64,000 nt of DNA from Fibrobacter sp. (lineage in GTDB: Bacteria > Fibrobacterota > Chitinivibrionia > Chitinivibrionales > Chitinispirillaceae): the NCBI GenBank assembly GCA_012728995.1, contig JAAYEB010000150.1:1-64000 (forward strand), given 5' to 3'. Shown here piece by piece: positions 1 to 64,000 of this stretch (position 1 is its first letter; the number at the start of each line of letters is the position of its first letter). A model generated the notes under the pieces. The model searched no databases, was not told the origin of the DNA, and saw nothing but the letters and a program-made list of their open reading frames with translations. The position numbers were made by a program, and so were the translations under genes.

Positions 1-876
1 ATTTTCAGTGATCCAAAGATCGTTGAAGAACTGCTTCGTTCTTTTGTTCATGAAGAGTTTATTGAAGAGCTGGATTTCAGTTCACTTAAAAAACTTAATA
101 CGAAGTTTGTACCGGTATCCGGAAACTAACGACATGCAGATATAGTTTATGAGATAAAATCAGATGGGCAAAGTGCTTACATTTATCTTTTTCTGGAGTT
201 TCAGTCTACAGTAGACCGGTTCATGGCATTAAGGATGAACCGTTATTTGCTTGAGTTTTATCAGGAGAATCAGCGTCTTAATGGAGAAAAACATTTAAAT
301 CCGCCTTTTCCGGTATTAATATATAATGGTGATTCCAAATGGAATGCGCCGACAAGTTTAAGGGAGCTGTTTTATAAATCTTCGGTTCCAAAGAAATATA
401 TTCCTGATTTCAGTTATTTCAAGATAGCAATAAACGAGATACCGAAGAGGGAGCTTGTAAAGATACGTAATGCGGTATCAGCAATATTTTATGTAGAAAA
501 CAGTACACCGGAAGAGATAAAAGCAAATCGCAAAGAGCTTGTATCGCTGTTGTCATCCGTAATAAAAGATGAAGGGGCACGCATAGTTGATGCAATATTT
601 GAGCGGATGCGAAAAACACAGAAAATAGATAAAAAAGTGTCAGTAATAAAATCGGTTGAAGATTTAGTGGAGGTAACGGGTATGCGGGAAACAGCAGTAA
701 AAAGACATGAAAAACAGATTCTGGAAAAGGGTATCGAGAAAGGCATTGAGAAAAATAAAATTGAAAATGCCCTTAAGCTCATTGAAAGAGGAAAGGATAA
801 CAGTTTTATCCATGAAATAACTGGTTTGAGCTTGAAAGAAATACGATCATTACGGAAAGAAAAGAAAAAGATGTAG
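1..876 (+). pseudogene. Rpn-family recombination-promoting nuclease (YhgA-like), partial and interrupted by a stop
   Basis: Frame 1 is open from the window edge except for a TAA at 127-129, and reads as an Rpn/YhgA (PD-(D/E)XK) nuclease on both sides of it. Upstream are the last residues of the N-terminal part; just after the stop come HADIVYEIK and FLEFQS, with the catalytic Asp codon at 139 and the E-x-Q pair at 196-204. The tail carries the repeated EKGIEKGIEK segment typical of the family. The first usable ATG after the stop (223) lies beyond the catalytic motifs, so a protein made from it would lack the active site. RpnA-type proteins cut DNA and promote RecA-independent recombination. 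The gene starts outside the window. I read it as a decayed accessory gene; a sequencing error at the TAA is the alternative. Confidence 0.75.
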
Positions 877-1052
877 TTTTTTACAACTTTTTCAGATCAT
901 CATGTTAAAGACCGCATTTTGAATTTTTGATAATCTGGTAAGGCATGCTTTTTCTACTGCTGCGGCTTACGGTATAATACGTCAGAATGCGAACCGTGTT
1001 GCCTTCGAATTTTGAAAAGATAAAGTTATTTACGATATAAAATCTTTTAACA

Positions 1053-1139
1053 GGAACTATTAACAGGTTTCCACACGCCCCCAAACCAAAAGTTACAAAG
1101 CTGCAATACGTTGTCGCGGGGGTCGTGTGCGCCCGGCGA
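1053..1139 (+). repeat. 87-bp dispersed repeat, copy A
   Basis: This segment recurs at 33846-33932 with about nine mismatches by eye over 87 bp and no gaps. It holds an imperfect inverted repeat: CACACGCCCCC near the left end pairs with GGGGGTCGTGTG near the right end, with one bulged base. Most mismatches fall in the loop between the arms. It begins 9 bp after the stop of the minus-strand MT-A70 fragment. Confidence 0.85.
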
Positions 1140-1148
1140 ACATGATGA

Positions 1149-1391
1149 TCAAAATTCTAAGAAAAATGTTATTAGGTACTGGTAGTAATCCCTTTTGACG
1201 GTTATATTGAAGGGGGTTTGGATATTGATAACCAGGATATTTGTATGGATGGTAATTATATTACTATAGAGGATGTAATGGGAGGAGAGAAGACCTGGTA
1301 TGTTTGGATACTGGTTTTCAATAACCCTGTTTTCAGAATAAGAGTGGTCATATTGCCAAGGTGGATCGGCTAAAAACACAGAGAATTTCAC
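1149..1391 (-). pseudogene. MT-A70-type adenine methyltransferase, N-terminal fragment
   Basis: The minus-strand frame opens at a GTG and encodes the hallmark ADPPWQYDHS followed by a segment like ENRVIENQYPN. This matches the start of MT-A70-family N6-adenine DNA methyltransferases, where DPPW is the catalytic motif. After about residue 32 the similarity stops and the rest is unrelated, low-complexity sequence up to the stop at 1149. The family is normally around 200 residues, so this is a truncated relic with 80 codons. It lies in a cluster of broken accessory genes next to repeat copy A. Confidence 0.6.
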
Positions 1392-1442
1392 AAAACATTT
1401 TATTTCACCAAAATAGAAATCTATGGAAGTATATTCATTTAC

Positions 1443-1637
1443 ATGAATAATAAAAAAAAAGTATGGTTATTTTCCTCATTTGAGCAGGAAAATCGGGAAG
1501 AGCATAAAAGGCGTGCCCGTTTAAGCCTGGAAGAGCGAATACATGAATTTTCAATTATCCAGGAACGGGTATGGGGAAAAGGCTGGACACTTAAACCGAT
1601 TAAAAAAACTGCACGCTTTGAAACTGTCGAATGGTAA
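1443..1637 (+). CDS. Small basic protein paired with a nucleotidyltransferase
   Basis: A 64-residue, highly charged protein (segments such as KKKVWLFSS and EERIHEFSIIQERVWGKGW) with no membrane segment. I do not recognise a named domain. It ends 9 bp before the nucleotidyltransferase gene at 1647, so the two are probably co-transcribed. Small charged ORFs directly in front of MNT/AbiEii-like nucleotidyltransferases are common in accessory regions, and some such pairs act as toxin-antitoxin modules. A partner role here is inference from position only. Confidence 0.6.
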   Translation: MNNKKKVWLFSSFEQENREEHKRRARLSLEERIHEFSIIQERVWGKGWTLKPIKKTARFETVEW

Positions 1638-1646
1638 GGATATACT

Positions 1647-2096
1647 ATGTTTTTTTCTGAAGATATGAAAGAGTTGTTGTGCCTATTTGAAAAAAACAAA
1701 GTGAAATATGTTATTGTGGGTGGATTTGCAGTAAACTTCTATGGTTATGTTCGTATGACTCAGGATATTGATCTTTTAGTAGTTCCATCAAAAGAAAATG
1801 CTGAGAAGGTAATGCTTTCTCTTGCTGAATTCGGTTTTGGTGAAGCCGGTATTCAGGAAGAATACTTTCAAAAAGAGGGAAGTGCAATTCATCTTGGTGT
1901 TGAACCAAACCGAATAGACTTGCTTACTCATTTGAAAGGTCCTTCAAATGACCAGATTTATTCGAATTCACAGGTGGTAAAAATAGATGGAATCGATGTG
2001 AGAATGATTTCTCTTTCAGACCTTCTGGAGTCGAAACGAAAATCTGATCGCCTGCGGGATCAGGCCGATGCTGAAGAATTAGAACAATTACTTTGA
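1647..2096 (+). CDS. Nucleotidyltransferase-fold protein (MNT/AbiEii-like)
   Basis: 149 residues. The N-terminal half has the nucleotidyltransferase signature: VIVGGFAVNFYG (GG motif) followed by TQDIDLLV, whose D-x-D would bind the metal. A later Asp in RIDLLTHL could be the third acidic residue. The C-terminal part (ISLSDLLESKRKSDRLRDQADAEEL) matches the usual end of the DUF6036/AbiEii-like group. Members transfer nucleotides to protein or tRNA targets in toxin-antitoxin or abortive infection systems, or are of unknown role. AAGGAT lies just ahead of the ATG. The gene looks intact, in contrast to its broken neighbours. Confidence 0.75.
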   Translation: MFFSEDMKELLCLFEKNKVKYVIVGGFAVNFYGYVRMTQDIDLLVVPSKENAEKVMLSLAEFGFGEAGIQEEYFQKEGSAIHLGVEPNRIDLLTHLKGPSNDQIYSNSQVVKIDGIDVRMISLSDLLESKRKSDRLRDQADAEELEQLL

Positions 2097-2190
2097 AATT
2101 GTTGATCGTCGGGTTATTGTTATTAAAAGTAGCTCTTTGATATGGCCTTTGGGGTTGACCCGGGGAGATGGTCGCCAGGTTGAACTTTAG

Positions 2191-2325
2191 TACCTTTTTT
2201 GGGTCAGGTATTATGATGCGGATATCGGGTTGTGGACATCAACTGATCCGGCGAGTCTGTTCTGGTCGCCATATGTGCATACTGGTAATGCTATTAATCC
2301 AATAACAGGAATAGATCCAGATGGA
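2191..2325 (+). pseudogene. RHS repeat core fragment
   Basis: Preceded by an in-frame TAG at 2188, this stretch reads RYYDADIGLWTSTDPA, then WSPYVHTGN and GIDPDG. This is the RHS-repeat-associated core found at the end of the conserved shell of RHS/YD-repeat toxins. There is no RHS sequence before or after it, and right after DPDG it runs into an antisense antitoxin gene. It is therefore a short relic of a polymorphic toxin gene, probably left by recombination. Confidence 0.7.
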
Positions 2326-2327
2326 AG

Positions 2328-2480
2328 CCTGTTGCGTCTTTACGTGCATTTTTCCAGTGCCAGAGCATCCTCAAGGTCTTCCAATTCTTCCTGCATGCGT
2401 TCGAAATCGGTCTTGAGGATAACGCTTTTTTTTGTGCCCTTCTCGTCGGTCACGTACTCGATATTTTTCGGTGTTATCAT
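2328..2480 (-). pseudogene. Phd/RelB-type antitoxin, frameshifted and truncated
   Basis: From the ATG at 2480 the minus strand reads EYVTDEKGTKKSVILKTDFE and then MQEELEDLEDALALEK before a stop at 2340-2342. The VTDEKG-KSVIL beginning and the acidic helix are typical of Phd/YefM or RelB-like antitoxins. Skipping one base after EK restores ARKDATGF, the expected next residues, up to the junction with the RHS relic near 2326. The 46-codon frame is thus a frameshifted, 3'-truncated antitoxin. AAAGGA lies about 12 nt before the ATG. No toxin partner is visible. Confidence 0.55.
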
Positions 2481-2713
2481 GTTTTTTATGTCCTTTCGAA
2501 AAAGCTGTCAATCAAAGTATATACCACAAAATCAATTGTTTAATAGTTTGCCTTAAATTATTTATACCCTGCATATATTACAATATGCGGGAATGCAGGG
2601 TAGCATATTATTGTTCTGATATTGCTGAATTGCAACAAGGATTCCAACCCTCAATTTTGGGCAAAATACCACAGATTTTAACACTTGTCCAGATCAGGAT
2701 GATCAGATCTCTT

Positions 2714-2749
2714 ATCCTGTATATCTTGCTAATCCTGCCTATCCTGGTC
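2714..2749 (+). repeat. 9-bp tandem repeat, four units
   Basis: Four consecutive 9-bp units of the pattern ATCYTGNNN (ATCCTGTAT, ATCTTGCTA, ATCCTGCCT, ATCCTGGTC). The first six bases are nearly constant and the last three vary. Confidence 0.6.
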
Positions 2750-3073
2750 AATACACAGGTTTCACACCCCCAATATCAATTTATTGTTCTATTCCTGTTT
2801 TGTATTTCGGTTTTTGATTTTTTCTGTTTATTTTTCATGCTTTTTCTCTGGTTCTATTTCGTATTTCGATCATTTTATCAAGATATGACGACATTTGGAA
2901 AATAATTTATTTTTGTCGCTTATGGATTGGACGATAAAAATATACCGGCAGAATGGTATTATAAAAAATATAAAATTTATATGGGATAGTAATTTAATCA
3001 AACATTTATTCTGTATAAAAAAGACAGAGAAAAACTATTTATAACAGCAAGCTTTTTTTAAAATCATTTTATA

Positions 3074-3150
3074 ATATCGTTCACTATTATTAATGGAAAA
3101 ATGGTTCGCAGCGATACTGGATTAAATGCATTTTTAGGTGTGAACGATAT
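3074..3150. repeat. Perfect 11-bp inverted repeat with 55-bp spacer
   Basis: ATATCGTTCAC at 3074-3084 is exactly complementary to GTGAACGATAT at 3140-3150. It could be a structured leader, a pair of regulator half-sites or the ends of a small dead element. Nothing in the spacer is recognisable. Confidence 0.5.
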
Positions 3151-3382
3151 GTAATCTAAGGAATGTGTTATCTTGCAGGCTTCAGGATCTGATTTTTGGG
3201 CTAAATTGTGATGTGCCAAACAGATAAGTGCCTTATATCAATAATTGTGCAATTAAATAGATAATCAGGATACACTTATAGTGATTAACTGTTTAAAAAA
3301 CAGGAAAAATAATGGTTTTTTTCTTATACTATAACAACAGGGATTTTAGTTAAAGCGATTAAATAGATAAAGGATGAGGTAA

Positions 3383-5410
3383 ATGTTCAAAAATGAGAAA
3401 TTTTCCAGTTTCAGGCTTTGTAATTACAAAAAAAACCGGAGTACCAAAATGAAATTACACTATTTTACTGGTTTAATCGGTATGTTACTGGTTGTGCTGA
3501 ATGTCTTTGCCCAGCCACCCGCTCAAGGAGCCAACAAATTCCTTGGAAATATCACAACCAGGGGGCAAGTCAGATCTGATTTTTATAATTACTGGAATCA
3601 GATTACAGGCGAAAACGAACACAAGTGGGGTTCGGTTGAGCGGAGCCAGGGCAGCAGAAACTGGGGAAGCGGCGATCAGATTGCCAACTATGCAAAAGAA
3701 AAAGGTATACCCTGGAAATTTCATACCCTGATATGGGGAAGCCAGTATCCAAACTGGATTACCAGCCTCTCACAATCACAACAACTTGCAGCCATAGAAG
3801 ATTGGATGGATGCAGCCGCGAGCAGATATCCTGATGTGGAAATGATCGATGTAGTAAATGAAGCATACCCGTCACACGCGCCGGCACCTTTCAAGAATGC
3901 TCTTGGAGGTGACGGGGCTACCGGTTTCGACTGGATAATCAAATCGTTCGAAATGGCAAGAGAAAGATGGCCTGACGCTATTCTTCTTTACAATGATTAC
4001 AATAACTGCGAATATGACAATGAAGTAAACTGGACTGTGAAATTGGTTGAAGCGATGCTCAAAGCAGACGCTCCAATAGATGCAATAGGCTGTCAGGCTC
4101 ATGATGCCTGGCAACTGTCTACAAAAAAAGTCAAAGAAAATATAGACAAGCTTGCAGCTACAGGACTTCCGATATTCATTACCGAATACGATATCGGAGA
4201 ATCCAATGACAGTAAACAAAAACAGATCATGGAGGAGCAGTTTACCATGTTTTGGAATCATCCAAGAATTGTGGGAATTACCTACTGGGGTTATATCGTG
4301 GGGTCAACCTGGCGTAATGGTACAGGCTTGATGAGTTCAAATGGAGCTGAACGCCCTGCACTTACCTGGCTTATGGAGTATGTAAAAAATAATCCCGACC
4401 CGCCCAATGATTTTCCAGATTTAATGGCCAATGGCGGTGGCGTGACCAGTTATCGCCTGACAGTTGGTGCAAATGGGCGTGGAACTGTCACCCATACACC
4501 CGATGAAAACAGTTTTTCTGAAGAAACTCAGGTGACATTTACAGCGACACCATCTGAAGGCTGGATTTTTGACAGTTGGAGTGGTGATGCCAGTGGAAAT
4601 ACGAATCCTTTAACGGTTAATATAAGTAAATCAACAAAAATCACCGCTAATTTCATTACAGAAAACGGTAAACCGGATCTCATTACAAATGGAAACTTCC
4701 TCTCCGGTACAGACTCCTGGACTCTCAGATTATATAATGGTGATGCTGAAGGAAGTGTTGAAAATGGAGAGTATAAACTTGATATTAAAGATGCAGGTGC
4801 AGAAACCAGAGACGTGCGGCTGATTCAGGCAGATTTACTGCTGGAGCAGGGAAAGTGGTATCGGCTGGTATTTGATGCCTATGCGGCTGAAGAAAAAATG
4901 ATGTCTGTAAATATCGGAATGGCATCTTCTCCCAAAACGCCGTTTATTAGCAGTGAAATCCAGACAGAATTCAACCTTACTACATCAAAGGAAACTTACA
5001 GCGTCGAATTTCCCATGGAAGAAGAGACATGTGACGATTCAAGACTTGAAATCATTCTGGGAACAGGTGCTGCAACTACAGTTTATCTGAGCAATGTCTC
5101 ACTTTTTGAAATTATTGAACCGCCGGATGCTGTTAATATGCCAAATAAAAAGAATAAAAAACGGCATATAAGTATTTCCAGCAAAGGTTCTTTTGTTGAT
5201 GTCAGATTTAACAAAATAGAAAAAAACAGTTCATTTACAATTTATGACATGATGGGCAACGTGGTACGTTCAGAGAATTTCAAAAAAGATTTCGGTTCTG
5301 ATAAAATACTAAGCTTTGATATCGGAAATATCCCCCGCGGCTATTACATCGTTGCAGTCCGGAGTGGAAACCAGCTTGAAACATCAAAGATCGTCGTGAT
5401 AGGGAAATAA
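3383..5410 (+). CDS. Secreted GH10 endo-1,4-beta-xylanase with repeat, carbohydrate-binding and sorting-type domains
   Basis: 675 residues. A signal peptide starts at the internal Met 23 (MKLHYFTGLIGMLL, ending NVFA); an ATG at 3449 with GGAG 7 nt ahead is an equally good start. Residues about 50-340 are a GH10 catalytic domain: acid/base Glu160 in DVVNEAY and nucleophile Glu268 in FITEYDI, about 108 apart as usual. Then comes an InlB/Bacteroidetes-type repeat (LTVGANGRGTV...ATPSEGWIFDSWSG), a CBM4/9-like beta-sandwich beginning NGNFLSGTDSWTL, and a C-terminal domain (FTIYDMMGNVV...GYYIVAVRSG) ending SKIVVIGK, like type IX secretion sorting domains. Its role is xylan hydrolysis outside the cell or at the surface. 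It is a single gene with its own long upstream region. Confidence 0.93.
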   Translation: MFKNEKFSSFRLCNYKKNRSTKMKLHYFTGLIGMLLVVLNVFAQPPAQGANKFLGNITTRGQVRSDFYNYWNQITGENEHKWGSVERSQGSRNWGSGDQIANYAKEKGIPWKFHTLIWGSQYPNWITSLSQSQQLAAIEDWMDAAASRYPDVEMIDVVNEAYPSHAPAPFKNALGGDGATGFDWIIKSFEMARERWPDAILLYNDYNNCEYDNEVNWTVKLVEAMLKADAPIDAIGCQAHDAWQLSTKKVKENIDKLAATGLPIFITEYDIGESNDSKQKQIMEEQFTMFWNHPRIVGITYWGYIVGSTWRNGTGLMSSNGAERPALTWLMEYVKNNPDPPNDFPDLMANGGGVTSYRLTVGANGRGTVTHTPDENSFSEETQVTFTATPSEGWIFDSWSGDASGNTNPLTVNISKSTKITANFITENGKPDLITNGNFLSGTDSWTLRLYNGDAEGSVENGEYKLDIKDAGAETRDVRLIQADLLLEQGKWYRLVFDAYAAEEKMMSVNIGMASSPKTPFISSEIQTEFNLTTSKETYSVEFPMEEETCDDSRLEIILGTGAATTVYLSNVSLFEIIEPPDAVNMPNKKNKKRHISISSKGSFVDVRFNKIEKNSSFTIYDMMGNVVRSENFKKDFGSDKILSFDIGNIPRGYYIVAVRSGNQLETSKIVVIGK

Positions 5411-5505
5411 CAATTAACGGATGATTAAGATGCTGTCGTTACCAATTATCGTTAATCTGAAGTTTCCGCAGATCTGGTACTGATTTGAAATGAACTGATG
5501 AGTGG

Positions 5506-5548
5506 TAAAAAATATCAGAACTGTGGATTTAATCACACAGTTCTGATA
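5506..5548 (-). terminator. Rho-independent terminator of the porin gene
   Basis: A perfect 13-bp stem (TATCAGAACTGTG at 5513-5525 with its complement at 5536-5548, 10-nt loop), followed on the minus strand by a run of six T. It lies 24 bp after the porin stop codon and may also stop transcription from the xylanase side. Confidence 0.85.
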
Positions 5549-5571
5549 TAAAGTGAAGAGAACCGGATATG

Positions 5572-6714
5572 TTAGAATTTTGCACTCAGAATAAGCTCAG
5601 GACGAATCCTTCTTTTTAAGGATTCATCATTATTATTGACATAGTTCCACATCCTGAAACGTGGTGTAATACTCATATTCTTGATTGGCAAAATGTAACG
5701 AATATCAAGTACACTGCCGATGTTTTTTACCGGATCTCCGCTGTTTAATGTATCTTCTCTGTCATAATTCTGATTTAATGCAAATCTTACCCTTCCTTCA
5801 CCGTAACCGGGCTTTATCCTTGCCTCTAAAGATGCAAGCATGCCAAACGGTGCAGAGTGGTCGATCGTATCGATGGCTTTGTGTGCTTCTGTGTTATCAT
5901 AAAAAGAAACACCAAACCCCGCTCTTATATCCAGAGGTTTTACCGGCTTTATTCCGAGGTCAAGACCTGCTCCATACGCATGAACTGCATCAACAAGAGT
6001 GTCATAAGTTCTTACAATGTCGTAATTCATATTCCGATGAACATATCCATTGGGATTTAGAGAAAGGTTTCCGATCTTTATCGGAACTTCAAGAATGTGA
6101 AGATAAGAAGTTTTCTTTAATCCGTCATTTTCGGCATTATAGGAACTGGAATACATCGCATTTACAAGTTTGAAAGCAATTGTTTTATCGTCATCTTTTA
6201 CAGCCGTATATGTGAAATTGGCTCCAAGAATACCTGCGTTCTGAAGGTCATCCCAGCAGCTTGAAACAACTTCGGAATACTTGCTGTCTTCGAAAGCAAG
6301 AAGATCAAGAGTACTTGTGCCGCTTTGTGGTATCCGGCCTGCAGAAAAATCAAACATTTTTACATTTACCTTAAACCATGCTTCACCCAGTGAAGCTGAA
6401 TTCAGTCCTTTTTGCCACAGTAGAGAATTGTCAAAACTGTCCAGATTCTTACCATTGGGGTTATTCAATCTGAATCCAAAAGAGATGTTTTCTTTTACTT
6501 TCACATTCAATTTCAGATTCCAGGCATATCTGTGATGATATTCGTTTTTTGATTCCGAATCGATTTTCTTTCCATTTCTATCATTTTTACTGTTGAGATT
6601 TATTCTGTAACGGTATTCGACATCACCGTTTACCTTGAATTCTGGTTTAGCCGATACTGTTGAAGAGAAAAGGATTGCCGATAAGGCAGCTCCCAAAATA
6701 AGTGATCTTTTCAT
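5572..6714 (-). CDS. Porin-like outer-membrane beta-barrel protein
   Basis: 380 residues from the ATG at 6714, chosen because AGGAGG lies 6 nt upstream and MKRSLILGAALSAILFSS...VSA is a clear signal peptide; a longer frame to 6744 adds ten residues without an SD. The mature protein alternates polar and aromatic residues in strand-like stretches (VEYRYRINLN, AWNLKLNVKV, ARIKPGYGEGRVRFALN). It ends in Phe (ELILSAKF), the usual last residue of outer-membrane barrels. It resembles alginate-export or phosphate-selective porin-like proteins, but the substrate cannot be told from sequence. It is monocistronic, with its own terminator. Confidence 0.75.
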   Translation of the reverse strand: MKRSLILGAALSAILFSSTVSAKPEFKVNGDVEYRYRINLNSKNDRNGKKIDSESKNEYHHRYAWNLKLNVKVKENISFGFRLNNPNGKNLDSFDNSLLWQKGLNSASLGEAWFKVNVKMFDFSAGRIPQSGTSTLDLLAFEDSKYSEVVSSCWDDLQNAGILGANFTYTAVKDDDKTIAFKLVNAMYSSSYNAENDGLKKTSYLHILEVPIKIGNLSLNPNGYVHRNMNYDIVRTYDTLVDAVHAYGAGLDLGIKPVKPLDIRAGFGVSFYDNTEAHKAIDTIDHSAPFGMLASLEARIKPGYGEGRVRFALNQNYDREDTLNSGDPVKNIGSVLDIRYILPIKNMSITPRFRMWNYVNNNDESLKRRIRPELILSAKF

Positions 6715-7064
6715 AAATCCTCCTGTTAGATTTCTGATACACATGTATCTGGAATTTTAATTGTTTGTAAAACTAAAATACCAGAAATTCGTTTGAATCA
6801 AATTAAGTGTATGTTATGTTTAAGTTAAAAACAGATAATCCAGTATTCTAATGTATCATGGTATACATGTTTTGACAATGTTCTGGATTCATTATCTGAC
6901 AATTTTTTTGCGGGATGCAGTGCGGGTAAGTATCGTATACCGGGGCAGATTGGCTACTTGAGAATGAATACATGTTTGGTTGATCTGTGTCTTTTTAGGC
7001 TTTGTAGAAAAGAGACAGATTACAAGCGAGGATGTTAACTGTGAATCAGGCAGTTATGATTGCT
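6715..7064. other. Intergenic region upstream of the porin gene
   Basis: 350 bp of AT-rich sequence between two minus-strand genes. It must hold the porin promoter and the end of the pepD transcript. I see no gene, clear terminator or recognisable operator. Confidence 0.4.
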
Positions 7065-8519
7065 CTATAACTGCTCAAGTACAGAAACAAGAAAATTCCA
7101 GAACTGTTTAACGGATAATATATTGACCCTTTCATCCGGAGAATGTGGATACTGGATTGTCGGGCCGCATGAAACCATATCCATATCAGGGTAATGAGCA
7201 CCTATTATTCCACATTCCAGTCCGGCATGTATTGCCTGAACCTGAGGCGTTTTTCTGTAAAGCTTTTCGTATACATTTTTCAGTACTGCAAGTAGTTCAG
7301 ATGAAGGGTCAGGTTTCCATCCCGGATATGCACCACTGAATTCAACATTAAATCCGGCAAGTGACAAGGCACTTAAAACACTGTTCTCAAGATTTCTTCT
7401 TGCACTGTCAACCGAACTTCTCAGAAGACACTTTATAACACTTTTCCCGTCATGGCACTCTATGAACGAAAGGTTATTTGATGTTTCAACCAGTCCCTTA
7501 ACCCTGTCATCCATACGGATTACCCCATCTGGACAAGCATACACAGCTCTTAAAAGGTTACATTGTGCCGGATTGCTCATTACCATATCGGGAATACTGA
7601 TTCGGGTTAGTTCTAAAGAAATGCCTGGATCGGGTATTGCAAATTCCATTTCAAGAATCCGTGAGTACTCAGTAATAAAAACATTAAATTGACTGTCCAG
7701 TTGCCCGGGTACTGTAACTATTGCGAAAGCTTCTCTTGGAATCGCATTTCTTGCTGATCCTCCTGTGAATTTGCCAATATTGATATCAAACTTTTCTGAA
7801 GCGGTAAAGAGAAGCCGGTTCATCAGTTTTATTGCATTGGCTCTCCCAAGATTTATATCAATACCTGAATGACCACCCCGCAGTCCTTTTATTACAAGCT
7901 CATACGCGTTTCTATCTGTTTCACTTTTTTCCTCCTGATAGCTCATCATACCTGTTGCGTTTATTCCGCCTGCGCAACCGATATAAATTTTCCCCTCTTC
8001 TTCGGAATCAAGATTGATATACTTTCTCGCGGTTAAAAGTTGGGGTGATAATCCTTTGGCACCACTCATCCCGGTTTCTTCATCAACAGTAAATAGCAGT
8101 TCCAGAGGACCATGTTTCAGCTTGTTGTTTTCAAGTATTGCAAGCATGGCTGCAACACCGATTCCATTATCTGCTCCAAGTGTTGTTCCTTTTGCTTTTA
8201 CCCACTCACCATCCACATATGGTTCAACAGGATCTTTTCGAAAATCATGTTTTTTGTCACTGTTTTTCTGTGGTACCATATCAAGATGACTCTGAAGCAC
8301 CACGGCAGGACTGTTTCCTTTACCTTCAGATGCACTTTTTCGTATTAAAATATTCCCGCATTCATCCTTTTGGACCGGATATCCAAGTCCTCTTGCAAAT
8401 TCTTCTATGTATGCAATAACAGGCCCTTCAAAACCGGATGGCCTTGGAGTTGAACAGATATTGGAAAAATGTTTCCAAAGAAGTTTGGGTTCAAGCTCTT
8501 GCAGTTGGTCCATAATCAT
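7065..8519 (-). CDS. pepD: Aminoacyl-histidine dipeptidase PepD (M20C peptidase)
   Basis: 484 residues, the usual length for PepD. Metal-binding and catalytic motifs of family M20 are in order: VVLQSHLDMVPQ (metal His and Asp), LGADNGIGVAA (bridging Asp), LFTVDEETGMSGA (catalytic Glu and metal Glu) and YINLDSEEEG. The PepD-specific lid domain includes LRGGHSGIDINLGRANAIK. It cleaves Xaa-His and other dipeptides in the cytoplasm with two Zn or Mn ions. The start MIMDQLQELEPKLLWKHF follows an AAGGAG signal. It stands alone, divergent from the hydrolase gene at 8760. Confidence 0.95.
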   Translation of the reverse strand: MIMDQLQELEPKLLWKHFSNICSTPRPSGFEGPVIAYIEEFARGLGYPVQKDECGNILIRKSASEGKGNSPAVVLQSHLDMVPQKNSDKKHDFRKDPVEPYVDGEWVKAKGTTLGADNGIGVAAMLAILENNKLKHGPLELLFTVDEETGMSGAKGLSPQLLTARKYINLDSEEEGKIYIGCAGGINATGMMSYQEEKSETDRNAYELVIKGLRGGHSGIDINLGRANAIKLMNRLLFTASEKFDINIGKFTGGSARNAIPREAFAIVTVPGQLDSQFNVFITEYSRILEMEFAIPDPGISLELTRISIPDMVMSNPAQCNLLRAVYACPDGVIRMDDRVKGLVETSNNLSFIECHDGKSVIKCLLRSSVDSARRNLENSVLSALSLAGFNVEFSGAYPGWKPDPSSELLAVLKNVYEKLYRKTPQVQAIHAGLECGIIGAHYPDMDMVSCGPTIQYPHSPDERVNILSVKQFWNFLVSVLEQL

Positions 8520-8759
8520 CTCCTTGTATAATTTTTATCCGGATCCGGACCGGATACAGGTATTTGAAGGTAATCTATCAATTTCCAGACCAATATAATT
8601 TATGAAAAGAAGCGAAGAACTGTCGTATTTCTAAACATGAGCAGATTTCCATGAATAAAATTATATTCATTTTTAAGATGATGAATGAAAAGAGTAAATT
8701 GCAGTTTACTCATATTGAATGAATTTGTTTAATATTCATTTTTTGATAAAGAGTACAAA

Positions 8760-9806
8760 ATGGTAGATTCAATACGAAAACTTTTGTATAATGCGGTAGG
8801 AAACAGGGCTTTTCCCGGGTGTGTTGCCGGAGTTCGCTATGGAACAAAACAGGAGATTATTGCCTGTGGCAACCATACATACGATTCCGATTCAAAACCT
8901 GTTAACGAGAATACTGTATACGATGTAGCATCAATTACAAAAGCAGTGCCGGTTTCGTGCCTGGCATTAAAACTGATTGATGAAAGGAAGCTTGGCCGCA
9001 AACAAAGATTGATTGAGTTTATTCCTGAACTTGCCGGAGCATATAAGGATATTATTACAATTGATAATCTTCTGACCCAGACACTCGATTTCGATTTTCG
9101 TCTTTCACAATGTAAAAATTTGCCATCAGAACAGATATTAAAAAAAGTCCTTGAAGTGGATCTCAAATCCCGGCCTGGATTCAGTTATTCTTACGCAAAT
9201 GCAACAAGTATTCTTCTTGGTATTGCAATTGAGCGTTGTTGCGGGAATGATCTTGCTCAAATTGCGAATGATACTTTTTTTACCCCGCTGAAAATGGATT
9301 CAACAACTTTTTATCCGCAAAATATTGATCGTGAGATAATAGCACCAACTGAATACGATTCCTGGAGGGGGAGGGTTATTCAGGGAGAGGTTCATGATGA
9401 AAGTACTTGGGCATTACGTCCGAAAATTGTTGGTGCTGCTGGTCTTTTTTCAACTGTACCGGATCTTATGAAATTTATGGATATGTTACTGAATGGGGGA
9501 GTGTTGAACGGTAAAAAGTACCTGAGTCCACAAATAATTTCACAAATGTATACTAATCAATTACCTGGCAGTAATCAGTGTGTCGGGCTTGGCTGGGAAC
9601 TGAATCAGAAGAGTTTTATGGGTGGTAATTGTTCCATAACAGCTTTTGGAAAAACCGGTTTCACCGGGTGCTCAATTGTAGCAGATATAAAAAAACAGAG
9701 CGGCTATGTTCTGCTTTCAAATCATGTCTATCCAGAACGAAAGCCGGATCGTACCGATATAAACCGGATAAGGAGCCAATTGGGTGATATGGTTTGGGGT
9801 CTGTGA
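8760..9806 (+). CDS. Serine hydrolase of the class C beta-lactamase fold
   Basis: 348 residues with the three serine beta-lactamase/DD-peptidase motifs: S-x-x-K (Ser58 and Lys61 in DVASITKAVP), Y-x-N (SYSYANATS) and KTG (FGKTGFTGCS). No signal peptide is visible, so the enzyme is probably cytoplasmic or its export is non-classical. Family members include esterases, D-aminopeptidases and EstB-like enzymes; a true beta-lactamase is unlikely without a leader. A small inverted repeat (GAGTAAA...TTTACTC at 8692-8711) lies about 50 bp before the ATG and could be an operator. Confidence 0.85.
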   Translation: MVDSIRKLLYNAVGNRAFPGCVAGVRYGTKQEIIACGNHTYDSDSKPVNENTVYDVASITKAVPVSCLALKLIDERKLGRKQRLIEFIPELAGAYKDIITIDNLLTQTLDFDFRLSQCKNLPSEQILKKVLEVDLKSRPGFSYSYANATSILLGIAIERCCGNDLAQIANDTFFTPLKMDSTTFYPQNIDREIIAPTEYDSWRGRVIQGEVHDESTWALRPKIVGAAGLFSTVPDLMKFMDMLLNGGVLNGKKYLSPQIISQMYTNQLPGSNQCVGLGWELNQKSFMGGNCSITAFGKTGFTGCSIVADIKKQSGYVLLSNHVYPERKPDRTDINRIRSQLGDMVWGL

Positions 9807-9815
9807 TAACCGGAG

Positions 9816-9835
9816 GAGAGACCTGCTCTCTTTTT
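9816..9835 (+). terminator. Possible weak terminator after the serine hydrolase
   Basis: A short stem (AGAGA, 5-nt loop, TCTCT) followed by four T, 10 bp after the stop codon. The stem is short, so the call is tentative. Confidence 0.4.
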
Positions 9836-10083
9836 CCTGTGTCTCGGGGTCGGAATTGTTTTCTATATTTTCTTTTTCAATGATTCGGTATCGATACTAA
9901 GCCAGATTTCCTACCCCGATACAAATATTTACAATGTTTTTGTTATCTCACTATTTTGTTATTCCAGAAAACAACCGATTTGTTTTTAGTAAATGATGTT
10001 TACAGGAATTTTTGGAACAGGGTGGTATTATTGTATATTATTTATCTTTAAATAATCGGAAAAAATCATGAAAGGAGTCATTA

Positions 10084-11472
10084 ATGGGAGGACAATCCCG
10101 TTTTTCTAAAAATATTATCTGCATTGGTGCGGGGTATGTTGGTGGCCCTACAATGGCAATGATTGCAGCAAAATGTCCTCAGTACAAAGTTACTGTTGTA
10201 GACATTAATGCTGAACGTATAGATGCCTGGAATTCTGAAAATCTTCCTATATTTGAACCTGGTTTGTATGAAGTTGTAAAACAGGCAAGGGGAAGAAACC
10301 TGTTTTTTTCTACTGAAATAGAAAAGGCAATAAAAGAAGCACAAATAGTTTTTGTTTCGGTAAATACTCCTACTAAAACGTTTGGTGAGGGCGCTGGTAA
10401 AGCCGCAGATCTTCAATACTGGGAAAAAACAGCTCGTGATATCATTAGAGCATCAGATACTGATAAAATAATAGTTGAGAAAAGTACTCTTCCTGTGCGA
10501 ACAGCCAGTGCAATGGAGAGAATTCTTAATGCGAATGATAAAGGTATTCATTTTGAAGTGGTCTCAAATCCGGAATTTCTTGCTGAAGGTACGGCTGTCG
10601 CAGATCTTGAAAATCCCGACAGGGTCTTAATCGGGTCGCAAATGACAGAAACCGGATTAAAAGCTTGTAAAGAAATTGTTGAGATCTATGCGAATTGGGT
10701 TCCTGCCCAAAAAATTCTTACAAGTAATGTCTGGAGTTCTGAACTCTCGAAACTTGTAGCAAATGCTTTTCTGGCACAGAGGATCTCATCAATAAACAGT
10801 ATCTCTGCACTGTGTGAATATACAGAAGCCAATGTTTCTGAAGTTGCCGGGGCTATTGCTATGGACAGCAGAATTGGACCCAAATTCCTTAATGCAAGCA
10901 TTGGATTTGGTGGTTCCTGCTTTAAAAAAGATATTCTGAACCTGGTTTATATATGCGAAAGCTACGGGTTGCATGAGGTTGCCAGATACTGGGAAAACGT
11001 TGTTCTCATGAACGATTACCAGAAACGGCGATTTGTTAAGACCATGATCAGGACCATGTTCAATACAGTCGCGGGTAAACGAATTGCACTGTTCGGGTTT
11101 GCATTTAAAGCAAATACCGGAGACACAAGGGAATCACCTGCAATTGATGTAACCAGGCAGTTGGCTGAGGAGAGGGCAAAGGTTGTAATTACTGACCCTA
11201 AGGCTCTTGACAATGCTAAAATGGATCTTCAGTCCTGTTTGGAATTTGTAGAGTTTTGTGAAGATCCGTACGAGGCTGCAAAAGGGGCTCACGCAATTGC
11301 TCTAATGACAGAGTGGAATGAATATAAAAAGCTGGATTATCAAAAAATATATTCCCAAATGGAGAAACCGGCATTTGTTTTTGATGGCAGGAATATTCTT
11401 GACCACAAACTTCTTTTTGAAATCGGGTTTAACGTATTTCCTCTGGGAAGAGTTCCCTTAACTCATTTGTAG
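10084..11472 (+). CDS. ugd: UDP-glucose 6-dehydrogenase
   Basis: 462 residues. The N-terminal Rossmann domain has GAGYVGGPTMAMIA; the middle has NPEFLAEG and the catalytic Cys279 in GFGGSCFKKDI; the C-terminal domain has LFGFAFKANTGDTRESPAI and ends with the UDP-binding segment around FDGRNIL. It oxidises UDP-glucose to UDP-glucuronate with two NAD, feeding capsule, exopolysaccharide or LPS sugars. The length and the GGPT loop resemble the long (animal and plant-like) UGDH type more than the short bacterial type. A good SD (AAAGGAG) precedes the ATG. It is transcribed alone. Confidence 0.95.
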   Translation: MGGQSRFSKNIICIGAGYVGGPTMAMIAAKCPQYKVTVVDINAERIDAWNSENLPIFEPGLYEVVKQARGRNLFFSTEIEKAIKEAQIVFVSVNTPTKTFGEGAGKAADLQYWEKTARDIIRASDTDKIIVEKSTLPVRTASAMERILNANDKGIHFEVVSNPEFLAEGTAVADLENPDRVLIGSQMTETGLKACKEIVEIYANWVPAQKILTSNVWSSELSKLVANAFLAQRISSINSISALCEYTEANVSEVAGAIAMDSRIGPKFLNASIGFGGSCFKKDILNLVYICESYGLHEVARYWENVVLMNDYQKRRFVKTMIRTMFNTVAGKRIALFGFAFKANTGDTRESPAIDVTRQLAEERAKVVITDPKALDNAKMDLQSCLEFVEFCEDPYEAAKGAHAIALMTEWNEYKKLDYQKIYSQMEKPAFVFDGRNILDHKLLFEIGFNVFPLGRVPLTHL

Positions 11473-11479
11473 TATTTTT

Positions 11480-11545
11480 AAGGGAACCGGATAACCCCGT
11501 TTTAATGGACTATGTTTCATTTGGGGCTGAAGGTTCCTTTTTTAT
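11480..11545 (+). terminator. Terminator of ugd
   Basis: Outer arms AAGGGAACC and GGTTCCTT (one bulge) enclose a second CCCC/GGGG stem, and six T follow at 11538-11543. Confidence 0.65.
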
Positions 11546-11580
11546 ATTTCTGTTTTCCTTATTCCCTTAATAAAAACCTG

Positions 11581-12279
11581 TCAGTCGTCCGATACATTTA
11601 ACTCATTAACATGACTGTTTTTAAACTCTTTCCTGTGCCGGATAATACCCCCCTTTAACATGTAAATTACATCTTCAGCGATATTGGTCGTCTGATCTGC
11701 AATACGTTCAAGATGTCTGAATATGGATGAGTAATGAAGTAACTGGCCGGTCAGGGATGGATTGATATGTATTAAGTCATTTACAAGGCCAAATGAGTCC
11801 TTGTAAAATGAGTCAACTTCATCATCTGCGACAAGGACCGAAAGTGCAAGATTCGTATCCCGTTGAATCAGTGAGTCAATGCTTTTTTTCAGCATCAGAA
11901 CCGCTTTTTCGGACATGGAAAGAAAAATATCATGAAGTTCAACCGGGGGTTGAGATTCAAGTGATGTAGTACGCTCTGCAATGTTAACTGAAAGATCGGC
12001 TATTCTTTCGAGGTCATTATTTATTTTCAAGACAGAGACTATGAACCGCAGATCTTTTGCAACCGGCTGATACAACGCAAGTATTTTCAGGCAATCTTCC
12101 TCAATTTCCACTTCGACTGTGTCAATCTCATTATCCGAAACAATTACTTTCCCGGCAAGTTCATAATCAAGTTCAAGTACAGATGTGACCGAATATTTTA
12201 CACTCTCTTCAACGAGCGTACATAGTCCAAGTATGCTCTTTTTCAGTTTTTCTATTTCAAAATAAAAGTGAGATGACAT
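11581..12279 (-). CDS. phoU: Phosphate signalling complex protein PhoU
   Basis: 232 residues, all helical, built of two PhoU repeats. Each carries the E/D-x-x-x-D type metal-binding motif: first around DNEIDTVEVEIEEDCLKIL and NNDLERIADLSVNIAERT, second around DDEVDSFYKDSFGLVNDLI and FRHLERIADQTTNIAEDVIYM. PhoU links the Pst transporter to the PhoR sensor and lowers the Pho response when phosphate is plentiful. It is the last gene of the pst operon, 146 bp after pstB; that gap may hold an internal promoter or processing site. Confidence 0.97.
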   Translation of the reverse strand: MSSHFYFEIEKLKKSILGLCTLVEESVKYSVTSVLELDYELAGKVIVSDNEIDTVEVEIEEDCLKILALYQPVAKDLRFIVSVLKINNDLERIADLSVNIAERTTSLESQPPVELHDIFLSMSEKAVLMLKKSIDSLIQRDTNLALSVLVADDEVDSFYKDSFGLVNDLIHINPSLTGQLLHYSSIFRHLERIADQTTNIAEDVIYMLKGGIIRHRKEFKNSHVNELNVSDD

Positions 12280-12425
12280 ATTATTACCTCCAGCTTCTTA
12301 ATCTTCAATCTTTTGGCGTGGATTCGGTTACTTTGGTTACTAATGTGTTCCATTGAGTACCGATACGGCCCTGTTTTATAACGAACCAATACAATCTTTT
12401 TAAACAGCTATAACTTGTTCAACAA

Positions 12426-13271
12426 TTATCCAAAACGTCCGGTTATATATTCCTCTGTCTGTTTATTTTTTGGATTTGTAAAAATATCCCTGGTTTTACC
12501 GGTTTCGATCAGGTTACCAACATAGAAAAAAGCAGTTTGATCGGAAACCCTTGCTGCCTGTTGCATGTTGTGAGTGACAATTACAATTGTAACATCATTT
12601 TTAAGCTCCTGAATCAGTTCTTCAATGCGATTGGTTGATTGCGGATCAAGAGAGCTTGTCGGTTCATCCATAAGAAGCACTTCAGGATTAACAGCAAGGG
12701 CTCGGGCAATGCAGAGACGCTGCTGTTGTCCACCCGAAAGGCTTGCGCCCGGATCTTTCAGCCTGTCCTTGACTTCATTAAAAAGCGCAGACTGTATCAA
12801 TGCTTTTTCACAAACTTCAAGAAGAAAGCTCCTGTTACGAATGCCAACCAGTTTGAGTCCTGCTACGACGTTGTCGAATATTGACATCGTAGGAAACGGA
12901 GTCGGTTTCTGGAACACCATACCAACACGTCTGCGGATTGTGACAGGATCAACTTTGTGGTCGTAAATGTTTTTACCGTCAAGAAGAACTTTCCCGCTTA
13001 TTTCGGTACCACGGGTAAGGTCGTGCATTCTGTTAAGGGCTCTGAGGAAAGTAGTTTTCCCGCATCCTGACGGACCAATAAGGGCAGTTACCTGTTTTTC
13101 CTGAAAAGTAATGGATACATCACGAACACCTGTAGTTGAACCATATTTGACAGTAAGGTTTTCTGTTTTCATTCTCAAATGGGGTAAAGGTGGTCCATCT
13201 TTATCAATAATTGTAAAAGAGTTGTTCTTGATACTGGTAACATTTGCTTTTATCGATTCGGTACAGTTCAT
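12426..13271 (-). CDS. pstB: Phosphate ABC transporter ATP-binding protein PstB
   Basis: 281 residues from ATG 13271, which overlaps the pstA stop as ATGA; a longer frame to 13370 lies inside pstA and is not used. Walker [11 protein letters not shown]-loop [14 protein letters not shown] signature LSGGQQQRL, Walker [14 protein letters not shown] and switch His in [14 protein letters not shown] are all present. The first about 35 residues ([17 protein letters not shown]...) are an N-terminal extension beyond most PstB proteins. It drives phosphate import with PstC and PstA at the inner membrane. Confidence 0.97.
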
Positions 13272-14146
13272 CTGCTGTTCCCTTTCTTCTGAAGATTGTT
13301 GCCGGATGCCAGGTGGGCAATTACAAAAGATATAACTACAAACCCGAACAAAACTATGGCAGCCGCCCACCCCATCCTGTGCCAGTGCTCGTAAGGGCTG
13401 ATTGCGAGACTGTAAAGACGCTGGGGAAGAGTGTCAACTGGTCCAAAAAACATTCCGGTCCAGTGTTTTGGAAGGTAATTGTTGCCAAATGAGGTAAAAA
13501 GCAAGGGAGCCGCTTCACCGGCTGCACGCGAAAAAGCAATCAAAAATCCGGTTATAAGACCTGTTCGCGCTGCAGGAACAATTGCAGATAACACAACTCT
13601 CCATCTGGGTAAACCTAATGCCAGCCCGGCTTCCCTTATGGACCATGGGATGATTGAAAGTGCACTTTCGGTGGATCGCGCTATAATGGGAAGCATGACT
13701 ATTGCAAGTGCGGCAGAACCACTGATACCTGAAAATGTACCCATTGGCTTGACAATAAGTACAAATGCAAGTAAGCCTTTTAATACAGCAGGCATTCCGT
13801 TCAATGTGTCGTTCATGATTCTAAGAACCGGATTGAGAATGTGGTCCGGGTATTCTGACAGCAGAATCCCTGTTCCAAGTCCGACGGGAATGGCAAAAAG
13901 AAGTGCCATTATGTCGACAACCAGTGTCCCTGCCATTGTGTGTACAAGCCCGGTAGGCTGTCCCTGCATCGCACGTGTCGGTGAACCAAGTTCCTGGGTA
14001 AAAAGATCAAGATTCAATGCACTTATACCATTGACTATAACATACGAGGACATGATTAGCAGGGGTAAAATGACAATAATAGTATTTATAACCAGAAAGG
14101 ATAAAAATAATCTGTCCAGAATGTATCTGTATCTAAGGGTTTTCAT
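13268..14146 (-). CDS. pstA: Phosphate ABC transporter permease PstA
   Basis: 292 residues from ATG 14146, which overlaps the pstC stop as ATGA and has GGAGG just upstream; a longer frame to 14188 lacks an SD. Six membrane segments are visible. The EAA-type loop that contacts PstB is around [20 protein letters not shown]. It forms the phosphate channel with PstC. It is translationally coupled to both neighbours. Confidence 0.96.
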
Positions 14147-15132
14147 ACCATCTGTCCTCCTGCAAAAGCAAACTTTCTGCTTATCCATGCAGCCAGTAGA
14201 TTGACTATAAGTGAGATGGCAAAAAGGGCCAGACCAACAGCCATCAGACTGGAGTAATGAATGTTACCTACTGCTTCACGGAACTCATTAATAATTACCG
14301 AAGGCATTGTTGCTCCGGGACCAAAGAGAGTAAAAGGAAGGGTGTTTTTATTTCCGATAAGCATCGCTACTGCCATGGTTTCTCCTATTGCCCTTCCAAA
14401 AGAAAGGATAACTCCGGCAAGAATTCCACTTCTGCTATAAGGAAGAACAGCCATCAGTATTACTTCACGATGTGTGGCACCAAGAGCCCATGAGGCTTCA
14501 CGCTGTTCACGGGGGACAAGGCGGATTGCATCTCGTGTGAGTGCAGCAGTATAGGGAAGAACCATCAGGGCAAGTATAATGGTTGCAGTACTCATGCCAA
14601 ATCCTATAGGATTTCCAAGCAGCGGAACCAGTGCCGGAAAATTATCTGTCGACCAGGAAAAAAAAGGCATATATACACAGTCACGCATCCACGGGGTAAA
14701 TACAAAAATTCCCCAGATTCCAACAACAACACTTGGAACTGCAGCTATAAGGTTTACAAGATTGTCTACTATGACAGAAAGCCATCTCGGAGCGTACTCA
14801 GCAGTAAAGATTGCGATGGCAACAGCAGGAACAAACGAGAGGACAAGAGCACCGATACTGGTAAAAAGAGTACCTGCAATGAATGTCAGGGCGCCAAACT
14901 CCAGATTTATTGCCGGATCCCATACTGCTTTCAATGGAAATCCCAATACACCGAACCTGGTTATTGCTTCTTTACTCTCTCCATACAGTACAAATGCCAT
15001 GACTATTGTAAGTAAAACTATGCTTATACCCAGAAATACTGCCATGGACAGAAAGATCCGGTCTCCCGGCTTGCGATAAATCAAGGAGATAGGTTTTTTC
15101 AGTAATTCATAGTTAATAGTATTTATTTTCAT
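14143..15132 (-). CDS. pstC: Phosphate ABC transporter permease PstC
   Basis: 329 residues with a first membrane helix at about 30-52 and five to six more, and the permease loop LVPREQREASWALGATHREV facing PstB. The long periplasmic segment between helices 1 and 2 is typical of PstC. It pairs with PstA in the inner membrane. It starts 56 bp after pstS. Confidence 0.96.
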   Translation of the reverse strand: MKINTINYELLKKPISLIYRKPGDRIFLSMAVFLGISIVLLTIVMAFVLYGESKEAITRFGVLGFPLKAVWDPAINLEFGALTFIAGTLFTSIGALVLSFVPAVAIAIFTAEYAPRWLSVIVDNLVNLIAAVPSVVVGIWGIFVFTPWMRDCVYMPFFSWSTDNFPALVPLLGNPIGFGMSTATIILALMVLPYTAALTRDAIRLVPREQREASWALGATHREVILMAVLPYSRSGILAGVILSFGRAIGETMAVAMLIGNKNTLPFTLFGPGATMPSVIINEFREAVGNIHYSSLMAVGLALFAISLIVNLLAAWISRKFAFAGGQMV

Positions 15133-15188
15133 TGGTTATCCTGAAAGTAAGAGGAAAGGGGTTAAGTCCCTTTCCTGCCGTTCTGTAT

Positions 15189-16274
15189 CTATTTTAATTT
15201 ACTGGATTCAATTAATTGACTTCCAATTGGTTTGTTTTCCCATTTTAACTGTTTGATCATTGCAACGTTTCTCTTGACTGCTGCCTGGGGAAGTTTTGCG
15301 TAACCCAGAGATTCAGATAATTCCTGTCCGTCTGTAATTGCCCATATCAAAAATTTGACAAGTTCTTCTGCTTCATTTTGATTTGTAATAGCCTTGTTCT
15401 TATCAAGGTTTTCATAAACAAGCATCCATGTAAAACCGGCAACCGGATACCCTTTGGCTGCAGATGTATTGGTGAAAAGAGCTCTTGTATCTTCAGGCAG
15501 ATCAATGTCGGCCGCTGCAGTAGTTGCACTGAAACTGGGTTTTATTGTATTACCTGATGAATTGACCAGATATGCATAGGAGATCTTGTTTAAAAGTGCA
15601 TAAGAAAAACTTACATATCCGATTGATCCGGGAGAATTCCTGACTGTTCCCGCAACCCCTTCGTTTCCGTATGCACCTATTCCGACAGGCCAGTTTACAC
15701 TTGTAGCAAAGCCAACTTTTTGTGCCCATTCTTTCGAGACACTGCTAAGATAACTGGTCCAGATATTTGTTGTTCCGGATCCGTCACTTCGGTGTACAAC
15801 TGTTATTGGCAATGAAGGCAGTTTTGTTTTGGGATTAAGTTTTGAAATTCTGGAATCGTTCCACTTTTTAATTTTTCCTGAAAATATATCCGTAAGGACT
15901 TCACCATTTAAAACCAGACCTTTTTCTATACCTGGCAGATTATATACCGCAACAACATCAGCAAGTGTTATGGGCATATTGAACGCTTTCCCACCGGATT
16001 TCTTTTCAATAGATTCCATAATATCATCTTTAAGATACGCTTCAGTCATCCCGAACATGATCGTTTGTTCCGAAAACTGCCGAATCCCGCCACCTGAACC
16101 AATTGATTGGTAATTGACAGTGACTTTCTGGTTGGTCAGTTCCCTGTACGAATCAGCCATTGCTGTAATAAGGGGAGCAGGAAATGATGCCCCTGCGCCA
16201 ATTATGTCGATTCTTTCTGAATATGCAACTTGTGTTAATAAAAGAAGTGCAGTTAAAAGGATCTGTTTTTTCAT
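15189..16274 (-). CDS. pstS: Phosphate-binding protein PstS
   Basis: 361 residues with a Sec signal peptide (MKKQILLTALLLLTQVAYS). Binding motifs of the family are present: GAGASFPAPL, YQSIGSGGGIRQF, and VVHRSDGSGTTNIWT, whose Arg, Ser and Thr hold phosphate. The C-terminal AITDGQELSESLGYAKLP is also standard. It captures phosphate in the periplasm and passes it to PstCA. It is the first gene of pstSCAB-phoU, behind PHO-box-like repeats at 16438-16494. Confidence 0.97.
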   Translation of the reverse strand: MKKQILLTALLLLTQVAYSERIDIIGAGASFPAPLITAMADSYRELTNQKVTVNYQSIGSGGGIRQFSEQTIMFGMTEAYLKDDIMESIEKKSGGKAFNMPITLADVVAVYNLPGIEKGLVLNGEVLTDIFSGKIKKWNDSRISKLNPKTKLPSLPITVVHRSDGSGTTNIWTSYLSSVSKEWAQKVGFATSVNWPVGIGAYGNEGVAGTVRNSPGSIGYVSFSYALLNKISYAYLVNSSGNTIKPSFSATTAAADIDLPEDTRALFTNTSAAKGYPVAGFTWMLVYENLDKNKAITNQNEAEELVKFLIWAITDGQELSESLGYAKLPQAAVKRNVAMIKQLKWENKPIGSQLIESSKLK

Positions 16275-16437
16275 TTGAACTCCTCTGTGTAATCTTATTA
16301 ATAATGAAAAGTATATACTGTCAAATAAAACTCTTCAGCTACTCACAACCTGATTTCAATAAATCCTGTAGTTTGTCTTATGTTTATTTTCCTTCCATCT
16401 GATTAAATTCAACCTCATAAAAAAGATAAACGTTTAA

Positions 16438-16494
16438 TGTTAGAATGATGTTAAGAGATGATTAATATTTCGCATGATTTTAACTGAATGTTAA
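16438..16494 (-). promoter_or_regulatory. Two PHO-box-like direct repeat pairs upstream of pstS
   Basis: On the minus strand, TTAACA-N5-TTAAAA (16494-16478) and TTAACA-N5-CTAACA (16454-16438) each show the 11-bp spacing of PhoB/PhoP half-sites, and the two pairs are 40 bp apart. They lie about 165-220 bp before the pstS ATG. The layout resembles the Gram-positive PhoP box (TTAACA repeats) as much as the E. coli box. No PhoB gene is in the window. Confidence 0.55.
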
Positions 16495-17101
16495 CCTCCT
16501 TTTGATTTTTGAAATAAAAGAATGAGTCTGATTACCTTAATAAGGGATAAATTTATCACAGTGAATATCAGTGAGCTTCTGCTGGAGTCAGTCATATACC
16601 CTTTTTAAAACAGTTAAAACTCAAGTTACATATTACCTAATAGTATCGATTCCTTTGCGCGAGTCTTTTTCGCGATGAGTACTAAAACAAATGCGAAATC
16701 TGATATCAACTAAAAAATCATTAACAATTGTAAGAAGGATGTTATGGCACGGCAAGGAGTTTGTTTTTATCGTTTTTTGCCTGATGATTTTTTGTTCGGT
16801 TCATCGTCAGGAAAAAAATGTATAAAAAGGGGTAAAAAGAAAGAAAAGGAATTTCCAAAAACCTTACAGGCATGATTCACTGATATGGATCATTCATAAT
16901 AAAAAATCGAATTGGATGAATATGCAGATATTTTATGTGAGTAGGAGTCGGCTCCTTTTAGACCGAGGGATATTGATCCGGATCCGGGGCTTTATCCCGA
17001 AGGATGTTCGGATGAAATACCTTTCAACTATCCGGCAGCATTAGATTTAACGATTGGCATTTAATAATGATGTAATCTGCCTGGTGATCCCGATAGTTTT
17101 A
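16495..17101. other. Intergenic region between pstS control region and rsmI
   Basis: About 600 bp without a convincing gene on either strand. A small hairpin, AGGAG-TCGG-CTCCT with flanking T, sits near 16947-16960. The GC-richer patch at 16975-17040 has no recognisable product. Confidence 0.4.
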
Positions 17102-17782
17102 TCAGGTTTCATATTTATTTCTGATATTAAACAAAACAACCATCTCTCCCTTTGGTGGATGTTTGTCAAAATGGGAGAGCAGTTCTTTTGGTGTTCCGCG
17201 AAGAAACTCCTCATAAAATTTAGTCAATTCACGTGCTATAACAATTTGAATTTCACCAAGTGTATCATTTAACTCCTTCAATACTTTAAGTATTCTGTGC
17301 GGAGTTTCGTAAAAGATTATTGTCCTGGGTTCCTCTTTCAAAGACAAAAACAGCTTGATTCTTCGGGAACTTTTGTGCGGGAGAAAATTTTCGAAAATAA
17401 AACGGTCTGTAGGAAGGCCGCTGCCGACCAGTGCACAGAGAAATGCAGAAGCCCCAGGAACAGGAACAATTTTAACATTCTCCCTGATTGCTGCTCTGAC
17501 AAGAAAAAATGCCGGATCTGCAATTCCAGGGGTCCCGGCATCAGTAATAAGTGCCATCTCCTCATTTTCTTTGAGACGACAAACCAGTGATGGGGTTACT
17601 TTTTCCTTGTTAAAGTCGTGATAACGGAAAACAGGAGTTTCGATTTCATAATGAGAAAGAAGTTTACGTGATACACGTGTGTCTTCAGCAAGAATCGAAT
17701 TTACTTTCTTAAGTATCTCGATTGCCCTGAAAGAAAAATCTTCAAGATTTCCAATCGGTGTTGATACTATATATAATGCCAC
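17102..17782 (-). CDS. rsmI: 16S rRNA (cytidine1402-2'-O)-methyltransferase RsmI
   Basis: 226 residues of the tetrapyrrole-methylase fold: YIVSTPIGNLEDFSFRA at the N-terminus, AEDTRVSRKLLSHY, ALITDAGTPGIADPA and VPVPGASAFLCAL (SAM site). It methylates C1402 of 16S rRNA in the decoding centre. The start is GTG, immediately after the TGA of the C25 gene upstream, so the two are translationally linked. The protein lacks the extra C-terminal domain of longer RsmI proteins. Confidence 0.96.
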   Translation of the reverse strand: MALYIVSTPIGNLEDFSFRAIEILKKVNSILAEDTRVSRKLLSHYEIETPVFRYHDFNKEKVTPSLVCRLKENEEMALITDAGTPGIADPAFFLVRAAIRENVKIVPVPGASAFLCALVGSGLPTDRFIFENFLPHKSSRRIKLFLSLKEEPRTIIFYETPHRILKVLKELNDTLGEIQIVIARELTKFYEEFLRGTPKELLSHFDKHPPKGEMVVLFNIRNKYET

Positions 17783-20700
17783 TCAATACCCCTCAAGTTT
17801 TGCGATTCGGATAATTTTTTTCGTTTTCTGGCGTCTGTTGGAAGCTTCAAGTTTTGCATAATAAGTGCCATTGGCTATGCGGTAACCATCATTATCTCTT
17901 CCGTCCCATTTAACTTCCTGATAACCGATAATGTTGAAAAAAGACCATTGCCTGATACGTTTTCCACTGACAGTATAAATGCTTAGTTTGACTTTATCGG
18001 CAAGATCTGTCAGCAAATAGGCAAATCGTATTACCTGTATAGTACCGTCTATTCTTGTCTTTGCCGTAAACGGGTTGGGATGACATGAAAGAAACCTGAC
18101 CGAAAGATCCTCACCCGGCATATACTCAAATGTACGTGATATGCTGTTCCCGGCAAGATCACTCGCTGTAACAGTGAGTGAATCGATACTGTTTTCTGTT
18201 TGCGGATATGCTGTTATGGTTATATTACCAAGATCATTCGCGCATTCGATTTGAGAATGAAGATCAGACTGGAGTTCTTTTCTGTTTATGAACATATTTA
18301 TCGAAGAGGGAAGAACACCGGAGGGATCAGAAAAAAACAGCGTAAAAGGTTTGTTTCTGGCTGCATAATCCAATGTATTAAGCACCTGGTCTGCAACAGA
18401 AACAGTGATATCCGGCGGGTCAAGATCACCCAGTTTTGCAAGTGCAAATGGACCAGGTAACGAGGTTTTAATCGAATACAGGGAACCTCCCATGTTTCCT
18501 GTTGATAAGGACCTCCAGCTTGATATCGTTGTATCATAATACATTATTGCAATTCTGGATGTATAGTCATTTTTAGTTTCCAGACCGGATTCAGCTATTT
18601 GGGGTATAAATTTCCAGAAAAGTGAATCGGATGTTTTCAAAGCAGGCCTGATACCGGTTATAAACTGTCTGGAAGAGCCGTTTTGAAGTGGCAGCCAGTT
18701 TGATTCTGTTTTCAGAGGAGATTTTTGCTGCAGTGATTTTTCAAACAGAAAAACACGGTATTTCTGGTCAAAATCTTGTGACGGACTCAGAGAAAAACCA
18801 CCATTAAAGGATTCCAGTGTATCAGAAGTCAGTTTAAGATCTTTGTAAACGACCACAGACTTTCCGTAGACTGTATTGTTTTCATGAAGGATCTCTTTTG
18901 TTTTGTTATCAGGATCTATCCATCCCCCAAAACCAATAACACCTTGAGTGTCGGGCAGGGCAAAATCCAAAGTCAGTGTTTTTCCCGGTTCCAGTGAATT
19001 CCTTGAATTCAGGATGATAATTGTATCCTGTACCAGCTTGTCTTTTTCAAAAAAGAAAAGTACCTTGCAGCCAGGAGCTTTTAAATTACCGATATTGATT
19101 ATGGAGCACCTGCATCTAAGGGAATCCCTTTTCCAGAAAAGATTGAGAGTCGTATCTATAAAAGTAAGATCCGGACGTCCGGTCAAATCAAAACTGAATA
19201 AAGCACTTTCTTTTGATTCTTTATTGGAAAGCAGTCTGAAACGGACAAGCAGCTTTTCGGTAATGTCACCATTATACCCGAGGAAAACTTTTTCGGAACT
19301 GCTCCAGTAATCAAGTGAATCATTGACCATTTTTATTCCTGTAAAATCAATTTCCGGTCTCCATGAAGATGAGATCGCGTAATTACAGTATATTTCGGTA
19401 AATTCAAATGATGAATCACTCGAAAGTCTGCATTTAATAAAAACACTGTCGCCAAATGAAGCTTTTGATAACGACAGGTGGGTATCAAATATCATTAAAC
19501 TGTCTTTTGAAAATGGTATCCAGCCCCGAATTTCAGTGGAATCGTTCCAGGCATATGCACGAACCAGTCCTGATGCAGTTTGTGCACTGTCCTTAACTGC
19601 AAAATTGTATGAGAATGTACTGTCAGTAATCGAATCAACAACCTGATTCCATATTTCATCTCCTGATTTAACAATTACTCTAAGAGTGCCATTGGTAACA
19701 GGTGAACAAATACCACTTACAGATAAGCTGTCTCCAGGTGTCAAAGATGAATTAGCGAGCGTAAGTGCCAGTGTGTCTGGTGTCATAATCCATGGAAGAG
19801 CCGGATCGCCCAGAAGATTATATTGACGTACCAGATCCAGGTAGTGTTCACCGTGTCTTACAAGCATGCTCGTTTCACAAAATTTAATGAGATCACCTGT
19901 TGATTCGAAATCACCATGAATCGCATTTTGAAGAATCAGTTTATTTAGAAGCAGATTACCGCTGCTTGAAGTATATGCTGAGGCACCATAAAAACAGACA
20001 GCTCCGTTTTCATCAGTACGTATAAACTCTTCACCCAGGGACCGGTAGAATACACTTTCAAAAAAACCGGTGAGACAGGTAAAGCTGAAGATTGCAGGCA
20101 GTTTTCCACTTTTGCCCCACTGGCCATTATAAAGGCGGGAGAGATCTTTATAACCGAAAAAGTTGTTGTCAGACCAGATGTTTCCGCCGCCATGCCCGTT
20201 AAAGTTTACAATGTAAACTCCTGAATTGATATAATCGGCAATCTGTTTAGAGGCTGTAAATTCATCCTTGTAATATCTCGAGCCCGGATCTGCATCAAGA
20301 CGATAGATATTCATTGATGATCCGATCTGGTTATTGACAACCTCAGTATTGAATTCTGTAAATTTTTGTTCACCGCCTCCCAGCAGAAGAATGTTGTCGC
20401 GCCAGAAACCTCTTTGCAGATTGTTTATATAATTTACAGTTTTATTCACAAGAGTTCGCATTTCCAGGCGGTTTTGTGCTGGAAATCTCCCAACTGCAAG
20501 ATCCATAAAATTGTCTTTACCGCATACCATGGTAAAGTAGCAGTCATTTGCTCCAGGGCCCCATCCGGGAAATCTCGAAAGCTTCGTGGGTACAATATTT
20601 CGGGAGCGGTTCTTTTTGTCCAAATCATGTGATGTATCCCCTCCAAGCAATAGATATCTGGGAGGATTGTTCCCATTGTTAAAGAGGTATGCAAGAAAGG

Positions 20701-22474
20701 AACGAATACTTTCAGGGTCTCTGATCCCCCATGAAAAGCTGTTATAGATATCATCAATGTCTACAAAAGCAGTTTTCAGACCGCGTTTGGTGTGAGTTTC
20801 AAGCAGTACTTTCAGCTCTGTACTGAAAGAATCAACACTGATTGCAATGTAATCGGAATTTAGGACGTGGTTCCAGTTACTGATGATAGTATCAGGTTTC
20901 ATGCCCGCCGGGTTTAGTCGCTTCGAAACCGCTTGTGCCAGATAAGTTGTATTAACTGCCAGGCTGTCCTGAAAAACAAGAGTATATGTTGAGCTCTGCT
21001 GTCCTGTACCTTTTTCCGTTAGAAATTTTGTAAAGAAACGGTTTCTTTTTATATCCCATAATTCAATCTTGTCGGACGAAAATCCTGAAATACCATATTC
21101 CACAACCGAATATTTTGTGTCGGGCGGGTTCTTGAATTTTATTTGATCATCAAGAGCGTGATATCCTCTGGGGTACTCCAGTTCAACCCAGTTAAGCGCA
21201 CTGCGATCAAAATAACCCCTGTTTTGAGGACAAAGGAAACTGATTCTGTTATCATTCTCTTTTAGCCCTTTGACATGGAATGTATCGCTGTAGAAAATGT
21301 ATCTGCTCTGACCATCCCATTTTATCTGATTTATCTTTCCGGGGGAATCCTGATTTAAAAGTATTTCAAGAATATGATCAGGTTTAACTGTATTAGTACT
21401 GGTAAGTCCCATAAGACTGATCTTCAGACGGGCATAACCGTCGGATGCAGGAGCTGGAACCGATATGGAAAAATCGGTGAGTTCGTTATTACCAATTATA
21501 CCCCAGTACCAGTTATCTTCTGAATCGGTATTTTCTGGAGAATCTGTAATATATTCCGGTGTCTGATCTGTGATGTTTCCAAGCCATCTGATATCATTGT
21601 CTTCCTCAAAATGAACCGTATCCGGAAAACTTTGTGCAATAACGAGGTTGGATGAATATAAGGTTGGGTCCTTGATCCTTTCACCAGATACTTCTGTAAC
21701 TCTGGCTCCAATTTCATTATTATCCCAGGTAAGCCAATAAACATTAGTATTGGAAAACTGTTCATAATGGTTTTGCGATCCACGAAGGTATTGGCCATAA
21801 AAGAGAATCCGGTCGTCTGAAGAAAGAGTTTTTTTTCCAGAACCTTGAATATACAACGGAATTTGCCGGTTTTTTTCATATAATCGGTATGATCTTGAAG
21901 GAGTGCTGTTAACAGGTACACCCAGGGCTTTAAGTTCAGATGCTTTAATCTCATAAATACCATCTCTGTCAACCTCTATTTTTATACCTGTATTAAATGG
22001 ATATTGCGGCAGGTCATCAAATTGAGATTTTTTGAGAGGACGCTGTATCGGGATGCGGATAATTCCGTTACGTATCGATATATCATCTGAATTAACAGTG
22101 TGGAAGATATCATTAAAAAAGGTAACTGTAATTGTACCTTTTATGTTGCCATTGGTTTTCAGATTAGTCGATTCAAAACTGCACCATTGTAAATAATCCT
22201 TTCCGGACCAGCCGTTAGCCAGATATTTACAGGGTGCAGTTACGGATTTTGATGAATCAGTTAAGATGATTTCGCAGGAAAAATTATTTGATGGATCGGA
22301 AGAGAATGCGAAATAAAAGGATTGCTCGTTTTGTGATTGCTGTGCCAAATCGAAACCGGCACTAAACGAATCTCTGGTAAGTTGAATGTCATTAAATTCT
22401 ACAGGTTTACCAGATATAAGGTAAACATTTAATAACAGGATAATAGTAACTTGAAAGTGAAAATTACGGAACAT
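17783..22474 (-). CDS. Giant C25 (gingipain-family) cysteine peptidase with FlgD-like C-terminus
   Basis: 1563 residues. A signal peptide (MFRNFHFQVTIILLLNVYLISG) is followed by a long beta-rich N-terminal region. The C25 domain spans about 540-920: YLLLGGDTSHD, catalytic His761 in NFNGHGGG and catalytic Cys800 in FSFTCLTGFFE. After it come several Ig-like or CARDB-like beta domains. A C-terminal FlgD-like/T9SS-like module follows (NPFTAKTRIDG..., SGKRIRQW, WDGRDNDGYRIANGTYYAKL). Size and order resemble PorU/PorU2-type sortases of the type IX system and secreted C25 proteases; I cannot tell which. It overlaps the lipoprotein gene before it by 11 bp and abuts rsmI, so it is expressed inside a housekeeping operon. 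Confidence 0.9.
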   Translation of the reverse strand: MFRNFHFQVTIILLLNVYLISGKPVEFNDIQLTRDSFSAGFDLAQQSQNEQSFYFAFSSDPSNNFSCEIILTDSSKSVTAPCKYLANGWSGKDYLQWCSFESTNLKTNGNIKGTITVTFFNDIFHTVNSDDISIRNGIIRIPIQRPLKKSQFDDLPQYPFNTGIKIEVDRDGIYEIKASELKALGVPVNSTPSRSYRLYEKNRQIPLYIQGSGKKTLSSDDRILFYGQYLRGSQNHYEQFSNTNVYWLTWDNNEIGARVTEVSGERIKDPTLYSSNLVIAQSFPDTVHFEEDNDIRWLGNITDQTPEYITDSPENTDSEDNWYWGIIGNNELTDFSISVPAPASDGYARLKISLMGLTSTNTVKPDHILEILLNQDSPGKINQIKWDGQSRYIFYSDTFHVKGLKENDNRISFLCPQNRGYFDRSALNWVELEYPRGYHALDDQIKFKNPPDTKYSVVEYGISGFSSDKIELWDIKRNRFFTKFLTEKGTGQQSSTYTLVFQDSLAVNTTYLAQAVSKRLNPAGMKPDTIISNWNHVLNSDYIAISVDSFSTELKVLLETHTKRGLKTAFVDIDDIYNSFSWGIRDPESIRSFLAYLFNNGNNPPRYLLLGGDTSHDLDKKNRSRNIVPTKLSRFPGWGPGANDCYFTMVCGKDNFMDLAVGRFPAQNRLEMRTLVNKTVNYINNLQRGFWRDNILLLGGGEQKFTEFNTEVVNNQIGSSMNIYRLDADPGSRYYKDEFTASKQIADYINSGVYIVNFNGHGGGNIWSDNNFFGYKDLSRLYNGQWGKSGKLPAIFSFTCLTGFFESVFYRSLGEEFIRTDENGAVCFYGASAYTSSSGNLLLNKLILQNAIHGDFESTGDLIKFCETSMLVRHGEHYLDLVRQYNLLGDPALPWIMTPDTLALTLANSSLTPGDSLSVSGICSPVTNGTLRVIVKSGDEIWNQVVDSITDSTFSYNFAVKDSAQTASGLVRAYAWNDSTEIRGWIPFSKDSLMIFDTHLSLSKASFGDSVFIKCRLSSDSSFEFTEIYCNYAISSSWRPEIDFTGIKMVNDSLDYWSSSEKVFLGYNGDITEKLLVRFRLLSNKESKESALFSFDLTGRPDLTFIDTTLNLFWKRDSLRCRCSIINIGNLKAPGCKVLFFFEKDKLVQDTIIILNSRNSLEPGKTLTLDFALPDTQGVIGFGGWIDPDNKTKEILHENNTVYGKSVVVYKDLKLTSDTLESFNGGFSLSPSQDFDQKYRVFLFEKSLQQKSPLKTESNWLPLQNGSSRQFITGIRPALKTSDSLFWKFIPQIAESGLETKNDYTSRIAIMYYDTTISSWRSLSTGNMGGSLYSIKTSLPGPFALAKLGDLDPPDITVSVADQVLNTLDYAARNKPFTLFFSDPSGVLPSSINMFINRKELQSDLHSQIECANDLGNITITAYPQTENSIDSLTVTASDLAGNSISRTFEYMPGEDLSVRFLSCHPNPFTAKTRIDGTIQVIRFAYLLTDLADKVKLSIYTVSGKRIRQWSFFNIIGYQEVKWDGRDNDGYRIANGTYYAKLEASNRRQKTKKIIRIAKLEGY

Positions 22475-23177
22475 GAAAAAACCCGACTTTTAGAGATCTC
22501 GTTTCAGCAGCATCAGTGAAAAGTGCGTAATGCAACTGGCCGGTTGTAAGTGGGAAAAGTGAATCTGGAATTACAGCTTTAAATACTGACGGCTGATCGG
22601 TAGATGGGTATTCAGTCTGTTTTTTGCTTTGCAGGCAGTTGTCAGGATTATCTTTCCAGAGCAGGGAGTAAGAGGTTACCGGACTACGTATCCACGACTC
22701 CCAGGTGTAGCAACCGCAAGACGTGTCAATTGATTTGAATATTGGTTGTGGAGCAATTTTCAAAGTGCAGATTTCTGAAGTATCACCTGATGCGCCCTGG
22801 TTATCTATCGCATACATTCTGTAATAAACAGAATAAAACCCCTCATCAGGAAAATCGTCAGGTTCGAGAATATTGTAAAATTCAAGTTTTTGGTATGGAA
22901 TATGTTGAGACATTGGAAAAACTGAAAAAGTCGAATCATCCGGAAATTTTCTGATAATAGTGTAATACTTGATTTTTCCGGAATCTGTTTCGGGGGCTTT
23001 CCAGGTAATATAAACAGCTTCACAGAACTTTGCTGAACCGTTTTTCGTAACAGCCAGTTCAAGTCTCTCTATAACAGGTTTTTCAGGCTTTTTTGAAGAT
23101 GAAGGGGAAACAGGTATGCAATTATATTTTGTAATAAGAATCAGGTATATAAGAGATAATAATTTTAGATTCTGCAC
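22464..23177 (-). CDS. Fibronectin III-like putative lipoprotein
   Basis: 237 residues from a GTG at 23177 with GGGAGG 7 nt upstream; an ATG at 23213 would overlap ruvX by 49 bp. The leader VQNLKLLSLIYLILITKYNC ends at a Cys that could be lipidated, though KYNC is a poor lipobox. Residues about 35-150 read like a fibronectin III domain (PVIERLELAV...VYITWKAPETDSGKIKYYTI...YYRMYAIDNQGASG). The rest is unassigned, with a CGC motif. It lies directly before the C25 gene and overlaps it, so the two probably work together at the cell surface. Confidence 0.65.
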   Translation of the reverse strand: MQNLKLLSLIYLILITKYNCIPVSPSSSKKPEKPVIERLELAVTKNGSAKFCEAVYITWKAPETDSGKIKYYTIIRKFPDDSTFSVFPMSQHIPYQKLEFYNILEPDDFPDEGFYSVYYRMYAIDNQGASGDTSEICTLKIAPQPIFKSIDTSCGCYTWESWIRSPVTSYSLLWKDNPDNCLQSKKQTEYPSTDQPSVFKAVIPDSLFPLTTGQLHYALFTDAAETRSLKVGFFHVP

Positions 23178-23584
23178 TCCTTTTCCTCCCGGTATATTTC
23201 GAGAATGATGCATGCTGCCAGTCTGTCAACAGCAGCTTTGTCTTTCCGGGCTTTCTTTTTTCTGAATCTCAGAAGCTCCGAAGCCCTTTTCGATGAGAGG
23301 CTTTCATCTACAAAATGAATCGGCTTACCACATATGCGGTTTAGCTGATCAGCAAAAACTCTCACCTCTTTAGACATTACCGTTTCTGCATCATTGACGT
23401 CAAGGGGAAGACCTATTACGAGTTCCTGGGGATTTTCCTGTTTTATCAGATTATTGAGTGAATTAAGAAAATCAGGATGTTTTTTTCTGTCGACAGTGGT
23501 CAGACCACGAATACATCTGCCTGTTTCATCGGATACGGCAATACCAATCCGTCGACGACCATAATCAATTCCCATGAGCTTCAT
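23165..23584 (-). CDS. ruvX: YqgF/RuvX family Holliday-junction resolvase-like nuclease
   Basis: 139 residues with the RNase H-like fold motifs MGIDYGRRRIGIAVSD at the N-terminus, LVIGLPLDVNDAET in the middle and HFVDESLSSKRASELL plus the catalytic Asp in KAAVDRLAACIILE. Members process the 5' end of pre-16S rRNA and have been proposed to resolve Holliday junctions. The start overlaps the preceding SH3 gene by 20 bp. Confidence 0.95.
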   Translation of the reverse strand: MKLMGIDYGRRRIGIAVSDETGRCIRGLTTVDRKKHPDFLNSLNNLIKQENPQELVIGLPLDVNDAETVMSKEVRVFADQLNRICGKPIHFVDESLSSKRASELLRFRKKKARKDKAAVDRLAACIILEIYREEKECRI

Positions 23585-25226
23585 CTATCGCCTTGGTCCA
23601 TTCCATCAATACTTCAAGGGTAGATAGATTAACATTATTGCGCTTTGGTTTTTTGTTAAGTACAAATCGAAATTTACCCTGTTTTAAATTCAAAATTGCA
23701 AATACAGCATCCTTGCCATAAATTCCGCTTGACGTTGCTACATAGATTATTCGTCCCATATTGAAATAAATAAGGCCAAAAGGTTTGTCCGTTTCAACAA
23801 GCATACATCCTGTTTTGCGCCCTGTTTCAATGAATTGTAAGACTTCAAGAAGATTCTCTCCGTCAGTTTCTCCTTCGAGAGCTGACGATTTAACGCTTTT
23901 TTTAATGTTTTGAGCATTATTTACCGTGATCTGAGGCGTCACCAGTTTAAATATATCTCTGTCTGAAAAGGATAAGCCCAGATAGTTCATTTTCGGAAGA
24001 ACCCGGCTTGGCTGCATCATTGATGGATCTGGAACATTATATGTAATAATCAGAATATCTTGTGCTCTTTTCAAAGAGGAGAATATCCTTTCAACAGTAT
24101 TAATGATATTTTTGTCAAATTTCCAGTCTACCATCACTACGTCAGGAAAGTTCTGTTGCAGGTATGAGTTTATTAAAGGCAGATTTTTGGCAACAGCAAC
24201 ATTAAATCCGATCTCCGCGAAACATTTGTCAAGTGAGGTCGGTTTTTCACCAAATGTATTTTGAATCAGTTTTCCGGCTTTTGCTATAAAAAGAACATTC
24301 TTTTTAACTGTAATTTCTTTAAGATCACTGTTATTTTTCCGTCTAATCCTGAAAATTACAATAATAATAATTGAAATGATTAGAAATACACCTGCAATTA
24401 TGCCAATTAACAGCAAGTCGCTTAGCAGAATCGATGAGGGAGCATCAACAATCTTGCCGTTTTTACTCTCAATCCAGCCGATAGTATCCGCAAAAACAAT
24501 TTTACACCAGGATTCACCTTCTCCGATAAGTGGATATGTATCTCCTTTTTTGGCCATTCCAAGAATTGGAGAATCCGGGCTAAGATATTGAAGAATTCTG
24601 GCAGGAGCAAATGTTACCTGAAAATAATTGATTTTCTCTGTTACAGAAATTTCTTCGGTTGCGGGTTCGATCTTGAACGGGTTTTGTTTTGTAAACCAAT
24701 CGCGTATTTTTGATTTTGGTTTTTCCTCTTTTTCCTCACTGATTGCTGCAGTTTGTCTTTTACGTTCTTCAGAAGTTGGAGTTTGAACTGTTTGCGTCGG
24801 CTGTCCGGAAGAAACCGAACTGGATTCTGATTTCTCAATGTTAGAAATATCGTTTATTGCTGGTTTTAAACTGTCTGATTTTTCTGTTTGCAGTGTATCT
24901 GTTGAAAGTGAATCATTTTCTGATACCTGTATAGCTATAGCAGAATCGATAGTGTCTGAGGCTTTTGCATTTGGATCGAACAGTTTGATATCATTTGAAT
25001 TAACCCAGCCAATCGAGACTTTGAATTTTATCTGATACCAGGAATTGTTTTCATTCAGAACAGAATATACTTCGCCTCTTTGTGCCAATCCGATAAATTT
25101 AGAATTAAAATTCGGGGCAAGATACACCTTTGCGTAAAAACTTGTAATTTCTATCTGATTCTGGGAAAAAATGATACATGGAATTGCCAGAATAGACAAA
25201 AAAAACGAAATGTTAATTTTCATCAC
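23565..25226 (-). CDS. Membrane protein with two SH3 domains, receiver-like and DUF4388-type domains
   Basis: 553 residues. Signal peptide or first helix MMKINISFFLSILAIPCIIFS; bacterial SH3 domain at about 22-85; Ser/Glu-rich linker; second SH3 at about 200-265 (ARILQYLSPDSPILGMAKKGDTY...GWIES); membrane helix at about 270-293 (LLLIGIIAGVFLIISIIIIVIF). The cytoplasmic part has a receiver-like fold (NVLFIAK...FPDVVMVDWKF, a candidate Asp, but no acidic pair at the start), then a C-terminal DUF4388/PATAN-like domain (LLEVLQFIETGRKTGCMLVE...GRIIYVATSSG...FRFVLN). It may sense the cell wall outside and signal inside. The order of domains is unusual. Confidence 0.75.
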   Translation of the reverse strand: MMKINISFFLSILAIPCIIFSQNQIEITSFYAKVYLAPNFNSKFIGLAQRGEVYSVLNENNSWYQIKFKVSIGWVNSNDIKLFDPNAKASDTIDSAIAIQVSENDSLSTDTLQTEKSDSLKPAINDISNIEKSESSSVSSGQPTQTVQTPTSEERKRQTAAISEEKEEKPKSKIRDWFTKQNPFKIEPATEEISVTEKINYFQVTFAPARILQYLSPDSPILGMAKKGDTYPLIGEGESWCKIVFADTIGWIESKNGKIVDAPSSILLSDLLLIGIIAGVFLIISIIIIVIFRIRRKNNSDLKEITVKKNVLFIAKAGKLIQNTFGEKPTSLDKCFAEIGFNVAVAKNLPLINSYLQQNFPDVVMVDWKFDKNIINTVERIFSSLKRAQDILIITYNVPDPSMMQPSRVLPKMNYLGLSFSDRDIFKLVTPQITVNNAQNIKKSVKSSALEGETDGENLLEVLQFIETGRKTGCMLVETDKPFGLIYFNMGRIIYVATSSGIYGKDAVFAILNLKQGKFRFVLNKKPKRNNVNLSTLEVLMEWTKAIDEAHGN

Positions 25227-25241
25227 AGTTATGAATAAGTC

Positions 25242-25613
25242 CTAAGCATTTGACAACTTACTTTTATTGATGTAATAAAAAACAGCTCCGGCTGTTCCAC
25301 CAATAAGTATGATCAATAATAAAACAGAAGTAACCGGGAATCTATTTGGGTTATCAACTAAAACTCCAGCCCTTTTTTCAATCCATCCCTGTTTATCCTT
25401 AACTTTAACTCTGTACCATGAAGTTCCGGTGAAAACCAGTTCATAGATATCACCCTTTTTTGCCTGTTCAATAATTGGAGATGTAGGGTCCAGTTCTTCA
25501 TAAACGTTGGCAAAACCAGCTTTAATTTCGACATACTGATTTTTTTCGGCACTGCTTGTGCCATAAAGACAAAGGACAGAAAGACAAACTGCAGCAATTG
25601 CAAAAGTTCTCAT
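25242..25613 (-). CDS. Short SH3-domain membrane protein
   Basis: 123 residues: signal peptide (MRTFAIAAVCLSVLCLYGTSSA), one bacterial SH3 domain (VEIKAGFANVYEELDPTSPIIEQAKKGDIYEL...WYRVKVKDKQGWIEK) and a C-terminal helix (VTSVLLLIILIGGTAGAVFYYI). The SH3 sequence is clearly related to both SH3 domains of the next gene, 15 bp downstream, and both have a membrane helix after the SH3. The pair probably arose by duplication and works in the same envelope process. Confidence 0.8.
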   Translation of the reverse strand: MRTFAIAAVCLSVLCLYGTSSAEKNQYVEIKAGFANVYEELDPTSPIIEQAKKGDIYELVFTGTSWYRVKVKDKQGWIEKRAGVLVDNPNRFPVTSVLLLIILIGGTAGAVFYYINKSKLSNA

Positions 25614-25627
25614 CAGGAGCTCCTCCT

Positions 25628-26692
25628 TTAAGTATTTAAAACTATTTTGTCTAAAAGTTTATTAAAGCGATTCAATGAATCTGCATTCAAAAATTTCGAT
25701 CTGATTTTAAGATACCAAAATTCAAAATCCATTACAACATTAAATTTCTGTAACCTGCACATATCCTTTTCCGTTGTAACTATACCAGAAGAATATAATT
25801 TGTGCATTGAACGGATATCATGTTCTGTGTAATTGTAATGGTCAGGAAAAATTTTTTTTTCACACGGTTCAATCCCCTGAGTATCAAGAATCTCGAAAAA
25901 ACGTTGTGGGTTGGCGATTCCACATAACGCAACAGGATTTTTCAGAGGAAGATTTTGTCTGATTTCCCCGCTTTTAACGTTTTTCCAGAATAGTGGCTCA
26001 TGAATAATTATAAATGAATGCAAATGGGGAAACATTGTCTGTAACTTTGCCATCACCGACTCAAGAGCACTGCATCGGTCCGCAGATCCTGTAAGAAAGA
26101 GAACATGAGCCCGTTGGAGTGATGAAATATTTTCCCGTAAATAACCCTGCGGCAGCAACCGGTCGTTTAATGTTGATTCATTTATACATACTATATCAAG
26201 ATCTCGTTTAAGGCGCCTGTGCTGAAAACCATCATCCAGTATAAAAACAGTTTCTTTGGGCGTGATTTCGCTTAAACTTTGAGCATTCCTGACCCGGTCG
26301 GGACCAATTCCGAGCCATGATTGTGGTAATTGATCATGTATCATGGCAGGCTCATCCCCAATCTGTTCCCAGTCAGTTTTCTCGTTAGGTAAAATGATCC
26401 GGTATTCCTTTTCCTTTCTTTTATAACCCCTGGACAAGAATGCAAAAGGCAGGCCTTTTGATTCAAGGCATTGGCCTACCATAATTGCTGCTGGAGTTTT
26501 ACCGGTTCCTCCGGCCCGTATGCCACCTACACTTATTACCTTGCGGTTTGTCTTGAAAGATAATGACAGATCCCGTTCATAACGATTATTGCGGTATCGA
26601 ATAACTGATGAATACAGCTTTGTTGCAGCTTTTACAGGAAAAGTATTGCTCAGCCAGTCTGGCAATGGTGAGTCAAAATCAGTCATATCCAT
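25628..26692 (-). CDS. lpxK: Tetraacyldisaccharide 4'-kinase LpxK
   Basis: 354 residues with the LpxK P-loop VGGIRAGGTGKTPAAIMV, FLSRGYKRK, GDEPAMI and LDDGFQHRRLKRDLDIV. It adds the 4'-phosphate to the lipid A precursor at the inner membrane, so the cell makes a classical lipid A outer membrane. The start lies 1 bp after the prmC stop. Confidence 0.96.
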   Translation of the reverse strand: MDMTDFDSPLPDWLSNTFPVKAATKLYSSVIRYRNNRYERDLSLSFKTNRKVISVGGIRAGGTGKTPAAIMVGQCLESKGLPFAFLSRGYKRKEKEYRIILPNEKTDWEQIGDEPAMIHDQLPQSWLGIGPDRVRNAQSLSEITPKETVFILDDGFQHRRLKRDLDIVCINESTLNDRLLPQGYLRENISSLQRAHVLFLTGSADRCSALESVMAKLQTMFPHLHSFIIIHEPLFWKNVKSGEIRQNLPLKNPVALCGIANPQRFFEILDTQGIEPCEKKIFPDHYNYTEHDIRSMHKLYSSGIVTTEKDMCRLQKFNVVMDFEFWYLKIRSKFLNADSLNRFNKLLDKIVLNT

Positions 26693-26693
26693 T

Positions 26694-27533
26694 CTATTTG
26701 TTATCCTTTAATACAGCACGTATAACTCTGGGATTTCTGCCAAGATCATCTTTAATAATAATATTCGACCATCCACATTCGGTAAAAATTTCCTTAACCG
26801 GTTTTTTTTGGTTGAAACCGATTTCACAGTAGATTCGACCGTTGTTACGAAGGATACCTTTCGATTCAACTGCAAGTCTCCGGTAAAAATCCAGACCATC
26901 TTCACCACCGTATAATGCATGGTAAGGCTCATGATTGCGTACGCTTTGATCAAGCAAAAAAAACTCGTTTTCAGATATATAAGGTGGATTGCTGACAATA
27001 AAATCAAAAAATCTGCATGGCTTGAATGAAGAGAAAAGGTCGCAGCATGCAAGACTCACTTGATTGGAACAGTTTTTAGAAGCGACCTTTAATGCATTGT
27101 AGGAGATATCAATTCCGTATGCTTCCCACTGAGGTCGTGATTCTTTTAAAACACAAGCGATTATTCCGGAGCCGATTCCTGCATCAACAAACCTGCATCT
27201 ATCCATTTTTTCATTGGAAAGGATCTCCTCAACCAGTGTTTCTGTATCTGGTCTTGGTATAAGGACATCGCTGTTGATTTCAAATTCTCTTGAATAAAAA
27301 AATACGGTGCCAAGAATATAGCCAAGAGGTTCATTGTTGAGCATTCGTTTGAGAATCTGTTTCAGTTCCGGAATTAGTTCCGGATTTATCTGTTTTGTAG
27401 AGTTCAGGTAAAGATCAGAACGGCTGCACTTAAGGAAGAACAGAAGAATCTCTTCGGATTGAGGCACTGCAAAATCACCATATTTAGGGTAAAGAGTTTC
27501 GCGCACCATTTTCAGTGCCTCACCAATTAACAT
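26694..27533 (-). CDS. prmC: Release factor glutamine methyltransferase PrmC
   Basis: 279 residues. The N-terminal helical domain is followed by IPRPDTETLVEEIL, the SAM motif VDAGIGSGIIACVL and the catalytic FIVSNPPYISENE. It methylates the Gln of the GGQ motif of release factors, and sits 4 bp after prfA, its substrate gene, as in many bacteria. The usual glycine-rich SAM loop begins DxGxGSG, here with I in the third place (DAGIGSG). Confidence 0.96.
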   Translation of the reverse strand: MLIGEALKMVRETLYPKYGDFAVPQSEEILLFFLKCSRSDLYLNSTKQINPELIPELKQILKRMLNNEPLGYILGTVFFYSREFEINSDVLIPRPDTETLVEEILSNEKMDRCRFVDAGIGSGIIACVLKESRPQWEAYGIDISYNALKVASKNCSNQVSLACCDLFSSFKPCRFFDFIVSNPPYISENEFFLLDQSVRNHEPYHALYGGEDGLDFYRRLAVESKGILRNNGRIYCEIGFNQKKPVKEIFTECGWSNIIIKDDLGRNPRVIRAVLKDNK

Positions 27534-27537
27534 TGTG

Positions 27538-28608
27538 TCACATCCCGGACTGTTTTACTTTTTCATTAAGTTCTGCAATGGATAATGCATCAGTTAATTC
27601 TTCGAGATCGCCGTCAATTACTCTGTCGAGACTATATAGAGTTAAATTAATCCTGTGATCAGTTATGCGATTTTGCGGAAAATTATAGGTCCGTATTTTT
27701 GCGCTCCGGTCACCGGTACTTACCATACTTTTTCGGGCTGCAGATTCCTGTGCTTCAATTTCTCCGAGTTTTTTCTCGTAAAGACGGGTTTGAAGCACTT
27801 TTAAAGCTTTTGCCTTGTTTTTATGCTGCGATTTTTCGTCCTGGCAAGTAACCGTTATTCCAGTCGGGATATGGACAATCCTTACTGCAGAATATGTGGT
27901 GTTTACAGATTGACCACCAGGTCCGCTGGAACAGTAAAGATCGATTCTTAACTCATTAGGATCTATTTGAACCTCAAATTCATCTGCTTCAGGAAATACT
28001 GCAACTGATGCTGCAGAGGTGTGCACACGTCCCTGAGTCTCAGTTTGAGGTACACGCTGAACCCTGTGTACTCCGGATTCATATTTCATTATACCATATG
28101 CATTTTCTCCGCGTACCATGAAAATTATCTCTTTGATTGCGCCCAGATCCCCATAACTGGAACCAAGTATCTCTTTGTGCCAGCCTTTACGTTCGATAAA
28201 ATGGGAGTACATACGATACAGGTCTGCAGCAAATATTCCGGCTTCGGTACCGCCTGTACCTGCGCGAATCTCTATCACGGCATTTTTTACATCCTTGGGA
28301 TCTCGCGGGACAAGAAGAAATTTTACTTTCTGTTCAAGATCCTCAAGCTCAATTTCAGACTCCCTGATCTCCTGATCAGCCAAGTCTACAAGATCAGCAT
28401 CAGTTTCATTTTCAATAATCTGTTTCGCTTCTGTTATTGTATCCAGTATCTTAAGATATTGCTTGAATATAGGGATGTTTTTCCCGATAGAATTATACTC
28501 TTTACCCAGTTTTTCCATTTGTGATGGATTTGATGCGGTTTGAGGTTGTGCAAGTTGATGCTCAAGTTCGTGATATCTGTTTATGAAATGTTCAACTTTT
28601 TTTCTCAT
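27538..28608 (-). CDS. prfA: Peptide chain release factor 1
   Basis: 356 residues, the standard length. GGQ motif in SSGPGGQSVNTTYSAVR; the stop-codon tripeptide region HRVQRVPQTETQGRVHTS carries P-Q-T at the RF1 P-x-T site, so it reads UAA and UAG. RTYNFPQNRITDHRI is conserved. It sits between DUF1385 (20 bp upstream) and prmC (4 bp downstream). Confidence 0.97.
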   Translation of the reverse strand: MRKKVEHFINRYHELEHQLAQPQTASNPSQMEKLGKEYNSIGKNIPIFKQYLKILDTITEAKQIIENETDADLVDLADQEIRESEIELEDLEQKVKFLLVPRDPKDVKNAVIEIRAGTGGTEAGIFAADLYRMYSHFIERKGWHKEILGSSYGDLGAIKEIIFMVRGENAYGIMKYESGVHRVQRVPQTETQGRVHTSAASVAVFPEADEFEVQIDPNELRIDLYCSSGPGGQSVNTTYSAVRIVHIPTGITVTCQDEKSQHKNKAKALKVLQTRLYEKKLGEIEAQESAARKSMVSTGDRSAKIRTYNFPQNRITDHRINLTLYSLDRVIDGDLEELTDALSIAELNEKVKQSGM

Positions 28609-28627
28609 ATAAATTAAATTACCTTAG

Positions 28628-29596
28628 TTACTGTATTGCTGCTTTCAAGGCTAATGATGCTACTTCAAGCTGTTTTTCATCCGGTTCTTTTGTAGTAATT
28701 TTCTGAAGCCATAATCCAGGTTTGATCAACAATCCTACAATGGCGAGATGTTGAAAACGGTCGGAAAGCTTTAAAGCTTCGTATGAAGTTCCGCTAACCA
28801 GGGGAATCAGCAAAAGGTGAACAAAAAACCGGCTTAAAACATTGGGATATGGACCAAAATTACCGATATAAATTGAGTCAATAATCGAAAAAAGCAGAAT
28901 GCAAATTAAACCTACAAGCACCAGAAAACTTGTTCCACACCTGGGGTGCAATGTGGTATATGGTTTCATATTCTGATAACTCAACTCTTTATCGTCTTCA
29001 TAAGTAAAAATTGCCTTGTGTTCTGCACCATGGTATTCAAAAATCCGACGCATCTCTTTCCACATACTTATCAGTGCAAGATAAGCAAGAAACAGACTGA
29101 TACGAATTATTCCAGACAGGGTATTGAAAAGTAATGAAGAATCTTCCGGTATGAATCGGGATAAAATCCACATGGGCGCATACATAAAAAGCCCCAGACT
29201 TATCAACATTGCAACCAGAAAACTTAACCAGGAATAGACTTTTTCTAATGTTTTGTTGTTTTTGTTATTGTTTTTTTCGTTTTCCGCAGTTTCAATGATA
29301 TCTGCAGATCTGGAAAGTGCTTTATACCCCAGGCTCAGGGATTCGTAAAGATTAACGGCTCCTCGTATAACTGGAATTGCGAGGAACTTGATTTTTTTGC
29401 ATATCGAGCTGAATTGCATCTGTTCAACTACCACCTCTTCTTTTTCTTTGCGCACAGCCCACGAAACTTTATTTTTTCCGCGCATCATCACACCTTCAAT
29501 GATTGCCTGGCCTCCAACGCTGTTTTTACGTGAAAGTGAAAGAAATGATTCCAACGGAAAACTCAATGCCCACATCAAGCGATATTTAATTTTCAT
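28628..29596 (-). CDS. DUF1385 family integral membrane protein
   Basis: 322 residues with the family hallmark SVGGQAIIEGVMMRGKNKVSWAVR split over positions about 25-50, about five membrane helices, and the conserved RIFEYHGAEHKAIFTYE and HPRCGTSFLVLV. The biochemical role is unknown; members (YqhQ-like) often lie next to prfA and rpmE, as here. Confidence 0.9.
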   Translation of the reverse strand: MKIKYRLMWALSFPLESFLSLSRKNSVGGQAIIEGVMMRGKNKVSWAVRKEKEEVVVEQMQFSSICKKIKFLAIPVIRGAVNLYESLSLGYKALSRSADIIETAENEKNNNKNNKTLEKVYSWLSFLVAMLISLGLFMYAPMWILSRFIPEDSSLLFNTLSGIIRISLFLAYLALISMWKEMRRIFEYHGAEHKAIFTYEDDKELSYQNMKPYTTLHPRCGTSFLVLVGLICILLFSIIDSIYIGNFGPYPNVLSRFFVHLLLIPLVSGTSYEALKLSDRFQHLAIVGLLIKPGLWLQKITTKEPDEKQLEVASLALKAAIQ

Positions 29597-29653
29597 AACT
29601 TCTCTTTTTTTTTTTGTTATTGGATCAAAAATGATGAATAAATATCAGGATAT

Positions 29654-29701
29654 AAAAAAAAGGACAGAAGGGCAACTTCTTAATATAAGCCGCTTCTGTC
29701 C
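29654..29701 (-). terminator. Terminator of rpmE
   Basis: On the minus strand GGACAGAAG and CTTCTGTCC form a 9-bp stem with an inner GGC/GCC pair, followed by eight T. It begins 21 bp after the rpmE stop. Confidence 0.8.
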
Positions 29702-29721
29702 CAAATCTTTTTTCAAAGAAT

Positions 29722-29934
29722 CTATGATTCTTTTGTGTTTTTTTGATACCTTTTACGAAATCTTTCAACTCTACCGGCACTGTCGATTAATTTCTGTTTG
29801 CCAGTATAAAAAGGATGGCATTCATTACAGATATCGACATGTCGACTTTTGGCAGTAGAACGAGTCTCAATTACATTACCACATGAACATGTAAAAGTGG
29901 CTGTTTCGTATTTTGGATGAATTTTCTCTTTCAT
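29722..29934 (-). CDS. rpmE: Ribosomal protein L31, zinc-binding type
   Basis: 70 residues: [20 protein letters not shown], then [15 protein letters not shown]. Cys16, Cys18, Cys36 and Cys39 form the zinc site of the Zn-containing L31 type. The YTGKQK motif and the basic tail are standard. It is a 50S subunit protein and has its own terminator. Confidence 0.97.
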
Positions 29935-30199
29935 ATTATTCCTTCCAGGGGAAAATATCTTTAAAATTTGAATTACAGAAAATAGAACAGGACATCTGTT
30001 TGAGTCAAGATTAAATAATTTGAACCATTTACTATTTTTTAACCATAAATATATTTAATCCTGTCTCAATCGTTAAAATACTATAAATAACTGTTCCCGA
30101 AAATTTATCCCGCAGACCGGATGTCCAGAAGGTGTCATGAAGGGGAAGTCTTAACCATTTGAATTCGAATTACTTATATAAATATTACCGGAATCTGTT

Positions 30200-32353
30200 A
30201 TGAAAAAATCACAATCTCTGTTAATAATTGCCATTTTGGCTATTCTGAATCAATCGATACACGCGAATCAGGAACAATCTGAAACAAAAAAAGATACCAC
30301 TTTTAATGAACTCCAGAAAATGGTGGTAACTGCAACAAAAACTTCCAGAAAAACATCTGAGCTTCCGGTAAATGTAACAATCATTTCAAAAGAGATGATC
30401 AGTTCATCTCCTGCAAAAAACATAGACGATTTACTTCAATACGAGGCTGGTGTGCAGGTTAAACGTGCTGTTGGAATGGGTGAGGGGGTGCCCATGGATA
30501 TAATCGTGCGTGGAATACCAGGTACTGCTGCATCAGCACGAACACTTATTCTTGTTGATGGAATTCCGACAAACGTTTCTGGTACGCCGTTTCTGATATT
30601 AAATGAAATACCGATTGAAGCGGTTGAGAGGATCGAAGTGGTTCGCGGCCCGTTCTCCTCCCTGTATGGCGCAAACGCTTTCGGAGGTGTGATCAATATA
30701 ATCACTGAAACCGGAGACGGTAAACCTTATTTCAAGATTACAGGTCAATCAAGTTTTCCGTTTACAAGTTTGTATAATTACCGTAACAGGATATATTCCG
30801 GAAAAGAGTTCTGGAAAGACAATATGTACAAATCTTTCTGGGATCTTAATGCGTTTGTAACTGGAGGAAACGAAAAATTTGACTATATAGTTGATGGAAG
30901 TGCCCGTACAATCGGTAACTATTTTCTCCGCGACAGTGCTCTTGTAAGAAAAGGCAGAACCCAAAGCAATAAAAGCATAGAGAATCATGATTACAGGGAT
31001 TACCGGCTCTTTTTCAAAGGAGGTTACAGATTTAATGATAACCTTGGTCTGCGCCTTCATGTACGGTTTTTCGACAGTGATCTGGGTTTTGGTAAAACCG
31101 GAACCTTACCCGAAGCGGATGAGATTACAAAAGGACAAAAAATCCTCACAGGAGCTTTTTTCGATTACTATCCGGTAGAAAAAATTCAGTTAAAGGCAGG
31201 TGGTTTTTTTAGAAATGTAAATGGAGAATACCTGAATGAAACAGACAAAATGCCAAGTGAATGGGGGGTAGAATCGGATGACTGGCAACTGGAAGGAAAT
31301 GCCAGTTTCCATTTTTCACGGAAAAATATATTAACAACAGGATTTGATTACCTGCGCAATTCAATCGATTTTGGCGCACCTCAAGACAGAATAACCGGTA
31401 AAAAATTTCCAGGTACTTCAACATGCCAGAAAACTATCAACAACGCCGGTTTTTATATTCAGGACGAGATCTCATTTGGTTTGATCGGAGTGATTCCTGC
31501 TATCAGATTCGATTATCACTCTTTGTACAAGACCGCGGTTTCACCTAAACTTGGATTAACAGCCACTTTGTTTGATAATCTGACATTGAGAACATCCGCA
31601 GGACGTGCTTTTCGTGCACCGTCTACAACAGAGCTGTATATGCCCGATCTTGAAATAGGGCCGACAAAACTAAGGAGTAATAAAAATCTTGATCCTGAAT
31701 ATGTAACTTCTTTTGATGCAGGTGCCCAGTTACTGGTTGTTAAAAACATCACATTAAAAAGTGACTTCTTTTATAATGATCTTAAAGATCTGATTTCATT
31801 CAGTTTATTAATTCCGGATCTGGAAAATATTACCACCATCGATGAACTCGAAGATAGCCTGAGTATAACACATGTCAATATGGACAAGGCTTTTTCCTGG
31901 GGGTTTGAAAACTCAATCGAATGGAATCCGATACCAGATCTTTCAACTGAGTGTAATTACACATACACAAAGAGCGAAAATTTAAGCACCAGACGGCCGC
32001 TTGAATATATCCCGGAACATAAGCTTAATTTTTTACTGCAATGGAACAGAAAACTGGGAAGTGGAATTGTTAAGACAACTGTTCAGGAAGGGTATGCTGG
32101 AAAAAGGGGCTGTTATGACTGGAACTCTTCCAAACTGAATCTTAGCTCGAGCAGTTCAACTGCTTTCAAAACTCCCTACATCAAACTTCCTTCTTATTGG
32201 AGAACCGACCTGGCTGTTTCATACTTGATCGGGCGTTACGAGTTTTTATTAACAGCTCAAAACCTTTTCGATGCGAGCTATGAAGAAAGTTTTGGGACCT
32301 ATGCTTCAGGAAGATTTCTGGCTCTGAAAATAAAAGCAGGTTTTGGCGGGTGA
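30200..32353 (+). CDS. TonB-dependent outer-membrane receptor
   Basis: 717 residues. Signal peptide MKKSQSLLIIAILAILNQSIHA; a TonB-box-like segment near ELQKMVVTATKTSRKTSELP; plug domain with IDDLLQYEAGVQVKR, DGIPTN and VERIEVVRGPFSSLYGANAFGGVINI; then a 22-strand type barrel ending in LFDASYEESFGTYASGRFLALKIKAGFG. It is of the BtuB/CirA size class. I see no cobalamin riboswitch, iron box or transport genes nearby that would name the ligand. Confidence 0.93.
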   Translation: MKKSQSLLIIAILAILNQSIHANQEQSETKKDTTFNELQKMVVTATKTSRKTSELPVNVTIISKEMISSSPAKNIDDLLQYEAGVQVKRAVGMGEGVPMDIIVRGIPGTAASARTLILVDGIPTNVSGTPFLILNEIPIEAVERIEVVRGPFSSLYGANAFGGVINIITETGDGKPYFKITGQSSFPFTSLYNYRNRIYSGKEFWKDNMYKSFWDLNAFVTGGNEKFDYIVDGSARTIGNYFLRDSALVRKGRTQSNKSIENHDYRDYRLFFKGGYRFNDNLGLRLHVRFFDSDLGFGKTGTLPEADEITKGQKILTGAFFDYYPVEKIQLKAGGFFRNVNGEYLNETDKMPSEWGVESDDWQLEGNASFHFSRKNILTTGFDYLRNSIDFGAPQDRITGKKFPGTSTCQKTINNAGFYIQDEISFGLIGVIPAIRFDYHSLYKTAVSPKLGLTATLFDNLTLRTSAGRAFRAPSTTELYMPDLEIGPTKLRSNKNLDPEYVTSFDAGAQLLVVKNITLKSDFFYNDLKDLISFSLLIPDLENITTIDELEDSLSITHVNMDKAFSWGFENSIEWNPIPDLSTECNYTYTKSENLSTRRPLEYIPEHKLNFLLQWNRKLGSGIVKTTVQEGYAGKRGCYDWNSSKLNLSSSSSTAFKTPYIKLPSYWRTDLAVSYLIGRYEFLLTAQNLFDASYEESFGTYASGRFLALKIKAGFGG

Positions 32354-32383
32354 TATTCGTGCCAGCTTGTCTTGATTCGATAA

Positions 32384-32423
32384 TTCAATATTCCTCATAT
32401 AGCTGCCCATTGTGGGCAGCCGC
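32384..32423 (+). repeat. REP-like hairpin, left copy
   Basis: TTCAATATTCCTCATAT followed by a perfect 8-bp stem (GCTGCCCA, TTG loop, TGGGCAGC) at 32402-32420, then CGC. Almost the same segment occurs in the same direction at 33414-33450, on the other side of the RAYT gene. Confidence 0.7.
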
Positions 32424-32537
32424 TGGGTTTTTGAGGAGCAACAGCCACAAGGCCTGTTCTAACGATTTTTTTCCATTTTTTTTTTTTTCAACGGCTGCCT
32501 TTTCCCAACAGACATTTTAAGGAAAAATGGATAAACA

Positions 32538-33140
32538 ATGAATAAATCATTGCCCAATAGAAAATCGGTGCGATTAAAGGGATACGATTATTCCACCCCG
32601 GGATATTATTTCGTGACAGTGTGTACCCACGACCGGGGTCATTTGTTTGGAAAAATTGATAACGGCCAAATGGTTTTGAATGAATATGGGAAAATTCTGT
32701 GGGAGGAATGGGATAAATCATTTGAATTGCGACGTGAATTGGTACGTGATGAATTCGTGGCGATGCCGAATCATTTCCATGGTATTGTACAAATCGTAGT
32801 GACGCACGGCCGTGCGTCACTACTACAACAACGAAACAACATTACACCCAAACGCAATGGTATTGCATATCGCACCCCAAAATCGTTATCATCATTCATG
32901 GCCGGCGTCAAATCGGCAATTACCAAACGTATCAATCAACACCGAAACACACCCGGTTTACGCGTATTACAATACCGTTTTCACGACCACATCATACGCA
33001 ACGAAAATGAGTTGTTTCGCATTCGACAATACATTATAAATAATCCTGTCAATTGGCAAACTGATAAAATGAACAGGCAGGACAAAAATAAAATCAGGGA
33101 AATATCTGCAGATTATGGTGAAGAACCATGGATGATTTAG
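32538..33140 (+). CDS. REP-associated tyrosine transposase (RAYT, TnpA_REP)
   Basis: 200 residues of the Y1 HUH-transposase group. N-terminal RLKGYDYSTPGYYFVTVCTHDR; the HUH pair His79/His81 in MPNHFHGIV; catalytic Tyr165 in LFRIRQYIINNP; conserved FHDHIIRNENEL. Such proteins bind, cut and join single-stranded REP hairpins. Residues 87-95 are encoded by a perfect 28-bp palindrome (32796-32823). The gene is flanked by two direct copies of a REP-like hairpin, the layout called a REPtron. The reading frame is complete and may be active. Confidence 0.92.
   Translation: MNKSLPNRKSVRLKGYDYSTPGYYFVTVCTHDRGHLFGKIDNGQMVLNEYGKILWEEWDKSFELRRELVRDEFVAMPNHFHGIVQIVVTHGRASLLQQRNNITPKRNGIAYRTPKSLSSFMAGVKSAITKRINQHRNTPGLRVLQYRFHDHIIRNENELFRIRQYIINNPVNWQTDKMNRQDKNKIREISADYGEEPWMI
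32796..32823. repeat. Perfect 28-bp palindrome inside the RAYT gene
   Basis: Each 14-base half (GTAGTGACGCACGG and its complement) is exact, with no spacer. It is in frame and encodes VVTHGRASL right after the HUH motif. Its GC content is much higher than the surrounding gene. Confidence 0.95.
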
Positions 33141-33157
33141 CCGGATTATCGTCAAAA

Positions 33158-33393
33158 TGAATGAAAATAAATTAGAATTCCAATGCCCCGAATGGTTTCT
33201 CGAGATCGGCTGGGATACCCTTTACGGTCCCTCCTGATATCGCCTTCAACGGTGCTGACCTTAAACGTAGAGATTATTCCAGGTCATTCTTTCCGATGGG
33301 TTGAAAACAGCATCGAATTATATGGGACAAAATCCTTCCAAAATTATTTCTGGCGAAATTGAATTAGAAAAATCTGATGGGGCTGCTGAATGA
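33158..33393 (+). pseudogene. hsdR (type I restriction subunit) N-terminal remnant
   Basis: Three frames read in succession give MNENKLEFQCPEWFLEIGWD, then TLYGP, then after a TGA DIAFNGADLKRRDYS, then after a shift VILSDGLKTAS and SKIISGEIELEKSDG. This matches the start of HsdR proteins (a short EWFxEIGW/LYGPxIAxDG segment, then ERxDYSxVILxDRL). At least one stop and one frameshift, and nothing of the helicase part, make it a dead fragment. It begins 17 bp after the RAYT stop. Confidence 0.55.
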
Positions 33394-33413
33394 ATTCCAT
33401 TGCAATAATTCAA

Positions 33414-33450
33414 TTCAATATTCTTCATATTGCCCATTGTGGGCAGCCGC
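33414..33450 (+). repeat. REP-like hairpin, right copy
   Basis: TTCAATATTCTTCATAT then TGCCCA-TTG-TGGGCA-GCCGC. It differs from the left copy by a few bases, which shorten the stem to 6 bp. Same orientation as the left copy, about 1.03 kb away. Confidence 0.7.
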
Positions 33451-33845
33451 AAATCGGAACTATAAACAGTTTACAGTCCGCTCTAATGACTGTTTGTAAA
33501 CTCGTTCAATAAGTAAATATAGATTGCGGGATTCGAACAATAAAAGCTGCTTTTCTTTGGTGCGGGTGCTGCTCAACATAATGGCCGCAGAAGGCCTGAA
33601 TTTTCTTAATCCACTGAAGTGGAAACAAAAAAGAAAATCCCAAATCTCAATAAAAAGTAAAAAATCAAACAAATTCCAATCAATAAAAATCCAATTTCAC
33701 AAACCCGGATTATGTGCTGACATCTTCAATTCATTAATACTGGAAAGTTTGTAATTTCCATCTTATTGTTTCCGATTTTATCCGATTGGTTGTAATTTTA
33801 TTCCGATTGGTTGGACTGATTGGTTTTTCGAATTCTCTTTAATTA
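33451..33845. other. Low-complexity accessory spacer
   Basis: About 400 bp without a convincing gene. It contains an A/T-rich stretch with repeated AATCCCAAAT-like words, a 21-bp-spaced repeat of CCGATTGGTTG (33782 and 33803), and a GGATTCGAAC word that is not part of a tRNA. A 76-codon open frame here has no recognisable domain. Confidence 0.4.
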
Positions 33846-33932
33846 GGAGCTATTCACAGGTTGCCACACGCCCCCAAACCAAAAGTTACAAAGCTGTAAT
33901 GAACTATCGCGGGGGTCGTGTGCGCCCGGCGA
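33846..33932 (+). repeat. 87-bp dispersed repeat, copy B
   Basis: Same length and orientation as copy A at 1053-1139, about nine mismatches by eye, most within the hairpin loop. It starts 13 bp after the stop of the minus-strand lipoprotein gene, just as copy A follows the stop of another minus-strand frame. Confidence 0.85.
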
Positions 33933-33945
33933 CCCAGATGGTATC

Positions 33946-34470
33946 TCAATTCATTTTCAACAAGGTAATCGAAGCATTTTTAAGTAGTGCTGTAAAATTT
34001 GTGAGATCCATTCCAAGAGCTGGCCCAACAAAGATAAGATTGTCCATGGAAATCACCCATTCATTCATATCGATATCAACAGGAATTGCAATCTGGTCTC
34101 CACAATCAATGTTATTCCACGTTTTACTCACTTCGTCATATTTAGAACATGATGTCCCATTCAGATAGATGGTATCCTCTCCGGACGAAAGCTCCCAGAG
34201 ACCATTATGTTTTATAATTGTATCACCGGTTTCTGAAATTATTGCCAATAACGAATAGGTGGAATCTTTTCTGATATCTGCATTTATTGTTGTATTCGGG
34301 ATATTAAATTGATCCAGCAATTGATCAGGAATGGGTAAATTTTCCTTATAAATATCTCCTTCCCATTCACCAACAACCAAAGGTATCTTCTCTTTATTGT
34401 TACCGGATGAGCAGTTAAAGAAAAACAGGGCACTTGCCATTAAAACAAATGTTAATAATCTTTTAGCCAT
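33946..34470 (-). CDS. Lipocalin-like hypothetical lipoprotein
   Basis: 174 residues. MAKRLLTFVLMASALFFFNCSSG is a lipoprotein signal peptide with Cys20 as the likely lipidated residue. VVGEWEGDIY and later short beta strands (STYSLLAIIS, NGLWELSSGEDTIYLNG) look like a small lipocalin or fatty-acid-binding-like barrel, but I cannot assign a family. AAAGGAG precedes the ATG. The gene stands alone in the second accessory zone, with repeat copy B directly after it, so it may be a mobile cassette. Confidence 0.7.
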   Translation of the reverse strand: MAKRLLTFVLMASALFFFNCSSGNNKEKIPLVVGEWEGDIYKENLPIPDQLLDQFNIPNTTINADIRKDSTYSLLAIISETGDTIIKHNGLWELSSGEDTIYLNGTSCSKYDEVSKTWNNIDCGDQIAIPVDIDMNEWVISMDNLIFVGPALGMDLTNFTALLKNASITLLKMN

Positions 34471-34692
34471 TTCAAACTCCTTTTTTGTTATATCAGCAGG
34501 TCAATACTGGTCTGAACAGGTTTAAAGCAAATAAAGTACCTGCAAGATATGCATCCCACCTGATTACCAGTGCAGGATGTATATTTTCAGTAAAATATTG
34601 CTGATATCTGAAACGATCCTGTCCAGATAAAAGTAATATAATAACTGCTTTGAAGTGTTATATTCTCAAACTTAATTTTTTGGGAGAACATA

Positions 34693-34920
34693 ATGACAGC
34701 TCACTTTGTTTTGGTATTATTTACTTTGATGGTATTGTTTATACTGTTTCTGGTAATCAGCAGAACGATGAATAATACCATAAATGTTTTGATAAAGCTT
34801 GAGTATCTGATTCAGAAAGAGTTTGACCTTAAACAGGAAGCTCTCGAAGTACAAAGGATGATGGAACAGCAGGCACTTATGAACGATAACATGGGTAATG
34901 AGGATGAATCAAGTGACTGA
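34693..34920 (+). CDS. Small single-helix membrane protein upstream of gmk
   Basis: 75 residues: one N-terminal membrane helix (FVLVLFTLMVLFILFLVI), then a charged helix likely to form a coiled coil (LIKLEYLIQKEFDLKQEALEVQRMMEQQ). GGGAGA lies 8 nt before the ATG. It overlaps the gmk start by 23 bp, so the two are co-translated. No family recognised. Confidence 0.7.
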   Translation: MTAHFVLVLFTLMVLFILFLVISRTMNNTINVLIKLEYLIQKEFDLKQEALEVQRMMEQQALMNDNMGNEDESSD

Positions 34921-35503
34921 AAATAAAGGAAAAATTTTTGTATTCTCCGCACCATCAGGTGCTGGAAAAACCACTATTTTAAAGTTTTTAAAAGAATCCA
35001 TTCCTGAACTGGTTTATTCAATCTCCGCAACAACACGCAAACCACGAAAAGGTGAAATAGATAAACATCACTATTTTTTCATGTCAGAAAAAGAGTTTTT
35101 GGACCGCAAAGAAAAAAACGAGTTTGCGGAATGGGCTTTTGTACACGGAAATTACTACGGAACCCCTAAAAGCTTTATCGATAATACGATAAATAAAGGC
35201 TTGCACATTATAATGGATATCGATGTGTTCGGGAAAAAACAGTTCGATAAGGTTTACCCTGAAGCTGTTGGTATTCTGATTCTTCCACCAGGTTTGAAAG
35301 AGCTGGAAAAAAGATTAAGAGGGAGAAACAGTGATGATGAAGAAACTATTTTATTGCGTCTGGAAAATGCACGCAAGGAGATGGAGTTTGCACGAAAAGA
35401 AGGAAAATATGAATATACTATTGTAAATGATAATCTCGGGAAGACAAAATGCAGGGTTGAATCCCTTGTCAAATCCATAATACAGAATCGCACTGGAGAA
35501 TAA
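34898..35503 (+). CDS. gmk: Guanylate kinase
   Basis: 201 residues: P-loop VFSAPSGAGKTTILK, substrate-binding SISATTRKPRKGEIDKHHYFF and the lid segment RLRGRNSDDEETILLRL. It converts GMP to GDP with ATP in the cytoplasm. Met 3 (34904) is an alternative start. The last codons and the region just after the stop form a 12-bp inverted repeat (35461-35515). Confidence 0.96.
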   Translation: MRMNQVTENKGKIFVFSAPSGAGKTTILKFLKESIPELVYSISATTRKPRKGEIDKHHYFFMSEKEFLDRKEKNEFAEWAFVHGNYYGTPKSFIDNTINKGLHIIMDIDVFGKKQFDKVYPEAVGILILPPGLKELEKRLRGRNSDDEETILLRLENARKEMEFARKEGKYEYTIVNDNLGKTKCRVESLVKSIIQNRTGE

Positions 35504-35515
35504 TTGACAAGGGAT
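35461..35515. repeat. 12-bp perfect inverted repeat spanning the gmk end
   Basis: ATCCCTTGTCAA (35461-35472) and TTGACAAGGGAT (35504-35515) are exact complements with a 31-nt spacer. The left arm is inside gmk. No T-run follows, so it is not a standard terminator. The right arm supplies the -35 hexamer of the promoter at 35504. Confidence 0.8.
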
Positions 35516-35532
35516 AGCCATGACTTTATAAT
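35504..35532 (+). promoter_or_regulatory. Consensus sigma-70-type promoter
   Basis: TTGACA at 35504-35509 and TATAAT at 35527-35532 with exactly 17 bp between them, starting at the base after the gmk stop codon. The next gene (kinase, 35904) is about 365 nt from the predicted start site, so this is either a long leader or a small RNA promoter. The rest of 35540-35903 shows no gene or clear ncRNA family. Confidence 0.6.
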
Positions 35533-35903
35533 CCAGAAGAGCAGCCGAATTATCATGACAGTCTTTGTTCATTTGTGGAGAGAAGTCGTTTCGTTTTCAG
35601 AACAGGGTAAATATTTTCGAAGAAGATACTTCTGCTTTATTCAACTATAACTTTTATTTTCCAGATATTTTTTTTCGGTATGCTTTTCAAATTTGACAGA
35701 ATTAAATGGAAAATCGGATCAGGTTGCATATTTTCTGTTTTGTTCTGATTTTTGTTACGCTCGGGTAATTGAGTTTACTTAATAAAGGTATTTTCAGAAT
35801 CTTCCTGAAGCAGTCATACTGTTATTTCTGAATACAGGAATATTATATTAACACTATCTCATGAGAGATCAGGAAGAAAAAATCGTTAAAACCTGAGGAT
35901 TTT

Positions 35904-36980
35904 ATGAACATGATAAAAAGTAAAACTACTGAAATTATACCTGCCAGAATTGGTCATTTCAGAATAACCGGTAAAATCGGAAAAGGTGGAATGGGAGATA
36001 TTTATAAAGCGGTTCAGGAACCTTTGAACAGAATCGTTGCTCTTAAAGTCCTGCCACCTAAACTTTCTAGAGATGAAGAGTTCGCAAAAAGATTCGAAAT
36101 CGAAGCCAAAGCCATTTCTTTACTTCAGCATCAAAACATAGTCAGTATTTATGAATATGGTGAAGAGGATGGATTGAGATATTTTGCCATGCAGTTTGTT
36201 GATGGAACCGATCTGGGAAGATTTATTGCCTCAAATAAAATGCTTTCAATAATAGAAATAATTGATTTCTCAAAACAGATCTGCCGGGGGTTGAGATATG
36301 CTCATAGTCATAATATCATACATCGTGATATCAAACCCGGAAATGCTCTCCTCGATAAAAACGGGGTTATACGATTAAGCGATTTTGGAATAGCAAAAAT
36401 ATTTTCAGGTACAGATATTACAATGACCGGTTCTGCAGTTGGAACACCGGAATATATGTCTCCCGAACAGGCTCAGGGCAAAAAACTTGATGCCCAGACA
36501 GATATTTATTCCCTGGGCATTCTGATGTTTGAAATGCTGACACGTAAACCACCCTTTGTTGCAAATAACCCTATGGCTGTGGCTTATAAACAGGTTCATG
36601 AACTGCCCGTACCTCCTTCATTGAAACGTAAAGATACTCCCAAAAGACTTGAGCTGATCATCCTGAAAGCTTTGAAAAAAGATAAACGTGACAGATATGA
36701 TACGATCGAAGAGATGCTCGAACATCTCGATTCTGTCGATCCGCAGGAGAAAGCAGAACGTTCAACTGTCATGTTCAGGTCCGTGAAAAATAATAAAAAA
36801 GAAAAAACCGATTTTGACCGAAGAATAACTGACCGCAGAAGCAGCAGCCATAAAACGCACAATCAATCCTTGTTCTCGGCTCAATATTGGGTAGACATGT
36901 TTAAAAACCAGTGGCTGATATGGATCGCTTTTATTACTCTTGCTGCTGCATTTCTCCTTCACATCAACAATCATCCCTGA
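35904..36980 (+). CDS. Membrane-anchored Ser/Thr protein kinase (PknB-like)
   Basis: 358 residues. Kinase domain at about 18-280: glycine loop IGKGGMGDIYKA, VAIK-type Lys in ALKVL, catalytic IIHRDIKPGNALL, LSDFGIAKI, activation loop MTGSAVGTPEYMSPEQAQG. Then a basic linker (DFDRRITDRRSSS) and a single C-terminal helix (WLIWIAFITLAAAFLLHI) with almost nothing after it, so there is no extracellular sensor. All catalytic residues are present. It probably regulates by phosphorylation at the inner membrane face. Confidence 0.93.
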   Translation: MNMIKSKTTEIIPARIGHFRITGKIGKGGMGDIYKAVQEPLNRIVALKVLPPKLSRDEEFAKRFEIEAKAISLLQHQNIVSIYEYGEEDGLRYFAMQFVDGTDLGRFIASNKMLSIIEIIDFSKQICRGLRYAHSHNIIHRDIKPGNALLDKNGVIRLSDFGIAKIFSGTDITMTGSAVGTPEYMSPEQAQGKKLDAQTDIYSLGILMFEMLTRKPPFVANNPMAVAYKQVHELPVPPSLKRKDTPKRLELIILKALKKDKRDRYDTIEEMLEHLDSVDPQEKAERSTVMFRSVKNNKKEKTDFDRRITDRRSSSHKTHNQSLFSAQYWVDMFKNQWLIWIAFITLAAAFLLHINNHP

Positions 36981-37037
36981 TGAAGAATCTGCATGGGAAT
37001 CAAAACTGAAATTTAAAACAGGGAAAGGAAAACCCGT

Positions 37038-37418
37038 GTGAATTACAGCAGAAATGATACCATGAACACTCATGAAAAAGGTGATTGGGGTGAAGATCTT
37101 GCTGTTAGATACCTGTTGTCCAAAGGATATTCTGTTGTGTGCAGGAAATACCGTTCGCGAAGGGGTGAAATCGATTGCGTTGCAAAAGATCCGGATGGTA
37201 CACTGGTGTTCCTGGAAGTAAAATCTGCCCGTACTTCAAAATATGGAAATCCTCTGACCTGGGTTACCATTCCCAAACAAAAAACTATGGCAAAAGTAGC
37301 AATGCAATACATGAAAGAACACAAATTATCCCAAACGCCATGCCGTTTTGATGTAATTGGTATTATTGGAGAAAAAATCGATCATATCAAAAATGCTTTT
37401 ATGGTAAACTGGTTTTAA
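37038..37418 (+). CDS. YraN/UPF0102 family endonuclease-like protein
   Basis: 126 residues from a GTG with AAAGGA 7 nt ahead; ATG 37062 is an alternative start without an SD. Motifs GDWGEDLAVRYLLSKGY, CRKYRSRRGEIDCVAKD and LVFLEVKSARTSKYG give the restriction-endonuclease-like E...D-EVK active site. Role unknown, probably DNA processing. Confidence 0.92.
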   Translation: MNYSRNDTMNTHEKGDWGEDLAVRYLLSKGYSVVCRKYRSRRGEIDCVAKDPDGTLVFLEVKSARTSKYGNPLTWVTIPKQKTMAKVAMQYMKEHKLSQTPCRFDVIGIIGEKIDHIKNAFMVNWF

Positions 37419-37492
37419 TTATCCATCCTTTCTGGTCGATTATGGCGAAAATTTTGCAATTACATTAAAAAAACGCTTATTAAAAAAAACGC

Positions 37493-37519
37493 TAAAGTTC
37501 AAGTCTAAAAAGCCGATAT
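37493..37519 (+). promoter_or_regulatory. Sigma-28 (FliA) flagellar promoter
   Basis: TAAAGTTC, 11 bp, GCCGATAT: an almost exact match to the class 3 flagellar consensus TAAAGTTT-N11-GCCGATAA. It lies 41 bp before the flagellin ATG. Confidence 0.9.
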
Positions 37520-37559
37520 TATAATAAGGAAAATTAGATTCATGGCATGGAGGTGTTCT

Positions 37560-38402
37560 ATGCAGATACAGAGTACAGGGAATCCTCGCTTCGCTTTTAC
37601 TGTCCGCAAAACAGAATCTGTTTTAAAGAAAACGAACAGGGAACTTCAAAAGGTTCTGGAAAAACTGTCTACTGCCTCAAGAATTAATCGGGCTAGTGAT
37701 GATGCTGCGGGTTTGTCTATTTCTGAGGTGCTAAGAAGCAGGATCAGAGGATTTAAAATGGCCTCCAGAAATATTGAAGATGCAATGTCGTCATTAAATA
37801 TTGCTGATGGAGCTGGTGATGCGATCTCAGGTTTGATTCAACGTCAGAGGGAACTGGCAGTTCAGGCCCGAAATGGTACATTAACGGATGACGACCGCGC
37901 AGCATTAAATAAAGAATATGAAGCTTTAGGCAAAGAGATTACCCGAACAGCAGAATCTGCCAGGTTTAACCGGCAAGGAGTGGCATCCGGTGATGATCTG
38001 GCATCTGGTGAAGCTAAAATTCAAACCGGCTCCGAAAGTAGTAATCAGATTGAACTGGAATCAATCGATTTGCGCTCTGTCGCATTGGGGTTATCCGGAA
38101 ATACTATTGCAACAATATCGGATGCCGAAACCGCAATAGAATCGCTGGATAATGCAATCAAATCTATAGGTGTTCAAAGAAGTACATTGGGTGCATCGGT
38201 TAACAGACTGCAATCTTCAGTAAACAATCTTTCGGTAGCAGTCATAAATACTCAGGCAGCAGAATCGGTTATTCGTGATCAGGACATGGCTAAGGGTTTA
38301 TCGGAACTGATTCGTTTGCAGCTTCTTGAAGAAGGCAGCTCAAGAGCTTTCAGCAGGTTTAATGAAATTTCTCAGAATCACATTCTGGGATTGCTGAGCT
38401 GA
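37560..38402 (+). CDS. fliC: Flagellin
   Basis: 280 residues from ATG 37560, chosen for GGAGGTG 6 nt upstream; six more residues in frame (MAWRCS) are unlikely. The N-terminal D0/D1 region (LEKLSTASRINRASDDAAGL and RELAVQARNGTL) and the C-terminal region (RSTLGASVNRLQSSVNNLSV, ending QNHILGLLS) are conserved. The middle is short, so the filament subunit has almost no outer domain. It is exported and assembled into the flagellar filament. Confidence 0.95.
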   Translation: MQIQSTGNPRFAFTVRKTESVLKKTNRELQKVLEKLSTASRINRASDDAAGLSISEVLRSRIRGFKMASRNIEDAMSSLNIADGAGDAISGLIQRQRELAVQARNGTLTDDDRAALNKEYEALGKEITRTAESARFNRQGVASGDDLASGEAKIQTGSESSNQIELESIDLRSVALGLSGNTIATISDAETAIESLDNAIKSIGVQRSTLGASVNRLQSSVNNLSVAVINTQAAESVIRDQDMAKGLSELIRLQLLEEGSSRAFSRFNEISQNHILGLLS

Positions 38403-38403
38403 A

Positions 38404-38754
38404 ATGAGTACTGTTAGAGGATATCTGAAAACATATGAACAGATGCAGATCAGAAGCTCTTCATCATCACGGCTTATCTGTATCCTCCACGAAAAATGTG
38501 TAAATTTTATATCAAGAAGTATTTGCTCCGGGCTACCGTTACAAAGAAATTTTATTGACCGTGCACTGAACATTCTTGCAACACTTGAGCAGGCTCTTAA
38601 AGTCGAAGATGATATTTCTGACGGACTCTTCTGTCTGTATGATTATTGTTATAGTGTGCTGGATGAAAATAACAGCATTGAAAAACTAAATGCTGCACTG
38701 ATGATCCTGACACAGTTAAGAGATACATTTAACAGTCTGTATAAGAAGCAGTAA
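38404..38754 (+). CDS. fliS: Flagellin chaperone FliS
   Basis: 116 helical residues with the FliS pattern: YLKTYEQMQIRSSSSSRLIC at the start, IDRALNILATLEQAL in the middle and LFCLYDYCYSVLDENN near the end. It binds the C-terminal helices of flagellin before export. It starts 1 bp after the flagellin stop, so both come from the sigma-28 promoter. No fliD is next to it. Confidence 0.85.
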   Translation: MSTVRGYLKTYEQMQIRSSSSSRLICILHEKCVNFISRSICSGLPLQRNFIDRALNILATLEQALKVEDDISDGLFCLYDYCYSVLDENNSIEKLNAALMILTQLRDTFNSLYKKQ

Positions 38755-38793
38755 ACAGAACTAAAAAACAAAATCACACAAAGTCAGTTTTTA

Positions 38794-39408
38794 TTAATTT
38801 TTATTGTTGTTGTAAACTGAGTTCAGGGATTTGAGCGTTTTGAAAAGAGGGTATGCAGCAGAAAAAACAACCATACCGCACATAACTGCAAGAATTATGC
38901 TGCCCAGAAACCATTGAATAAAACTTTGATAAAAACCGGTTGCCGAATATGTTGCAATGAAATATGTTACCTTTGATGGAAGAATCGATTTGCACATCGA
39001 AACAATCATGTCTGCAGTTGATTGTGGTATGAGCAGTTTTCCGACACCTATTCCGGATGCAACCCAGAATGGTAAAAGTGGTGCTGATGAAACTGTTACT
39101 CCAAGAAGTGCAAGCGGGCGATTCAGGCGTAATACAAATGCAAGTATTATAAGTGAAATAACCTGGAAGCCGTGAATCGGCATGATGGCCATAAATACAC
39201 CAGTGGAAAGAGATGCTGAAGCCTTGAAAGGAGAAGTGTTTGCACGCAATTCATTCATAACCAGATTTTTGCATTTCTGTCTTATGTTTATTCCCGGTGT
39301 ATTGGAAATTATAGAGGGGAAAAATATACGTTTAATTATTGTACCGCAATATCTTTTGACAATATTTAGAAATTTGGAAATTGATTTGAAACATGATCTT
39401 TTTTTCAC
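38794..39408 (-). CDS. DUF2062 family membrane protein
   Basis: 204 residues. DUF2062 core SPFKASASLSTGVFMAIMPI, then HGFQVISLIILAFVLRLNRPLALLG (helix) and SAPLLPFWVASGIGVGKLL, with a last helix (WFLGSIILAVMCGMVVFSAAYPLF). Function unknown; DUF2062 proteins often occur with glycosyltransferases. It is convergent with fliS. Confidence 0.85.
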   Translation of the reverse strand: MKKRSCFKSISKFLNIVKRYCGTIIKRIFFPSIISNTPGINIRQKCKNLVMNELRANTSPFKASASLSTGVFMAIMPIHGFQVISLIILAFVLRLNRPLALLGVTVSSAPLLPFWVASGIGVGKLLIPQSTADMIVSMCKSILPSKVTYFIATYSATGFYQSFIQWFLGSIILAVMCGMVVFSAAYPLFKTLKSLNSVYNNNKN

Positions 39409-39535
39409 ACATTACCCCGGTTCATGGATCTGCTCCGGAAAAAATAGAATAAGAAGATCGGGACTGTTTTGAATGTTGTGGCAGAAATGACAGTATCTGA
39501 TTTTTTTATTTTCCTGAAAACCATTGTAGTCAGTT

Positions 39536-40822
39536 TTATCCCTTTTTTCTGCAATCAAGTATATGCATATTTTTGCCTGGATTTTTTCGAAATGCCTGAA
39601 TCGTTGTCGTATTAGAAATTAATATCGGGAAACTGACGTTTGCAGCAGTTCTTATCTGGTTAGAAATTTTTTCTATACATGAAGCCGGAGCTGCAACATG
39701 GAGAAATACCCTGTCGGTAAGTGACGATTCATTTTCAACAATGAGGATATAATCTTTGACTTCGTCAAGCTGATCCAGTGCATTTGTAATCGTAAGAGGG
39801 TAAACAGTTGTTCCATTAAGTTTAAATAATTGAGATTTCTTGCCAAGTATGGGCCCAATACGTATGGAGTTGCGTCCGCATGAACATTTTCCGGATACTG
39901 CGAAAGTAATATCTCCGGTTTTATACCTTAACAGAGGCATTCCCTCTACTCCAAGTGGCGTTGCTACAAGTTCCCCTGTAGTTCCGTCAGGTACAGAATT
40001 CCCCTTTTCATCAATGATTTCTGTGAATACGAGTTCAGGATGAGAATGACCGCCATTTTGCTCAGTGCAGTCACAATAAGATGCCGATATCTCGGGAGAT
40101 GTATAAGTTGAATAAATCTGTGCCCCCCATAACTCTTCAAGAATGTTACCATTCGGACTTAAATTCATATCAGGAGTACGTAAGCTTTCTACTGTACATA
40201 TCAATTTTTCTACGCTGCTGTTGCGTGTATCAAAAGAAAATTTCTGAAGTTCAACAGCAAGTTTTTTCAGGTAGGATGGCTCTCCTATAAGTACAGTAGG
40301 GGAGAGGGACTGTATGTTGTATTTATGCATGTCGACAGGAAGTAATCCGCTTCGCATGGTATTTACTCCCAGTGTTATCAGACCTCTGTAATAAGCCATT
40401 GCGATATTCGACATCATGTCCATATTTACAAGTATTTGTGCCCGGTCTGATGAATTAATGCCTGTGCTGTGGAATGAAAGAGCTTCATAGTAAGCAATCC
40501 GGTCGAGATCAGTTACTGTGAGGATAAAAGGTATCTGTTTTCTGTTTTGTGTTTCTGTTATTACTGTTTCGACTATCTGTTCCTCTGTTACACAGTGAAA
40601 ACAGTCCGGGTTTCCTTCAAGATCTTTTCTTTCGGTAAAAGGAATTAACCTGAAGTCATCGACAGTTTTTATATCATCAGGCTCAATGTTTTCCAGTTTC
40701 TCCCCATACCATGGTGAAATCTGCCTGATATGCCTGATATGGTTGCGTAATGCTCTTATTGACCTTTGCTCAATTTCTTCGGGAGATAGAAATTCCCAGG
40801 AATACTGTTGTTTAAAATCCAA
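39536..40822 (-). CDS. PaaK-like adenylate-forming protein with degenerate ATP loop
   Basis: 428 residues, the length of phenylacetate-CoA ligases. N-terminal SPWYGEKL and VDDFRLIPFTERKDL match the family. So do LWGAQIYSTYTSPEIS, GELVATPLGVEGMPLLRYKTGDI and the C-terminal LNGTTVYPLTITNALDQL. In place of the S-S-G-T-T-G-x-P phosphate loop the protein has TETQNRKQIPFILT, so ATP binding may be changed or lost. It overlaps the end of the TonB receptor gene by 11 bp and is probably co-transcribed with it. Substrate unknown. Confidence 0.8.
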   Translation of the reverse strand: MDFKQQYSWEFLSPEEIEQRSIRALRNHIRHIRQISPWYGEKLENIEPDDIKTVDDFRLIPFTERKDLEGNPDCFHCVTEEQIVETVITETQNRKQIPFILTVTDLDRIAYYEALSFHSTGINSSDRAQILVNMDMMSNIAMAYYRGLITLGVNTMRSGLLPVDMHKYNIQSLSPTVLIGEPSYLKKLAVELQKFSFDTRNSSVEKLICTVESLRTPDMNLSPNGNILEELWGAQIYSTYTSPEISASYCDCTEQNGGHSHPELVFTEIIDEKGNSVPDGTTGELVATPLGVEGMPLLRYKTGDITFAVSGKCSCGRNSIRIGPILGKKSQLFKLNGTTVYPLTITNALDQLDEVKDYILIVENESSLTDRVFLHVAAPASCIEKISNQIRTAANVSFPILISNTTTIQAFRKNPGKNMHILDCRKKG

Positions 40823-43202
40823 TTATGATGCCTCCAGACGGGAAAAACTCAAGTTGATAAATAGGAGTTTTGAAATCGTTTCCTTTGTAATAAGAGTAAT
40901 TCCATATATTGTTACGGTTGTAAATGTTTTGAAGGTCCAGATAGTAAGTCAACTGGAAGAAATCAAAAGCGTAACGTCGTTCAAATCGAATATCCAGTTT
41001 GTGATAATCGGGATATTCGGATTGATTAAAACTTTCGTGATGAAATATCCACCTGTTGAATGTTTCGTCGTATTCAGGATCGGTATATGGCCTCCCCTCA
41101 AGAAATCTCCATTTTGCGGAAATCTCAATCCGGTCTGCAAATGGAAAAACTGGAGACAAAAATTTCAGCCACCACTTTTTTTTCATGTTTTTGTACCACT
41201 CAAATTGAAGCAACTCTGCTTTGTAACCGCCTGTAATCGTTACAGCGTTACGAAAGTCAAAATCAGCTCTAAGCCATTCTCCTTTATGACCTTCACGAAA
41301 ATCATCAATTTCCGATTGTGAAAGCGAGTACGCAATGGTACAGAAAAAATTTCTGGTTAAATTTTTCTGAAAGAAAAACTCAAGCCCATAACTTAATCCC
41401 TTGCCGATTGATAGCAGCGTATCAGATTTATCCATATCAAATTTTGTAATAAGTGAAGATTCAACAGGAAGGTTTCTGTATTGTTTTAAATAACCTTCTA
41501 TAATCAGTTTCGCTGCCATCTTTTCGAAAAGATACTCTGTGCCTATTGTTGCGGTAACAGCTTTTTTGGGTTTTAAATTATTATTTGCTGATGTTGCAAA
41601 GAGATGAACATAATCCGGATTCTGATACTGTATTCCAAATGCTGATGTTAAATCAAAGTATGGACCAAGAGAATAAATAAAACCGATTCTTGGAGAAACT
41701 GTTTCGGAATTGTTATAGGCAAACCTGTCATATCGGATTCCGGGTACAATTCTCATTCGTTCAAAAGGATAAAATATTCCGGAAATGAAAGCTCCATATT
41801 CATAAGTTACCTGATGATCTTTTGTTCCAGACCGGTTGATCCGGTAAATACTGTCTTGGGCAACATTTTTAACCGTATCATCCTTTTTAAATATATCAAT
41901 ATCAATATCACACCGTTTAACACTCATACCTGTTTGAATTTTAGTGCTGGCTGCAATATCTAATGTACCTTGAATTTTTAATGTCTGTTCCTGTTCAAAA
42001 GAGTTATTTGTAAACAGCGTATCCGAAATATCAGAATTGGAATCTTCATCTAATGAAATGTCAATTAACTCTACCTGATTGTACTTGTTTCCTGATGCCG
42101 AAACTGTGACGGCTGTTGAAAAATGGTCTCCCCAGTAACCATCCCAGTTTATTCCGGTAACATAAACTTTCCCGCCTTCTTCGATAATATTTCCATCTGC
42201 TCCGATAGCTTCATGCGCATTTTTTATTTTGGTTTTATTATCACCGTATAATATGTTTGCCTTGATTTTATGATCGTTGAGAATCTGGGTGATTTTTCCC
42301 TGAGCATTCCAGTATTGAGGAACCGCTGTGGTTTTTGAAAAACTGGCAAATCTGTCCAGAAAACTTTTTGTTACAGTGGCCATAAAAGCACTGTGATTCC
42401 ATAATGGTCCTTCAAAATGGTAACTAACCCCGGCCAATCCAATATCCAGACCTCCGGTGAATACATCGTTGTATCCATCACGAAGTTCAATATCCAGTAC
42501 AGAAGATGCTTTACCACCATACATGGCAGGAGGGGCACCTGCACTGAATGTAAGACTACTGATATGCAGGGGGCTGATCAGGGATATTAAGCCTCCACCA
42601 GACCCGTGAACTGCGAAATGGTTAGCATTGGGAATTTCAATATTATCAAGAATCAGGAGATTTTCACCCTGGTGACCACCTCTTACTATTATTTCATTTG
42701 TATTATCTGAAGCAGATGCAACATTGGGAAGGGTTTGAGTTGCTCTCTGAATATCTGTGCGGGTACCTGGTAATCTGATAATTTCATCTCTGCTTAATGT
42801 TTTTGAAGATGTACACATCTGTGATGTTCGTCTGAAAGATCGGCCATGGACAATTATTTTGTCGAGTGATGAAACAACAGGATTTAATCTTACAATCAAT
42901 TGTCGGGCTTCTTCAGCAGAAACCTGTATGTCATTGAGGTTTAATGGCTCTGTGTTGCTGTGATAGAAATGGATATTATACAAACCAGGATTCAATGGAT
43001 CAAACAGAAAAACACCAGATGAATCTGTGAATACAGTTTTTTTTATTTCCTTGATTTCTATCATTACATTTTCGAGGGGTTTTCCTGTCTGGGATTGATA
43101 AACTATACCGGTTAATAAGGCGGAACTGATTGATTTGCCAAATATTAAAACCAGTAGAGATATGTATATGTTCAGTTTGAGATGAAATGATTTGAAAAAC
43201 AT
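40812..43202 (-). CDS. TonB-dependent receptor with N-terminal carboxypeptidase-regulatory-like domain
   Basis: 796 residues from ATG 43202, which opens the signal peptide MFFKSFHLKLNIYISLLVLIFG; no start has a good SD, and an upstream TTG at 43265 adds 21 residues without a leader. Next is a CarbopepD_reg-like domain (LTGIVYQSQTGKPLENVMIEI...GVFLFDPLNPGLYNIHFY), a plug (LPGTRTDIQRATQTLPNVAS...EIIVRGG) and a barrel ending near Phe (SGGIIIGF). This architecture is typical of FCB-group receptors that import glycans or siderophores. It is followed by the PaaK-like gene. Confidence 0.9.
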   Translation of the reverse strand: MFFKSFHLKLNIYISLLVLIFGKSISSALLTGIVYQSQTGKPLENVMIEIKEIKKTVFTDSSGVFLFDPLNPGLYNIHFYHSNTEPLNLNDIQVSAEEARQLIVRLNPVVSSLDKIIVHGRSFRRTSQMCTSSKTLSRDEIIRLPGTRTDIQRATQTLPNVASASDNTNEIIVRGGHQGENLLILDNIEIPNANHFAVHGSGGGLISLISPLHISSLTFSAGAPPAMYGGKASSVLDIELRDGYNDVFTGGLDIGLAGVSYHFEGPLWNHSAFMATVTKSFLDRFASFSKTTAVPQYWNAQGKITQILNDHKIKANILYGDNKTKIKNAHEAIGADGNIIEEGGKVYVTGINWDGYWGDHFSTAVTVSASGNKYNQVELIDISLDEDSNSDISDTLFTNNSFEQEQTLKIQGTLDIAASTKIQTGMSVKRCDIDIDIFKKDDTVKNVAQDSIYRINRSGTKDHQVTYEYGAFISGIFYPFERMRIVPGIRYDRFAYNNSETVSPRIGFIYSLGPYFDLTSAFGIQYQNPDYVHLFATSANNNLKPKKAVTATIGTEYLFEKMAAKLIIEGYLKQYRNLPVESSLITKFDMDKSDTLLSIGKGLSYGLEFFFQKNLTRNFFCTIAYSLSQSEIDDFREGHKGEWLRADFDFRNAVTITGGYKAELLQFEWYKNMKKKWWLKFLSPVFPFADRIEISAKWRFLEGRPYTDPEYDETFNRWIFHHESFNQSEYPDYHKLDIRFERRYAFDFFQLTYYLDLQNIYNRNNIWNYSYYKGNDFKTPIYQLEFFPSGGIIIGF

Positions 43203-43272
43203 AATTAGAAAATATACTTGTATTCCCTGGAAAATTCCATGTACGTTAATAAGGTCTGTTTTCAAGAAATAT

Positions 43273-44028
43273 TTATTTGGGCCATCGCGGAAATTCCCTG
43301 AGACTTATTACTTTATCTTTTGATATAATTATATGATCAAGGAGAGGAATTTCAAGCAATTTTCCAACTGTGAATAATCGTTCAGTGATTAACCAGTCTG
43401 CTTCAGAAGGATTAAGTCCACCACCTGGATGGTTGTGGGCCAAAATAACAGAAGCTGCTCCGTAACGAAGTGCCCTTTCGATTATTGATCTTGGATATAC
43501 TGCACATTGATTAACTGTACCTTCTGCAATAATGTCTGTCTGCAGGACATGATTTGAATTGTCAAGAAAAAGTGTCGCTACATACTCATCTCGTCGCTGT
43601 CCGAAAAAGAATCGTAAATACTCTTCAACATCCTGTCTATGTGATATCGCTTCCTGTTTTTCAAAGCGTTCCCTTAAGCAATAGGCTATGATATCGCGAA
43701 TAAGAGGAAAGAGAACTGCAGATCGCAGCCCTATTCCCTCTATTGACATCAGTTCTTCAACAGGGGCATTAATTGTTGCACTAATGGTTTTATATCGATT
43801 CAACAGTTTATGAGCAATTGATTTCGTATCACGGCGGGGAATTGAATAGGTTAAGAAAAACTCCAGGATTTCATGCGGAAGCAATGAAGACAGACCGTTT
43901 TTAGTGTACCTGTGAAGCAAACGGGATCGATGTCCGGCTTTATTTTCCAATGCATTGGTCAGGCACACATTTTTTTCAACATTATTCGGTGACTTCTTTT
44001 TTGCTGGAAATAAATCTTTCTTTTTCAT
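43273..44028 (-). CDS. radC: RadC family JAB-domain protein
   Basis: 251 residues. N-terminal HhH-like region (LLPHEILEFFLTYSIPRRDT...IEGIGLRSAVLF) and a JAB metalloprotease-like domain with ILAHNHPGGGLNPSEAD (JAMM zinc motif) and EYVATLFLDNSNHVLQTDII. Historically linked to DNA repair; the true role is unsettled. Its first about 35 residues are a Lys/Asn-rich extension. Confidence 0.92.
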   Translation of the reverse strand: MKKKDLFPAKKKSPNNVEKNVCLTNALENKAGHRSRLLHRYTKNGLSSLLPHEILEFFLTYSIPRRDTKSIAHKLLNRYKTISATINAPVEELMSIEGIGLRSAVLFPLIRDIIAYCLRERFEKQEAISHRQDVEEYLRFFFGQRRDEYVATLFLDNSNHVLQTDIIAEGTVNQCAVYPRSIIERALRYGAASVILAHNHPGGGLNPSEADWLITERLFTVGKLLEIPLLDHIIISKDKVISLREFPRWPK

Positions 44029-44392
44029 ATTTACAGACCTCTACTATTATAATCTGAAGGTCAGTTTATTGTAAATTGCAATTATCCATAAAACCGTTTG
44101 AAAATTGTGTAACTTCAAAATTTTCCGAATTGAGTGTCTTTTGACAAAAAACTTGTTAGTGTCGTGGATATTTAATTTTGATTTGTAATTTCAAAATGCA
44201 CCTGTTGATATCGAATCCTTAAATAAAAAAGAAAACTTTATTATCAACAGGCTTTTAAATTGGTAAAAAGCAAAACAGAAAAATGAAATATTTGGGAAAA
44301 CATTATTTCGTAATGCTTAATCAGTTAATAGCAGAGATAAAAATAACTAATTGAGAAAATGATTTTTCAATTTCACTAAAAACAGTTAAGCG
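44029..44392. other. Intergenic region with a hairpin
   Basis: 364 bp, very AT-rich. A 10-bp perfect inverted repeat, CCTGTTGATA (44201-44210) with TATCAACAGG (44242-44251), lies between the KAS III stop and the radC start and may be a terminator for the E1/KAS III operon. TTGACA at 44141 could begin a plus-strand promoter, but no good -10 follows at 16-18 bp. Confidence 0.45.
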
Positions 44393-45712
44393 TTACCATT
44401 CAAGTGATAATCCAGCGGCTGTTATTCCGGCTCCCACTGTACAAAAAATTATTTTATCTTTTTTTTGAAGACCTTTTTCGATATCGGATATCGCCAGAGG
44501 AATGCTGGCACTTGATGTGTTTCCGACCCTGTCCAGGTTAAGATAAAAACGGTCGAAAGCCACACCACTTCTTTGTGCAGCAGCTTTTAGTATTCTGGCG
44601 TTGGCCTGATGAGGGACAACCCAGCGCACATCTTCTACTTCCCAGCCGCTTTTAATTACAAGATTGCGTATCATTGTTGAGAAACTTTCTGTTGCGAACC
44701 GAAACAGGGCTCTCCCGTCCAGTCGCATCCAGGGGTCGGTTTCGCTGCTGTTTTCTGGAACTTCATAACCCGGAAAATCTCTTCTGGCCATGTGCAAACC
44801 TTTTGAATCAGCAGTAAGGATTTCACGAATAATTTTGTGTCCTTTTTTTTCTGAAGAAACTATAGTAGCACCAGCTCCATCACCAAACAGGAAATAGGTG
44901 TTTCTGTCTTTTTTATCAAGTACTCTGGATTGCATGTCAACAGCTGATACCAGAACATTATGTGCTGTTCCGGAAAGTATCATTCCTTTAGCCATTGAAA
45001 TACCATAAAGCCATCCGGAACATGCTGCGTTAATATCAAATGCAGGTGTACCTCTGATGCCAAGTTTTTTCTGAAGGATACAAGCCGTTGACGGCATTAC
45101 TACATCCGGAGTTGAAGTAGATACTATTATGGCATCAATGTTATTGGGCGACAGACCCGACTTTTCAATAGCTTCAACAGATGCAGCGTAAGCCATATCA
45201 GAAGGTTTCTCATTTTCCTGTGCCCACCGGCGCTCTTTAATACCGGTAACTCCGAAAATGTATTCCTCAGTAATGTCCGGATGTTCCTTTAGCAATTCCC
45301 TGTTATGAATAACCTGTTTTGGCAGATAAGATCCGATACCAAGAATGCTGATAATTCCAGATGGTTCAATTTTTTCTTCATTAACTTCTTTAAGTTTCAT
45401 TTGTGGAAAGTCCGATTTTTTCGAACCTGCTGAAGGTATTTCGTTTTTCAGAGACTCATCAGAAGTTTCTATTTCTATAACTGGAGACTCGATGGGAGCC
45501 GAATCCCCCTCTGGAAATAAAAGATTAATTACGGTTCCTTCACATGGAGCTTCGAAGTCAAAAGTGGATTTGGCACTTTCTATTTCTGCAAGATTCTGTC
45601 CCTTGGAGAAACTGTTTCCAGGTTTGACATGCCATTTAACTATGGTTGCTTCGGTTTCAGCAGCAGCTTGTGAAGGCAGATACAGTACCGTTTTAAATAA
45701 TTCTTTACTCAC
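44393..45712 (-). CDS. Lipoyl domain fused to beta-ketoacyl-ACP synthase III
   Basis: 439 residues from a GTG. Residues 1-80 are a lipoyl/biotinyl domain of E2 type (LPSQAAAETEATIVKWHVKPG, then AEIESAKSTFDFEAP with Lys48 as the likely lipoylation site). An acidic linker (about 85-120) leads to a complete KAS III/FabH: ISILGIGSYLPKQVI, catalytic Cys231 in NAACSGW, His368 in VPHQAN and Asn398 in GNTSSAS. FabH condenses an acyl-CoA starter with malonyl-ACP. Here the attached lipoyl arm and the E1 gene just upstream (8-bp overlap) suggest that the starter acyl group arrives on lipoamide. I know no standard family with this fusion. Confidence 0.9.
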   Translation of the reverse strand: MSKELFKTVLYLPSQAAAETEATIVKWHVKPGNSFSKGQNLAEIESAKSTFDFEAPCEGTVINLLFPEGDSAPIESPVIEIETSDESLKNEIPSAGSKKSDFPQMKLKEVNEEKIEPSGIISILGIGSYLPKQVIHNRELLKEHPDITEEYIFGVTGIKERRWAQENEKPSDMAYAASVEAIEKSGLSPNNIDAIIVSTSTPDVVMPSTACILQKKLGIRGTPAFDINAACSGWLYGISMAKGMILSGTAHNVLVSAVDMQSRVLDKKDRNTYFLFGDGAGATIVSSEKKGHKIIREILTADSKGLHMARRDFPGYEVPENSSETDPWMRLDGRALFRFATESFSTMIRNLVIKSGWEVEDVRWVVPHQANARILKAAAQRSGVAFDRFYLNLDRVGNTSSASIPLAISDIEKGLQKKDKIIFCTVGAGITAAGLSLEW

Positions 45713-47714
45713 ATTTCTCTCCGATCATCAATTCAATTTTCTGGCATATCCTGTCTTGACTTGGTATATAAAAACATTCCAGTTCTTTTGCAAATGGAAT
45801 CGGTGTGTCCGGTGCTGCAACTATTTGTGGGGCACATTTCAATTCGTGAAAACACTCTCTGCAGATCAGTGATATAAACCGGTCGCCAAGACCTGCTGTT
45901 TCTCCACTTTCCTGCACTATTAACAGCTTTCCGGTTTTTTTAACATCTTCAATGATGGGATCAATTTTCAGAGGACTTAAAATAAATGGATTCCATACCT
46001 GAGCGGAATAATTATGTTTATCAATTACAGATAAAACGGTTTCAACCATTGCTCCTGTAGCAATTATAGTAAGATCATTACCGTCAATGTACTTTCTGGG
46101 ACGAAATATTGAGTCGATGTCTCCATTGTAATCAATGTCTTCCTGTTTACCCCAGTACAGAAGTTTATGTTCAAACACAATACAGGGATTGGGATCATAA
46201 AAGCCACCTATCAGAGCTTCAAAAGTTTCTTGTGGCGTAACCGGATAAAGAAGCTTCAAACCTGGAAAACGTGACCATAAACCTTCAAATTCACCGGAAT
46301 GAAAAGCTCCCAATGTAATGCCCCCACCACAGGGTAATCTGAATAATAGTGGAGCTGCAGTATCTGATCTGAAAAACCATGTTGCGGCATTCAGACCAAG
46401 TTGCGTAACTGCTTCTGTGGCGAAATCTGCAAACTGAAATTCCATAATTGGAAACGCTCCGGTCTGAGATGCTCCAAGACAGAAACCTGTTGTAGCAGAT
46501 TCACATATTGGGGTATCAATAACCCGCTGGGGACCATATTTTTCAACTAAACCTTTGCAGGTTTTAAAAGCAGAACCATATACACCTATATCCTGACCAC
46601 ATAAAAATGCTTTTTCGTTGTATTTGAGAAGATAATCAAGTGCAGAATTTACTGCATGAAGATTGCGGACATTAGATGCTTTGAAAGGAGGCTTTTTGTC
46701 GCTTTTTATATCAGAATATACACTCCAAGTCTGTTTGCGGGGATCGGGAGAGGATATTTTGACAGATTCCTGAGTAATTTTTTCAACCTGATTACGAATA
46801 TCCTCTTCAAAAGAGAGTATTGAATCCTCTGAAAAACCACAGTCAATCAGACCGTTTCTGGCTTTTGAAACCGGATCATCCTTCAACCAGATTTCAAGTT
46901 TGTTACGATCAACATATTCTGCATTATCGTAAACCGCATGCCCTTCAAGACGCAATGTTTTACACTCTAAAATTCTGGGAAGGCTGTCATCTGACATTTT
47001 TTGAATCGAATCATAAACAGAGCTGTACACTTCCCATACATCTGTACCATCTATTGTGATACCTTCTATTCCATAACCTTTTGCACGATCTGAGAGTGTT
47101 TTACAGTTGTATTGCAGGTGAGTGGGAGTGGAAAATGCGTAATGATTGTTTTCTATAAGAAACAGTACAGGTATTTTTTGAACTGAAGCAAAATTTATGG
47201 ATTCATGAAAATCCCCGGTACTGCTTCCACCATCTCCAATAGTTGCCAAACCGAATACATCCTCTCCGTTGCGACGGGCTGCCCATACTCCACCTACAGC
47301 AGGCGCAAGCATATTTCCAAGATGACTTATCATTGGGAATCGACGCCTGTCAGTATCACCATGATGAACATTTCCTTCTCTGCCGTGGGTTGGACTTTTT
47401 TCATTGGCAATATACTGATTCATTAAAGAGAGAGGTGATGATGCAACAAGATGTGCACCAAAATCCCTGTGGAGCAAAGAAATTATATCGCGGCCATGCC
47501 TGAATGGCAGACTCATTCCAACTGTTGTCGCTTCATTGCCAATACTGATTATTACTGTACCTTTTACATAGCCTTTTCGAAAAAGCTCTTTAAATTTCTC
47601 TTCCATCTGACGTGAAAGGTACATATAATAATAGGCTACTGGATAAAACTGTTCCTTTCCCATTTTTTGAGGAAAACGGGGTATATTCGAAATCAGTTCT
47701 TCTATGTTGGGCAA
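45705..47714 (-). CDS. 2-oxoacid dehydrogenase E1, alpha and beta subunits fused
   Basis: 669 residues. The first half is E1-alpha: HREGN-type loop (THGREGNVHHGD), thiamine-diphosphate motif starting GDG at 160-162 (TIGDGGSSTGDFHES) and ending IENNHYAF. From about residue 340 it is E1-beta: AVNSALDYLLKYNEKAFLCG, GQDIGVYGSAFK, DTPICESATTGFCLGAS, MEFQFADFATEAVTQL. It resembles branched-chain or pyruvate E1. It decarboxylates a 2-oxoacid and reductively acylates a lipoyl domain, most likely that of the next gene. No in-frame ATG exists: TTG 47714 lies 26 nt after AGGAGG, whereas ATT 47735 has the ideal 5-nt spacing. No E2 or E3 gene is adjacent. Confidence 0.92.
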   Translation of the reverse strand: MPNIEELISNIPRFPQKMGKEQFYPVAYYYMYLSRQMEEKFKELFRKGYVKGTVIISIGNEATTVGMSLPFRHGRDIISLLHRDFGAHLVASSPLSLMNQYIANEKSPTHGREGNVHHGDTDRRRFPMISHLGNMLAPAVGGVWAARRNGEDVFGLATIGDGGSSTGDFHESINFASVQKIPVLFLIENNHYAFSTPTHLQYNCKTLSDRAKGYGIEGITIDGTDVWEVYSSVYDSIQKMSDDSLPRILECKTLRLEGHAVYDNAEYVDRNKLEIWLKDDPVSKARNGLIDCGFSEDSILSFEEDIRNQVEKITQESVKISSPDPRKQTWSVYSDIKSDKKPPFKASNVRNLHAVNSALDYLLKYNEKAFLCGQDIGVYGSAFKTCKGLVEKYGPQRVIDTPICESATTGFCLGASQTGAFPIMEFQFADFATEAVTQLGLNAATWFFRSDTAAPLLFRLPCGGGITLGAFHSGEFEGLWSRFPGLKLLYPVTPQETFEALIGGFYDPNPCIVFEHKLLYWGKQEDIDYNGDIDSIFRPRKYIDGNDLTIIATGAMVETVLSVIDKHNYSAQVWNPFILSPLKIDPIIEDVKKTGKLLIVQESGETAGLGDRFISLICRECFHELKCAPQIVAAPDTPIPFAKELECFYIPSQDRICQKIELMIGEKCE

Positions 47715-47921
47715 AATTGTCGAAGTTTTTATAATAAATACCTCCTCTGTGTATTACTACACAGGTATGTCGAATTGGATCAGATGTTTAAAATAAGTGT
47801 TTTATGGAAAAAAGGCCAACAGATTAATACAAATATTGGCAAAACAGTGAATTTAAATAATGATTTGTAAATGATAAATACACACTGGATATATGTCTAA
47901 CCAGGTACAAAATGGAGAAAC

Positions 47922-48455
47922 ATGATGTATGAGGGTAAGATTGATGCTTTAAGGGCACCTCAGAGATTGAAAAGGCTTGAGGTTGAGCGGGTCGTTGAAC
48001 TGAGTCTGGAAAAATTATTTGTAACAAAAGTGTTGGATACAGGCACAGGAACTGGAATCTTCGCTGAATCTTTTTCGTTGCGTAATATTAATGTTACAGG
48101 TGTTGATATTAATCCGGACATGTTAAATGCAGCCTCGCAGATTGTGCCAGGAGTTAATTTCAGAAAAGCTTCGGCCGAAAAGTTACCTTTCAACGATAAA
48201 TCTTTTGATATTGTCTTTCTGGGACTTGTTCTCCATGAAAGTGATCAACCGTTAGATGTTTTAAAGGAGGCATACCGAGTTGCTGTCTCCAGAGTTGTTA
48301 TACTGGAATGGATATATCGTGAAGAAGAATATGGACCACCGCTTGATCAACGTTTCAAAGTTGGGGATGTTACAAAACTGGCCAGATCTGCAGGATTTAA
48401 AAAAACTGGAAAAGTTTTAATGTCACATTATATGCTGTATCGATTGAATTTCTGA
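47922..48455 (+). CDS. Class I SAM-dependent methyltransferase
   Basis: 177 residues: SAM motif I VLDTGTGTGIFAESF, motif II VTGVDINPDMLNAAS, then FRKASAEKLPFNDKSFDIVFLGLVLHE, typical of the Methyltransf_11 (UbiE-like) group. Substrate unknown. It is divergent from the E1 operon, so the 207-bp gap holds both promoters. Confidence 0.9.
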   Translation: MMYEGKIDALRAPQRLKRLEVERVVELSLEKLFVTKVLDTGTGTGIFAESFSLRNINVTGVDINPDMLNAASQIVPGVNFRKASAEKLPFNDKSFDIVFLGLVLHESDQPLDVLKEAYRVAVSRVVILEWIYREEEYGPPLDQRFKVGDVTKLARSAGFKKTGKVLMSHYMLYRLNF

Positions 48456-48542
48456 AGCACTGTTATATCTGAAAAAAACTATTTTATCCTGAATCCTAGC
48501 AATTTTAATAATCTAAACAGACTTAACAGGCAAAGGTGACAA

Positions 48543-49295
48543 GTGTTTCCTCTACGCGACGACAATCCGACACTTCAAAAATCGGTAATCACATTTCTGA
48601 TAGTCTGTATTAATATTGTAGTATGGGTGTTTGTACAAGGTTTGGGGACAGAACCTGCTCTCATTCAATCTGTGTATAGTTATGGACTTATCCCGGGAGA
48701 GTTGCTTCAGACAATGAAACCTGGAACAAGCGTTCGAATCAGTCCAACTCTAATATATATTATAGAAGAAAATCCAAACTGGTTTTCTCTTCTGTCTCAC
48801 ATGTTTTTACATGGAGGATGGTTCCACATTATAGGAAATATGTGGTTCTTGACTGTTTTTGGAGATAATGTAGAGGATTCGATGGGACAGGTACGTTTTA
48901 TAATATTTTACCTGTTATGTGGGCTTATAGCTGCATCAATTCAGATACTTTTCAACCCTTCCAGTCCTGTTCCCATGGTAGGGGCTTCCGGTGCAATAAG
49001 CGGAATCATGGGTGCTTACATGATTCTTTACCCCAAAGCACCTGTTCATTTACTGATTTTTTTCGGTTTTTTCATCGAACGTGTTATTGTACCTGCTTAT
49101 TTCATGATGGCATACTGGTTTGTATTACAGCTTATTGGTGCATTGCCCTCAACAGGTGCTCAGGATGGTGGTGTTGCATTTTGGGCTCATGTTGGCGGTT
49201 TTATTGCTGGAGTAATTTTAATACCAATATTCAAGAAAAATGATAGAGTCGAAGCCCAGAAACGGCTCTATCTAAGAAGAATGAGCGGCTTTTAA
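48543..49295 (+). CDS. Rhomboid family intramembrane serine protease
   Basis: 250 residues from a GTG with AAAGGTGA ahead. Six to seven membrane helices; catalytic Ser in GASGAISGIMGAY and His in FWAHVGGFIAGVI; HMFLHGGWFHIIGNMWFLTVFGDNVED is the conserved L1/helix 2 region. It cleaves membrane proteins inside the bilayer; substrates are unknown. Confidence 0.95.
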   Translation: MFPLRDDNPTLQKSVITFLIVCINIVVWVFVQGLGTEPALIQSVYSYGLIPGELLQTMKPGTSVRISPTLIYIIEENPNWFSLLSHMFLHGGWFHIIGNMWFLTVFGDNVEDSMGQVRFIIFYLLCGLIAASIQILFNPSSPVPMVGASGAISGIMGAYMILYPKAPVHLLIFFGFFIERVIVPAYFMMAYWFVLQLIGALPSTGAQDGGVAFWAHVGGFIAGVILIPIFKKNDRVEAQKRLYLRRMSGF

Positions 49296-49418
49296 ATCTG
49301 AATCGTGTGTTTTTGATTAAAAAATTAAATTCGTGTAATTTATTATAGACATTTTTTGTTTATAAGCACAAAATGTATTCTGCAAAATTTTAAAAAACAT
49401 TATCGGAGATTTTAATCT

Positions 49419-50591
49419 ATGATAAATTCTAATACCCATGTACATTCACCATATTCATTCAGTTCCTTTGACAGCATCAGGCAAATCGTATCATTTGCAA
49501 AAGAGGAACAGATTGTAGCCTTGGGTATTAATGATTTTAATACTTTTGATGGTTTTTTGGAATTTGCAGATACTTGTGAAAAATTCGGGATCTATCCTCT
49601 ATTCAATATAGAATTCATTACACTTTCTCAGGAAGATAAAATAAAGAGGGTGCGCTGGAATGATCCGGTTAATACCGGAATAATGTATTTGTGTGGAAAA
49701 GGACTAAATAAAAATCCGGTGTTATCCCGAAATTCCCGTAATCTCATGGCATCAATCTGGAAGGGTACTCAGGATAGAATCTGGAAAATGATAGACCTGC
49801 TTAATAAATATACGCACAAAAAGAATATAGATATTTCTCTCGATTATAATCAGGTACGTTATAAATATGCAAAAAATTCTGTAAGGGAACGTCATATAGC
49901 AAAAGCTCTTTATCTGGCTTTTACAGAAAAATGGGATGATCCAGTCAAACTTGGTGCTGCTTTCAAACACCTTTTCAATGATCCAGATTTTTCGGTTGAT
50001 CTTTGCGATTCGGTAAATATGCAGAATGAAATCCGGAAACGGCTGCTAAAATCCGGGAAGGATGCGTATGTTGAAGAAAAACCGGATGCGTTTATGGAAT
50101 TCAGTGAAGCAAAAGGACTTATACTTGAAGCTGGCGGGATTCCATGTTATCCATTGCTTACCGATGATTTACATAACTTTACAGAAATGGAAAATAACAT
50201 TTCAATATTAGCTTCAAAACTTCTTGAAATGGGAATACATGCTGTTGAATTTATTTCAAATCGGACACCGCTGGAAATTTTAAAAAAGTATTCCAGATAT
50301 TTCTGGAAAAAAGGATTTTGTGTAACTTTCGGTACAGAGCACAATACTGCCGAGCGTTTTTCACTGGTACCATGTGCTAAAAATGGATATCCATTTGATA
50401 AAGAACTGGAATGCATTGCATATGCCGGGACATGTATTATTGCAGCACACCAGGAGTTTAATGATCAAAACAAACCTGGATTTATTGATAAACAGGGCTC
50501 AAAAATAGTTTTATCCCACAAGCTTAAAGAGTTTATTAAAATTGGAGATGAAGCCATAAAAAGGGCTGTTTATACCACTATGCCAAAATAA
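49419..50591 (+). CDS. PHP-domain putative phosphoesterase
   Basis: 390 residues. NSNTHVHSPYSFSSF at the N-terminus is PHP motif I (H-x-H). LGINDFNTFDGFLEFADTC and LFNIEFIT are motifs II and III, and TEHNTAERF near residue 308 is the distal metal-binding segment. The middle 150 residues are a helical insertion. Members hydrolyse phosphates with a trinuclear metal site; some act on sugars or histidinol phosphate. The exact substrate cannot be inferred. Confidence 0.8.
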   Translation: MINSNTHVHSPYSFSSFDSIRQIVSFAKEEQIVALGINDFNTFDGFLEFADTCEKFGIYPLFNIEFITLSQEDKIKRVRWNDPVNTGIMYLCGKGLNKNPVLSRNSRNLMASIWKGTQDRIWKMIDLLNKYTHKKNIDISLDYNQVRYKYAKNSVRERHIAKALYLAFTEKWDDPVKLGAAFKHLFNDPDFSVDLCDSVNMQNEIRKRLLKSGKDAYVEEKPDAFMEFSEAKGLILEAGGIPCYPLLTDDLHNFTEMENNISILASKLLEMGIHAVEFISNRTPLEILKKYSRYFWKKGFCVTFGTEHNTAERFSLVPCAKNGYPFDKELECIAYAGTCIIAAHQEFNDQNKPGFIDKQGSKIVLSHKLKEFIKIGDEAIKRAVYTTMPK

Positions 50592-50721
50592 TCGATTGAA
50601 AACAACGAAAACTTATAAAATTAAATTCAATCCGGACCGAAAACTTAATTGACATAATGAAAGCTTAAAAAAGATTCGCGTATTTTGGTATTATGTTGAA
50701 TCTGGAACTATTTTTTATACT

Positions 50722-51294
50722 ATGAAACAATCATTGCCCGAAAAAAGAAGCGATTCATCAATTTTGGAAAAATTAAAAAAACTCGGATCTGGTTCTGTAC
50801 TTCTTGCCAGAGAGGTTCTTCAGGACCCGAATTTCGAATCAACAATAGTTCTGGTTTGTATTCACAGTACAGAAGGATCATATGGTCTTGTAATGAACAG
50901 GCCTTCCCATATGCCTTTATCAGAAATATTTGATGGTTTCAGTTCTCTAAGAAACAAGCGTGAAGTGTATATAGGTGGTCCTGTACAACAGGATGAACTT
51001 CAGATATTACAGATTACCAATGAACCGGTAGAAGGTGCTTATGAGATCACACCCGGCGTGCATATGGGTGGCAGGTGGGGAAGTATTGGACATATGATTG
51101 AGACCGATTCTGCTTCTACATATTTTTTTCTCGGATATTCTGGATGGGGGAGTGGACAACTGGAAGCTGAAGTACGTGCAGGTGCTTGGGATGTTTTTCG
51201 TATAGATATAGAAAAATTGTTAACCAATTTGAAAAAACTGGTTTCTTCAGATAAAAAGAAGATTTCTGAATTTTTTCAATCAATTCAGATCTGA
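50722..51294 (+). CDS. YqgE/AlgH family protein (UPF0301)
   Basis: 190 residues: SVLLAREVLQDPNFESTIVL, SYGLVMNRPSHMPLSEIF, VYIGGPVQQDELQIL and FFLGYSGWGSGQLEAEVRAGAWDVF are all conserved family segments. The role is poorly defined; it was linked to alginate regulation in Pseudomonas. It is tail-to-tail with the next gene, overlapping by 15 bp. Confidence 0.95.
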   Translation: MKQSLPEKRSDSSILEKLKKLGSGSVLLAREVLQDPNFESTIVLVCIHSTEGSYGLVMNRPSHMPLSEIFDGFSSLRNKREVYIGGPVQQDELQILQITNEPVEGAYEITPGVHMGGRWGSIGHMIETDSASTYFFLGYSGWGSGQLEAEVRAGAWDVFRIDIEKLLTNLKKLVSSDKKKISEFFQSIQI

Positions 51295-51834
51295 TTTTAT
51301 TCCCGCAGCTTTCATAAGTTCTTTTTCTTTTTGAACCAGTTTTTCTCTGAACCTGCTAAAAGCTTCATCAATTTTCTCTTTATCGTAATGAGTAAGCCGG
51401 GGTTGAATTTTTTTTCTGTAAATTGAAATCATCCTGTTTCTGAATTCTGTGTCTTTATATAATTTCAACCGGGCTCTTAATTCACCACTAAGGCGGTTTT
51501 CCATTCCGCATTCTCTGGCAAGAATGTTGTCCAGGTTTGATATCCTGTCTGCGATTGTTAAAATCAACTCAACTGCTTCATGGCCTTTTTCATCAAGACT
51601 CATTGCAGGTGGAAGATTGATTGTTTTTTTACACTCTCCGAGCATAATTTCCAGTGCTTCAGAATCCTCAACAGCAGGATTTTGAAAATACTCAATACCT
51701 TTTCCACTTTCTGATGCTTTTGCATGCATATATGTGAGTAACCGGGCATCATTTTCACTTAATTCCTCATCAGCACATATTGCATGAATCCGAAGAGCAT
51801 CATTAAAATAATTCGCAAAAACACCTTTACCCAT
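51280..51834 (-). CDS. Helical protein of unknown function
   Basis: 184 residues, almost wholly helical and charged, no signal or membrane segment. HAICADEELSENDARLLTYMHAKA and the Arg/Lys-rich C-terminus (RNRMISIYRKKIQPRLTHYDKEKI...EKELMKAAGIK) may form coiled coils. No family recognised. Codon use matches its neighbours and AGGTATAATGG precedes the start. Confidence 0.65.
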   Translation of the reverse strand: MGKGVFANYFNDALRIHAICADEELSENDARLLTYMHAKASESGKGIEYFQNPAVEDSEALEIMLGECKKTINLPPAMSLDEKGHEAVELILTIADRISNLDNILARECGMENRLSGELRARLKLYKDTEFRNRMISIYRKKIQPRLTHYDKEKIDEAFSRFREKLVQKEKELMKAAGIKSDLN

Positions 51835-52081
51835 TATACCTCCAGAATGTTAAACCTTTCAGATTCCATTCTCAATCTTTCAGGTTTTCTCTAAAAATCA
51901 TGTTTTTTGCATTGGAGGTGTTTGAAAACAAAAAACCGCATTCACGCATAATTGCTTATACGCTGATGAGGATTTTTGAATTTCAAAGGCAAAATCTGCA
52001 AATAGACAAATTTTAGAGTTTACCTGCTTTATCCTTCCGATTTTCCTCAAATAGTTACTGCAAATAGTGCGCCGTACATAA

Positions 52082-52891
52082 TCAAAGGCTGATGCGGGTG
52101 ATATATACATTAATGGGGTGTTGATGGATCAGGGGTTATCTGAAATGAAATTCCTCAAAAACGTTCCATTTCAGGTAAAAGCTGTTGCCAGGCCACGTTA
52201 TGTATTTGCAGGTTGGGAAAATGATGATATTTCAGATTCAATAACTGTTAATTTGACTTCAGACAAAACGATTGAAGCCCGGTTTGAAATCAGCGAGGAA
52301 CATTCTGTTGAAAATGAGATTACAGAGAATACAACTCTTAATCTTACTGATAACCCCTATGTTGTATCGGGCGACATAATCATCCATGAAGGGGTTACGA
52401 TGAAAATTGAAAAAGGTGTTACAGTTCTTATGCCGCAAGATGCCGATATTTATGTGTATGGAAGGCTTTTGATAAATGGAACAGAAGATTCACCAGTTAC
52501 AATAAAGCTGAATAAAAAAGCTAACGCAACAAGCTGGGGCGCGATCTCTTTTTACAATTCCACCGATACCAGTAAATTGGTTCACCTGAATTTATCCGGT
52601 ACCCGGCTGGGTAATGATGCTCTCAATGAACGTGCTGGTATTAATGGAAATAATTCACATGTTATCATGGATCATCTTACTGTAACTGATTTTGCTCTTC
52701 CTGTAGATCAACATGTAAATATCAGTGTATTTAATATTTCCGGGCAGTTGATTGAAACACTTGTAAATCGTAAAATCTCTTCAGGAATACGCAATATCAT
52801 TTGGGATGCCAAAAAATACTCTTCAGGAATATATTTCTATCGGATCAAAACCGATTTGTTCAGCAAAACAAGAAAAATAACAATTAAATAA
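52082..52891 (+). pseudogene. C-terminal remnant of a large secreted protein (CotH/lamin-tail or beta-helix type)
   Basis: The frame is open from 52082 after a TAA; the likely homologous part starts GDIYINGVLMDQG before any good start codon. A GTG at 52118 exists but there is no signal peptide. It carries an InlB-type repeat (FQVKAVARPRYVFAGWEND...KTIEARFEI), beta-helix-like strands (VVSGDIIIHEGVTMKIEKGVTVLMPQD...), then jumps at VTDFALPVDQHVNISVFNIS straight into a FlgD/T9SS-like C-terminal domain (SSGIYFYRIKT). The N-terminus of that last domain (usually NPFNPSTTI...) is missing, so there is an internal deletion as well as loss of the 5' part. Confidence 0.6.
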
Positions 52892-53216
52892 GTTTCAAAA
52901 ACAGTATTACAGGGATCATTGTATTCAATGATCCCCTATAATGTTGTTTACACTTTCAGAGCTTTATATTGCCGCAAAACGATTGTACTCATATCAGATA
53001 ATACCAGGAATAAATTACCATTTTAACTGCTACGGCTTCATTTATATTTACTACGCTGAAGATTAACGGCTCAAAATCGTGACAATTTTACGGGACATTG
53101 CCAACGGCATTGTTGGGAAAAAAGATTAACTTGCCTTTGCAGGGCATTTCCAGACGTCTGGCCAGGTGAGTAAATGTTACCCGGATACAATCAGGAATCC
53201 TCTTGTGGAATGGTAA
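52892..53216. other. Intergenic region
   Basis: 325 bp between the remnant and the Mut7-C gene. Apart from the hairpin at 52912-52935 I see nothing recognisable; GGAATGGTAA ahead of 53217 is a weak SD. Confidence 0.4.
52912..52935 (+). terminator. Hairpin after the secreted-protein remnant
   Basis: GGGATCATTG and CAATGATCCC form a perfect 10-bp stem with a TATT loop, 20 bp after the stop. The sequence after it is only moderately T-rich. Confidence 0.55.
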
Positions 53217-53957
53217 ATGGATTTAACTGCAAAATTTCGTTTTTTCGGGGAGCTTAATGATTTTCTTTCTTCCGAAAAAAAAAGGAGTAGTTTCAGTGTT
53301 ACTTTTAAGGGGAATCCATCGGTGAAAGATTTGATTGAAGCAACAGGGGTGCCTCATACAGAGATCGACATTATATCTATAAATGGGAAATCGGTGTCCT
53401 TTTCATATAAGCTTAGTGGTGGTGAACAGATTTATGTTTATCCGGTTTTTGAAAGATCTGTTCGGGAACCTGTTATTCATCTTGCACCTCTGCCAGAATC
53501 AAAAACATTCATACTTGATGTGCATCTTGGGAAATTGACCAGAGTATTGCGGCTTCTGGGGTTTGACGTTTCCTACAGAAATGATTATTCCGATCCGCAG
53601 ATAGTTAGTACTGCTGTAAAGGAAAACAGAATCATTTTGACGCGTGATAAAGGTATTCTAAAGTATAAAAACGTAAAGGCTGGATACTGGATAAGGTCGA
53701 CCAATTATCTGGAACAGGCACGTGAGGTAGTACGCAGATTTGACCTGTGCGGTATGATTAATCCTTTTTCAAGATGCATGATCTGTAATGGGAGATTGGT
53801 AAAAGTAGAAAAAACAGACATATTATTAAATTTAGAAGAAAAAACCAGGCTGTTCTATAATAATTTTTCCAAATGTGATGTTTGCGGAAAAGTTTTCTGG
53901 GAAGGTTCGCATTTTGAGCGACTTAAGGATTTAATAAAAAAAATATGCCCCAATTAA
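53217..53957 (+). CDS. Mut7-C RNase-fold protein with N-terminal ubiquitin-like domain
   Basis: 246 residues. Residues 1-80 are a ThiS/ubiquitin-like domain (AKFRFFGELNDFLSSEK...GGEQIYVYPVFE). Residues about 97-245 are Mut7-C: FILDVHLGKLTRVLRLLGFDV, ENRIILTRDKGILK, then a zinc-ribbon with FSRCMICNGRLV and FSKCDVCGKVFWEGSHFERL. PIN-like fold with conserved Asp residues; probably an RNase. The last 13 bp overlap the next gene. Confidence 0.93.
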   Translation: MDLTAKFRFFGELNDFLSSEKKRSSFSVTFKGNPSVKDLIEATGVPHTEIDIISINGKSVSFSYKLSGGEQIYVYPVFERSVREPVIHLAPLPESKTFILDVHLGKLTRVLRLLGFDVSYRNDYSDPQIVSTAVKENRIILTRDKGILKYKNVKAGYWIRSTNYLEQAREVVRRFDLCGMINPFSRCMICNGRLVKVEKTDILLNLEEKTRLFYNNFSKCDVCGKVFWEGSHFERLKDLIKKICPN

Positions 53958-54403
53958 CCAGAAATACGGAGAAAAATGTGGCTGTAACTGATAATTGTTC
54001 TGATTGTGATGCTTACTGTTGTCGTCATGTGGCTTTACATATCGATAAACCGGTCAGTAAAAAAGATTATGATCAGATCCGCTGGTATTTGCTTCACGAA
54101 AACGTCTGGGTTTCAATCGATTTCGAAAACAACTGGATTCTGGAATTCCGTACACCGTGCAGGAATATAGCATCTGATCACAAATGCATTGATTATGAAA
54201 ACCGACCGAAGATATGCAGAGATTATCCTTCTGAAGACCAGTTGTGTGAGCGCCAGACCGATAAGCCCTTTTACAGATATCTTTTCAAAAATGATAAAGA
54301 GTTCGAGAAGTATCTGGACAAAAAGGGTATCGACTGGAAGTGGAAATGTTTCGAAAAGAAAAAAAAGAAAATGACTGTAAAAAAACAGCAGATCAATAAA
54401 TAA
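53945..54403 (+). CDS. YkgJ-like cysteine cluster protein
   Basis: 152 residues with CSDCDAYCCRHVALHIDKP at the start, CRNIASDHKCIDYENRPKICRDYP in the middle and a Lys-rich tail (KWKCFEKKKKKM). The Cys pattern matches the YkgJ zinc/iron-chelating family. Function unknown. It overlaps the Mut7-C gene, so the two are co-translated. Confidence 0.85.
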   Translation: MPQLTRNTEKNVAVTDNCSDCDAYCCRHVALHIDKPVSKKDYDQIRWYLLHENVWVSIDFENNWILEFRTPCRNIASDHKCIDYENRPKICRDYPSEDQLCERQTDKPFYRYLFKNDKEFEKYLDKKGIDWKWKCFEKKKKKMTVKKQQINK

Positions 54404-54452
54404 TCGAATGATCTTGAACATCTGTTCTTGTGAATACTGCTTATCACAATTA

Positions 54453-54491
54453 AACCTGTTGTAATGGGGGATAAGTCCACTGCAACAGGTT
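54453..54491 (+). terminator. Hairpin after the YkgJ gene
   Basis: AACCTGTTG and CAACAGGTT form a 9-bp stem with a 21-nt loop, about 50 bp past the stop. It lacks a T-run, so it may be a processing site rather than a terminator. Confidence 0.4.
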
Positions 54492-54623
54492 AAAACCAGC
54501 TGGCGATTTTTTGAATTAATTGTCGGAGATTATATTAGGTTATTAACCGTGGGGTTCTCTAATAGAGCAAAATACAACAACCTGCGGTAATCCTATTCAA
54601 TTTTCAGTTAAAGGCCGAGTAAA

Positions 54624-55010
54624 ATGATGGTAAGGGGATTACTGAAAAAGACCAGAGGACAGCTTGAATCTGAAATTTCCGATGGAATAACCCGGTTCGA
54701 AAAAGAACATATGGGCAGAGGACCATTGGAAATCAAGACATATATAATAGAAGATATGGTAATTATAAGATTAAAAGGCGTACTGACCAAGGCTGAACGT
54801 GCATTGGTGAAATCTGACCGGAATGTACGTGCAAGAGAACTGATTAAAGAGGTTCGTAATGAATTGATTGAAAACGGACGCTCAATTCTTGAAGATATGA
54901 TTCGAAATATTACAAGAAGAAAAGTTAAAAGTCTTCATACAGATATAAGCACAATAACTGGTGAGAAGATTATTATTTTGACTCTGGACAAGGTTCTTGA
55001 GATTGAATGA
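54624..55010 (+). CDS. DUF2294 family protein
   Basis: 128 residues: TRGQLESEISDGITRFEKEH, MGRGPLEIKTYIIEDMVIIR, LKGVLTKAERALVK, RNELIENGRSILEDMI and VKSLHTDISTITGEKIIILTL match the DUF2294 (Na+/tungstate-associated) pattern. Role unknown. Single gene. Confidence 0.75.
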   Translation: MMVRGLLKKTRGQLESEISDGITRFEKEHMGRGPLEIKTYIIEDMVIIRLKGVLTKAERALVKSDRNVRARELIKEVRNELIENGRSILEDMIRNITRRKVKSLHTDISTITGEKIIILTLDKVLEIE

Positions 55011-55187
55011 TAAAATTAAAAACAGGATTATTTAATTAAGTCTTGATTATGTGCATTTCTTTTTTTTATCTTTAGCTGATAGCGGATAGGAGGAGGGGCA
55101 TTACAGCCTTGCCAGTTTCTATCTGTTTAAACACTATATTACAGGTTATCAGGTCTACTGGTTTTAAAAAGAGCAGAGTAGAAGTGA

Positions 55188-55230
55188 GGGCCATAGAATT
55201 GCAAATTCTGCATTTCTTTGGTCTTTTTTT
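55188..55230 (+). terminator. Possible terminator or attenuator upstream of accD
   Basis: GGCCA pairs with TGGTC using wobble pairs around an AGAATT-GCA-AATTCT hairpin, and seven T follow. It lies 178 bp after DUF2294 and 150 bp before accD, so it could end the former or attenuate the latter. The whole 55011-55379 gap holds no gene. Confidence 0.4.
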
Positions 55231-55379
55231 ATGTTTTTCTGCTCAGTTTATCAGTTAAAAAGCCGGAAAAAAACGGGTTGTCATTCAGACGAGGCCTGGA
55301 CAAAACCGGAAAAATTACTGGTACGCGATTTAAAATGCGTATCGATTTTATCACATAGAGAACTTTATTGGAGGGTACA

Positions 55380-56216
55380 ATGCCCTGGTTTATAAAAACC
55401 AGATCAGAGCGAGAAACAAAAAATAAGCTCAAAGATGATATCTGGGTCAGATGTAATTCCTGTAAGGCGCATATATTCAAGCAGGATTTTATCAATAATC
55501 TTAACGTGTGTCCAAAATGCGGCTGGCATGGAAAGATTACTGCTTATGAGCGAATAGGGATTACTCTTGATTCAGGAACTTTTAAAGAGATAAACGAGAC
55601 GATTCGTCCTTCAGATCCACTCTCTTTTACAGATGCCAAAGGGCCTTATACTGAAAAAGTTGAGGCTTCAAGAAAAAAAACCGGGCTTAATGAGTCTGTC
55701 GTAACAGGAACTGGCAAAATTGAAGGGTGTCCTGTGGCTGTTGCTGTTATGGACTTCAGGTTCCTGGGAGGGAGTTTGGGTTCAGGTAGTGGTGAAAAGA
55801 TTCTTTTGGCAGCTAATTATGCTTATGATCATAAAATTCCGTATATCCTGTTTTCTGCATCAGGGGGAGCACGGATGCATGAGGGAATATTATCATTAAT
55901 GCAGATGGCAAAGACCTGTGCCGGTGTTGCCAGACTTAATGAGAAAAAGATACCTTACATTTCTGTCCTTACTGATCCGACTACAGGTGGTGTTAGCGCT
56001 TCGTATGCTATGGTTGGTGATATTAATATTGCTGAACCAGGTGCTTTGATTGGTTTTGCAGGGAGGCGGGTAATTGAGCAGACAATTAAGCAGAAATTGC
56101 CCGATTCATTTCAAACTGCAGAATTTGTTCTGGAACATGGGTTTCTTGATATGGTTGTTCAGCGAAAAAATCTCAAGGAAACTCTTCACAAAATCCTTTC
56201 ATATTACAATCGATAA
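55380..56216 (+). CDS. accD: Acetyl-CoA carboxylase carboxyltransferase subunit beta
   Basis: 278 residues from ATG 55380 (GGAGGGT 5 nt upstream); four more in-frame residues precede it. The four-Cys zinc ribbon is WVRCNSCKAHIF...NVCPKCGWHGK. The crotonase-like core has GSLGSGSGEKILLAANYA, SASGGARMHEGILSLMQM, and TDPTTGGVSASYAMVGD. With AccA it transfers carboxyl from biotin to acetyl-CoA, making malonyl-CoA for fatty acids. First gene of accD-accA-oadA/accB. Confidence 0.96.
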   Translation: MPWFIKTRSERETKNKLKDDIWVRCNSCKAHIFKQDFINNLNVCPKCGWHGKITAYERIGITLDSGTFKEINETIRPSDPLSFTDAKGPYTEKVEASRKKTGLNESVVTGTGKIEGCPVAVAVMDFRFLGGSLGSGSGEKILLAANYAYDHKIPYILFSASGGARMHEGILSLMQMAKTCAGVARLNEKKIPYISVLTDPTTGGVSASYAMVGDINIAEPGALIGFAGRRVIEQTIKQKLPDSFQTAEFVLEHGFLDMVVQRKNLKETLHKILSYYNR

Positions 56217-56224
56217 GGATAAAC

Positions 56225-57178
56225 ATGGAACGTGAACTTGACTTTGAAAAGCCGATTTTTGAAATGCAAAAAGCGGTTGAAAAACTGAAAAGTGTTTCGG
56301 GTGATAACAAAGAGAATTTTGAAGTTCAGCTTGGTGAACTGGAAAAAAAACTGGTAGAACGCAAAAAAGAGATTTATGATAATCTTACACCCTGGCAAAC
56401 CGTTCAGGTTGCCCGTCACCCGCGGCGTCCGGTGTTTTTCGATTATATTAAAAACATTTTTACCGATTTTATAGAATTACATGGTGATCGATGTTTTGGT
56501 GATGATCAGGCAATGTTGGGCGGTTTTGCTACATTAGGAAAAAAGAAAGTAATGCTGATTGGCCATAGCAAGGGTAAGGATGTTGAAGAAAATCTTGCCA
56601 GAAATTTTGGTATGGCTCGTCCGGAAGGATATCGTAAAGCACTGAGATTGATGAAACTTGCCCAAAAATTTAATATCCCTGTTATTACATTTATTGATAC
56701 TATGGGAGCTTTTCCTGGTCTGGATGCAGAGGAGCGTGGTCAGGCAGAGGCTATTGCCAGAAATCTTACTGAAATGGCACGAATTGAAGTTCCGATAATC
56801 ACTGTAGTTACCGGTGAAGGTGGAAGCGGGGGTGCTCTGGGTATTGGTGTTGGTGATGTCGTGTTGATGTTGTCGCACTCTATTTATTCTGTTATATCTC
56901 CCGAAGGGTGTGCTTCAATTTTATGGAGAGACGCATCTTTTTCTCCAAAGGCTGCAGAAGCATTGAAAATCACAGCAAAATCACTGTATGAGCTTGGGGT
57001 TATTGATGAAATAATTCCGGAACCTCCGGGGGGAGCACATACTGATCCGCAAAAAACTGCTGAAGAGATAAAAAAAGTATTGCTGAAATATTTAAAAAAA
57101 TTGTCGTCATTGTCTACTTCAAAACTGATTAATAAACGTTTTGAAAAATATTGTTCCATGGGAAAATTCACCAGATAA
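56225..57178 (+). CDS. accA: Acetyl-CoA carboxylase carboxyltransferase subunit alpha
   Basis: 317 residues, the usual length. LDFEKPIFEMQKAVEKLKSV at the start; WQTVQVARHPRRPVFFDYI; DRCFGDDQAMLGGFATLGKKKVMLIGHSKG; TFIDTMGAFPGLDAEERGQAEAIARNL; GEGGSGGALGIGVGD. Forms the alpha2beta2 transferase with AccD. It starts 8 bp after accD. Confidence 0.97.
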   Translation: MERELDFEKPIFEMQKAVEKLKSVSGDNKENFEVQLGELEKKLVERKKEIYDNLTPWQTVQVARHPRRPVFFDYIKNIFTDFIELHGDRCFGDDQAMLGGFATLGKKKVMLIGHSKGKDVEENLARNFGMARPEGYRKALRLMKLAQKFNIPVITFIDTMGAFPGLDAEERGQAEAIARNLTEMARIEVPIITVVTGEGGSGGALGIGVGDVVLMLSHSIYSVISPEGCASILWRDASFSPKAAEALKITAKSLYELGVIDEIIPEPPGGAHTDPQKTAEEIKKVLLKYLKKLSSLSTSKLINKRFEKYCSMGKFTR

Positions 57179-57197
57179 CCTTGTAAGGATTATCAAT

Positions 57198-59216
57198 ATG
57201 AAAAAAAAGAAAAATCCTACTGAAGATCAATTACATAAAATCCCGCTCAGGATTACAGATACAACACTCCGTGATGCTCATCAGTCGCTATGGGCCACAA
57301 GAATGAGAACCGATGATATGTTGAGGATCATAGATGTTATCGATAACGTTGGTTATTATTCGCTGGAGTGCTGGGGTGGCGCAACATTCGATGTCTGTTT
57401 GCGGTTTTTAAGGGAAAATCCCTGGGAAAGGCTCAGGTTGATTAAATCCAAAGCCAAAAACACTCCATTACAGATGTTGTTACGCGGCCAGAATCTGGTT
57501 GGCTACCGTAATTATGCGGATGATGTGGTAGATCGGTTTGTTGCACTCGCTTGTGAAAACGGAGTGGATATCTTTCGGGTTTTTGATGCCTTGAATGATT
57601 CCAGAAATCTGGCTGCAGCAATTAAAGCTGTTAAAAATCATGGTGGCCATGCACAGGGTACACTCTGTTATACGATTTCTCCTGTTCATACTGTCGAAAA
57701 ATATGTTCAGTATGCGCGTGAACAGGTTGAACTTGGTATAGATTCGCTCTGTATTAAAGATATGGCCGGGATTCTTTCTCCGATTTCGGCTGAAAGGCTT
57801 GTAAAAGCGCTTGTCGCTGAATTTGATATTCCAATTCAGCTCCATTGTCATGCTTCAAGCGGTATGGCTATCGCAACTTATGTTGAAGGAGTAAGGGCAG
57901 GTGCAGGAGCAATTGATTGTGCAATATCTCCGATGTCCGGCTTTTCATCACAGCCTCCGGTAGAAACAATGGCTGCTATTTTTGCAGAAACCAATTACTC
58001 TGCAGGTTTGGATATTGATGCGTTGGAGAGAGTGGCAAAATACTTTGAAGAACTTGCTCCGAAACGCAGACAATGCAAATCGCCAATGTCAATAATTGAT
58101 CCAGGCATTCTGATTCATCAAATCCCGGGTGGCATGATTTCCAATTTCAGGTCTCAGCTTGAGATGCAGGGTGCTTTGGACAAACTGCCCGAAGTGCTTG
58201 ATGAAGTTTCAAGAGTCAGGGAGGACCTTGGGTTTCCTCCGCTTGTAACACCGACAAGTCAGATTGTTGGAACACAGGCTGTTATGAATATTATTTCTGG
58301 CGAGCGTTACAAGATAATACCTAATGAGGTTAAAAACTATATCCGTGGGCTTTACGGAAGATCTCCGGCGCCTGTTTCAAAACTGTTTATAAAAAAGATT
58401 CTTGGTGATGAGAAACCTGTAAGCCATCGTCCTGCAGACAAGCTGAGTCCGATGCTTCCTAAAGCAACAGACAATATTGATCCGAAGCTTATTGAGCACG
58501 AAGAGGATATTATTTCCTATGTGCTTTTACCTGAACCATCTCTTGAATATTTCAAATGGCGTTCTCTTCCTCTTCAGCAAAGACCGGAAACTCCGGCCGA
58601 ACTGGAAATCAGGAAAACGGAAGGTGATGTTACTGACAAGCAGGGGTCAGATAAAGTTAATGCAGTTGTTTCGGAACAGCCAGCAGTGTCTGAACAAGGT
58701 GATTTTGTATTTCCGAACTCTTTTGGTAATGTTGCAAATGAATTACTGGAAAAAATTGATGGGCTTTCTCTTGATGAACTTATCTTTCGTAAGGGAGATT
58801 TTACTATTGCAGTCAGGCCGTCTGGTACAGTATCATCTGTGAACTCCTCATTGCAAACTATACAAAAGTCTGCCGCAACGGTTATCTCTTCAACTACAGC
58901 TCAGAAAAAAGAATCTTTGGAAGTAAAGAAAGAGGAAAAGGCTGCAAAAGCTGAAACTGCTACAAATGAAGGGCATTCAAAAACGATTAATGCACCTCTT
59001 GTTGGAACTTTTTATTCATCTCCCGGACCTGGCAAACCCAGGTTTATAAACGAAGGTGATAGTGTTAATGCAGGAGACAAGGTTTGCATAGTAGAAGCAA
59101 TGAAACTGTTTAATGAGATTGCGGCACCGGTAAACTGTAAGATCGTGAAAATACTGGTTGATGACGGGCAGGCTGTCAAAAAAGATCAGCCACTGATTGC
59201 GATTGAAGAGGTGTGA
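57198..59216 (+). CDS. OadA/PycB-type carboxyltransferase fused to an AccB-like biotin carrier
   Basis: 672 residues from ATG 57198 (AAGGAT ahead); a frame from 57141 inside accA is not used. Residues about 15-440 are the pyruvate carboxylase B/oxaloacetate decarboxylase alpha domain: RITDTTLRDAHQSLWATRM, FDALNDSRNL, carboxylated Lys region CIKDMAGILSP, LHCHASSGMAIATY. From about 520 it reads like a complete AccB: NELLEKIDGLSLDELIFRKG, an Ala/Lys/Glu linker, then APLVGTFYSSPGPGKPRF (the thumb found in AccB) and the biotin site Lys636 in VEAMKLFNEI. It probably carboxylates pyruvate or decarboxylates oxaloacetate, and may also serve as biotin carrier for AccA/AccD. Confidence 0.9.
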   Translation: MKKKKNPTEDQLHKIPLRITDTTLRDAHQSLWATRMRTDDMLRIIDVIDNVGYYSLECWGGATFDVCLRFLRENPWERLRLIKSKAKNTPLQMLLRGQNLVGYRNYADDVVDRFVALACENGVDIFRVFDALNDSRNLAAAIKAVKNHGGHAQGTLCYTISPVHTVEKYVQYAREQVELGIDSLCIKDMAGILSPISAERLVKALVAEFDIPIQLHCHASSGMAIATYVEGVRAGAGAIDCAISPMSGFSSQPPVETMAAIFAETNYSAGLDIDALERVAKYFEELAPKRRQCKSPMSIIDPGILIHQIPGGMISNFRSQLEMQGALDKLPEVLDEVSRVREDLGFPPLVTPTSQIVGTQAVMNIISGERYKIIPNEVKNYIRGLYGRSPAPVSKLFIKKILGDEKPVSHRPADKLSPMLPKATDNIDPKLIEHEEDIISYVLLPEPSLEYFKWRSLPLQQRPETPAELEIRKTEGDVTDKQGSDKVNAVVSEQPAVSEQGDFVFPNSFGNVANELLEKIDGLSLDELIFRKGDFTIAVRPSGTVSSVNSSLQTIQKSAATVISSTTAQKKESLEVKKEEKAAKAETATNEGHSKTINAPLVGTFYSSPGPGKPRFINEGDSVNAGDKVCIVEAMKLFNEIAAPVNCKIVKILVDDGQAVKKDQPLIAIEEV

Positions 59217-59289
59217 ACAGTTTTTAACCTGAATCTTTTCTGATTGATATCAGTATTTTGTAAACTGATGTTTTCAAAGTGAAAGTATA

Positions 59290-59332
59290 AATACTTGTAC
59301 CCGGATCTTGGAGGGTACAAGTATTTTTTTTT
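59290..59332 (+). terminator. Terminator of the accD-accA-oadA operon
   Basis: AATACTTGTACCC and GGGTACAAGTATT form a perfect 13-bp stem with a 10-nt loop, followed by an unbroken T-run to 59332. Confidence 0.93.
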
Positions 59333-59669
59333 GTTATATAGCTGGTCGAGTATAAAATGAAATTGAATGCTACGAAAAACTATTGGAAGGTAAACCTGAT
59401 TTCAACCAGAAACCATCAGGTAATGATACTCTTTATAATCAATTCTCAATTTCAAATCCCAAATTAATCATTCAAAAAGGTGTCCGGGGACCTCGTTTGC
59501 GGGAAAAAGAGGTCTTCAGCTTATGATGACATTTACGAAATAACATATATTACTCTCGGTGACACATGAATATGGTCTTTAGCCTAACTACAACTTATTA
59601 TTCCTGTCATTCAGGTATTATTTTCCCTGATCAGACAAAATGAAAAAAATGTAATCTGAAGGTGGTTAA
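59333..59669. other. Intergenic region with a short start-less open frame
   Basis: 337 bp. A 57-codon frame (59356-59526) has plausible protein-like composition (CYEKLLEGKPDFNQKPSG) but no start codon or known domain. GACCTC/GAGGTC arms at about 59489-59514 form a weak hairpin. It may be a decayed gene. Confidence 0.35.
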
Positions 59670-60317
59670 ATGATTCGTGAATATGATTATTATCTCTTTG
59701 ATGCTGATGGAACCCTGTTTGACACAACTGAGATGATTTGCAGTTGTTTCGAACATACAGCAGAACAATTTGGAAAACAATATGACAAAAAACTGGTAAA
59801 AACTCATATCGGTATGACTTTAAGAAAACAGATGGAGATCTATTACGGACCCCTTACAGATCAAATGTTTGAAACATTCAGAACTGCCCATATGGACTAT
59901 CAGTTATCCATCTATAAAGATTTCCTGGTTTTGTGTCCAGGTGTTAAAGAAGCTTTATCCGAGTTGGTACAAAATGGGAAAAAATGCGCAGTCGTGACAT
60001 CCAGAATGATGTATACACTGGAGTTATTTTTAAAAGAAATGGGAATTTTTTCGTTCTTTGAGGTTCTGGTTACTCCGGAATCGACCTTGAAACATAAACC
60101 GGATCCTCAACCTGCTTTAAAGGCACTTGAATTATTTGGCAGCGTAACACCACAAAAAGCTGTATTCATTGGCGATTCACCATTTGATATCGAATGCGGA
60201 CATAGAGCAGGCATGGATACAGCTTTTGTTAAATGGAGTCATAATGATAAATCGCTTCTTTCCGTAAAACCGGTTTATTATCTTAATGATATGAGACAAC
60301 TTTGTGAAAACAGTTAG
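59670..60317 (+). CDS. HAD-superfamily phosphatase (phosphoglycolate phosphatase-like)
   Basis: 215 residues: nucleophile Asp in YLFDADGTLFDTTEMI, motif II Thr/Ser in CAVVTSRMMY, motif III Lys in LKHKPDPQPAL and motif IV VFIGDSPFDIECGHRAGM. An alpha-helical cap between motifs I and II makes it subclass I, close to Gph/PpaX. It hydrolyses small phosphomonoesters in the cytoplasm; the exact substrate is not readable. AAGGTGG precedes the ATG. Confidence 0.9.
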   Translation: MIREYDYYLFDADGTLFDTTEMICSCFEHTAEQFGKQYDKKLVKTHIGMTLRKQMEIYYGPLTDQMFETFRTAHMDYQLSIYKDFLVLCPGVKEALSELVQNGKKCAVVTSRMMYTLELFLKEMGIFSFFEVLVTPESTLKHKPDPQPALKALELFGSVTPQKAVFIGDSPFDIECGHRAGMDTAFVKWSHNDKSLLSVKPVYYLNDMRQLCENS

Positions 60318-60347
60318 TCAAAAATTGATTAATTCAGGATATGAAGG

Positions 60348-61055
60348 ATGATTCAGTTTAAATCTGTTATTAAAACATACGGCGTTTTGCGGGCTCTTGA
60401 TGATGTTACATTTACTGTAAACAAGGGTGAATTTTTCGCACTGCTGGGACCTAATGGAGCCGGAAAAACCACTGTCATCCGGTTGATCCTGAATTTTACC
60501 CGTCCGGCAAGCGGACAAATTCTGATTAAAGGTGTTCCGGTTTCACAACCCTCTGTTCGGTCTTCAATAGGCTATCTTCCCGAGAATATACGCATACCTG
60601 TTTATCTCAGTGGAAAAGAATTCCTGAATCGACATGCGCAGCTTTGCAATATGAGTGGCAGATCGGCCGATATTGCAATTGATCGCGTTGTGGAGCTTGT
60701 GGGAATGAAAGGACGGGAAAAAAATCGTACTGGAACCTATTCAAAAGGCATGATGCAGAGAATCGGACTTGCCGCATCATTGATACATTCTCCGGAAATA
60801 CTCATTCTTGACGAGCCCGTGAATGGACTGGATCCCATAGGTATAAGAGAGTTTCGGCTGATTCTTGAGGATTTGAAAAACAGGGGAGTAACTGTACTGC
60901 TTAACTCCCATATACTTTCTGAAGTGGAGCGGCTTTGTTCAACTGCTGCAATCATGGATAAGGGAAAAATCCTTGTTAAGGATACAGTTTCCAGTCTCAT
61001 TAAGGATGGCGAGACACTGGAGGATGTTTTTGTGAGAATTATTAAAAAAAACTGA
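60348..61055 (+). CDS. ABC-2 type transporter ATP-binding protein without permease
   Basis: 235 residues: Walker A LLGPNGAGKTTVIRLIL, signature YSKGMMQRIGLA, Walker B EILILDEPVNGLDPIG and switch NSHILSEVERL. The sequence is of the CcmA/NatA group that pairs with ABC-2 permeases. Such genes are nearly always followed by the permease; here only about 18 codons (from ATG 61092, MNTIVAKTHGRATLEENA) follow before a stop, and the next gene is on the other strand. The permease has probably been deleted, or sits elsewhere. Confidence 0.92.
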   Translation: MIQFKSVIKTYGVLRALDDVTFTVNKGEFFALLGPNGAGKTTVIRLILNFTRPASGQILIKGVPVSQPSVRSSIGYLPENIRIPVYLSGKEFLNRHAQLCNMSGRSADIAIDRVVELVGMKGREKNRTGTYSKGMMQRIGLAASLIHSPEILILDEPVNGLDPIGIREFRLILEDLKNRGVTVLLNSHILSEVERLCSTAAIMDKGKILVKDTVSSLIKDGETLEDVFVRIIKKN

Positions 61056-61160
61056 ATCTTTTCCAGAGTTTTCAAAAAAATAAAAGCTGATATGAATACG
61101 ATTGTCGCTAAAACACACGGACGCGCCACGCTAGAAGAGAACGCATAAGAAAAGAACTTC

Positions 61161-62933
61161 TCAATGAATGATCAAAACAGAAAGCGCAGCACCCAGACCT
61201 GCCAGATAAAAAAGACCGTCAGCAAGTAAATTAAACAAGGCGGAACGTCTTTGACGAATTTTCGGATTCCATTTAACAAATGAAGACACATAAAACAGTG
61301 TCGGAATCTGAAACAGGAAACGAATGGTTCTTTGGTTCTGATAAGCACTCATCCCCATCAATGCCGGGAAGAATAAAAGCAAAGTTGCACAGAACCAGAT
61401 TATAAGATGTATCGCTTTACGCGCTCTTTTATCGCCTACAATTGTGATTAGTGTTTCACGGCCCATTATCCGGTCACCTTCAATATCCCTGAGATCAAAT
61501 ATGAGTGATCGTAAAAAAGCGAGAGTAAAAATCCAGAAAAACGTGGCAATTGTTACTGGCCGCAATAGTTCAAAACTACTATTAAGTACCTGGGGTGAAA
61601 ACGTAAGAACTGTTCCCCATGCAAGTGCTACAAAAAGGTCCCGTGAAGTCGGGATATCCTTAAGGTTTTTATAATGAAAAAAGCTTCTGAGCTTTTTGGG
61701 AACGAAAGTCATATGGTAAGCAGATCCGGCCAGAGTCGCGATTAATAAAAGATAGAATAAACTCTTGTTATAAAAAAAACTGCCTGTAAGAAGTGTTGTT
61801 ATGCTGATCCCGCTGATCCATAAAAGTATCTTAAAATGGGCTCTGTAAAATCGGTATCGTGATATTCCGTGATGCTGGGTGGATTCTATGCTTGCAAGGC
61901 TGTTCCATAAATACATCGAAAAAAAATAGAGAAAAGAAAGCGCCGCACCGTGAATCGAAAAGGTAAAATTCTGAAGATAGCAGGAAACATAGTAGATCGC
62001 AACAGCACCAAGCGCTACAAACAGATTCAGGTTGGCAAAGATATCCATGATGTGTAATATTGTATTTTTTAAACTGTGTTTCTGCTTGCTGTCTGTGAAC
62101 TGTAGATAATCTGCGATTCGTTTTATCATCCAGTCTGGAGTAGATGCACCCGCAGTGATTCCTACAATATCACACCCCGACAGCGCTTGCCAGTTAATAT
62201 CTTTTTCGGTTTCAACATGTTGTGTAGGTGTACCGCATTCCCGGGAGATTTTTGCCAGCCGCTTTGTATTGGCGCTGTTTTTTCCACCAACAACAATCAT
62301 TGAGTTTACCTGTTTTGCAAGAGCTGCAACTTCAGTCTGACGAAGATCTGTTGCAGAGCAGATAGTTTTTTTTACTATAATTTCAGAGTTTTTATATTTC
62401 GCCCTGACCGCATCCGCAATCTGGTCAAAAAGAGTCCGGTCAAATGTTGTTTGTGAAACAAGGCAGATTTTGGACATCTCGGGAAGTTTTTCGATATCAT
62501 CTGGTGTCTGAACAAGATGCCCGGCTTCTTTTGCATATCCGGAAAGCCCGATTACTTCAGCATGCCCCTGATCACCGGTTATTATAATGGAATAACCCTG
62601 ATTTTTAAATCGCTCTATTGTTTTATGAACTGTTTTTACCTTCGGACACGTTCCATCAATGATTTTATGTCCCTTATCGGTGTGATTTTTTTGGATTTCA
62701 GGTGGAACTCCATGGGCACGGATTAAAAGAGTCGATGATTCGTTCAGTTCTTCATCTTCATTCAAAGTAGTAACACCACGCTGTTTCAGCATCTCTACTG
62801 TCTGGCTGTTATGAATAAGAGGTCCGAGAGTCTTGATACCGTTTTCTGCTTTTGACGCATGCTCCAGAGCAAGATCTACTGCCCGTTTTACACCCATGCA
62901 GAATCCGGCAGTTTTGGCAATTACAACTTTCAC
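61161..62933 (-). CDS. ispH: IspH (HMBPP reductase) fused to a UbiA-like membrane domain
   Basis: 590 residues. Residues 1-277 are a complete IspH: iron-sulfur Cys12 (GFCMGV), Cys96 (DGTCPKV) and Cys192 (TICSAT), catalytic Glu126 (HAEVIGL), and VGITAGASTPDWMI. This is the last step of the MEP pathway, giving IPP and DMAPP. Residues about 290-590 have seven to eight membrane helices and a UbiA-type second Asp motif (DLRDIEGDRIMGRETLITIVG). The first UbiA motif (N-D-x-x-D-x-x-x-D) is replaced by NSLASIEST, so prenyl-diphosphate binding may be lost or altered. A fusion of precursor synthesis with a prenyltransferase-like domain is uncommon. Confidence 0.92.
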   Translation of the reverse strand: MKVVIAKTAGFCMGVKRAVDLALEHASKAENGIKTLGPLIHNSQTVEMLKQRGVTTLNEDEELNESSTLLIRAHGVPPEIQKNHTDKGHKIIDGTCPKVKTVHKTIERFKNQGYSIIITGDQGHAEVIGLSGYAKEAGHLVQTPDDIEKLPEMSKICLVSQTTFDRTLFDQIADAVRAKYKNSEIIVKKTICSATDLRQTEVAALAKQVNSMIVVGGKNSANTKRLAKISRECGTPTQHVETEKDINWQALSGCDIVGITAGASTPDWMIKRIADYLQFTDSKQKHSLKNTILHIMDIFANLNLFVALGAVAIYYVSCYLQNFTFSIHGAALSFLYFFSMYLWNSLASIESTQHHGISRYRFYRAHFKILLWISGISITTLLTGSFFYNKSLFYLLLIATLAGSAYHMTFVPKKLRSFFHYKNLKDIPTSRDLFVALAWGTVLTFSPQVLNSSFELLRPVTIATFFWIFTLAFLRSLIFDLRDIEGDRIMGRETLITIVGDKRARKAIHLIIWFCATLLLFFPALMGMSAYQNQRTIRFLFQIPTLFYVSSFVKWNPKIRQRRSALFNLLADGLFYLAGLGAALSVLIIH

Positions 62934-63137
62934 TTTTCTTCACCTGAAAAAAAACTAATATAATATTCCATCTGTACTGATAAAAACGGTTTCGTATGAA
63001 ACAGGGAAAATACTAAAAATTAACTGTATAAATACCTGATTATGATTCTCTTTATTGCAGGCCAGGCAGAATTCTAGGATTTTCTTATGCAAATTTTAAC
63101 CAGATATGGCAAAAACTGTTTGTAGAGCAGAGGGAAG

Positions 63138-63156
63138 GCGATTGTGTAACAATCGC
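63138..63156. repeat. Perfect 8-bp hairpin downstream of the hemerythrin gene
   Basis: GCGATTGT-GTA-ACAATCGC, with further pairing outside (GGAAG/CTTCT, one bulge). It lies 19 bp after the hemerythrin stop on the minus strand, but no T-run follows in that direction. Confidence 0.5.
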
Positions 63157-63174
63157 ACTTCTTTCAGATAGCAT

Positions 63175-63621
63175 TTACATGCTTTTAAGGATTTCATCCT
63201 TTTTTTGAATATATTGTGTGTAAATTTCATTTTGCCGGTTTTGGGGTATGATATCACGTGCTGCATTAAATATTTCACTTTCTTCCTCTTCAATGTGGTG
63301 ATTGAGAATCTCGCTGAGCACTTTGGCTTTGGGTCTCCAGTTTTCCATAAACGGGTCAGATTTGCTTAGTTCCATAAGAGTCGTTTCTGCCACATGATGC
63401 TCTTCAAGAGCCTCAAGTGACATCTCTTTTGTATCTCCATGATTGTAAAGCTCAGGGTAAAACACCTCTTCTTCCGATTTCATGTGTGGAATCAGCGTCT
63501 TTTTCAGATTGTTGAAAAGGTCGACTTTGGCATCAACATTCTTCTGTTCCAGAATCTGTTCAAAAAGCATTTTGAAATTCTGATGTTCCTGATGAAGCTG
63601 AGTGAATAAATTATCTGCCAT
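63175..63621 (-). CDS. Hemerythrin HHE-domain protein
   Basis: 148 residues, four-helix bundle with iron ligands in HQEHQNF, LIPHMKSEEEVFYPEL, EEHHVAE and LNHHIEEEESEIF. This is the two-repeat HHE pattern of bacterial hemerythrin-like proteins, which bind oxygen or NO at a di-iron site in the cytoplasm. AAGGAG lies before the ATG. Single gene. Confidence 0.93.
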   Translation of the reverse strand: MADNLFTQLHQEHQNFKMLFEQILEQKNVDAKVDLFNNLKKTLIPHMKSEEEVFYPELYNHGDTKEMSLEALEEHHVAETTLMELSKSDPFMENWRPKAKVLSEILNHHIEEEESEIFNAARDIIPQNRQNEIYTQYIQKKDEILKSM

Positions 63622-64000
63622 AAAGGGTATCTCCTTTTTTTGTTTTCGAAATCATTTTATGAAGCGAATTGGTGTGGTTGGGGTAGAAGTTTCTAATCAC
63701 TAAAAAGGCAATTACTATACCTGTTCCCAATATGAGAGTTGAGTTTTTTGCAAGTATCCTGTTTGTGATCTGCGTATGGGATAGATATATCTAATATTTT
63801 TTAAATGTCACTGTACCATGATTCCATTTGTGAAAAAAAGGCCCTCAATTTTGAGTGTAACAGTAGAAAACTGTACTCGGATAAGTAGATTGTACCGTGG
63901 TTATCGGCATAATAAAAGCCTGGTGTGGGTTTCTGTGGTTCTGTTTTGGATCAGGGGTGCGATGTTTTATAAATGACTGGTTGATATAAATAAAAAACCC
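63622..64000. other. Window end without recognised gene
   Basis: 379 bp with the promoter side of the hemerythrin gene. No open frame with a recognisable product, no tRNA and no clear terminator. Confidence 0.4.

Follow-up and report, generated by a model that had tools for sequence, protein, structure and literature searches.

Background

In textbook 2-oxoacid dehydrogenase complexes, an E2 core transfers the acyl group to coenzyme A (CoA); KAS III enzymes begin fatty acids from acyl-CoA. The two activities meet in the priming of branched-chain fatty acids in Bacillus, Staphylococcus, and Streptomyces by the Bkd complex and FabH. With this system the locus described here would share the branched 2-oxoacid, the E1, the lipoyl arm, the KAS III, malonyl-ACP, and, presumably, the iso and anteiso products.

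The window analyzed is a stretch of 64,000 nucleotides from Fibrobacter sp., of the order Chitinivibrionales (GCA_012728995.1, contig JAAYEB010000150.1, positions 1–64,000, forward strand). A sequence-only reading of it had proposed an overlapping minus-strand gene pair, coding for a fused E1 and for a lipoyl domain joined to a KAS III, and a direct passage of the acyl group from lipoamide to the ketosynthase. We argue that the second protein is probably a lipoamide-dependent ketosynthase, which would take its primer from an E1-charged lipoyl arm and form the carbon–carbon bond with malonyl-ACP, with neither E2 nor CoA taking part in priming.

A Fused E1 and a Lipoyl–KAS III Protein Encoded by Overlapping Genes

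Both open reading frames of the proposed pair were found, and Pfam identifies their domains. The features are as follows.

45705..47714, minus strand: fused alpha–beta 2-oxoacid dehydrogenase E1, 669 aa, ThDP-dependent (Pfam domains, invariant residues, AlphaFold)
44393..45712, minus strand: lipoyl–KAS III fusion protein, 439 aa (Pfam, NCBIfam, alignment, AlphaFold)
45470..45679, minus strand: lipoyl domain, fusion residues 12–81 (PF00364 Biotin_lipoyl, 5.1e-12, over cut-off; aligns with PDH E2 lipoyl domains of the PDB)
45569..45571, minus strand: Lys48, predicted lipoylation site in an ESAKS motif (invariant in 27/27 homologues)
45359..45460, minus strand: flexible linker, residues 85–118 (variable in the alignment; pLDDT mostly <50 over residues 91–118; no Pfam match)
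44396..45352, minus strand: KAS III (FabH-like) domain, residues 121–439 (NF006829 and TIGR00747 over cut-offs; matches to FabH in the PDB)
45020..45022, minus strand: Cys231, nucleophile (invariant in fusions and FabH)
44609..44611, minus strand: His368 (invariant)
44519..44521, minus strand: Asn398 (invariant)
45248..45262, minus strand: Tyr151 and Val155, which align with the CoA-contacting Trp32 and Arg36 of E. coli FabH (Y/V in 27/27 fusions; of the 30 paralogous FabH rows, nearly all have W/R)

The E1 carries E1_dh (residues 31–325), Transket_pyr (353–520), and Transketolase_C (544–656) domains, and its ThDP motif, GDG(160–162)..NN(189–190), is invariant in an alignment of 27 homologues, as are His259, His472, and E405. 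In comparisons with the PDB, its alpha half is closest to the branched-chain E1alpha of T. thermophilus and human (131 and 127 bits for branched-chain E1 vs. 88 and 74 for PDH); the branched-chain E1alpha of P. putida scores 72.6 bits. None of the curated NCBIfam E1 models exceeds its cut-off for this protein, the best-scoring ones being of PDH types. The AlphaFold model (mean pLDDT 82.7) retrieves mainly transketolase and SucA at ~16% identity in a structure search, which is uninformative on specificity. The annotated TTG start is doubtful, because an AGGAGG box (47746–47741) lies ~26 nt upstream of it; an in-frame ATT/ATA at ~47735–47730 suits this box better.

The second protein bears out the proposal of an N-terminal lipoyl domain joined to a complete KAS III. 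Its KAS III part matches ACP_syn_III (residues 225–302) and ACP_syn_III_C (354–439), and it passes the NCBIfam FabH models NF006829 (326.6 bits for a cut-off of 249) and TIGR00747 (302.6 for 292.1). The AlphaFold model consists of a lipoyl-like beta domain, a low-confidence linker, and a KAS III fold that superimposes on FabH structures with TM scores of 0.85–0.89, and none of the four residues singled out earlier (Lys48, Cys231, His368, and Asn398) varies among 27 homologues. The second part of the proposal, that there is no E2 acyltransferase domain and that the KAS III sits where the E2 core would, also holds: Pfam gives no match in the fusion to the catalytic core 2-oxoacid_dh (PF00198), nor any to a peripheral-subunit-binding domain. 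We reject attachment of biotin instead of lipoate, given the ESAKS motif (not AMKM) and the match to E2 lipoyl domains. The neighbors of the pair are RadC, a TonB receptor, and unrelated genes, and no biosynthetic cluster is seen in its gene neighborhood.

Distribution and Conservation

Conservation of the architecture and of its linkage to E1 in other genomes, which the earlier reading had put forward as a check, is extensive. The fusion is present in 26 of 168 genomes of Fibrobacterota (59–73% identity), and a further copy in the order of the window (G036), cut at a contig end, brings the count to 27 genomes of the order. Another phylum contributes one fusion (G311, 57% identity). The E1 gene adjoins the fusion gene in all carriers wherever contigs are intact, with an overlap of 8 nt in the window and intergenic distances from −11 to +2 nt over 26 loci. 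A pair that 27 genomes of the order share, and that is present in another phylum, is not a chance juxtaposition.

Outside this clade, the nearest KAS III proteins without a lipoyl domain (G357 and G335, 41–42% identity) are not intermediates, since they are ordinary FabH proteins within plsX-fabH-fabD clusters. No gene for a KAS III or a lipoyl protein lies within 1.5 kb of the fused E1s of other bacteria (G227, G241, G370, and G382; 35–36% identity), and nothing related appears in the wider neighborhoods of two of them. Among the matches listed for plasmid records, there is no fusion of comparable identity. The E1/KAS III combination of paulomycin biosynthesis, which is alike by keyword, is unrelated: the PDH-like enzyme there puts a two-carbon branch on a sugar. 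Literature searches of open-licence papers found no published description of the lipoyl–KAS III architecture.

Active Site and CoA Contacts of the KAS III Domain

The Cys-His-Asn triad and the ACP-docking arginine are kept in all 27 fusions spanning the site; R373 (equivalent to Arg249) and N371 (equivalent to the pantetheine-tunnel Asn247) are invariant in fusions. In E. coli FabH, CoA is contacted by Thr28, Trp32, Arg36, and Arg151 (PMC4606726). Besides the replacement of Trp32 and Arg36 by Tyr151 and Val155, the Thr28 position is Ile/Val in almost all fusions and T in paralogous FabH, and the ordinary FabH proteins of the carrier genomes keep Thr28, Trp32, and Arg36. Arg151, which completes the adenine sandwich, is less uniform: its position is R in 12, K in 12, and M in 2 of 26 fusions (R in 30/30 FabH), and the protein of the window is among the roughly one-half that retain it. 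Because Tyr151 could stack on adenine and Arg151 is kept in about half of the fusions, the residue pattern points to weaker binding of CoA, not necessarily to its loss. Contacts of Arg36 and Arg151 with the phosphopantetheine of malonyl-ACP are also conceivable. The acyl pocket is changed in a way unique to the fusions: L142 is replaced by Gln261, L189 by Ala309, F87 by Met206, and F304 by Val426.

E2, E3, and Lipoylation Genes in Carrier Genomes

A nearby or dedicated E2 using this E1 would have spoken against the earlier interpretation. The only E2 of the window's genome lies inside a PDH operon of its own (E1alpha-E1beta-E2-E3), and the PF00198 core is undetected genome-wide in ten carriers, seven of which are at least 90% complete. 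In these seven, the fused E1 is the sole real E1 match, E3 is always found over its cut-off, and, G013 apart, each has LipA and GcvH. The carriers also have an ordinary FabH in addition to the fusion. The E2-less genomes carry 2-oxoacid:ferredoxin oxidoreductases, with up to four POR-type enzymes.

One E2-less carrier, Chitinispirillum alkaliphilum (G005), has phospholipid fatty acids consisting mainly of aiC15:0 and C16:0, with iC16:0, when grown on a mineral medium containing yeast extract at 10 mg/l. The evidence on branched membrane fatty acids comes from this one carrier.

A Model for Priming and Its Alternatives

The direct route from lipoamide to KAS III is supported by these comparisons, because the fusion stays coupled to E1 from genome to genome; because many near-complete carriers lack E2, these have E3, and nearly all of them have lipoylation genes; because the CoA contacts are lost relative to paralogues; and because an E2-less carrier has branched membrane fatty acids. 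The likely scheme is that E1 charges the lipoyl arm and the acyl group moves directly to the KAS III cysteine, so that E2 and acyl-CoA are bypassed in the priming of branched-chain fatty acids. The fused E1 would decarboxylate a 2-oxoacid on ThDP, most likely a branched-chain one, and reductively acylate the lipoyl arm at Lys48 of its partner. The lipoyl domain would then swing on the flexible linker and hand its acyl group over to Cys231; the attached KAS III would condense this group with malonyl-ACP into a branched 3-oxoacyl-ACP, the primer of anteiso and iso fatty acids. Reoxidation of the arm would fall to a general dihydrolipoyl dehydrogenase that also serves the glycine cleavage system. 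Sequence comparison establishes the domains, the invariant catalytic residues, the strict coupling of the genes, the lack of E2 in many carriers, the presence of E3 and LipA, and the loss of CoA contacts; lipoylation, direct transfer to Cys231, and the identity of substrate and product are inferred.

The same route could serve another acyl group or product: pyruvate giving an acetyl primer, 2-oxobutyrate an odd-chain one, or a secondary metabolite in place of membrane fatty acids. The PDH types of the best NCBIfam E1 models, though below cut-off, point this way, as does the uniquely remodeled pocket, whose invariant Gln would be unexpected if the acyl group were purely aliphatic. We regard this as a credible but unlikely option, given the anteiso and iso fatty acids of C. 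alkaliphilum without a Bkd E2, the nearness of the E1 alpha half to branched-chain E1, the lack of a surrounding biosynthetic cluster, and the prior availability of acetyl-CoA and ordinary FabH. Alternatively, a ferredoxin-dependent oxidoreductase might supply branched acyl-CoA to the ordinary FabH, the pair serving something else. The POR-type enzymes could do so, and one from C. alkaliphilum resembles PorA/VorB by model scores that fall below the cut-offs. However, this would leave unexplained the strict coupling, in E2-less genomes, of a branched-chain-like E1 to a lipoyl–KAS III with a full triad and lost CoA contacts, and we find it rather improbable.

It is very unlikely that the fusion acts through CoA, either by passing the acyl group of lipoamide on to CoA as an E2 does or as an ordinary acyl-CoA-dependent FabH with an incidental lipoyl domain. 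KAS III enzymes are able to transacylate to CoA, the Tyr151 side chain remains aromatic, and the protein of the window retains Arg270; yet the equivalents of Thr28, Trp32, and Arg36 are replaced clade-wide, Lys48 and its motif are invariant, and E1 is always coupled. Use of a separate E2 in trans, with the lipoyl–KAS III as a side partner, could appeal to the one E2 of the window's genome, but the location of that gene in the PDH operon and the ten E2-less carriers largely refute it, and we give it almost no credence.

Comparison with Known Systems

If direct priming from lipoamide is correct, lipoamide chemistry gains a new reaction and fatty acids can be started free of CoA. The 2-oxoacid dehydrogenase would then feed fatty-acid synthesis instead of yielding acyl-CoA, the E2 core having apparently been swapped for a ketosynthase. 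Direct priming would explain the branched membranes of these anaerobes without E2 and could allow cheap branched lipids in engineered hosts.

Rearranged 2-oxoacid dehydrogenases are also found in actinobacteria, where OdhA/KGD joins E1 and E2-like domains in one chain. According to PMC10415282, OdhA keeps its acyltransferase domain and carries out succinyl transfer itself. The LbpA lipoate-binding proteins of sulfur oxidation are likewise lipoyl proteins outside the classical complexes. Their role, according to PMC6067878, is in Hdr-like sulfur oxidation, in contrast with the acyl transfer proposed for the fusion. With the E2 dihydrolipoyl acyltransferases of PDH, BCKDH, and OGDH, the fusion shares an N-terminal lipoyl domain, a flexible linker, and a predicted acylation by E1, but it lacks the PF00198 core and the peripheral-subunit-binding domain, and has a KAS III in place of the core. 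With FabH it shares the fold, the catalytic triad, the equivalent of Arg249, and scores over the NCBIfam cut-offs, whereas the Thr28/Trp32/Arg36 contacts are replaced, the acyl pocket is remodeled, and a lipoyl domain is attached. Relative to priming by Bkd and FabH, the locus lacks an E2 acyltransferase and presumably bypasses acyl-CoA; its KAS III carries the lipoyl domain, and the alpha and beta parts of E1 form one chain.

Gene Pair and Domain Composition

Reading frames bear out the two overlapping genes recognized in the sequence-only reading:

45705-47714, minus strand: fused E1, 669 aa (E1_dh 31-325, Transket_pyr 353-520, Transketolase_C 544-656)
44393-45712, minus strand: lipoyl-KAS III fusion, 439 aa (lipoyl domain 12-81, full-length KAS III 121-439)

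The 669-aa protein matches the complete E1 domain set, as proposed for an alpha-beta fused E1. Domain matches also confirm that a complete KAS III, which passes both NCBIfam FabH models at their curated cut-offs, is joined to an N-terminal lipoyl domain. Domain search of the fusion found neither an E2 catalytic (acyltransferase) domain, in agreement with the same reading, nor a subunit-binding domain. AlphaFold models, for which the input was the window and fetched-locus sequences only, are confident for E1 (mean pLDDT 82.7) and give the fusion a β-strand lipoyl domain, a low-confidence linker (91-118, pLDDT mostly <50), and a KAS III resembling FabH crystal structures (TM-scores 0.85-0.89).

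An AGGAGG box lies ~26 nt 5′ of the TTG listed as the E1 start (window 47714-47750). An in-frame ATT/ATA (47735-47730) is better spaced from this box, and E1 may thus be translated from a rare start codon.

Distribution and Linkage

The relatives taken from public genomes are MAGs of the Fibrobacterota, named Chitinispirillales, Chitinispirillaceae, or Fibrobacter sp. The full fusion is present in 26 of the 168 Fibrobacterota genomes searched (59-73% identity), all from the window's order, and in a 27th carrier, G036, a contig end truncates the copy. Of the 40 genomes of this order, 28 have the fused E1, which lies directly upstream of the fusion wherever the contig is unbroken there (frame spacing of -11 to +2 nt at 26 loci); the pair is split across contig ends in G012, G015, and G039, and E1 stops at a contig edge in G032. 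The architecture and its linkage to E1, for which a search of other genomes had been proposed, are thus conserved in 26 Fibrobacterota, G036, and G311, a genome of another phylum. The G311 pair is 57% identical, lies amid unrelated genes (L133, G311:C229:12001-31000), and is the only one among 64 genomes searched from that phylum. In the KAS III tree, a long branch divides ordinary FabH from a single strongly supported clade of all fusions. The position of G311 within this clade suggests that both genes were likely transferred laterally as a unit.

A RadC-like gene just downstream of the pair (43273-44028, minus strand) neighbors it in 10 of 12 loci compared and is absent beside the G311 pair; this is probably lineage synteny, not function. 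Other fused alpha-beta E1s (35-36% identity) occur at L205, L206, L201, and L203 (genomes G370, G382, G227, and G241), and no lipoyl or KAS III gene was found close to them.

E2, E3, and Lipoylation Genes

A search for the E2 catalytic core (PF00198) in the 40 genomes of the order found none in ten fusion carriers (G005, G006, G009, G010, G011, G012, G013, G014, G018, and G030), seven of which are at least 90% complete (G005, G006, G009, G013, G014, G018, and G030). These seven have no E1 other than the fused one, save for a very weak transketolase-like match in G006. All seven have a dihydrolipoyl dehydrogenase above the curated cut-off, and LipA and GcvH were found in all but G013, where a 39-aa open frame holds just a LipA fragment. 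The single E2 of the window's genome lies inside a pyruvate dehydrogenase operon, alongside that operon's own E1α, E1β, and E3. Hence, the dedicated E2 that would have undermined the proposed route was found neither there nor in the ten E2-less carriers.

Catalytic and CoA-Contact Residues

The residues singled out from the sequence are invariant in 27 of 27 fusions: Lys48, within an E-S/T-A-K motif, and Cys231, His368, and Asn398. Cys57 of the lipoyl domain (APC; 45542-45544) is equally invariant. In Escherichia coli FabH, the adenine of CoA is contacted by Thr28 and sandwiched between Trp32 and Arg151, and the pantetheine is held by Arg36 (PMC4606726). Among the 26 fusions of the order, the Trp32 position is Tyr and the Arg36 position Val in all, the Thr28 position is Ile or Val in 25, and the Arg151 position is split between Arg (12 fusions), Lys (12), and Met (2); the G311 fusion likewise has Tyr and Val. 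The 30 FabH rows compared from genomes of the same order, of which one or two are incomplete or atypical proteins, retain Trp32 in 28 cases, Thr28 in 29, Arg151 in 30, and Arg36 in all 29 with letters there. The alignment reference is the E. coli FabH sequence; the solved Vibrio cholerae FabH shows identical W-to-Y and R-to-V differences from the fusion. The change in the fusions goes back to a single evolutionary event, and the counts therefore reflect long maintenance and not independent replication. Since Tyr could still stack on adenine, CoA binding is probably weakened rather than excluded. The malonyl-ACP residues Arg249, Asn247, and Phe213 are retained, and acyl-pocket substitutions L142Q, F87M, L189A, and F304V are unique to the fusions.

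Substrate and Membrane Lipids

Among solved structures, the E1 alpha half is nearest to the Thermus thermophilus 2-oxoacid E1α (131 bits) and the human branched-chain E1α (127 bits), and further from pyruvate dehydrogenase E1α (88 and 74 bits). This is suggestive of a branched-chain 2-oxoacid but not decisive, because the Pseudomonas putida branched-chain E1α scores only 72.6 bits.

One E2-less carrier of the pair, G005, is Chitinispirillum alkaliphilum ACht6-1, in whose membranes aiC15:0 and C16:0 are the dominant fatty acids, accompanied by C14:0 and iC16:0; branched dominants are absent from Chitinivibrio alkaliphilus (16:0, 16:1) and Fibrobacter succinogenes (13:0, 13:1, 15:0) (PMC4814513). 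C. alkaliphilum had been cultured with chitin in a mineral medium containing just 10 mg/l of yeast extract, so de novo synthesis of its branched chains is likely. The main rival to a role of the pair in their synthesis is an acyl-CoA route through 2-oxoacid:ferredoxin oxidoreductases and ordinary FabH, and C. alkaliphilum encodes both, with several of the former, one of them of ambiguous specificity. The most economical reading of the pair itself is that E1 would acylate a lipoylated Lys48, the acyl group would pass directly to Cys231, and the acyl-enzyme would yield 3-oxoacyl-ACP, with an E3 putatively borrowed from the glycine cleavage system. The sequences themselves establish how the genes are coupled, which domains they encode, that E2 is missing, and which residues have changed; lipoylation, direct transfer, substrate, and product are inferred.

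Elsewhere in the window's genome, a 2643-residue ketosynthase-type open frame precedes a phosphopantetheinyl-transferase-like gene and a further KAS III (L168, G000:C446), by eye a polyketide- or polyunsaturated-fatty-acid-like cluster.

Comparison with Known Systems

No description of the lipoyl-KAS III architecture was found in the open-licence literature. CoA-free transfer, if demonstrated in vitro, would merit the name of a new kind of reaction. The fusion protein is not a member of the E2 enzymes. The pair would work similarly to the Bkd-FabH route but falls outside it, because the two defining features of that route, an E2 and the CoA contacts, were sought and not found.
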